Shown here piece after piece: positions 1 to 31,965 of a stretch of 31,965 bases of DNA. Origin of the DNA: a virus; IMG/VR virus record IMGVR_UViG_3300020162_001456, positions 1 through 31,965 of that record; one strand, written 5' to 3'. The notes beneath the pieces were generated by a model. That model did not search any database. It had not been told where the DNA came from and was given only the letters and a program-made list of their open reading frames with translations. Numbering within the stretch: position 1 is the first letter of the stretch; every line of letters begins with the position of its first letter. A program made the position numbers and the translations under genes.

Positions 1-3735
<3,735 letters not shown>

Positions 3736-3765
3736 TTATGCTGAGCCCCTCAGGGCAATATTTAC

Positions 3766-5352
3766 TTAGCCTGTTACGATAATTCTGTAGGCGCCGTTGC
3801 CGATAGCCCCCAGAAGGGTGACGCTCACTGTGTTGACATCGGTACGGGTAACATCACCAATAACCGTGGCTCCTGAAGCGACCTCCACAATCTGAACAAT
3901 TACATCAAGAGTGTTGAAGTTATGAACAACTGACGTTGTTGAAACATTGTCAACGTGCACTGCACAGGCCTTGGTAGCAATACGGGCAAGTGATGGAGTA
4001 CTTGTTCCGCGGCCTGTTGCTTCGGCGGATGTTGATGCCAAGTTAGTACGGGCAGTTGCTTCGGTCGTTGCGTTAGTGCCACCATTGGCGATACCAAGCG
4101 TCCCAGTGATACCAGTAGTCAACGGGAGTCCAGTTACGTTGGTGAGCGTTCCTGATGCTGGGGTTCCAAGTTCTGGGGTGGTCAGCGTAGGGCTGGTGAG
4201 CGTCTTGTTGGTGAGAGTCTCAGTCCCCGCCAAGGTAGAAAGAGTTCCCGTGGTAGGCAGGGTTACGCTCGTAGTAGCGGTCGTGGTCAGCGTCGTAGCG
4301 TGGGCACCAGAGGTAGTTAAGTTGCCACCAAGGGTTATTGTCTTGCCAGTATTGGCGACACCCGTGCCACCATACTGACCAGTAACGGCTGTACCGTTCC
4401 ACGTACCGGTAGTAATTGTTCCAAGGGTTGTGATGGTTGCTTGACCCACATAAGTGGTATCGATATCGATAGCGTCTGAAGAAACAGAGATACGGCCCGC
4501 TGTTCCAACGGCATTAATCGTAGTCCCACTCTTGGTGAGACCATCGCCAGCGGTGAAGGCTCCAGCACCAGAGAACTGAGCCCAGACAATTGCGTCCGTA
4601 CCTACGGTAATGGCTCCGTTGCTTGTTACAACAAAACCGGCGTCAGCATTAGCAATACCTTCTTCAACAAATGTGAACGCTCCGCCAGATACTTCACCCG
4701 CACCATCAAAGTCTGTAGCACGAACAGGAGCGCCGCTAGACTGGACTACGTAAATACCGTTTTCAGAAGCAGTGCCTTGGTTCTTTACGAGGATACGGTC
4801 GCCAGTGGCAAGCACCACTCCGTCAATTGTATCGCCATTTTCTAGACCAGAAGCGAGAAGAATGGCACCGGTGGTTGCTGCACGGACTGACTGCTTGACA
4901 TCTAGACCTGAACGAGCAGCATCAACGTAGCCCTTGGTAGCAGCGTGACCGTCATCGGTGGGAGTGGCAACGCTTATGTTCCCATTTCCATCACGTTTTA
5001 CAAGTTTGTTCGCAGTGGCGCTGGACGTTGCCCCATTGAGGTCACCAAAGAATGCGGCACTAAGCAAACCTGCGCTATCGGCATCAGCGACATTGAGGGT
5101 AAGGGTAACGGTACCGTTGGACTCGGAAACAGTAAGGGCTTCGGCAATGCCTACGCCGCCACCTGAAGTAATGCTATGTACTGTCTTTCGCCATGCAGCG
5201 TTTGCGTACACCATAAGGCTGAATGTGGCAGTATTGAAGTACATGCGGCCTTCAAAGTTGCCGGTACTGGGGTTGGTGGCTAGTGCCTCAAACGTTGCGT
5301 TAATTAGTTGATTCTGATTGAGGTCAATATTTGTTAGAAACTTCTGAGCCAT
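3766..5352 (-). CDS. Tail fibre protein
   Basis: This is a 528-residue fibre-like protein. It starts [19 protein letters not shown], a start shared in style with the collagen-like gene after it. A region with [16 protein letters not shown] near residues 130-145 is typical of phage tail fibres. Residues 153-265 hold the [16 protein letters not shown] module also seen in the spike-fibre and the 785-residue protein. Thr/Gly-rich fibre repeats ([13 protein letters not shown]) follow, and the C-terminus is a small beta domain ([15 protein letters not shown]) that may bind a ligand or cap the trimer. The start is supported by AAGGA eight bases upstream, which also contains the stop of the previous gene. 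It is probably a receptor-side fibre; the exact attachment point is unknown. Confidence 0.8.
4558..4896 (-). repeat. DGV/KNQ module in the 528-residue fibre
   Basis: Residues 153-265 read [57 protein letters not shown] and end in AQFSGAG. It is closest to the copy in the spike-fibre (about 12855-13203), which also ends in QFSGAG. Confidence 0.7.
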
Positions 5353-5361
5353 GGTGTTTCC

Positions 5362-5700
5362 TTAGGTGAGGTAAGCGAATCCCGAGAATGCAGCACTAAA
5401 TATTATTCGTACCTGAGTGCTAGATAGATATTGTATCTCACCATAGACAACTGTATTGCTAGAATCCACGACCATAACGCTAGGATTGCCCCCTAGAGTA
5501 TGGGTAATGGTCCATGTTGAGGACACCGACCCCTGCGTATGGACGTGTCGCCTGGTTACGCCAGAAGCGATAGACCCCGTAGTTACCGTAACGTTGTTGA
5601 CTACTGTTTGTACGGTAATTAGATTCTGGTCTTCTTGATTAACGGTGACAGTATTTGGCGTATCTTGCTGAATATTGACAGTATTGGGTATGCCGGTCAT
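5362..5700 (-). CDS. Small tail protein with C-terminal beta domain
   Basis: This is a 112-residue protein. The first 35 residues are Asn/Thr/Val-rich and may form an elongated beta strand or coiled stem. The C-terminal half reads HVHTQGSVSSTWTITHTLGG, then PSVMVVDSS and a final FSGFAYL. This pattern is shared by small domains at the tips of many phage fibres, and the end of the 528-residue fibre (HNFNT...VIVQIV) is similar. The start overlaps the stop of the preceding gene as ATGA, so the two are probably translationally coupled. It is likely a virion fibre accessory; family recognised only by pattern. Confidence 0.65.
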   Translation of the reverse strand: MTGIPNTVNIQQDTPNTVTVNQEDQNLITVQTVVNNVTVTTGSIASGVTRRHVHTQGSVSSTWTITHTLGGNPSVMVVDSSNTVVYGEIQYLSSTQVRIIFSAAFSGFAYLT

Positions 5701-6221
5701 CGGGTAACCTCAGGAAGTAGCGTAAATGCACCTTTGAGAAGTTTTGATACTTCGCTTGCTGAGTTTATTATTTCCAGGTCGTATACTCCGCTTGTTTCAA
5801 GTGTTGCCGTCTGTGCTGCCGACATACGAATAGTTAGTTCTCCACTTGGGGAGTAGGCTGTTCCTGTTCCGCTGCCCACTCCAGTGGCTACAAATGATGT
5901 TCCTGCCGTATTGTTGGCAGCGCCAATTGCCGTAAAGGATGTATTGCCTGCAGTTAGAATGACGTATCTTGTTCCTACAACGAAAGAACCGGCATTAACC
6001 GTTGACGCAGTAGTATATGTGATGCCATTATTTGCTGTCGTGAGTTCAATCATGACAACAGATGACTCAATTGTTCGCCGTATCTGCATTCTTCCCGTAA
6101 AACCAGCAAAGTTGAACGGGAGCATCGAACTGGCGTCGTTAGGGTCGGGGTATTCCACCGTAATGATGCGACTGAACGTCGAGCCCTGCTCACAAGTTAT
6201 ATTGTATGTACCAGCAAGCAT
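5697..6221 (-). CDS. Small tail/baseplate protein with inserted module
   Basis: This 174-residue protein has an outer part (YNITCEQGSTFSRIITVEY, GFTGRMQIRR, then GELTIRMSAAQTATLETSGVYDLEI and a final PEVTR) that matches a family of about 100-residue beta proteins found near phage tail fibres. Residues 70-124 are an insertion with FTAIGAANNTAGTSF and GSGTGTA, placed in the loop between GITY and GELTI. GGAG lies eight bases before the ATG. It follows the holin and precedes fibre genes, so a role in fibre attachment is inferred. Confidence 0.7.
   Translation of the reverse strand: MLAGTYNITCEQGSTFSRIITVEYPDPNDASSMLPFNFAGFTGRMQIRRTIESSVVMIELTTANNGITYTTASTVNAGSFVVGTRYVILTAGNTSFTAIGAANNTAGTSFVATGVGSGTGTAYSPSGELTIRMSAAQTATLETSGVYDLEIINSASEVSKLLKGAFTLLPEVTR
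5850..6014 (-). repeat. Inserted FTAIGA-type module
   Basis: About 55 residues (NAGSFVVGTRYVILTAGNTS, then FTAIGAANNTAGTSF and GSGTGTAY) interrupt an otherwise continuous small tail protein. Similar modules occur in structural proteins of other large phages. Only one copy is in this window. Confidence 0.6.
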
Positions 6222-6283
6222 GGGTCACTCTCCTCTAATGCTTAAAACATTGTAGACGAGGGAAGTCCCTGCTGGTAGGAGTA

Positions 6284-6499
6284 TCAGAGGACTGAGCCAG
6301 AATCCTTGTTTGGCCCGACCTTCTTGAGCCCAAATGCAGCAGCAATAACGGCAACGCCAGCAATTGCTCCGACCTTGAGGTTGTCTGCGTTGACGAGGGC
6401 ATCAAAATCTGAACCAGCCTGAACCCAAACACCAAGGTACGCAGCAACAAATGCTGTGACTGCTCGTTCTACGGTATCTTTAATAAATTTAGTTGACAT
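6284..6499 (-). CDS. Holin, r1t-like
   Basis: This is a 71-residue protein. It begins MSTKFIKDTVERAVTAFVAA, a start characteristic of r1t-type holins. A first hydrophobic segment lies at about residues 13-30 and a second at about 43-62 (VGAIAGVAVIAAAFGL), followed by a short Lys-containing tail. Holins form membrane lesions that release the endolysin and time host lysis. A strong GGAGG lies seven bases before the ATG. It sits between baseplate and fibre genes, and no stand-alone endolysin is visible in the window. The family call rests on size, topology and N-terminal pattern. Confidence 0.72.
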   Translation of the reverse strand: MSTKFIKDTVERAVTAFVAAYLGVWVQAGSDFDALVNADNLKVGAIAGVAVIAAAFGLKKVGPNKDSGSVL

Positions 6500-6521
6500 A
6501 TCTACCTCCTGGTTGATTTTA

Positions 6522-6830
6522 CTACATCATGCTTAGTCCGGCATCCATATAGAGCCGAATAAGTGGGTCACGAATGGTTGCAATAGCAGTATTGACGAAC
6601 GCCTCCGTAGCAATGTTGACATAAGTCGTGCCATTATAAATTTGTAGAGTATCGGGAGTAGTTAGATAGACCGCACGCCCATCAGGCAGTCCACCAGCAC
6701 CACTCACGGTGCCTAGCGCAGCATCTCTGGCAGTTGAGTCAGCAAATACCAAAACTCCCTGCATAAGAAAATTATCGAGGTCGCCCTCGGCTAAAACTGC
6801 CCCAGTTTGGAAATCTTTATATCCTGGCAT
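6522..6830 (-). CDS. Small minor tail protein
   Basis: This 102-residue protein begins MPGYKDFQTGAVLAEGDLDN. It contains VFADSTARDAAL and VYLTTPDTLQIYNGTTYV, a combination frequent in short tail proteins near baseplates and fibres, where the second motif resembles part of a fibre shaft domain. It starts two bases after the stop of the 785-residue baseplate protein, with GGGA six bases before its ATG. It is likely a virion component linking baseplate and fibres. No enzymatic motif is seen. Confidence 0.6.
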   Translation of the reverse strand: MPGYKDFQTGAVLAEGDLDNFLMQGVLVFADSTARDAALGTVSGAGGLPDGRAVYLTTPDTLQIYNGTTYVNIATEAFVNTAIATIRDPLIRLYMDAGLSMM

Positions 6831-6832
6831 AA

Positions 6833-9190
6833 TTATCCCAACTCTCCTGTACCAATGATACTCGAACCAATAGTGAATACGCCGAAGTTATCTACCACAA
6901 TGTGAGTCATTATAAAACCCATGGGCACAGTAGGTGCAATGGCAGCAAGAATAACTTCAGATGAAGTGTTCCCGTTATAAATACCCAAAGTTTCATCTTT
7001 TAATGTGGAGATAATAATTTCAAAAGGATGAGAATATGTAATTCTTACTTCCTTGTCTCCTGTGAGGTAGCGCTTTATCGTCTCCGCAAGTGACTCCAGT
7101 GAACCCGCCTTATAGCCGTAGTGCTTATTCTTTATTTGCCATAGTTTAAATTCATCTTCGTCGTCCCACGCAAAAGGTTTTGTCGTTGCGGTAAATGTTG
7201 GACTACCGCTATTTATCGTTGTGGCTGAATCTAGTGTGAACATTGTTTTAGAACTAGTTGTGCCAGCGCCCCATACGTAAGTCCTAAATCCCTCCGCTAA
7301 AACTAATGATGCCGCCATATTCTCGGCACGCGCTGGAGTGGCCCCAACCTTGTAGAGGCCATTCTCGCTAGCAGTTGTTTGGTTTTTTACTAAAACATAA
7401 TCATTAGTTGCTAGCGTCACTCCGTCAATAATGTCTGCGTTATTGAGTGCCGTCGCTATGGCGATATTGTCCGTAGTGGCGACTTTTGCGGAAACCTGTT
7501 TTACTGCAAGTGTTATGGTATCGGTGCCTATAACTGGCCATGTTGCATTAGAAGGTGACCACATCGTCATTTTATTAACGGTTCCTTCCCTAATAAAAAT
7601 CAGGTCCGGAGATGTCGTGTTTACGGCTTTTTTAACCGTGCCTGCTGAGTCGGTTACTGTGGCGACAGCGGTAGAAGCAACCGTGAATGTGTTGGTTGTT
7701 ACTGAATCTATAATGAACTGTCCGTTATAGCCGCTTGGGGCAAGGCCAGCAATAACAACGGGTTGCCCAGCAGTTAGTCCATGCGAACTGGCGGTGTATG
7801 TTACGTATCCAGATGATGGAGTCGTTGGAGCGACTGCCGTAATGTTAGTGGATGATGCCGCCATACCGGTCCATCGCGCCGGCGTAGTACCAACAATATA
7901 AATTCCATTTTGGCTTGCTGTTGATTGATTTTTTACCAATACACGGTCCGCATCGGCGAGTACTACCCCATCAATTGAATCTCCGGCATTAAGCGCTGTA
8001 GATATGGTGATATTGGCCGTAGTTGCACAGCGCACTTTTATTGTAGAGCCATAGTCTGCTGATTCATCTGAATAAATTGATGAATAGCACTTCGTTTGTC
8101 CAACAATTTGAGAAAGCCAGTTGTAGTAATCAGGTGATGCGCTATCCGGGTCTACTAAAGAACTCTGATTAATATTGTCATCGATTGCGACGAACCCCGA
8201 TTGCAGGTTTGGGTCATAACGGGAAATTGATACATACCTATCTACGACTTGTTCTACGCCGCTTGTTAGTGTGTGCACTAATTTTGCCACTGGATTTTGT
8301 GGATTTGATTCCTCGTCAATATCAATATAAACTTGAGGAAATTGGCTTAGTCCAAAATTTGTTGAGTAAGAAGCAAATATTCTATTCATGTCTACTATTT
8401 TAGGAATAGTTATATATACCTTGTTTCTGCCATGTCCTGTAATGGAAAATGACATGCCACAGACAAGGTCCTCGCCCGAATATTGAGGGAACGGGAATGA
8501 TTGCTCTAATGCAGCGGGTTCTAATTTGTTGGCATATGCCGCTGTGGGGAAAATATGGTCTTTAGTAGTGTCAGCGACAGTAAAAAAGTTGTTACACGCA
8601 TACTGAACGGTTGCTGTATTTGTTGAGAAATCGGGCAACGGTGAAGTAGTCCCATATATGTTGACCGCTTCTCCTCGCTTGAATAAGTTGTCTCCAATAT
8701 ATTTTATAAAAGTGCCATTACCAAAAATTTCTGATATGAGTGCTGTTTTTCTTTTTAACACAGATATCTCCCCTGTTTTCACAGGGGCTTGAACCAAGGG
8801 GGTCAGTGTTGTTTGGGCTGACCTTGAAGTACTGCGCGAAGCATCAAGTGTAGACCTAGTAGTCAATGTGGAGTTAACAGTAATTGCACTGCTGGATTTG
8901 AAAAGTGCATGACCAATCAATTTGTATGAATTAAAGTTAGTTGCAATTACGCCAGGTACGGAAATATTGTCTATTGACAACGTGATAGCGCCATCATTAT
9001 CGGCCTGTAATTCAAATGTATAGAAGAGTTGATATTCTCTATTTTCTAAAGAGATTGCAAACGTTGATGCATTTGACGCCGTCCAGCCAGACATGGCTGT
9101 GGTAATTTCGGTATAAGCACGAGGGATGTCACTGTCCGAAATCGCGAATAGACTCTGGTCGCGTGATAAAAAACTTTCTGCGTACGGCAT
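6833..9190 (-). CDS. Large baseplate/tail protein with nested modules
   Basis: This 785-residue protein is encoded directly after baseplate J and coupled to it by a TAATG overlap. Residues 1-380 and 672-785 look like one unique protein that I do not recognise. Between them, residues 385-563 and 567-670 are two copies of the DGV...KNQ.TAS.NG module. The first copy is itself interrupted at about 451-520 by an HG...PSGYN module. By position it could be the T4 gp7/gp8-like wedge partner of baseplate J or a tail protein I-type adapter, but no motif proves this. The modules are probably surface decorations rather than part of the functional core. Confidence 0.6.
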   Translation of the reverse strand: MPYAESFLSRDQSLFAISDSDIPRAYTEITTAMSGWTASNASTFAISLENREYQLFYTFELQADNDGAITLSIDNISVPGVIATNFNSYKLIGHALFKSSSAITVNSTLTTRSTLDASRSTSRSAQTTLTPLVQAPVKTGEISVLKRKTALISEIFGNGTFIKYIGDNLFKRGEAVNIYGTTSPLPDFSTNTATVQYACNNFFTVADTTKDHIFPTAAYANKLEPAALEQSFPFPQYSGEDLVCGMSFSITGHGRNKVYITIPKIVDMNRIFASYSTNFGLSQFPQVYIDIDEESNPQNPVAKLVHTLTSGVEQVVDRYVSISRYDPNLQSGFVAIDDNINQSSLVDPDSASPDYYNWLSQIVGQTKCYSSIYSDESADYGSTIKVRCATTANITISTALNAGDSIDGVVLADADRVLVKNQSTASQNGIYIVGTTPARWTGMAASSTNITAVAPTTPSSGYVTYTASSHGLTAGQPVVIAGLAPSGYNGQFIIDSVTTNTFTVASTAVATVTDSAGTVKKAVNTTSPDLIFIREGTVNKMTMWSPSNATWPVIGTDTITLAVKQVSAKVATTDNIAIATALNNADIIDGVTLATNDYVLVKNQTTASENGLYKVGATPARAENMAASLVLAEGFRTYVWGAGTTSSKTMFTLDSATTINSGSPTFTATTKPFAWDDEDEFKLWQIKNKHYGYKAGSLESLAETIKRYLTGDKEVRITYSHPFEIIISTLKDETLGIYNGNTSSEVILAAIAPTVPMGFIMTHIVVDNFGVFTIGSSIIGTGELG
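7181..7492 (-). repeat. DGV/KNQ module, copy B
   Basis: Residues 567-670 of the 785-residue protein run SAKVATTDNIAIATALNNAD, IIDGVTLATNDYVLVKNQTT, ASENGLYKVGATPARAENMA. This copy is uninterrupted and adjoins copy A. Confidence 0.7.
7502..8038 (-). repeat. DGV/KNQ module, copy A, interrupted
   Basis: Residues 385-563 of the 785-residue protein run KVRCATTANITIST, DSIDGVVLADADRVLVKNQ, ASQNGIYIVGTTPARW. After an insertion the module resumes with LIFIREGTVNKMTMW and closes near VIGTDTITLAV. Without the insertion, copy A lines up with copy B next to it. Confidence 0.7.
7631..7840 (-). repeat. HG/PSGYN module nested in copy A
   Basis: About 70 residues read YVTYTASSHGLTAGQPVVIA, GLAPSGYNGQFIIDSVTTNT, FTV. 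It is related to modules in the connector gene (27431-27652) and in the likely tail terminator gene (25871-26089). It sits inside the DGV/KNQ copy, splitting ARWTGMAAS from the following strand. Confidence 0.7.
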
Positions 9191-10716
9191 TACAAAGACT
9201 CGGTAGACAGCGTTACGGTAACTGCGGTCACTGGGACGTCTGGCAAAACACCACGATTAAGGAAATTTAAGGTAGTGCTGGTCGAAGTTTCGTGGAAATG
9301 TTCCCTTAGAGAACTTGCGGCGACCGTAGATGTATAGTCTGTTTCTATCGTAAATGTCGTTGCATTAATCTTTGATTTAACTGCTATTGAATTATTAGTG
9401 TAGGCAGTGCCCGAAGCATCGGTAAGTCTTATCCTTTGTCCAATTTGGAGTTTTGCTACATCTGCTGACAAGGCGGTAATTTTGACATCGCTACCTCCAG
9501 TATTCGCCGTCTCTCCACTCCCGGCCACTACCGTATAGGACAGTGCTGCAGGCGGGGTGAATTGCACTGAGTTCACATACCTCAATCCAGGAACCGTAGA
9601 AAGCAATCTTGAAATAATTGTTGATTCTCTAATTCTTGGTGACGCAACGCTCAATTCTTCGTATGGGAAATTTTGTGGAGACAAAAAGGAAGAAATTGAT
9701 ACTTTAATCAATTCTTCGGCATAAGCAAAATCGTAGTTGGAATCAATTGCGGCGTCTACAACGACACCACCACTTGTCGCAAGTTGCGCAGTTTTGAAAT
9801 TGTATGTGCCCACTTCTAGTCCGGCCATTACTCTTTCTGCGGCGAATAGTTGTATTTCGTTTATTTGGTTAGTGGTTAGTGGGCCTGTATATCCATATAG
9901 AAAAATTGACACAAAACCCTTATAGTTTGACGATATCAAATTCTTCCCTGTGTCTGGTGTGAATGTTAAAACGCCCAAATCCGGCCGGTTGGTATTGTCG
10001 GGAATGCCAGCATTCATTAAATCGTAAACCTTGCAGCGAGATACGTATGAAAAGTTCACCAAAATTGCTGCTTCTAATTGTTTCGCAGTAACGAAGGTAG
10101 TCGATATTGATTCAAGAAATGTTTTGGCTGAGTTGAGATATTCTTGGTCGGTAAGTGGGTTGAGGCCATTTTGAAAACTTGTAAAAGTCACAGTATTGAT
10201 TTCTGTATCAGTTGATAACGGCATCAATGTAGTCGTTCCGACGACCGGCTCGGGCATTTCTTCAAAACTACTGCTCACCAAATTGATGGTTCCGGTAGGT
10301 GGGCCTCCATCAACAATTATCGTGTCTTCAGATGCAACAAATAAATAATCCGTCTCATATCCGGCCGTTGTATTGACGTACCTGTATCTAAATTCCGTTC
10401 CGGTTGGTATGACTTCTCCAGTTGTCCCATAGAGGACCACCTCAGCCGTTGCTGTCGCCCTTATGCCGATGGGGCGCTCGTAACCCATCAAAGATACGAG
10501 ACCCTGCATGAGGCCATTGGGGACCCTGTTGATTGAATTCGTTGCTGTAGCACCTAGAAATGCAGCACTTTGGAATAAGGCATCCTCTAGTGTGCCACGC
10601 CGCAAATTAAAGTCAGGCATAACAGAGCGGCCAACTTCAATCATTTCTCGATACAGTTGACCTGCGTCTTTGTCATGTATGGTTAGATTAATGTAATCGG
10701 AAAAGTCTGCTGGCAT
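9190..10716 (-). CDS. Baseplate J-like protein
   Basis: This 508-residue protein matches the P2 gpJ / T4 gp6 type baseplate wedge family. N-terminal features are INLTIHDKDAGQLYREMIEV and a FNLRRGTLEDALFQ segment. GYERPIGIRATATAEVVLYG and PTGTEFRY follow, the usual start of the J core, with a middle region DQEYLNSAKTFLESISTTFV. Two J-like wedge copies normally form the ring that joins the hub to the fibres. It follows gp25-like with GAGG seven bases before its ATG and overlaps the next gene as TAATG. The C-terminal 100 residues (about 395-480) contain an extra Thr/Ser-rich beta segment with some resemblance to the HG/PSGYN modules. The family call is well supported by sequence and context. Confidence 0.87.
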   Translation of the reverse strand: MPADFSDYINLTIHDKDAGQLYREMIEVGRSVMPDFNLRRGTLEDALFQSAAFLGATATNSINRVPNGLMQGLVSLMGYERPIGIRATATAEVVLYGTTGEVIPTGTEFRYRYVNTTAGYETDYLFVASEDTIIVDGGPPTGTINLVSSSFEEMPEPVVGTTTLMPLSTDTEINTVTFTSFQNGLNPLTDQEYLNSAKTFLESISTTFVTAKQLEAAILVNFSYVSRCKVYDLMNAGIPDNTNRPDLGVLTFTPDTGKNLISSNYKGFVSIFLYGYTGPLTTNQINEIQLFAAERVMAGLEVGTYNFKTAQLATSGGVVVDAAIDSNYDFAYAEELIKVSISSFLSPQNFPYEELSVASPRIRESTIISRLLSTVPGLRYVNSVQFTPPAALSYTVVAGSGETANTGGSDVKITALSADVAKLQIGQRIRLTDASGTAYTNNSIAVKSKINATTFTIETDYTSTVAASSLREHFHETSTSTTLNFLNRGVLPDVPVTAVTVTLSTESL

Positions 10717-10717
10717 C

Positions 10718-11008
10718 TCATCGCCTCGTAAAGTTAAAAGAAACTAAATGATTGTCTTCGAATTCAGTGATGTCAATACTTTTGATATCAATTTCTGGAA
10801 CATAGCGTGACGCCAGTAGTAGGAATTTGCCTCTATCGGTTACGTTGAATGTCGGGTCATAAACACCGAATTCGGGGAAAATAGGCTGAACGTCTGGTTC
10901 GGTACGGGCACACATGGACAAAAGTTGCTTATAGTAATCGTCCGTGTCATCAATGACATGCTTAAATCCATTAACGTCATACTCTATTGGTATTTTAATT
11001 GTGTCCAT
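10718..11008 (-). CDS. Baseplate wedge protein, gp25-like
   Basis: This 96-residue protein belongs to the gp25/gpW family that caps the contractile sheath at the baseplate and helps start sheath assembly. Its size fits the family, and FPEFGVYDPTFNVTDRG with a C-terminal DNHLVSFNFTRR is typical. An in-frame ATG lies 24 bases upstream at 11032. The ATG at 11008 (MDTIKIPIEYD) is preferred because GGAGGAAGTA sits directly before it. It lies between a small coiled-coil gene and baseplate J, the standard gp25-J order. Confidence 0.8.
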   Translation of the reverse strand: MDTIKIPIEYDVNGFKHVIDDTDDYYKQLLSMCARTEPDVQPIFPEFGVYDPTFNVTDRGKFLLLASRYVPEIDIKSIDITEFEDNHLVSFNFTRR

Positions 11009-11074
11009 TACTTCCTCCATGGCGTAATGCAATAATACAGCATCAGGAAGCCCTCCGATTCCGCGAAGGGACCC

Positions 11075-11233
11075 TTACTCTGGCGATACTTCTGCAGTTG
11101 CTCGTGACGCATTGAGGGTAGCCTTGAGCGACGAGGCGGTTGCCTCTAGGACGGCAATCCTCTGTGCCTGTGCTGCAATCTGATTCGTCAAAGATTCAAT
11201 AATCTTATTGACATCAATCTGTACGTCATCCAT
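11075..11233 (-). CDS. Small coiled-coil tail protein
   Basis: This is a 52-residue ORF beginning MDDVQIDVNKIIESLTNQIA and ending in SPE. Hydrophobic residues at heptad-like spacing (V, I, I, L, I, I, V, L) predict one helix able to form a coiled coil. Its ATG overlaps the stop of the spike-fibre gene as TAATG, and GGAG lies eight bases upstream, so it is probably translated by coupling. Short coiled-coil proteins at this place are common in phage baseplate clusters, but their role is mostly unknown. No domain is recognised. Confidence 0.65.
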   Translation of the reverse strand: MDDVQIDVNKIIESLTNQIAAQAQRIAVLEATASSLKATLNASRATAEVSPE

Positions 11234-14200
11234 TACTTGTTCTCCAGTGCTTCAATTCTCTCCATGAGTGAGGTTACTTTAGCATCAAGTTCTTTGATGG
11301 CGGCAACTGTTATTGCCGTAAGGGCAACATTGTCAATCGATGAATATTCACCTTTTCTGTCAATATTGGCTGCTTGTGGAACAACCGCACCAACCTCCTG
11401 TGCGATAAACCCAATATTCCCATTTTCCCAGTTCTTAGTCCACGGGCATGGGTTCTCAGCGGTTCCATCACAGTTGTCCCGAGCGCAATCATGTCTTAGT
11501 TCGTCAGATTGAAATGGTTCAAGTCCTGCAGAATTACGGATTCTATTAAGGCGGGAAAGTGCCGTTGCTCGCCGTGGGTTGCTTGGTAATTGAGCAAAGT
11601 GCAGTTCTTCTTTCCATCTATAGTTAACGGGTCGTAATTGACGTACGACATTTAAGCCCGTCAATAATTCATCTTCATTGACTGCCGCACTGGCAGACTT
11701 GACAATTTGTGGGAATGCTTCAATATCTTGCTTATCATGGACAGAAGACTGATTGCTAATAATCGCATAAAATGTGCAATATATACTGTCATTAGCGTTT
11801 CTTAAATAAACATCATTTGCGTTGGCGGCTACACGAAACTGCGGAGCGACACTGCTTGCCCATAATGACATGCCCGCTATGGTTCCACCACTACCACCTC
11901 TTAGTGCCATTAATGCATGGTCGGACGAGTTTGCCGAGGTTGTTCCGTTGATAATGCTTGAGGTAAATGTTGTTGCGCTAGAGGAAGCCGCAGTGCTTGC
12001 GGACCCAGCAGAATCTGCATAACCGACATGAGTATCAGCGTGAGCAGTGTTGTTAAGATAACCATACAAACGCCAACGCGAACCAGTCCAGTATGTTTGA
12101 ACATTATAAGCATCGTCGTAATCGTTGCGGTATAGTCGTGTTGCTCCAGGTCTCCCTGCGCTTGTCCACATGCCAGTCTGACCAGTAATACTAGAGGCTG
12201 CCAAACCACCAGAAAATGTCGTTGCAGTAACCGTCCCCGGGAAAGAAGTATTGCCAGAACCATCTAGCAATGTTGCCGTCCTTGTTAATGTCGTAAACAC
12301 TCCCGTGTATTGTCTTACATAAATGGGTTCAGTTGCATCGTCTGCTGTTGCAATTTCTACATAGCCAGCATTAGTTGCTGTTCCACCAATTCTAATACGA
12401 AATTGGTCATTATCTGCCATGTTTCCGTATATTAAATCGGCAGTGTTTGTTCCAGTAACAGTTTTTGTCAAAGTACCATTGATAGCGTTAGTTACAGTTA
12501 AGTTAGTTAAAGTACCTACAGAAGTTAGCGAAGAAAGAGTTGCCACGTTTGTATAGGCGACCGTTCCACCAGCACCAAAGGCGACCGATGATGCATCAGT
12601 GCCCGTAAGCGTAAGTGTATTAGAGGCAGTAAGTGTTTTGCCATCAGCAATAGTTAAAGTAGCCGCAGTCGCTGGTGGAGTTAAAGTAATTTTATTAACT
12701 GTAGTTGCAGACGCTACTCCCAAAGTCGGAGTAGTTAGTACGGGTGAAGTAAGTGTTTTGTTTGTAAATGTTTGCGCCGTTGTAAGGTCTGCCGTGACTC
12801 CCGTATTAATTGACAGTGTGTTGCCAGACTTGGATAATCCAGTACCAGCAGTGATTTGTCCAGCACCAGAGAACTGTGTGAAAGTAAGTGATGTTGTGTC
12901 AAGTGTGATTGTGTCGTTAGTCGTGAGCACATAGCCCATATCGGCACTGACGGTGCCTTCAGAAACAAATACATACATTCCGCTTGTAACTTTTGCTGAC
13001 GTATTCGCATCAGTGGACCTTGATGCTACTCCAGATGCTACGACAACATAGATGCCGTTTTCTGAGGCTGTTGTTTGGTTCTTGAGCAGAACACGGTTGC
13101 CTGTTGCTACAACTACGCCATCAATTGTTGAGCCGTTTATGAGGGCAGATGCAATGACGATGTTTGCTGTTGATGCGACACGAACTGAATCTTTAATGTC
13201 AAGGCTCTGCGTGATGGCATCCGCGTAGGCTTTAGTGACAGCGTCGGTTGAGTTTGTTGGAGTTGGGACTGTTACGGTACCAGTGAAAGTTGGAGAAGCA
13301 ATGTTTGCCTTCAAATCTAACGCTGTCTGCTGTGCAGTAGAAACAGGTTTGGCCGTATCCGCAGTATTATCAACACTACCCAAACCAACCATTGTTTTGG
13401 TAATACCAGAAACAGTTCCAGTAAATGTAGGTGAAGCCAACTTCGCGTAACCTTGACCTACAACATAGGCAGTGGTTGCAATTTGTGTCGTATTCGTATC
13501 TACGGCAGCAGTAGTGCTTAAAGGTGTACCAGTAAAAGTAGGTGAAGCAATGTTTGCTTTCAAGTTATCTGCCGTAGTCACAAATGCTGTAGTAGCAACT
13601 TTGGTACTTGAATCGGCAGCAGTTTGCGTCGTGGCGATAGTGCCTGTTGGAAGCGTCGGTGTACCAGTAAAAGTTGGAGAAGCAATGTCTGCCTTCAAAG
13701 CATTATTGCCATTGAGTTTCTGTATTGCCTGCAAAATGCTATCCGTAGCAGCAACGGTTCCAGCACCCGAAACATAACCCGTCAATACTTTGGCGATAAC
13801 AGGAGCGTTCGTTAAGGTTGTAGCATTACCAATCGATGTGACATCACCAGTCAAGTTGGCGTTAGTTACAACAGTTGCTGCGTTACCAACAGACGTGACA
13901 CCACCAGTAAGGTTTGCGTTAGTGATTACAGTAGTAGCAGTACCCGACACGTTGCCTGTTAACGCACCAGTAAAAGCCGTAGCAGTAACAGTTCCCACCA
14001 CCTGAAGTGCTGTTGAAGGGGAAACTGTACCAATGCCAACACGGTTATTTGTTGCATCAACGCTGAATGTTGACGTATCAACTGTAACTCCACCAATAAT
14101 GGTTGCTGACTGGAATGTTGGGGTATTTGTGTTGGTCCAGTTGGAACCGTTATATGCCAATATGTCGTTGGCTGCTGTTGTTGTGAGACCCACATCGGTC

Positions 14201-15462
14201 AGCGAGGAGAGTGCCGATGCCCCAATACCAATATTAATGGCCTGATTTGCCCTAATGTCGGCGACGCTAGCGAGACGTGACTTTACAGCATTCGTGTACC
14301 CATTATTGGTTTCATAAATCAACTTATATAGCGGGCGAATCTCAACAATCGGCAATCCCGTTAAGTCTAAGTCCGCATAGGAAACATCTTCAGCCTGACC
14401 AATATTGTCACCAACTGTTTGTCCTAGGATTCCTATGACTGGCTCATTGAGGTTGTTTGTAGCGACAATCCAAGTAACTCCGAATTTGCCACTTGTCATG
14501 TCGGGTGTTGACCAAGTACCGCCAGACGACAAGTTATATGTTGCCCGAGTACTTCCATATTTGACGGGGTATGCAGTTGCCGTATCTAGGCGCCACGAGC
14601 CACCGGAACCAAAACGGTAAAACATTGGGATATACGCGGGTGATTGAAGTCTTTGTTCCCATGTGTTCGCGGTTGGCGTTGCGCTATGAGTGATATTGAC
14701 TTCTAGGTCTTCGTCAAAGAATGTTCCGTTCTCGATGCTTATCTGCATGTCGGCATTGGAACTACCAGTACCAGCGAGGGTGTAGCCACTTGCCCCTAGG
14801 CCTTCTGCTAACGAGGCACCGCGAGTTCTATGAAGATACTCATGCGTTGCCCAATCAAGAGTTACGCCGTGTCTTTCGTCAGCAAAAAACTCTGCTTCAG
14901 CAGTTACGGAGTTATAGTAAATATATGCCGTCGGAGCATCCTGGTCCCAAGTAAAAAACGATGTCTTAGAAGATAAAACTCCAGTAGAACTGTAGTAGAT
15001 GTAATAAAGACCAGTAGTGTCTGGAAGAGTAATACTTTCTGCGGCGGTCTTGGTATAACGCTTTCCAAGGCACCAGACATTGAATGAATCTCCAACGGGG
15101 GCTATATTAAAAACGCGAGTGCTGTTATTGAAAGAGATAACACTTTCTGTTTTATCTTCATGTCCAATTGGCTCGGTAGTTGCTGCTTCTGCTCCAGGAC
15201 GGTCGGTGAGGCGACCAATGACGACCATCTCGCTTTTTTGGTTATCTAGATATGCGACCAAAACTTCGTCATCTATAACAAATTCTTCATCATGTTGTTT
15301 TCCGACAACACGGCAGGGCCCAATATTGATGCCCAGCATTTTGACGAATACGCGAAGACTGCCATCATTGTAGACGAGCGTTATTTTCCCTTGGAATATC
15401 CCACCAGGTTCAGATGCGTTGTTTGCGCTGCCATTACGGCTAGAGCGTGGGTTGAGTGCCAT
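11233..15462 (-). CDS. Spike OB-fold / fibre / S74 chaperone fusion
   Basis: This is a 1,409-residue multidomain virion protein. Residues 22-92 (GIFQGKITLVYNDGSLRVFV, then DDEVLVAYLDN and MVVIGRLTDRP) look like the gp5/gpV OB-fold that seats the membrane-piercing spike in the hub. A long fibre part follows, with LASPTFTGT repeats at about 590-735, a DGV/KNQ module at about 754-869, and TLTSPVLTTPTLG repeats. About residues 1239-1409 are an S74-type intramolecular chaperone (LRPVNYRWKEE, GNIGFIAQEVGAVVPQA, SIDNVALTAITVAAIKELDA), which trimerises the fibre and often cleaves itself off. That domain carries an insertion of about 60 residues with three cysteines. The start overlaps the stop of the hub gene as TAATG. 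Joining spike and S74-tipped fibre in one chain is unusual. Confidence 0.8.
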   Translation of the reverse strand: MALNPRSSRNGSANNASEPGGIFQGKITLVYNDGSLRVFVKMLGINIGPCRVVGKQHDEEFVIDDEVLVAYLDNQKSEMVVIGRLTDRPGAEAATTEPIGHEDKTESVISFNNSTRVFNIAPVGDSFNVWCLGKRYTKTAAESITLPDTTGLYYIYYSSTGVLSSKTSFFTWDQDAPTAYIYYNSVTAEAEFFADERHGVTLDWATHEYLHRTRGASLAEGLGASGYTLAGTGSSNADMQISIENGTFFDEDLEVNITHSATPTANTWEQRLQSPAYIPMFYRFGSGGSWRLDTATAYPVKYGSTRATYNLSSGGTWSTPDMTSGKFGVTWIVATNNLNEPVIGILGQTVGDNIGQAEDVSYADLDLTGLPIVEIRPLYKLIYETNNGYTNAVKSRLASVADIRANQAINIGIGASALSSLTDVGLTTTAANDILAYNGSNWTNTNTPTFQSATIIGGVTVDTSTFSVDATNNRVGIGTVSPSTALQVVGTVTATAFTGALTGNVSGTATTVITNANLTGGVTSVGNAATVVTNANLTGDVTSIGNATTLTNAPVIAKVLTGYVSGAGTVAATDSILQAIQKLNGNNALKADIASPTFTGTPTLPTGTIATTQTAADSSTKVATTAFVTTADNLKANIASPTFTGTPLSTTAAVDTNTTQIATTAYVVGQGYAKLASPTFTGTVSGITKTMVGLGSVDNTADTAKPVSTAQQTALDLKANIASPTFTGTVTVPTPTNSTDAVTKAYADAITQSLDIKDSVRVASTANIVIASALINGSTIDGVVVATGNRVLLKNQTTASENGIYVVVASGVASRSTDANTSAKVTSGMYVFVSEGTVSADMGYVLTTNDTITLDTTSLTFTQFSGAGQITAGTGLSKSGNTLSINTGVTADLTTAQTFTNKTLTSPVLTTPTLGVASATTVNKITLTPPATAATLTIADGKTLTASNTLTLTGTDASSVAFGAGGTVAYTNVATLSSLTSVGTLTNLTVTNAINGTLTKTVTGTNTADLIYGNMADNDQFRIRIGGTATNAGYVEIATADDATEPIYVRQYTGVFTTLTRTATLLDGSGNTSFPGTVTATTFSGGLAASSITGQTGMWTSAGRPGATRLYRNDYDDAYNVQTYWTGSRWRLYGYLNNTAHADTHVGYADSAGSASTAASSSATTFTSSIINGTTSANSSDHALMALRGGSGGTIAGMSLWASSVAPQFRVAANANDVYLRNANDSIYCTFYAIISNQSSVHDKQDIEAFPQIVKSASAAVNEDELLTGLNVVRQLRPVNYRWKEELHFAQLPSNPRRATALSRLNRIRNSAGLEPFQSDELRHDCARDNCDGTAENPCPWTKNWENGNIGFIAQEVGAVVPQAANIDRKGEYSSIDNVALTAITVAAIKELDAKVTSLMERIEALENK
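12855..13203 (-). repeat. DGV/KNQ module in the spike-fibre
   Basis: At about residues 754-869 of the 1,409-residue protein the sequence reads [52 protein letters not shown] and ends TFTQFSGAG. Boundaries are approximate. Confidence 0.7.
13265..13695 (-). repeat. SPTFTGT fibre repeats
   Basis: Four units contain ASPTFTGT followed by Thr/Val-rich spacers and TTAFVT or TKAYADA-like ends. Such repeats form shaft segments in many tail fibres. They are spaced at about 100-200 bases and vary at the DNA level. Confidence 0.75.
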
Positions 15463-16625
15463 TAAATACCAGTCCCAACAACGCCAGGACCAATGAAACC
15501 AAGCGGTATGTCAACGATGTTTTTGTCTTCCCGTTCTGGTTTCCTGAAAGAGATTTGAACAGGGGTAGTAGACATATGGTCGAAAGAAACGTCTGTAATA
15601 AGGTAAAAATCTTCAAATGTTGGCACGCCATCTACATAGATTGTCATTCCTGGTCGCAGAACCATAGCGTTGTGTCTATCTAGAGACAGGGAGCCCTCCA
15701 CTTGATAAATGTCACTGTCTGAACGCCTGAATGTTGGACACTGAAGCGGCACAAGTACCCTGGATAATTTTGAGTCATTAGCCAAGCCAGTGATGAGTAC
15801 TTTTTCTTGATTGGGCCTACCTTCGATGCCCGAGTAAGGATAACCCACATACCATGAGTTCATTAAACGAAAATCTCGTTTGTTGGTTTTCTCATCATAA
15901 ACGAGCCCAACGAATTGTTCTGGACCCCATCTGCCATACAAATCTCGCATTGAGGCAAAAACCAAAACACCATCTATCTCAAAAATTGAAAACTTGGCTT
16001 CACTAGCAAGACTCTCTAAGACAGACCAAAGAGAATCTGCTCGCTTGTCAGTGCTTGCTTTATTAATCTTTTTGTCTTTTTGTGTAGTTTGCGTATAGGA
16101 TGATATGCCATACGCCCTGGCCGCCTGCTGAACAAAAACATGACCCTTGCCTGTTATTGAGCCAGGTTTTCTATCTCGTTTCATCTGCATCACTGACCTG
16201 GACCTTAATTCAAGTGCGATGGAAGGCGAAGAACCCGTGCCCGGACTAACAGAAACTGCCGCTAATTCAAAACTCAATATGGTGTAAGATAATCCACTAG
16301 CACCGAGATTGATGGCCGCCACGTTCGTAGCACCCGTTGGATTTATTATTTGTCTTTGGCTACTTTTGTATATAAACTCCCTACCAACATTGAAGTAATT
16401 ATTTTCAAGCATTTTCATATTTACATCAAATAATTGAACCGTTATTTGTGGACAGAGTTCCATGGAATAACTTACGCTAACTGACTGTATGGCGCGAGAA
16501 AAATTAATCGCTCCGTCGCTGCTGAGTTCTACTATGCCGAGAAGAAAATTAGGGTCATCGTAAGACGATAGAAATGCAGCATTCTGTACTGTTGTCCCAA
16601 ATTCAGACTGAACTACTTCGGGCAT
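15462..16625 (-). CDS. Baseplate hub protein, gpD/gp27-like
   Basis: This 387-residue protein has the length and layout of tail hub proteins (P2 gpD, T4 gp27). A beta-rich N-terminal domain (SMELCPQITVQLFDVNMKML) comes first. A central part with GKGHVFVQQAARAYGIS and DSLWSVLESLASEAKFSIFE matches the region where these proteins present a LysM-like or late-control fold. A C-terminal beta part follows, with DGVPTFEDFYLITDVSFDHM. It forms the ring on which the spike sits, which agrees with the next gene encoding the spike OB-fold. The TAATG overlaps at both ends imply coupled translation and fixed stoichiometry. The family call comes from pattern and context. Confidence 0.75.
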   Translation of the reverse strand: MPEVVQSEFGTTVQNAAFLSSYDDPNFLLGIVELSSDGAINFSRAIQSVSVSYSMELCPQITVQLFDVNMKMLENNYFNVGREFIYKSSQRQIINPTGATNVAAINLGASGLSYTILSFELAAVSVSPGTGSSPSIALELRSRSVMQMKRDRKPGSITGKGHVFVQQAARAYGISSYTQTTQKDKKINKASTDKRADSLWSVLESLASEAKFSIFEIDGVLVFASMRDLYGRWGPEQFVGLVYDEKTNKRDFRLMNSWYVGYPYSGIEGRPNQEKVLITGLANDSKLSRVLVPLQCPTFRRSDSDIYQVEGSLSLDRHNAMVLRPGMTIYVDGVPTFEDFYLITDVSFDHMSTTPVQISFRKPEREDKNIVDIPLGFIGPGVVGTGI

Positions 16626-18136
16626 TACGCACTACCCCCGAGTGTCAACGATGCTTGTTCTTTGGGTGCTAAATAATTGCTATCTGGCAAGTACCTTAGG
16701 TCTGCAGGGCCACCCGTCCCTTTCCCTGGCGGAGGAATGGCTACGCTTACTATTGGAGGAAGAGCAACTATCCCAACCACTTCTACGGGCACTTCCGTTA
16801 ATGTAATTTCAACCTGAGCAACCGCTATGTCTGAAGGAGAAGACGGCGCACCGCTCGCATTGGATGTTCGCCTTGTTGCGGTGACACTTAGGTCGGTGAT
16901 AACGAATTCCATATTAGGTTTCGTGTTTTTGTTTTTATCCAGTTCAATGTTGAGGTTGCCGCGACGTAGTTGAATAGTGAGCATATCGTCAAAATTAAAC
17001 AACATGACGGGTATTTTGCGTTGTGCCATTTTTCGCAATTGCAAAATTTTGTTGTCAACCGAAGTTTCTATACCGTCAGGAACTGTCGCCCCTCCGCTTA
17101 CTGTTACATTGTTAGCAATAATAAATGAAAAACTTACTTTCATTAACTGCCATCGAGCCCAATCGACAAACGGAATGTCTTCTGCTCGGGGAATCTCCAC
17201 CCACTCCCCAGCAAGCCCGCTATATTTAATGCCCTGAGGCACATAATCAAATGTGAAAACCGAGTCATCTTCTCGAGGTTTACCATTTTTGTCCAAGTTC
17301 GTCCTATATCGCTGCACCATTTGTGGCTTGCGACCTGCAGACGACGGTTGTCCTAGGTAGCCCTTTGGCATGCGTGTAACTATTCTGATTTCAGGCTTTG
17401 GCAATGCTGGGGGTATGGTCTTATCCTTGTTGGGGGGGCCCACTCCTGGCGGCCTTGGTGGTCCTGGTGGTCTCGGTGGCGTTGGCGACGCGGGAAGAGG
17501 GAAGAAGCCGGCGCCTGGAATAAATACCATGTTGCCTGGAGTGGTCCCAGTGCTCGTTGTAGTACCACCTGACAAATTTATATTAAAAAATTGCGCCAAC
17601 CTAGTAGTCAAAGCGGAATCACTAATAGTTCCCGTTAGAAAGAAACTTTTATTAGTATCACTCAACATGAATGAATTGACTTGAGCCGGATTGAAGCCCA
17701 TCTTGGTTAATCTGGCCTTGACATCATCTTCGGTGGCGCTTGTGTATTTTAGGTCATTTCGTCTTGCTTCGTATAATGTTGTTCCACTAGCAAATTTTCT
17801 ATAAGTAACATATTCGTCGCCACGCCCGACATGGAGTTCTGGGACGAACTTGCCCCAATTTCTCACATAGAGAGAGTCTGGATTGGTTGCAGATGAATAT
17901 GTCCCAATTATCTGCCAAGTTTCATAGGCATTGACGGAGTTTACCCCCGAGCCCTGTGTTGCCTTAGCAACAATAAAGGAGGTTTTCCTAAATTTATAAT
18001 GGGCGGTAGTGCTGATATCTTGTCTAGGACTATTAGCCGAAACTGGAACTTTGAGGAACCCGTTTCTATCGCCTGTAAGAGTTTCTCTGTACGTTTGGCT
18101 TATTGTTGGCCATTTGTTGGCGCTAATTAAAGTCAT
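16625..18136 (-). CDS. Baseplate/tail protein with Pro-rich linker
   Basis: This 503-residue protein lies between the tape measure and the hub. Residues 1-205 and 260-460 look like separate folded parts, joined by a Pro-rich linker at about 214-250 (PTPPRPPGPPRPPG). The second part includes VDWARWQLMKVSFSFIIAN and KIPVMLFNFDDMLTIQL, a layout that fits a hub-proximal distal tail protein, where a LysM-type gp53/XkdP-like protein often sits. No LysM repeat or enzymatic motif is clear. The ATG overlaps the tape measure stop as ATGA. A baseplate role is inferred from position. Confidence 0.6.
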   Translation of the reverse strand: MTLISANKWPTISQTYRETLTGDRNGFLKVPVSANSPRQDISTTAHYKFRKTSFIVAKATQGSGVNSVNAYETWQIIGTYSSATNPDSLYVRNWGKFVPELHVGRGDEYVTYRKFASGTTLYEARRNDLKYTSATEDDVKARLTKMGFNPAQVNSFMLSDTNKSFFLTGTISDSALTTRLAQFFNINLSGGTTTSTGTTPGNMVFIPGAGFFPLPASPTPPRPPGPPRPPGVGPPNKDKTIPPALPKPEIRIVTRMPKGYLGQPSSAGRKPQMVQRYRTNLDKNGKPREDDSVFTFDYVPQGIKYSGLAGEWVEIPRAEDIPFVDWARWQLMKVSFSFIIANNVTVSGGATVPDGIETSVDNKILQLRKMAQRKIPVMLFNFDDMLTIQLRRGNLNIELDKNKNTKPNMEFVITDLSVTATRRTSNASGAPSSPSDIAVAQVEITLTEVPVEVVGIVALPPIVSVAIPPPGKGTGGPADLRYLPDSNYLAPKEQASLTLGGSA

Positions 18137-21100
18137 CTGCGTTCTCCATTGCTCTTATTTATCATTGCCATTTTTGCAATGACAGCATTTGCAATTTCTT
18201 GTGGATTCGAGCCTGTTATATAGAAGTTATTGCTATTCGATATAGTCTGGCCTCCCCTTTCTGCTGTGACAGTAGATGATGTTGCGGAGACGGCAGTCAT
18301 TGAATCACCGAGGCTGCGATTTGGTGGAACAACGTGCAGGTGGCGAGTGTCCCCCGCCCCATGGAATTCAGCAAAACCACCAGCGTTCTCCATCTTGTCT
18401 CTGTATGAAACGAGATTCTGTCCAGTCAGGTCAAGCGCTCGACCTGTTACATGGTCGGAATTAAGTGACCCGAGGGCAAAATTGCGATACGAAGAAGTAA
18501 TGTTTCGCTTACCTGGAATGGAGCCACCAACTACCGAGTGATTAGATAATGTGGTGCCGAGATTGCGAGAGGTAGCATCTCCAATTGGTCCGCGGGGGGT
18601 TCTTGTATCGCTCGCTGCGTCCGCTGGCGGGTTAAGGCGGGCTACTGCTGCAGAAATGTCTGTCCCAGCGTTCTGCAGGGCTTTTGCCGCTTCGTCCAAT
18701 GGTGTTACAAACTCTTCAAATTGAAGGTTGAAATCTTCCAGACCAGGCGTCATGTCAAGCCAGTGCTGCAGGGAGGCCTGCCCTTCCTGAGTGCCGAGGT
18801 CTATTGTATCTAGGAACTTCTGGAACACAGAAGATAGTTCCTGGTCACCCGCTAGGGCCGCGCTGATTTGAGAGACGTCACCGCTAACGGTCGTCGCTAC
18901 ACTGCCTCCCATTGCTTTTGCAGTGATGAATTCGGTCAGGTTTGACTCTCGACTAAGTCTGCTCGCTTCTACGACCGAAGCCAGTTCTTCCCCAGCCAAA
19001 TCCATAATTGCTGGGCCCATGCCTTCAAGCGCTCCACCCACTACGTTGTACATCGTACCGTTCGGCCCATATGCTTTGTTGAATTCCGATTCAGCCAGTT
19101 GCACGTCACCTTTGTAATAGGCAATCAGTTGTTGACGTTTATTCTCAAAAAAATCCATCAACGTCTTTTTGTCCATGGTATTTTCATTGAATTGCCCTCT
19201 GAGTGCAAATGAGCCCTCATCAATGGCCTCTCTGGCCTCCAGCGAGTCCTTCTCTTTTCTGAAGATGTCCGTACCCCCAGCGAATCTGTCCTGAGCGGCA
19301 ATGTCCATGTCGCGTTTGCTATTTATCATTGCTTCACTCAATTTTTTAAGTTGCTCTGTGGTTGCAATACTGCTGTCATACAGGTCGAGTCCAATTGAGT
19401 CTGCCAATTTGCGTATTTCTTCTTCGCTCTTATTCAAAGCCTTTCCAAGTTGTGGAACTCTTTCTTCGCCATAATCAAGTATTAATGTAATAGCCTCTTG
19501 GTCAAATTTGGCCAATTCGCTCGCCTGGGTCCAGTAGGCCTCTATGTCCTCCATTGCCATATCGTAGATACCCTGGTCCATCGTTCCAAAATGACCCGTT
19601 CCTGTCAGGCGCTGTGCCTTGGCTGCGTCCTTCAATTTGTCGGCGTCAAACACGTCCACGCCCGATTGGTCAAGGGCCATCAGGTCTTGCATGGTGCTGC
19701 TTCCTTCAAGTACTTCGGCTTGGCCTACAAGCCTATTCCATCCCGTTGAATAATCACCTATAACTTGATTGCCTTTACCAGCCGCTAGTGATGCTTTACC
19801 GCGTTCATTCGTAATGTCGGCACTTCCCATAAAATTTTCAAGCGCAGCGGTTCTAGTAGCGTATTTATCGGTTATCTTTTTTCGTTCTTCTTGTACTGTG
19901 GTCACACTAAAGGTGCCAGTATCTAACGCACTTCGAATTCCTTCACTAAACTTTTCCATCACTCCGCCAGCGAATTGAGAGGCCTCTTTGGAAGCCGCAG
20001 CCTGTGCCTCTTTCCTTTTTCGTGCCGTCGCTCCTCTAATTCCCATTACAAGGCCTCCAACGACGCCTACAGCAAGACCTGCGAGCGGGTTGACCATAGC
20101 GACTGCCGAACCTAAGGCAAGGGCTCCCTGGGCTTCCTCGGGCATGAGTTTTGATGCCACTCCAAGCGCGACACTTGCGCCGATTCCGGCACCCATTGAG
20201 TTATTAATGCCCTTCTTTATGTTGGGATTATCTTTGGTGCCAATATCTCCACCGAATATTCTTTTGTAGCCAGCAGAATCACGCATCTGACGGATACCCT
20301 GCGTGTAGCCCCTTGCCGTTCTCATGAAACCCTTTCCTTGATATCCCGGCATTGCAGCCTGCCGTGCCGCTTCTTGTTGTCGCATTTCGGCATTGGCTTG
20401 AGAGGACATTCGGAAGTTCCTATTGAACCAAGTGTTCTTGCGGTCGGCATAAGTGGTAGGACCACTTGGGTCGTATTGGGGCAACTTAATCGTCCCTCGG
20501 TTTGCCTCAATATCAGCCTTTCTGGCTCGTCTCAATTCTCTATAGGCGCCAAACTTTCCAAAGCCCCTTGACTGTTCATATTTCGCTTGAGCCGCTTGCT
20601 GCCGTAGTTGTGCGGCTGCCTGTTTATTTAGTGCGGTCTGCACAGATGTTCCAGCATTGGCTGCAGAACTTATCGCTCGTGATTGTGCTTTTGCTGCATC
20701 AATGCCCGCTTGTCGCTTCGAACGAGTCGCTTCGCGTTTTTCTCGTTGAGCGGCAGAGCGCGCAGAGGCAGTTGCCTTGTCTGAAGAACTCATAACAGTC
20801 ATGCTTTGGACGCTCATTTGCATAACTCGCTGTTGTCCGATGGCTTGGGCAGACTTGGCGAGTCTTTCGGCTCGCGCTTTACCGCCTTCTGTGACGTTGC
20901 CTCCTGCTGTTTGGCCCGTAAGAGGGCCCTTATCAATCCTAGTTTGTGTCGTGTCCTTTAGCCCATAAGAAGCAAGGACACCACCAGTTGTTTTCTTCAT
21001 TGCTCGCCCACCTACAAGCAACTTGGCAAGGAGCATGAAAGAACCCATCCCTCCGCCACCCATGAGGCTCCTAAATCCACCAAGAAGACTCATGAACATA

Positions 21101-22308
21101 TCGACTATCCCAGTTAGGCCGTTAACAATTTTGGTGATAAACGGAAGCGCATCTATGAATATGTCTCGTACGGTCCCGGCATACTTGGACATAACTGCTA
21201 TAAAACGTCCAATGGCAGTACCAAATGCATAAAATTCTTCTTTATTATCTATTATTTGCTGATTGAAATCACCAAATCCCTCAGACAACGAGTTTCCGAT
21301 TGGTCTCAAGACCTTCATGACTGTTTCTTCAAGGACCTTCGCTCCATCAATGAGGGGACGTAGTTTGTCTACAATCATATTCCAGCCATCTTTGAAGCGG
21401 CCCATCCAAGAACCCATACTTTCAAACATGCCTTCAACTTTTGGCAGGTACTCGCGTATAAAGTTAACAAAGAAATCTGCCATCTTGCCAACGACGCCTT
21501 CTACATCGCCAAATAATCCACCTTGAGCGAATGCCGCGATATCGCCAGCAACTCTTCCGAAAGTAGTATTGAATATCTTAACTACGCCCTCAAACATCTT
21601 TTTGGTTGGGGCAAGCAGGGGGTCGCCAAAATCGGCAAAGTCATTTTTGATGAGGGCAAATGCAGATTTGAATCGATTCACCAATGTGTCATTGACTCTC
21701 TTGAATTGCCCATCAACTCCACCGGCAGCAGAGAGAGTTCCATCCATGATTGCTTTTTTTAATTCATCAGCAGAAGTGATGCCTAAGCCATCTATTGCTT
21801 TTTCCATTTCAGGACCGAGTTCTTTGGCGGCTGCTTTCATTTTGGAGAATGAACCCTTGGGGTCTTGCATCGCTGCAATGAGTTTTCCAGCCGACTTGGC
21901 CCCTTCTTCGAGGGGCTTACCAGCCGAAGCAAAGTCCATGAGGCCCTTGAGAAGATTTTGCGAGCCCGCACTAAACGTTGAGGTTTTAGATACTTCGGCA
22001 AAAACGGCATTAAGATTTGCCGCACCGACAGTAGCCAAATCTGCATCGGCAGCCAAAGCACGCATTGCGACTGACGCATTCTGATAGTTGTCCCCACCCT
22101 TGTATGAGTACATCGCTATCTGTTGCTCGCGTACTGCTGCTGCGGCTATAGACGCTGCTGCTGCTAGGCCTGCAGCGGCTCCAGCGGCGCCCGTTGCTAG
22201 AAATTGAAAGGCTTTTACTGCGGCGTTGCCTAGTACGAAAGATGCATGCACTGCCATCATCGCCACGCCTAGGGCTCCTACTTGGAGGGCGGCAAACTTG
22301 GCACTCAT
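18133..22308 (-). CDS. Tape measure protein with M15-like peptidase domain
   Basis: This 1,391-residue protein sets tail length and is ejected ahead of the DNA. Features in order: a hydrophobic Ala/Gly-rich segment at about 5-60, helical regions, a conserved-looking stretch with DPKGSFSKMKAAAKELGPEM, charged Ala/Gln/Arg helices in the middle, and a second Gly/Ala-rich hydrophobic region (ASVALGVASKLM through GLAVGVVGGLVMGI). Near the end, at about 1284-1329, it carries SDHVTGRALDL and RHLHVVPP. This S.H..G.A.D plus H.H pattern gives the zinc ligands of M15-type D,D-peptidases, so the tip may cut peptidoglycan cross-links during entry. It starts two bases after the stop of a 72-residue gene that looks like its missing N-terminus. 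Tape measure call is firm; peptidase activity is inferred from motif. Confidence 0.88.
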   Translation of the reverse strand: MSAKFAALQVGALGVAMMAVHASFVLGNAAVKAFQFLATGAAGAAAGLAAAASIAAAAVREQQIAMYSYKGGDNYQNASVAMRALAADADLATVGAANLNAVFAEVSKTSTFSAGSQNLLKGLMDFASAGKPLEEGAKSAGKLIAAMQDPKGSFSKMKAAAKELGPEMEKAIDGLGITSADELKKAIMDGTLSAAGGVDGQFKRVNDTLVNRFKSAFALIKNDFADFGDPLLAPTKKMFEGVVKIFNTTFGRVAGDIAAFAQGGLFGDVEGVVGKMADFFVNFIREYLPKVEGMFESMGSWMGRFKDGWNMIVDKLRPLIDGAKVLEETVMKVLRPIGNSLSEGFGDFNQQIIDNKEEFYAFGTAIGRFIAVMSKYAGTVRDIFIDALPFITKIVNGLTGIVDMFMSLLGGFRSLMGGGGMGSFMLLAKLLVGGRAMKKTTGGVLASYGLKDTTQTRIDKGPLTGQTAGGNVTEGGKARAERLAKSAQAIGQQRVMQMSVQSMTVMSSSDKATASARSAAQREKREATRSKRQAGIDAAKAQSRAISSAANAGTSVQTALNKQAAAQLRQQAAQAKYEQSRGFGKFGAYRELRRARKADIEANRGTIKLPQYDPSGPTTYADRKNTWFNRNFRMSSQANAEMRQQEAARQAAMPGYQGKGFMRTARGYTQGIRQMRDSAGYKRIFGGDIGTKDNPNIKKGINNSMGAGIGASVALGVASKLMPEEAQGALALGSAVAMVNPLAGLAVGVVGGLVMGIRGATARKRKEAQAAASKEASQFAGGVMEKFSEGIRSALDTGTFSVTTVQEERKKITDKYATRTAALENFMGSADITNERGKASLAAGKGNQVIGDYSTGWNRLVGQAEVLEGSSTMQDLMALDQSGVDVFDADKLKDAAKAQRLTGTGHFGTMDQGIYDMAMEDIEAYWTQASELAKFDQEAITLILDYGEERVPQLGKALNKSEEEIRKLADSIGLDLYDSSIATTEQLKKLSEAMINSKRDMDIAAQDRFAGGTDIFRKEKDSLEAREAIDEGSFALRGQFNENTMDKKTLMDFFENKRQQLIAYYKGDVQLAESEFNKAYGPNGTMYNVVGGALEGMGPAIMDLAGEELASVVEASRLSRESNLTEFITAKAMGGSVATTVSGDVSQISAALAGDQELSSVFQKFLDTIDLGTQEGQASLQHWLDMTPGLEDFNLQFEEFVTPLDEAAKALQNAGTDISAAVARLNPPADAASDTRTPRGPIGDATSRNLGTTLSNHSVVGGSIPGKRNITSSYRNFALGSLNSDHVTGRALDLTGQNLVSYRDKMENAGGFAEFHGAGDTRHLHVVPPNRSLGDSMTAVSATSSTVTAERGGQTISNSNNFYITGSNPQEIANAVIAKMAMINKSNGERR

Positions 22309-22310
22309 TG

Positions 22311-22529
22311 TTACGAACTTGATGAGCGCCCCACCAACGCTTTGATACCTTTATCAACACCATCAAAGTGTTTTTTCCACTTTACGTTGGTGGCCTCAAG
22401 ACTACGGGAACTAATAGAGCCATAACTCTGGGCCATGGTTTGCAACTTGAGCAGTTTGCGCGTTACCGAATCAATTGACCGGTCGCCAATAGTCCTTACC
22501 CTGAGTGTTAAGGTTGAAGTTGCGGCCAT
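22311..22529 (-). CDS. Small ORF, probable N-terminal part of tape measure
   Basis: This is a 72-residue ORF beginning MAATSTLTLRVRTIGDRSID and ending GIKALVGRSSSS. Such beginnings (a short beta strand of alternating hydrophobics, then a helix with SVTRKLLKLQTMA) are typical of the first residues of tape measure proteins. The ATG at 22529 is preferred over a GTG nine bases upstream because AGAGG lies eight bases before it. The stop is followed by CA and the tape measure ATG. At GGGG (22329-22332) a -1 slip would join it to the tape measure frame as ALVG-ALIKFVT-MSAKF. It is either a separate protein or the first part of one split chain. Confidence 0.6.
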   Translation of the reverse strand: MAATSTLTLRVRTIGDRSIDSVTRKLLKLQTMAQSYGSISSRSLEATNVKWKKHFDGVDKGIKALVGRSSSS

Positions 22530-22557
22530 CGGCCCCACCTCTCAATAAAGGCTTCCG

Positions 22558-22746
22558 TCAGAAACGACGACTTTGCGACTGACGTTCCTGCTCCTCGCGG
22601 TCTCTCTCTATAACTTTAGCACATGCCATTAATATCAGCCATTCATCATCATTTAATGACAGTAATTCCAGAGGATTGACGTGCCATAATTCCCCCAGTC
22701 TTGCAGCACTCTTTATGTGGGAGTCTTCGATTAGTTCGTCGAAGAC
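22558..22746 (-). CDS. Tail assembly chaperone, frameshift extension (gpGT-like)
   Basis: This is the second part of the tail chaperone, read in the -1 frame relative to the upstream gene. It encodes about 62 residues (VFDELIEDSHIKSAARLGEL, WHVNPLELLSLNDDEWLILM, then an Arg/Glu/Gln-rich tail) and ends at TGA 22558-22560. It has no good start of its own. Its open frame begins exactly at the GGGGG run in 22746-22750, just before the upstream stop. The product would be 172 + 62 = 234 residues. Such G and G-T pairs, placed before the tape measure, chaperone its assembly in most long-tailed phages. The WLILMACA helix and basic tail fit known T extensions. Confidence 0.75.
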   Translation of the reverse strand, partial: VFDELIEDSHIKSAARLGELWHVNPLELLSLNDDEWLILMACAKVIERDREEQERQSQSRRF

Positions 22747-23261
22747 CCCCTCGTAGGGTCCTCTACTTCAACTGTGTCCCCATAGCCCGAAGCATCAAGA
22801 ATTGCCAGTGCTGCCGATTCTACGTGAGCATCAACGCCAAAAAAGGCACGCACGGCGTCAGGGACAGGGCGAGACGTGTCGGTCGCAGCCATAATTGATG
22901 CTGACGCGAAGTTCATGGAGTGGCCATCCTCTTCAACGTCCTCGTCATTAATCATGATTCCGACCGTCGTATGGCCAATGACGTAAGCGCCAAATTTTGT
23001 GGAATCCATCCCATGCTTGGAGTCTTCTCCAGCATTCTTTCTCCATGCGCGAATTTGCTGTTGAGTAACATTGGGGGAGATGCGGAGTTTGACTCCAGGG
23101 CGAGACGGAACTTCTAACAAAACTTCCGGAATCTCGACCTTTGAGGCGATGAGCGTAAGGAGTCTGTCTAGGGGAGTTTCGGACTTGGCTGTCTTGGCCT
23201 TGGGGGCCTTGACTGTCGCTTCTGTCGCTTCTGCTTCTTCGTAAAGTGGGTTTTCGTTCAT
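22731..23261 (-). CDS. Tail assembly chaperone (gpG-like)
   Basis: This 176-residue protein lies between the tail tube and tape measure, the fixed place of the tail chaperone. The N-terminal 35 residues are low complexity (Glu/Ala/Thr/Lys). The rest has LLEVPSRPGVKLRISPNVTQ, QQIRAWRKNAG and FGAYVIGHTTVGIMIND, as seen in gpG-type chaperones of phages of Gram-positive hosts. It binds the tape measure before tail tube polymerisation. A stop at 22731-22733 ends the main product. A -1 slip at GGGGG 22746-22750 would give a longer form. The ATG at 23261 has a modest AGG eight bases upstream. Confidence 0.75.
   Translation of the reverse strand: MNENPLYEEAEATEATVKAPKAKTAKSETPLDRLLTLIASKVEIPEVLLEVPSRPGVKLRISPNVTQQQIRAWRKNAGEDSKHGMDSTKFGAYVIGHTTVGIMINDEDVEEDGHSMNFASASIMAATDTSRPVPDAVRAFFGVDAHVESAALAILDASGYGDTVEVEDPTRGSSTN
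22746..22750 (-). promoter_or_regulatory. Probable -1 ribosomal frameshift site (GGGGG)
   Basis: The upstream frame reads ACG AGG GGG TCT TCG ACG AAC TAA. With GGG in the P site, a one-base backward slip restores perfect GGG pairing, and translation then reads GTC TTC GAC GAA. This frame stays open for 62 residues of plausible chaperone extension. No classic X XXY YYZ heptamer is present. I did not identify a downstream stimulatory structure. Confidence 0.65.
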
Positions 23262-23310
23262 ACGAGAAACCTACCACACCTCATTTTCTTGTAGTGCAAC
23301 TATAGAAAAA

Positions 23311-23778
23311 TCAGGTTACTCTAGAAACGCTAAAGGTAAGAGAAAACGTTGCAGGAGCGCCCGAAGATGAGTCGCCGTCTGGCTCCGTAATACCAACGAG
23401 AAGAGCCTTGGAGTATGTGCGGTCAATGCCCTTAACTACGATATCGCAGTCATAAGTCTTGACAACAATATCGTAAAATGCTTTTCCGACCAATTCACGC
23501 ATCGCTTTGATTTTTCTAGCAATATCATCTGGCGTGGAAGTCACTACTGCCTTGGAGCCTGAATCATCATAGTGGGCAGTGAGGGTGATGTCACCAACTT
23601 CAAAAGGGGCACAAAGAACCGTAGGGAACCTCGAGCCACCCTCATAAATTTTTTCTACAGATGCAGTGATTTCACCACCAGAAACTTGGGCAAACAAAAA
23701 CGCGCCCCATTTGGGGTGAGTTTGGCTGACCGGCTTAATGCTGGCGAGAATTTGTCTTTGAGATACCTTGGTTGCCAT
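23311..23778 (-). CDS. Tail tube protein
   Basis: This 155-residue protein follows the sheath gene directly and precedes the tail chaperone, the standard place of the inner tube of contractile tails. Its size fits the family. The sequence is beta-rich, with GGEITASVEKIYEGG, GDITLTAHYDD and a C-terminal FSLTFSVSRVT strand, the pattern of gp19-type tube subunits that share one fold with type VI Hcp. A strong GGAGG lies six bases before the ATG, in keeping with high expression. It has no catalytic motif. Confidence rests on context, length and beta pattern together. Confidence 0.8.
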   Translation of the reverse strand: MATKVSQRQILASIKPVSQTHPKWGAFLFAQVSGGEITASVEKIYEGGSRFPTVLCAPFEVGDITLTAHYDDSGSKAVVTSTPDDIARKIKAMRELVGKAFYDIVVKTYDCDIVVKGIDRTYSKALLVGITEPDGDSSSGAPATFSLTFSVSRVT

Positions 23779-23804
23779 TTATTCCTCCACTATTAGAATT
23801 AAAC

Positions 23805-25352
23805 TCACACTACTGATGCTGTGAGATTTGATTTAATGATGTCTACCTGAATCTTGTCACCAACACCCGACACTCGCAGTCCAACACGAGCGGTGACTGT
23901 TCCGTCGATGAGTTGCGAGAGGGGGTTGACTGAGTTATTGCACGTTACGGTGTAGCCCTTATCGATGGGGACGCCATTCGCATCAAATGCCTCGTAGAGT
24001 GCACCCATACCTCGTAGTGGCTCAAGGATTCCAATTAAACGTCCTTCAATTTCGGCGAACATTGTCCCACGACCATCAATCGGGCTGAATAGAACATCTT
24101 CCAAGTCCTCATAGGCTCGGACGACAACATAGTTCACAACATCTTGTGCGGTTATGAAACGGAAATTGCTGGAGTCCGAAGAACATGAACGTGCACCATA
24201 GATACGAACTCGATTGTTGATGATTCTGATGGCATTGACACTTTCTGCATCAAGAGTATCTCCAGTGGCTCTATCAATTGATGCATATACTCCATTGACG
24301 TATCTGGCATCCGAGATGACACCGGCACCAGGCTGATGTGGTCCAACTTGGCTATGAGCGCGTGCACGAGCACCAGCGACGTATCCGCTTGGTGGAATAA
24401 AACGGCTAACACCAGCAGTGCCGGTCGGCACAGAAACCCATGGGTAGTAAATCGCAACGTGTTCAGCGTTTGTGCCTGAGGTTACGTTATTTGCGAGGTC
24501 ACGAATCTCGTCAACAGTGTCATCAAAGGCACCATGTAGAGCGGCGATACGACTGTAACTGTTGCAGTGAGCGATGATGGCCAACGATACGGCATCTACT
24601 GTTGCCGAAGCGACGGTAGATGCTACCTCTGGGATGGCAACCATGCCGGCTCCAAAAGAATCATTAAAGAACCCTAAGGCTGTCGTGTATTGGTCATTGG
24701 CGACTGCTGTTGCTCCAATAGTGCCACCCGTGAACGCTTGCAAGGTTGCATTAACGGCAGGCATGGTAGTTGCCGTGGTATATACTCCGGGAGTGGCGCC
24801 CTCTGTTGCTACTAATATATTTGCCGCTGCTGGATGCGTATTGATTTTTCCTACCATTTGGGCTGTGGTCGTACAGGAGCCAGTAGTTACAAGAAGAACG
24901 CCGTTATAGTATACGTTCAATATACGCGCACCAGTAATTGAGCCATCCGCAATAGTCCAATGGAGTCCGGTGACGGGCGGTCCCGCAGCACCGTTTGCCC
25001 AAGTGCCAGGGCCGTCTGCGGTTAAAGTAATGACGGTAGCGGGAGAGGCCGCGCCATTGGGAATCGTGGCAGATGCCGAAACAGACGCAGTTCCCGTGGA
25101 TGTCTTTTCCACCCTAGCGACATAACACTGCGTGCCACCCTCTTCAAAGAACGACTGCACCGTTGGATGCAGATAGTATCCGCTCACATACGGGCCATAC
25201 TTGAGTTCAAAATCGGCCATGCTTGTGACTAGTAGTGCCCGGTTGACCGGTCCACGTTCTGCCTTGCCAACAAAGAATGCCTGAGAGGAGTTCGAGGTTG
25301 TTGGTTCGACTGGGCCACTTCTAACTGTTGTTGTAATTGTTATACCAGGCAT
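23805..25352 (-). CDS. Tail sheath protein
   Basis: This 515-residue contractile tail sheath subunit begins MPGITITTTVRSGPVEPTTS and SQAFFVGKAERGPVNRA, a typical sheath N-terminus. FELKYGPYVSGYYLHPTVQSFFEEGGTQCYVAR follows as two adjacent conserved stretches. The C-terminal part has GARSCSSDSSNFRFITAQDV, VNYVVVRAYEDLEDVLFSPI and DGRGTMFAEIEGRLIGIL, the polymerising domain of the family. The middle (about 90-260) is a Thr/Ala-rich insertion typical of protruding domains. The sheath contracts to drive the tube through the host envelope, and it defines this phage as contractile-tailed. AAGGAAGG precedes the ATG. A candidate promoter lies just upstream. Confidence 0.92.
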   Translation of the reverse strand: MPGITITTTVRSGPVEPTTSNSSQAFFVGKAERGPVNRALLVTSMADFELKYGPYVSGYYLHPTVQSFFEEGGTQCYVARVEKTSTGTASVSASATIPNGAASPATVITLTADGPGTWANGAAGPPVTGLHWTIADGSITGARILNVYYNGVLLVTTGSCTTTAQMVGKINTHPAAANILVATEGATPGVYTTATTMPAVNATLQAFTGGTIGATAVANDQYTTALGFFNDSFGAGMVAIPEVASTVASATVDAVSLAIIAHCNSYSRIAALHGAFDDTVDEIRDLANNVTSGTNAEHVAIYYPWVSVPTGTAGVSRFIPPSGYVAGARARAHSQVGPHQPGAGVISDARYVNGVYASIDRATGDTLDAESVNAIRIINNRVRIYGARSCSSDSSNFRFITAQDVVNYVVVRAYEDLEDVLFSPIDGRGTMFAEIEGRLIGILEPLRGMGALYEAFDANGVPIDKGYTVTCNNSVNPLSQLIDGTVTARVGLRVSGVGDKIQVDIIKSNLTASVV

Positions 25353-25431
25353 GAGACCTTCCTTGGTTGCTTTATTTTCGGCACGTTTGTTTGGCTACCC
25401 AACCGACGCGTTGACCGTAGTTCGCTTCAAA

Positions 25432-25440
25432 AGAATACCA
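25432..25440 (-). promoter_or_regulatory. Candidate extended -10 promoter before sheath gene
   Basis: The 91-base gap before the sheath gene contains TGGTATTCT on the minus strand. This resembles an extended -10 element and the TGGTATACT found upstream of the connector block. No good -35 hexamer is visible. The likely transcript would begin about 70 bases before the sheath ATG. Support is weak. Confidence 0.25.
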
Positions 25441-25443
25441 AAC

Positions 25444-25821
25444 TCACTGACCACTCTCTTGCACCTCGAGGTCTTTAATTTCTTCAAGAGCCTCAGGCGA
25501 ATCAATCAGTAGTGATGGTTCGCTCACAATAACTGCGTCCTCATCATTTGTTTCTTTTAGTTTCTTCTTGGATTTTGACGTTTCTGACACTTCTGAAGCG
25601 GGAGACTCCAGGGTACTTCTACTAAAACTAATACTACCTTTGTTTGAAAGACCGAGTAAATAGTCCTCACCGCCTTTTACGGCCGCCCATTTTCCAGCAT
25701 ACAAATCTGCCTGAAATGGCCATAAGCGAATTGGAAACATTGTCAAGTTATTAATTACGCTATAATCGCGATTAAGGTATGACTCAATATCTTGCGGATT
25801 CTCAATATCTTCATATTCCAT
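25444..25821 (-). CDS. Hypothetical protein in tail block
   Basis: This 125-residue protein lies between the likely tail terminator and the sheath. The N-terminal half has aromatic stretches (NNLTMFPIRLWPFQADLYAG, KWAAVKGGEDYLLGLSNKG). The C-terminal half is charged and low complexity (KSKKKLKETNDED, LEEIKDLEVQESG), probably disordered. GGAG lies eight bases before the ATG. No family is recognised. By position it may act in tail completion or sheath initiation, but this is only context. Confidence 0.55.
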   Translation of the reverse strand: MEYEDIENPQDIESYLNRDYSVINNLTMFPIRLWPFQADLYAGKWAAVKGGEDYLLGLSNKGSISFSRSTLESPASEVSETSKSKKKLKETNDEDAVIVSEPSLLIDSPEALEEIKDLEVQESGQ

Positions 25822-25867
25822 TATGTCGCTCCGTGAAGTTGTCTTGGACAGATTTTACATCATTTTA

Positions 25868-26695
25868 CTAGATTGTAGAGTACGCATAGGCAATACCGCC
25901 ACCATTGTATGAATCAAAGGTTCCTGTTATGTTGGAAATTGTAAAAGTATCATTTGTTCGGGCTGTAATAGTTAGAAGCGACACGTTGTAGTAACTTGGC
26001 GATGCCCCTACTATTGTCACTACCTGTCCAGTTGTAAAATTATTGACAGCATTATATACAATAGTTTTATTTGTTTTTGTAGCCCCAGTTATTAACGAAG
26101 ACCTTGTTTCGGTAACGCCCTTTTGAATAAGTTGAAGGTCGAAGGAGTTCAGTACTCCGAGTGGTTCGCGCATAACAATTTCGTCCATGTCTAGGTCATA
26201 TGAAATGTATGAACCAGCCAAAACTCTCTCACCCTTTAAGAGTGTTAGGTCCGAATACTCTTCCCTAATGGAACCTTCATCAATCTCCACCTTGAACGTA
26301 CCTCTAGGGTCCGTCGCCCTCAAGCAGGGGTAATCAAGCAAGGCGGAACGAACTATCGTTGTTAGTCGGTCTCGCATAATAGTAACCTCTGACGATTGTT
26401 CGGTTCTTACCCAAACATATGTTCTCATCGAGTACTTGACACGATATAGAGGGTTCGACCCATCGTGGCCAATGCGCTCCATTCCGGTCATCGACGATGC
26501 CGTAGTAATAATCGTCGGCCATTCATCTAGGGCGATTGGCTCAAAGGTTAAATATTTCACCGGGTCTGGAAGCGTAATGTCATCTATGCCCCATGCATTT
26601 CTGTAACTAACTAATCTTCCGGGCAAATTAACCGTCAGATACGCACCTACATATGATTTTGCAAAATGGGCTCCATGCATTGGTTCAATAGCCAT
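25868..26695 (-). CDS. Probable tail terminator protein with C-terminal module
   Basis: This 275-residue protein lies between the tail-completion gene and the sheath block. The first 200 residues include YRVKYSMRTYVWVRTEQSSE and MRDRLTTIVRSALLDYPCL, the helix-and-strand pattern of tail terminator proteins that cap the tube at the head side. A long internal strand region (VLAGSYISYDLDMDEIVM) follows. Residues 203-275 are an extra HG/PSGYN-type module (TIVYNAVNNFTTGQVVTIVG, SYYNVSLLTITART), absent from ordinary terminators of about 150-200 residues. The start overlaps its own weak AGGTG site, just after the stop of the previous gene. Function is inferred from position and general pattern. Confidence 0.6.
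   Translation of the reverse strand: MAIEPMHGAHFAKSYVGAYLTVNLPGRLVSYRNAWGIDDITLPDPVKYLTFEPIALDEWPTIITTASSMTGMERIGHDGSNPLYRVKYSMRTYVWVRTEQSSEVTIMRDRLTTIVRSALLDYPCLRATDPRGTFKVEIDEGSIREEYSDLTLLKGERVLAGSYISYDLDMDEIVMREPLGVLNSFDLQLIQKGVTETRSSLITGATKTNKTIVYNAVNNFTTGQVVTIVGASPSYYNVSLLTITARTNDTFTISNITGTFDSYNGGGIAYAYSTI
25871..26089 (-). repeat. HG/PSGYN module at the end of the tail terminator
   Basis: Residues 203-275 contain TIVYNAVNNFTTGQVVTIVG, then ASPSYYN and DTFTISNITGTF. It is divergent but aligns with the modules at 27431-27652 and 7631-7840. Here it is appended at the C-terminus. Confidence 0.6.
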
Positions 26696-26702
26696 GATTC
26701 AC

Positions 26703-27152
26703 CTACCCAGCCGCGTGCTCGGCCGCTGCATCTGCCCACTTACGCTCATACCGCTCGGTAACAAAAACAACAGGGCGGGCGGGCATATTGCGCGTACCCG
26801 ACTGATGAAACTCGGCATATTTGATGTTTGTACCAAAAGTTGCTTCTTTTTTATCTATTTTATTAGGATTACCACGCAAATCGGAGAGTGACTGAAATAG
26901 TTTTCCACTACGAATCATTGGGGTTTTCCCTGGAAAGTGAACAGATTTCCATGAGCCATATTCTGCATCAAGGGGCTTCCAGCCACCAGCGGGTAGTCCA
27001 TTTTGTAGAAAGTTATTTTTCCAAAGTGTTTTAAGGTCTTCTTTTGCTTCTTTGAAGACTGGGCCAAAGTCGTCTAGGTTGTCTTTGATTTTTTCAATTT
27101 CATCAGGGATGTCATTGTCAATCATCCGAACCTTAATGTCTATACTTGCCAT
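26703..27152 (-). CDS. Tail completion / virion morphogenesis protein
   Basis: This 149-residue protein resembles the Mu gpG and HK97 gp10-type morphogenesis proteins. It has an N-terminal strand and helix (IDIKVRMIDNDIPDEIEKIK), GGWKPLDAEYGSWK, MIRSGKLFQSLSD, and YAEFHQSGTRNMPARPVVFV. The GKL..SL and FHQ.GT...PARP motifs are hallmarks of the family. It acts at the head-tail joining step. The ATG overlaps the stop of the connector gene as TAATG. C-terminal residues DAAAEHAAG end the protein normally; no truncation is seen. Confidence 0.85.
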   Translation of the reverse strand: MASIDIKVRMIDNDIPDEIEKIKDNLDDFGPVFKEAKEDLKTLWKNNFLQNGLPAGGWKPLDAEYGSWKSVHFPGKTPMIRSGKLFQSLSDLRGNPNKIDKKEATFGTNIKYAEFHQSGTRNMPARPVVFVTERYERKWADAAAEHAAG

Positions 27153-28012
27153 TAGGAGACCCTCACTCGCCGATATCGCTTGAGTGTCATTAACTCACGT
27201 TCAGTGAATCCAGTTTCCAATGGGGCAACATTGCGTGATTCAAGGTCTTTGATACCAACGACATCGTCATGCATGTTCTGCATCTCACGAGTAGCGGCAC
27301 GCAGAATCATTAACTTGAATACGGGAATATTAGAACCGTCAAGACCAGCATTATAGGAAACCTCGAATATATCGTTAGCGAAACCACGATAAACATCTAT
27401 TCCATATCTTCTAACTGTGTAGTCATATCCAAAGGCATTTACCAAACCGCCTGAAACGAATGCACTGATATTGCTCGTGAATCCATCAACAACAAATGTT
27501 GATGAGGTTACGCTCGTAATCTCTCTGTCAACGATGTTGTAGCCAGATGGAGTAATCCCAGTTACGGTCACATGCTGCCCTCTGGTAAAGCCGTGCGATG
27601 CTGCGGTGTAAGTAACGTTAGTGCCAGCCTTGACTGCACCAGTCACCGTAGCGCGTCTATCTACTGCCTCCGCCATATAAAGGCCAGGAGTTGATGTATT
27701 GATAATTTTTACATAATTAACTTTAGAAACAGGAGAATTACGAAAAACAATTGTCGGCGATGGCTGAGAGTACGACAGGGGATTCATCGTTGTATCTAAT
27801 GAGGTGTTGTAAAAGAACGACGATGTGGGCATCCCTACGTGGTCATACGGTAAAACATATTGTTCCGTGAATTCCTCAACCTCTATCGGCCTACGAAGAT
27901 ATGATTCCAACTCGCTTTGAAGACCTTCAAGGACATATTCGGCAGCATCCTGCTGACGCAGGCTAAAGGAGATATCCATGTAGGTGACAAGGTCATTTAC
28001 TGTGACCAGCAT
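27152..28012 (-). CDS. Head-tail connector, gp6-like, with inserted module
   Basis: This 286-residue protein starts MLVTVNDLVTYMDISFSLRQ with DAAEYVLEGLQSELESYLRR, the helical beginning of gp6/gp15-type connectors that bind the portal. The region resumes at DYTVRRYGIDVYRG and continues through EVSYNAGLDGSNIPVFKLMI, which matches the family. Between them, residues about 121-194 are an HG/PSGYN module that ordinary connectors of about 200 residues lack. A very strong GGAGG lies seven bases before the ATG. The portal and capsid genes that usually precede it are not upstream here. Confidence 0.78.
   Translation of the reverse strand: MLVTVNDLVTYMDISFSLRQQDAAEYVLEGLQSELESYLRRPIEVEEFTEQYVLPYDHVGMPTSSFFYNTSLDTTMNPLSYSQPSPTIVFRNSPVSKVNYVKIINTSTPGLYMAEAVDRRATVTGAVKAGTNVTYTAASHGFTRGQHVTVTGITPSGYNIVDREITSVTSSTFVVDGFTSNISAFVSGGLVNAFGYDYTVRRYGIDVYRGFANDIFEVSYNAGLDGSNIPVFKLMILRAATREMQNMHDDVVGIKDLESRNVAPLETGFTERELMTLKRYRRVRVS
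27431..27652 (-). repeat. HG/PSGYN module inside the connector
   Basis: Residues 121-194 contain NVTYTAASHGFTRGQHVTVT, GITPSGYNIVDREITSVTSS and TFVVDGFTSN. It is the best match to the copy nested in the 785-residue protein (TYTASSHGLTAGQ, PSGYN). It splits VDRR from FGYDYTV of the connector fold. Confidence 0.7.
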
Positions 28013-28038
28013 AAGTCACCTCCGATTCGTGGAATACT

Positions 28039-28188
28039 TCAGCGTCCTCTGGATTTTTTGCGAGCGGCTTTGACGGCTTTTCTGGCTGCACGGGCCTTAC
28101 GGAAACGACCGGTCACTTCGTTGGCCTTCTTTCTGACGGCACCAGCGGCCACATTAAATGCTTTGCGTAGTTTACTGGGCTCGGGCAT
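28039..28188 (-). CDS. Small highly basic protein
   Basis: This is a 49-residue protein beginning MPEPSKLRKAFNVAAGAVRK. About one third of residues are Lys or Arg, with Ala spacing (RFRKARAARKAVKAARKKSR) that predicts a basic amphipathic helix. The ATG at 28188 is chosen over one 93 bases upstream because GGAGGAAGT precedes it directly. It is the first gene after a candidate promoter and before the connector. It may bind DNA or RNA, or be a packaged internal protein. No family is recognised. Confidence 0.65.
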   Translation of the reverse strand: MPEPSKLRKAFNVAAGAVRKKANEVTGRFRKARAARKAVKAARKKSRGR

Positions 28189-28220
28189 ACTTCCTCCAAA
28201 ATTAGAACTTATACCTCTGA

Positions 28221-28229
28221 AGTATACCA
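28221..28229 (-). promoter_or_regulatory. Candidate extended -10 promoter of the tail operon
   Basis: TGGTATACT on the minus strand matches an extended -10 element (TGnTATAAT). It lies in the 64-base gap that separates the ParB-like gene from the head-tail and tail genes. It overlaps the inverted repeat TATAC-N7-GTATA at 28210-28226. No clear -35 is present. A start near 28214 would give a leader of about 25 bases with the GGAGG site. Confidence 0.35.
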
Positions 28230-28252
28230 GCGAGCATTGCTTGGCTACAGAA

Positions 28253-28807
28253 CTACCTATCGCTGTTGGGCGGTGCCTCAATAACTATTGAGCCAGCGTT
28301 CTCAATGGTCCCTGGTGGGGCCTCAACGGGAACCCATGCCCGAGAGTATGTATGATTTTTTATATCGCGATGCTTAAGGATTGTGGCATTCAACATCAAC
28401 TCCAGTTCCAGCGGCTTCATGGCAAAATGTCTTACAAAATCTGCTTCAGAAAACTTGCCCGTCATTGAAAGCATTCTGACGATTCCTGAAAGTTTTTTGG
28501 CGACCATAGTGCCACGACCACGATTTGCCTGAACATGCATAATCATTGCATCAATTTCATCAACATCAACCCAAATCACCGGAACGACCCCGCCCGTCAG
28601 GGACATGAGGTGCTTGTTCCCAATAATTAGACGAAGACGCTGGGTCCCATCAATCACTAGGCGGCCACTTTTCTGGACGAGGAGTGGGGAGAGAAGGCCA
28701 TATTGACCGATTGATTCCGCCAAAACAAGCAAGTCGGGTCGGAGAATATGTGTGGCATTCCATTTTGGTTCAATTAATTCATTGACATTGACATTCTCGA
28801 TGTCCAT
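28253..28807 (-). CDS. ParB/sulfiredoxin-fold protein, IbrB-like
   Basis: This 184-residue protein has the ParB-N/sulfiredoxin layout. It begins with NVNELIEPKWNATHILRPD, then LAESIGQYGLLSPLLVQKSG and VIDGTQRLRLI. The IDG.QRL stretch is the nucleotide-binding motif of the fold (GHRR in classical ParB). The remainder has VDEIDAMIMHVQANRGRGTM and a helical C-terminus, like the HTH-bearing part of IbrB and related proteins. It follows the PAPS-reductase-like gene with a one-base gap (TAA-A-ATG). This pair matches the IbrA/IbrB arrangement of bacterial islands and phages. No partition system is visible, so a role in plasmid segregation is unlikely. The substrate is unknown. Confidence 0.75.
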   Translation of the reverse strand: MDIENVNVNELIEPKWNATHILRPDLLVLAESIGQYGLLSPLLVQKSGRLVIDGTQRLRLIIGNKHLMSLTGGVVPVIWVDVDEIDAMIMHVQANRGRGTMVAKKLSGIVRMLSMTGKFSEADFVRHFAMKPLELELMLNATILKHRDIKNHTYSRAWVPVEAPPGTIENAGSIVIEAPPNSDR

Positions 28808-28808
28808 T

Positions 28809-29945
28809 TTACAATTCCTCTTCTAGTTGTTGAAGTGCCGCTTGGCGGACCGTGTGTGCGCGCGTCTTTGGTCCTACAGGGGTAACCGTATGGCCCCATA
28901 GGGCATGCATAAATAATGAGCGAATTAGTGATTCCAGTGGATAAGAATATGGGTCCTTGGCGTGTTTTTGCCTAAATTCTGCAGAATAGGCTTTTGCTCG
29001 CTGAGCCGTATCTTGCCCCCAGCAGAATTGTTTAATAAATGGCATTACGCCATCCCAGCCTTTTGCGGCAGTCATTGCAATCAACTTCTCAACATCAAAC
29101 TCCGACCACCACCGTCTTTGGGCGTCAATCATTGGAAAGACATCGTAAAGACGGTCATAGAAGTCTGGCTCTGTTGCGATTACGTCACCAATGCGTCTCG
29201 CTGCAACGCTATGGAGTGGATGTCCAACACGATTATTAGAGCCAGTCAAGGCTGCCAGGTCGTAATACTCGCAATATGGGGCATTGTGCTCTTCGGAAAG
29301 AAACTTAAAAACATCATCAATCTGCCAATCGTAAATAATTTTTGCAAACTTTACTGGCAACCCTTTCTTGGATTTGAATGGGGTAACGATGTAGTTCTCA
29401 TTGAGTTTCTGAACACACGACCTGTACCGAACCATGGACTCTGCTGCTCGTACACCAGTAATAAAAGCAATATTGCCTCGCTTGCCAGCGGTCGTGTAGT
29501 AGTCAATGTGTTCAGGGATTGGCGTATAATGGTCCAGGCCAAAGTGGTATGCGGTTATCGCGCCGTCAGGAATGGGTCTAAAAAGACGATTGCTTTCAAT
29601 TCTGGCGCCAGACCAAATCATTTCATCAAGTCGGCGCCCGAGGGACCACACCTCGAGGCCCTGGGGCATGCAAAACCACTCCATGTCAATCCAGTCAAGC
29701 CCCCTGATGTATTCGACATAGCGTTCTACCGCTGGGCTAACGAATTCTTCATCACGAAAAATAACCTTAACTGGGCCTAGTCCACGCTCTTCGTGGATTT
29801 CTTTGGCTAAGTACAGGACTGCCGAGGAGTCTTTTCCTCCAGAAAATTGCACACACACCGAATCAAAGGTGTCATATACGTGCCTGATTCTTTGCCTCGC
29901 AGCCTCCACGCAAGAGATATCCAAGAACATGCGCTGACGGGTCAT
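28809..29945 (-). CDS. PAPS-reductase-like PP-loop protein, IbrA-like
   Basis: This 378-residue protein belongs to the adenosine-phosphosulfate reductase/PP-loop ATP-pyrophosphatase superfamily. SGGKDSSAV at about 35-43 is the ATP-binding PP-loop. Later motifs are FRDEEFVSP, GVRAAESMVRYRSCV and IYDWQIDDVFKFLSEE, in the order seen in IbrA and similar proteins, with a C-terminal part (about 250-378) like DUF3440. The family activates substrates by adenylation; true sulfate reduction is unproven here. It may modify DNA, RNA or a small molecule together with the ParB-like partner. The ATG overlaps the end of the previous gene. Confidence 0.8.
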   Translation of the reverse strand: MTRQRMFLDISCVEAARQRIRHVYDTFDSVCVQFSGGKDSSAVLYLAKEIHEERGLGPVKVIFRDEEFVSPAVERYVEYIRGLDWIDMEWFCMPQGLEVWSLGRRLDEMIWSGARIESNRLFRPIPDGAITAYHFGLDHYTPIPEHIDYYTTAGKRGNIAFITGVRAAESMVRYRSCVQKLNENYIVTPFKSKKGLPVKFAKIIYDWQIDDVFKFLSEEHNAPYCEYYDLAALTGSNNRVGHPLHSVAARRIGDVIATEPDFYDRLYDVFPMIDAQRRWWSEFDVEKLIAMTAAKGWDGVMPFIKQFCWGQDTAQRAKAYSAEFRQKHAKDPYSYPLESLIRSLFMHALWGHTVTPVGPKTRAHTVRQAALQQLEEEL

Positions 29946-30307
29946 TCGTTCACCCTAGCCCATCCCTGCTCCAAATATGAGTCATTGAGTGTTTTGTACT
30001 GAAATGACTTCTTCATCAGGTATCCGTGCTTGCCGGTCACTTCGCAGGTCATTGAACAAATCTTTTCGTATTTTCTAATAACTTCATCAATTTTTGAACC
30101 ATGAATCGGGCTTGATGGAGAGCAGTAGTAGCGCAATCCCCCAAATTTTTCTTTAATTTGGAATATTGTGTAGTTAGGGTCGATTGCTAAAATTTCCTTG
30201 TCACAGTTGGCAATCAAGGTCCACCAACCCTCGTCGCACCAAATTTTCTTCGGTGACTCTGACGTAAAGCGAATTAAAACAGGCGCTAGATATTCAGGAT
30301 ATTCCAT
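29942..30307 (-). CDS. Hypothetical phage protein
   Basis: This protein of about 121 residues begins MEYPEYLAPVLIRFTSESPK. It contains CDEGWWTLIANCDKEILAID and QIKEKFGGLRYYC, a pattern common to a phage family of unknown function. CSMTCEVTGKHGYLMKK is a short Cys-bearing segment near the end. An in-frame ATG at 30322 would add five residues. The 30307 start fits the family beginning and has GTGGA just upstream. Its end overlaps the PAPS-reductase-like gene by four bases. The function is unknown. Confidence 0.65.
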   Translation of the reverse strand: MEYPEYLAPVLIRFTSESPKKIWCDEGWWTLIANCDKEILAIDPNYTIFQIKEKFGGLRYYCSPSSPIHGSKIDEVIRKYEKICSMTCEVTGKHGYLMKKSFQYKTLNDSYLEQGWARVNE

Positions 30308-30515
30308 TAATTCCACTCTCATACTGGTCTTTGCTTATGAATTCGACGAGCGTTTCCCTGTCGCGCCCAACAGGGTCGCCGCTGGGCCAAATTTGCTCCA
30401 TGGGGGTTTCTCTCGCGTATCTGATAACCCCATCGTAATCAAGCACCTTGAACTTCAGTACTCGTTCAATGGTGGGAGCAAGACGTATTCTGTCAATATC
30501 TTCGTTGTGGGCCAT
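30294..30515 (-). CDS. Hypothetical protein
   Basis: This 73-residue protein begins MAHNEDIDRIRLAPTIERVL. It is charged, with no membrane segment or recognised motif. It overlaps the following gene by 14 bases (or 29 with the longer start). The ribosome site is weak (AAGAA). It lies in the small-gene cluster downstream of the tRNA, and its role is unknown. Confidence 0.45.
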   Translation of the reverse strand: MAHNEDIDRIRLAPTIERVLKFKVLDYDGVIRYARETPMEQIWPSGDPVGRDRETLVEFISKDQYESGINGIS

Positions 30516-30533
30516 ATTCTTGTCAGCGTGCCG

Positions 30534-30698
30534 TTAGGAATTGCTGTCTTTGCGAAGGATTTCTAGAATCTCAGCAAGAAGACTCTTGATATCTCTCAGC
30601 GTCTCATGCGACTCTCGTACTGGTTGGGCTGCTTGAAAAACGTGACGTTCCGCTGTTAGGCGCTTATTCGCCTCAATTGCTGCTTTATTCATTTCCAT
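30534..30698 (-). CDS. Small helical protein
   Basis: This is a 54-residue ORF beginning MEMNKAAIEANKRLTAERHV and ending KDSNS. Residues 30-50 (ESHETLRDIKSLLAEILEIL) predict one amphipathic helix. AAAGGAG lies six bases before the ATG, which is strong support for expression. The ribosome site begins only about 10 bases after the 3' end of the tRNA. No family is recognised. Confidence 0.6.
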   Translation of the reverse strand: MEMNKAAIEANKRLTAERHVFQAAQPVRESHETLRDIKSLLAEILEILRKDSNS

Positions 30699-30716
30699 GA
30701 TGTTCTCCTTTGTTTT

Positions 30717-30792
30717 TGGCTGGCGAGGCAGGATTCGAACCTGCGGCAGACGGTTTAGGAAACCGCTATTCTATCCACTGAATTACTCGCCA
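30717..30792 (-). tRNA. tRNA-Arg (anticodon CCU)
   Basis: The 76-base cloverleaf is complete. The acceptor stem TGGCGAG pairs with CTCGCCA, followed by discriminator G and encoded CCA. The D stem is ATTC/GAAT, the anticodon stem GCGGT/ACCGT has one G-U pair, the loop is TTCCTAA with anticodon CCT, and the T arm GCAGG/CCTGC has loop TTCGAAT. It reads AGG, a codon often rare in bacteria. AGG is also the codon just before the GGG slip codon of the tail chaperone. Confidence 0.95.
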
Positions 30793-30833
30793 TAGTTAGC
30801 GCACGAACGATAACACCGTTACGGCGGTATCGC

Positions 30834-31010
30834 CTACCAAGCAATCCCTTCCGCAACTTCCTTGCAGGTGTCATATTCTGCGTATGCGTATTCTTTTTTC
30901 CCAAGTTCGGCGGCCAGATTTTCTGCGACTTCTTTCCATAAATCGCGGTCAACCAGCAATTTGTCAAACATTTCCTTCAGGGCACGAGACGGTAACTTTT
31001 GGTCATCCAC
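30834..31010 (-). CDS. Hypothetical coiled-coil protein
   Basis: This is a 58-residue protein with a GTG start at 31010, read as (M)DDQKLPSRALKEMFDKLL. VDRDLWKEVAENLAAELGKK predicts a helix. A longer frame from 31055 exists but would overlap the previous gene by 53 bases. The GTG sits in GTGGATGA, overlapping the upstream stop, with GTGAGG just before it. The motif RDLWKE resembles RDLWER at the end of the upstream gene, so the two may be related by duplication. Function unknown. Confidence 0.55.
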   Translation of the reverse strand: MDDQKLPSRALKEMFDKLLVDRDLWKEVAENLAAELGKKEYAYAEYDTCKEVAEGIAW

Positions 31011-31209
31011 GACGCGCCTCACGTTCCCAGAGGTCGCGTTCAACCTGAATGCCATCTATCGTAGAAAGCAAGCGCTCGATAGTGTCTGCCGCTTGGTGTA
31101 GTAGCAGGCAGTCCGCGTGACCGTGGTCCGCCTTTGGGTCAGTCTTTGTCCATGGCTTGCCAGCAGGACAAGCGCGCTGGCGTAATTTACTAACAAGTTC
31201 TAGGCTCAC
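31003..31209 (-). CDS. Hypothetical protein
   Basis: This is a 68-residue protein with a GTG start at 31209, supported by AGGAG six bases upstream. It contains ACPAGKPWTKTDPKADHGHA, DCLLLHQAADTIERLL and a final ERDLWEREARRG. Two Cys and two His lie in the first half, but the spacing does not match a zinc finger I recognise. The C-terminal helix with an ERD.W motif is seen in many small phage proteins. The ribosome site overlaps the end of the preceding gene. Function unknown. Confidence 0.55.
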   Translation of the reverse strand: MSLELVSKLRQRACPAGKPWTKTDPKADHGHADCLLLHQAADTIERLLSTIDGIQVERDLWEREARRG

Positions 31210-31218
31210 TTCTACTCC

Positions 31219-31476
31219 TCAGGCCTTGCCGTCAACTGTAGTGACAATTCTTGCTTGATGTGTTGTCTCTATCCACACCTGAGCACCGCAGGATAATGGC
31301 GTACTTGGGCTATAGAGGACACGAGCAACAACATTCCCACCCTCGTCGCAAATTTCTACTTCATTGCAATAGGTTGCCTTGCCACTTCTCGTTTTTCTAA
31401 CACTAAGCGGCGGAAAGTCTGTTTCCTGTTTGCGATTAGTTCGTATTGTGTTGCTATTGACGTGAATTATCGACAT
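31219..31476 (-). CDS. Hypothetical protein
   Basis: This 85-residue beta-rich protein begins MSIIHVNSNTIRTNRKQETD. It continues with PPLSVRKTRSGKATYCNEVE, GNVVARVLYSPSTPLSCGAQ and VWIETTHQARIV. Its pattern is familiar from small conserved proteins of phages infecting Actinobacteria, but their function is unknown. It follows the ribonucleotide reductase gene by nine bases. The ribosome site is poor, so coupling to the upstream gene is likely. Confidence 0.6.
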   Translation of the reverse strand: MSIIHVNSNTIRTNRKQETDFPPLSVRKTRSGKATYCNEVEICDEGGNVVARVLYSPSTPLSCGAQVWIETTHQARIVTTVDGKA

Positions 31477-31485
31477 GCCGTGACC

Positions 31486-31965
31486 CTACTTGATGGGACA
31501 TGCCCCTGTTGCGCAATCATCCAACTCCATCAAACCATCGAATGCAGGGCGATGTAAGGGGATTGAGAAGTCAATCTTGCTTAATGACTTCTCATAAGCC
31601 TCTTTGGTGCATTCCTCGTATGGAGGTAGCGGGAAGTTGTGGTCGGTGTGAAGAAGGAATGAAACAGACTTCACTGAATCATCGTAATTCTTTGAAAGCC
31701 ATTCTTTGATTTCCGCAAGTTCTTCCTTGCGATAATACACAGTGACCGAAACAGCATTATCTGCCCATTCTGTCTGCATCTTCTTCACCCACTCAAGTTG
31801 TGCCACGGCAGTCATACTGCTTGCCAACACAGAGCCCTCAGGGGACTCACAGGGGAACTCAACAACGAAACGAGTGTGGTCCTCGCGACCGTCGATTCCG
31901 ACGTCGTAGCAGACCTTGTATCCACGCTTGCGACACGCTTCCACCAATGGGTCAGAAGAACCAAA
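31486..31965 (-). CDS. nrdJ: Class II ribonucleotide reductase, C-terminal fragment (5' end beyond window)
   Basis: The last 159 codons of an adenosylcobalamin-dependent ribonucleoside-triphosphate reductase are present. The frame remains open to the window edge, and TTG at 31947 is an internal Leu codon rather than a start. QLEWVKKMQTEWADNAVSVT, VYYRKEELAEIKEWL, KSVSFLLHTDHNFPLPPYEE and CATGACPIK at the end are class II features. The terminal C-X4-C pair corresponds to the redox-active cysteines that reduce the active site by thioredoxin. The enzyme makes deoxynucleotides for phage DNA synthesis without needing oxygen. It sits at the head of a small-gene cluster that leads to the tail operon. 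Confidence 0.85.
   Translation of the reverse strand, partial: FGSSDPLVEACRKRGYKVCYDVGIDGREDHTRFVVEFPCESPEGSVLASSMTAVAQLEWVKKMQTEWADNAVSVTVYYRKEELAEIKEWLSKNYDDSVKSVSFLLHTDHNFPLPPYEECTKEAYEKSLSKIDFSIPLHRPAFDGLMELDDCATGACPIK

Follow-up and report, generated by a model that had tools for sequence, protein, structure and literature searches.

Domain shuffling among phage tail proteins is already known: domains are exchanged among tail, baseplate and receptor-binding proteins, and this mosaicism is ongoing between close relatives (Smug et al., 2023; PMC10684548). Domains inserted into phage structural proteins are also known. In the evolved Dit, CBMs are inserted in a loop of the galectin domain (PMC9692632), and the tail tube protein of YSD1 has an inserted domain (PMC8718954). 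For the endosialidase of phage K1F, S460R was named among the changes that discriminate between hosts, in loops of its beta-barrel (PMC12632334).

Here, a 785-aa structural protein is described from a stretch of viral DNA of 31,965 nt (IMG/VR record IMGVR_UViG_3300020162_001456), the whole of which is called the window. In this protein, a pair of DGV/KNQ (DGV) modules cuts a conserved scaffold, and the first of them, copy A, is itself interrupted by an HG/PSGYN (HG) module. Compared with the mosaicism of Smug et al. (2023; PMC10684548), in which a text search found no "nested" or "inserted" domains, the window adds a domain within a domain within a scaffold loop. The evolved Dit is alike in carrying adhesion-type domains in loops of a tail-tip scaffold, but the scaffold is another one, the window family uses at least three loops, and its inserted domains are themselves acceptors. 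An FCCH-like beta-barrel of the K1F and phi92 endosialidases matches the window insert (Z 8.6–10.0), whereas its host there is a catalytic tailspike and the window protein has no recognised enzyme domain. With E1_FCCH (PF16190) of ubiquitin-activating enzymes the insert has the fold in common, and there is no sign of a catalytic role in the window protein. New here is that nesting recurs within a single scaffold family and reaches three levels, and that alleles of this family are found empty, filled or swapped.

Organization and gene context of the 785-aa protein

The conserved scaffold is cut by the A-B module block (aa 385–670; Table 1). Its core (aa ~226–383) is common to the window, L208, L127, L109 and the L023 group (L numbers denote retrieved loci). 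The HMM of the N-terminal scaffold part reached E 9e-23 in L118, 9e-15 in L127 and about 1e-11 to 6e-10 in the L023 group, and that of the C-terminal part reached 6e-16 in L109, 1e-12 in L118 and about 1e-12 to 1e-10 in the L023 group. The HG/FCCH-like stretch of the N-terminal part is weak in the window (conditional E 1e-3) and scores 4e-11 to 8e-8 in L003–L006 and L013/L014. The DGV module matches the PHROG 27782/16867/11518/2647 group ("tail fiber", "head decoration"; best 2.5e-20). Neither Pfam nor PHROG yielded a family for the scaffold itself, and the whole 785-aa protein had no hit at E<=1 in Pfam or in a PDB sequence search. Alignment A1, scanned against bacterial and archaeal genomes, found no relative of the protein, and in the phage collection the modules were present, but no record spanned 80% of its length.

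Table 1. Features of the 785-aa protein, its neighbour and other module-bearing ORFs of the window.
Feature	Position	Strand	Evidence or remark
785-aa structural protein ORF	6833..9190	(-)	start overlaps end of baseplate-J-like gene; full-length relatives in viral contigs
Scaffold N-terminal part, aa 1-384	8039..9190	(-)	alignments A2, A7, A10
Weak HG/FCCH-like stretch, aa ~152-210, in N-terminal scaffold	8561..8737	(-)	HMM
Copy A of DGV module, 5' part, aa 385-446	7853..8038	(-)	DGV HMM 1-77, E 4e-27
Inserted HG/PSGYN module, aa 447-519 (+/-5), 73 aa, FCCH-like beta-barrel	7634..7852	(-)	HG HMM 1-62, E 2e-22; VIA matches
Copy A of DGV module, 3' part, aa 520-566	7493..7633	(-)	DGV HMM 48-102, E 2e-4; alignment A16
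Copy B of DGV module, uninterrupted, aa 567-670	7181..7492	(-)	DGV HMM 2-103, E 6e-34; 48% identical to copy A
Scaffold C-terminal part, aa 671-785, resumes core cut by A-B cassette	6836..7180	(-)	alignments A3, A8
Baseplate-J-like neighbour	9190..10716	(-)	85% identical to L001:2426-4018
Second HG module, in 286-aa connector-like ORF 27152-28012	27443..27631	(-)	E1_FCCH 22.1 bits, under 29.5 cutoff
DGV module in 1409-aa tail-fibre-like ORF 11233-15462	12859..13185	(-)	
DGV module in 528-aa ORF 3766-5352	4558..4890	(-)	

In phage P2, gpI is encoded directly after gpJ. The gene of the 785-aa protein likewise directly follows a J-like gene. The L001 relative of this J-like gene (L001:2426-4018) has a weak Baseplate_J match (E 0.01, under the cutoff), and the gene before the L023 homologue matches Baseplate_J (PF04865) at 1.1e-13. 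A tail-protein-I Pfam match was sought for the scaffolds of the window, L023, L109 and L178, and none was found. Because the scaffold, in this differing from gpI, has no sequence match to any Pfam family and no PHROG family of its own, it is described as gpI-like purely by gene order. The original prediction spoke of a baseplate gene, with which the position beside the J-like gene agrees, but no family match backs the name. In the J-like protein of the window, aa ~390–470 look HG-like by eye and fall below threshold with the HG profile. The J-like proteins L208:3682-5034 and L213:3403-5034 contain a CBM_5_12-like stretch (20–22 bits, under the 26.2 cutoff) that the J-like protein of the window lacks.

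Interruption of copy A

It had been proposed that copy A is interrupted after ARWTGMAAS by a complete HG module and that copy B beside it is uninterrupted, and both statements were borne out by separate HMMs, by the gap of an alignment and by the identity of the two copies after deletion of the insert. The DGV and HG profiles, built from 116 DGV and 127 HG modules of sequences other than the window, read the block in the order DGV 1–77, HG 1–62, DGV 48–102 and DGV 2–103; the third of these pieces scores weakly when the window is taken by itself (2e-4), and most relatives give 4e-6 to 8e-7 for it. Unguided MAFFT, given copy A together with about 30 DGV modules that have no interruption, placed a single gap, which falls exactly over the HG module. 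After in silico deletion of aa 447–519, copies A and B were 48% identical over 104 aa, with a score of 178 vs a best of 26 in 300 shuffles. Across the retrieved loci, 138 distinct uninterrupted DGV modules stand against 11 two-piece instances.

The landmarks of the block are KVRCATT from aa 385 (8038), ARWTGMAAS up to aa 446 (7853) and KKAV from aa 520. The HG junction is good to about 5 residues, because the 3' half of copy A is weakly conserved and the folded model puts the inserted barrel at aa 445–523; within this error the boundaries given earlier (residues 451–520, nt 7502–8038) are right. Alignments A11 and A15 contained the A-HG-B segment together with single HG and single DGV modules; they placed DGV wrongly on HG and were rejected. 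Alignment A16, with copy A only and without single HG modules, aligned correctly and was used for folding.

Empty, filled and differently filled sites in relatives

Every close relative from viral contigs (n = 10) retains the nesting where its sequence includes the region. More distant homologues of the scaffold, retrieved with profiles made from the scaffold alone, provide the relatives without one or both insertions for which the original prediction had called. In L109 (336 aa, its 5' end lying beyond the stretch covered), the scaffold core is uninterrupted and holds no DGV or HG module, and L208/L213 (L118 group) carry a pair of uninterrupted DGV modules at the site that the block occupies in the window (site 1). 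The scaffold proteins of L178 and L182 have no DGV or HG, and a short different stretch occupies site 1. In the L023 group (15 loci) and L098, site 1 is empty and one uninterrupted DGV lies at a third site near the C terminus. At site 3 of L023 and L029–L042, the DGV alleles depart from scaffold relatedness; the scaffold of L041 is nearest to that of L030 and its module is like that of L032. In L127, site 1 is empty, site 2 holds a DUF5122 propeller (3.6e-38) containing a DGV containing an HG, which is inserted after DGV position 39, and site 3 holds two HG.

Other relatives are differently filled. L216 and L217, with flanks 95–97% nt identical to L208, have HG inserted in copy B, at the DGV position that is interrupted in copy A of the window, and L216 has a different insert of ~60 aa in copy A. 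The DGV DNA of L216 beside the inserts is only 84–88% identical to that of L208, so this comparison shows import of interrupted modules and not primary insertion. In L005, L006 and L007, copy A is interrupted twice, with ~370 aa extra with CBM-like repeats in its 3' part (L006 is incomplete at the stretch end); the extra insert of L005 scores 21.2 bits with CBM_4_9 (PF02018), below the 25.9 cutoff, which makes this a resemblance only. Insertions occupy at least three sites of the scaffold and several positions of DGV, and insertion into DGV modules has happened several independent times and in several loops.

Modules in other proteins and possible host contact

Both modules recur in other ORFs of the window (Table 1). 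In L128:1928-3019, a relative of the connector-like ORF, two tandem HG modules stand at the same place, and in L128:4765-5214 an HG module stands at the start of a tail-sheath-like ORF. The HG copies of L127 score 37.5 bits with E1_FCCH, above its 29.5 cutoff. An HG-type module (phrog_9998, 4.5e-9) is found in L178:1700-3442, the ORF upstream of the L178 scaffold. An intramolecular chaperone of the Peptidase_S74 type (25.3 bits, cutoff 22) forms the C-terminal end of the tail-fibre-like protein of the window. A third module type (AGSFVVGTRYVILTAGNTSFTAIGAANNTAGTSFVATG) is apparently inserted, at about 5862–5993, in a 174-aa protein (5697–6221, minus strand; phrog_1084), whose flanks are L-shaped tail fibre assembly-like. 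A phosphoadenosine phosphosulfate reductase gene (28809–29945, minus strand; phrog_2302, 2.1e-63) adjoins the structural genes.

In the mechanism proposed here, the 785-aa ORF would be a baseplate-region scaffold in the place of P2 gpI, and small beta-sheet domains would be taken up in its exposed loops. One of these loops (site 1) would have come to hold a DGV pair in the window lineage, with later insertion of an FCCH-like HG into a loop of the first DGV. The interrupted modules would then have spread and changed, with recombination swapping the cassette while the scaffold stays, and homologous recombination in conserved flanks or modules may have moved the cassettes. Long shared A/B DNA runs were considered as a general handle for recombination and rejected: the run is 40 nt in L208 and only 14 nt in the window, vs 11 in shuffles. 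The surface position of the sites is taken from where the insertions lie, because the full-length AlphaFold2 model of the 785-aa protein with 7 relatives had a pLDDT of 40 and was not used. The cassettes would face away from the virion and touch glycans or receptors on the host surface, and their gain or exchange would thus change adsorption. The K1F stretch matched by the window insert (421–506) contains position 460.

The nested modules might instead be near-neutral cargo, tolerated by flexible loops and spread by recombination, with no adhesion function. This is a serious rival because HG is also found in connector-like and sheath proteins, which are unlikely to bind hosts, and the matching beta-barrel region of the K1F endosialidase is described as largely permissive to mutation (PMC12632334). 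We nevertheless consider it rather unlikely, as HG is in frame and conserved in nine of nine window-clade scaffolds and alleles are exchanged at the slot. The block is probably an exchangeable surface-display cassette on a baseplate-region protein, one that would alter host contact.

Order of events

In the module tree, the A copies of the window clade form one group (100/98), and its sister group (95/88) consists of the B copies (100/99). HG stands at one position in all window-clade A copies and in no B copy of that clade, so a single HG insertion into copy A after the A/B duplication is the simplest reading of the sequences. It could be argued that HG was present before the duplication and then lost from copy B, the apparent insertion being a deletion, given that A and B are sisters with an unobserved ancestral state and that copy B of L216 carries HG at the same position. 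This is improbable: it requires a gain and a loss vs one gain, every window-clade B copy is free of HG, uninterrupted DGV modules far outnumber two-piece ones, and the HG of L216 is about 40–55% identical to its nearest HG modules, among which that of the window is not found.

The A and B copies of L208/L213 group together elsewhere in the tree (98/88), so this pair shows a state and not an ancestor; it is either an independent duplication or homogenised. An ancestry of window clade and L208 from a single common A-B pair was considered and is unsupported by the module tree. In the scaffold tree, whose backbone is unresolved, the nine scaffolds of the window clade fall together (96/100). Of the sequential insertion that had been proposed, with an order readable from the nesting, the step of HG insertion after duplication is supported. 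The module tree gives no support to the L208/L213 pair as the direct ancestor, and the history is not stepwise only, whole cassettes having been exchanged.

Cassette exchange between viruses

Flanks and cassettes differ in their relatedness. L005 and L014 have flanks 95.6 and 96.0% identical in nucleotides and cassette modules 74.4 and 72.4% identical, whereas the cassette modules of L005 and L006 are 93.9–97.5% identical and their N flanks 55.9%. Between L001 and L002, the scaffolds are 80–83% identical (nt) and HG 57%; between L002 and L004, the scaffolds are 54–61% and HG 76%. These nucleotide identities show the module block to move as a cassette between divergent scaffolds. The CBM-like insert needs two changes in the scaffold tree, which is consistent with transfer.

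Every relative of the 785-aa protein is a metagenomic contig, and the mosaics could in principle be assembly chimeras. This is highly improbable, because identical or near-identical alleles recur in independent metagenomes (L005/L007 99.9%; L216/L217 100%; L208 and four others 100%); reading frames are also open throughout and the break points lie at module edges.

Fold of the inserted module

Copy A with its insert (aa 385–566) was folded by AlphaFold2 from a 40-row alignment, and the best of five models had a mean pLDDT of 91 and a pTM of 0.82, the others ranging in pLDDT from 61 to 85. By VIA-align, model residues 61–139, which are the insert alone, match the FCCH domain of UBA6 and UBA1 (Z 10.4, rmsd 1.8 over 74 residues), the endosialidases of phi92 (Z 10.0; phi92 253–338) and K1F/NF (Z 8.6–8.7; K1F 421–506), and small beta-domains of phage tail chains (FCWL1, a head-to-tail chain, Z 9.2; T1, Z 8.4). 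Since the insert alone matches solved single domains with matching ends, HG is predicted to be an autonomous domain. One inseparable fold of the two modules had been named as the finding that would speak against nesting; in the confident model of copy A, solved domains cover residues 61–139 only, and on this model the HG insert is a domain separate from DGV. Foldseek matches to predicted tail fibres and capsid decoration proteins of viruses extend over about 180 columns at a TM of about 0.5, a span suggestive of DGV halves that close around the insert. That DGV and HG form one composite fold, the apparent split being a pattern of repeated beta-strand motifs, can be set aside almost entirely: both modules are small, beta-rich and similar in composition, and some alignments confused them, but their separate full-coverage HMMs, the many uninterrupted DGV modules and the match of solved domains to the insert alone refute it within model accuracy.

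Significance

The poor annotation of environmental phage virion proteins is partly explained by these modules, since the same module can turn up in fibres, baseplate proteins, connectors and sheaths alike, and family assignments made from whole proteins are then misleading. The 785-aa protein may, with about even chances, represent a previously undescribed family of baseplate scaffolds that acts as a domain-display platform. Its loops would accept beta-domains, which would accept further domains (three levels in L127: propeller, DGV, HG), and nested cassettes exchanged between divergent phages would create new surfaces for host contact more rapidly than point mutation does. Domain insertion is one of the main routes to new proteins, yet its steps are rarely preserved. 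Here, relatives preserve the empty scaffold, the single, the nested and the second insertion and the wholesale swap, some with flanks 95–97% identical in DNA. These preserved states make it testable which loops tolerate insertion, in which order domains were added and what effect new domains have on adsorption.
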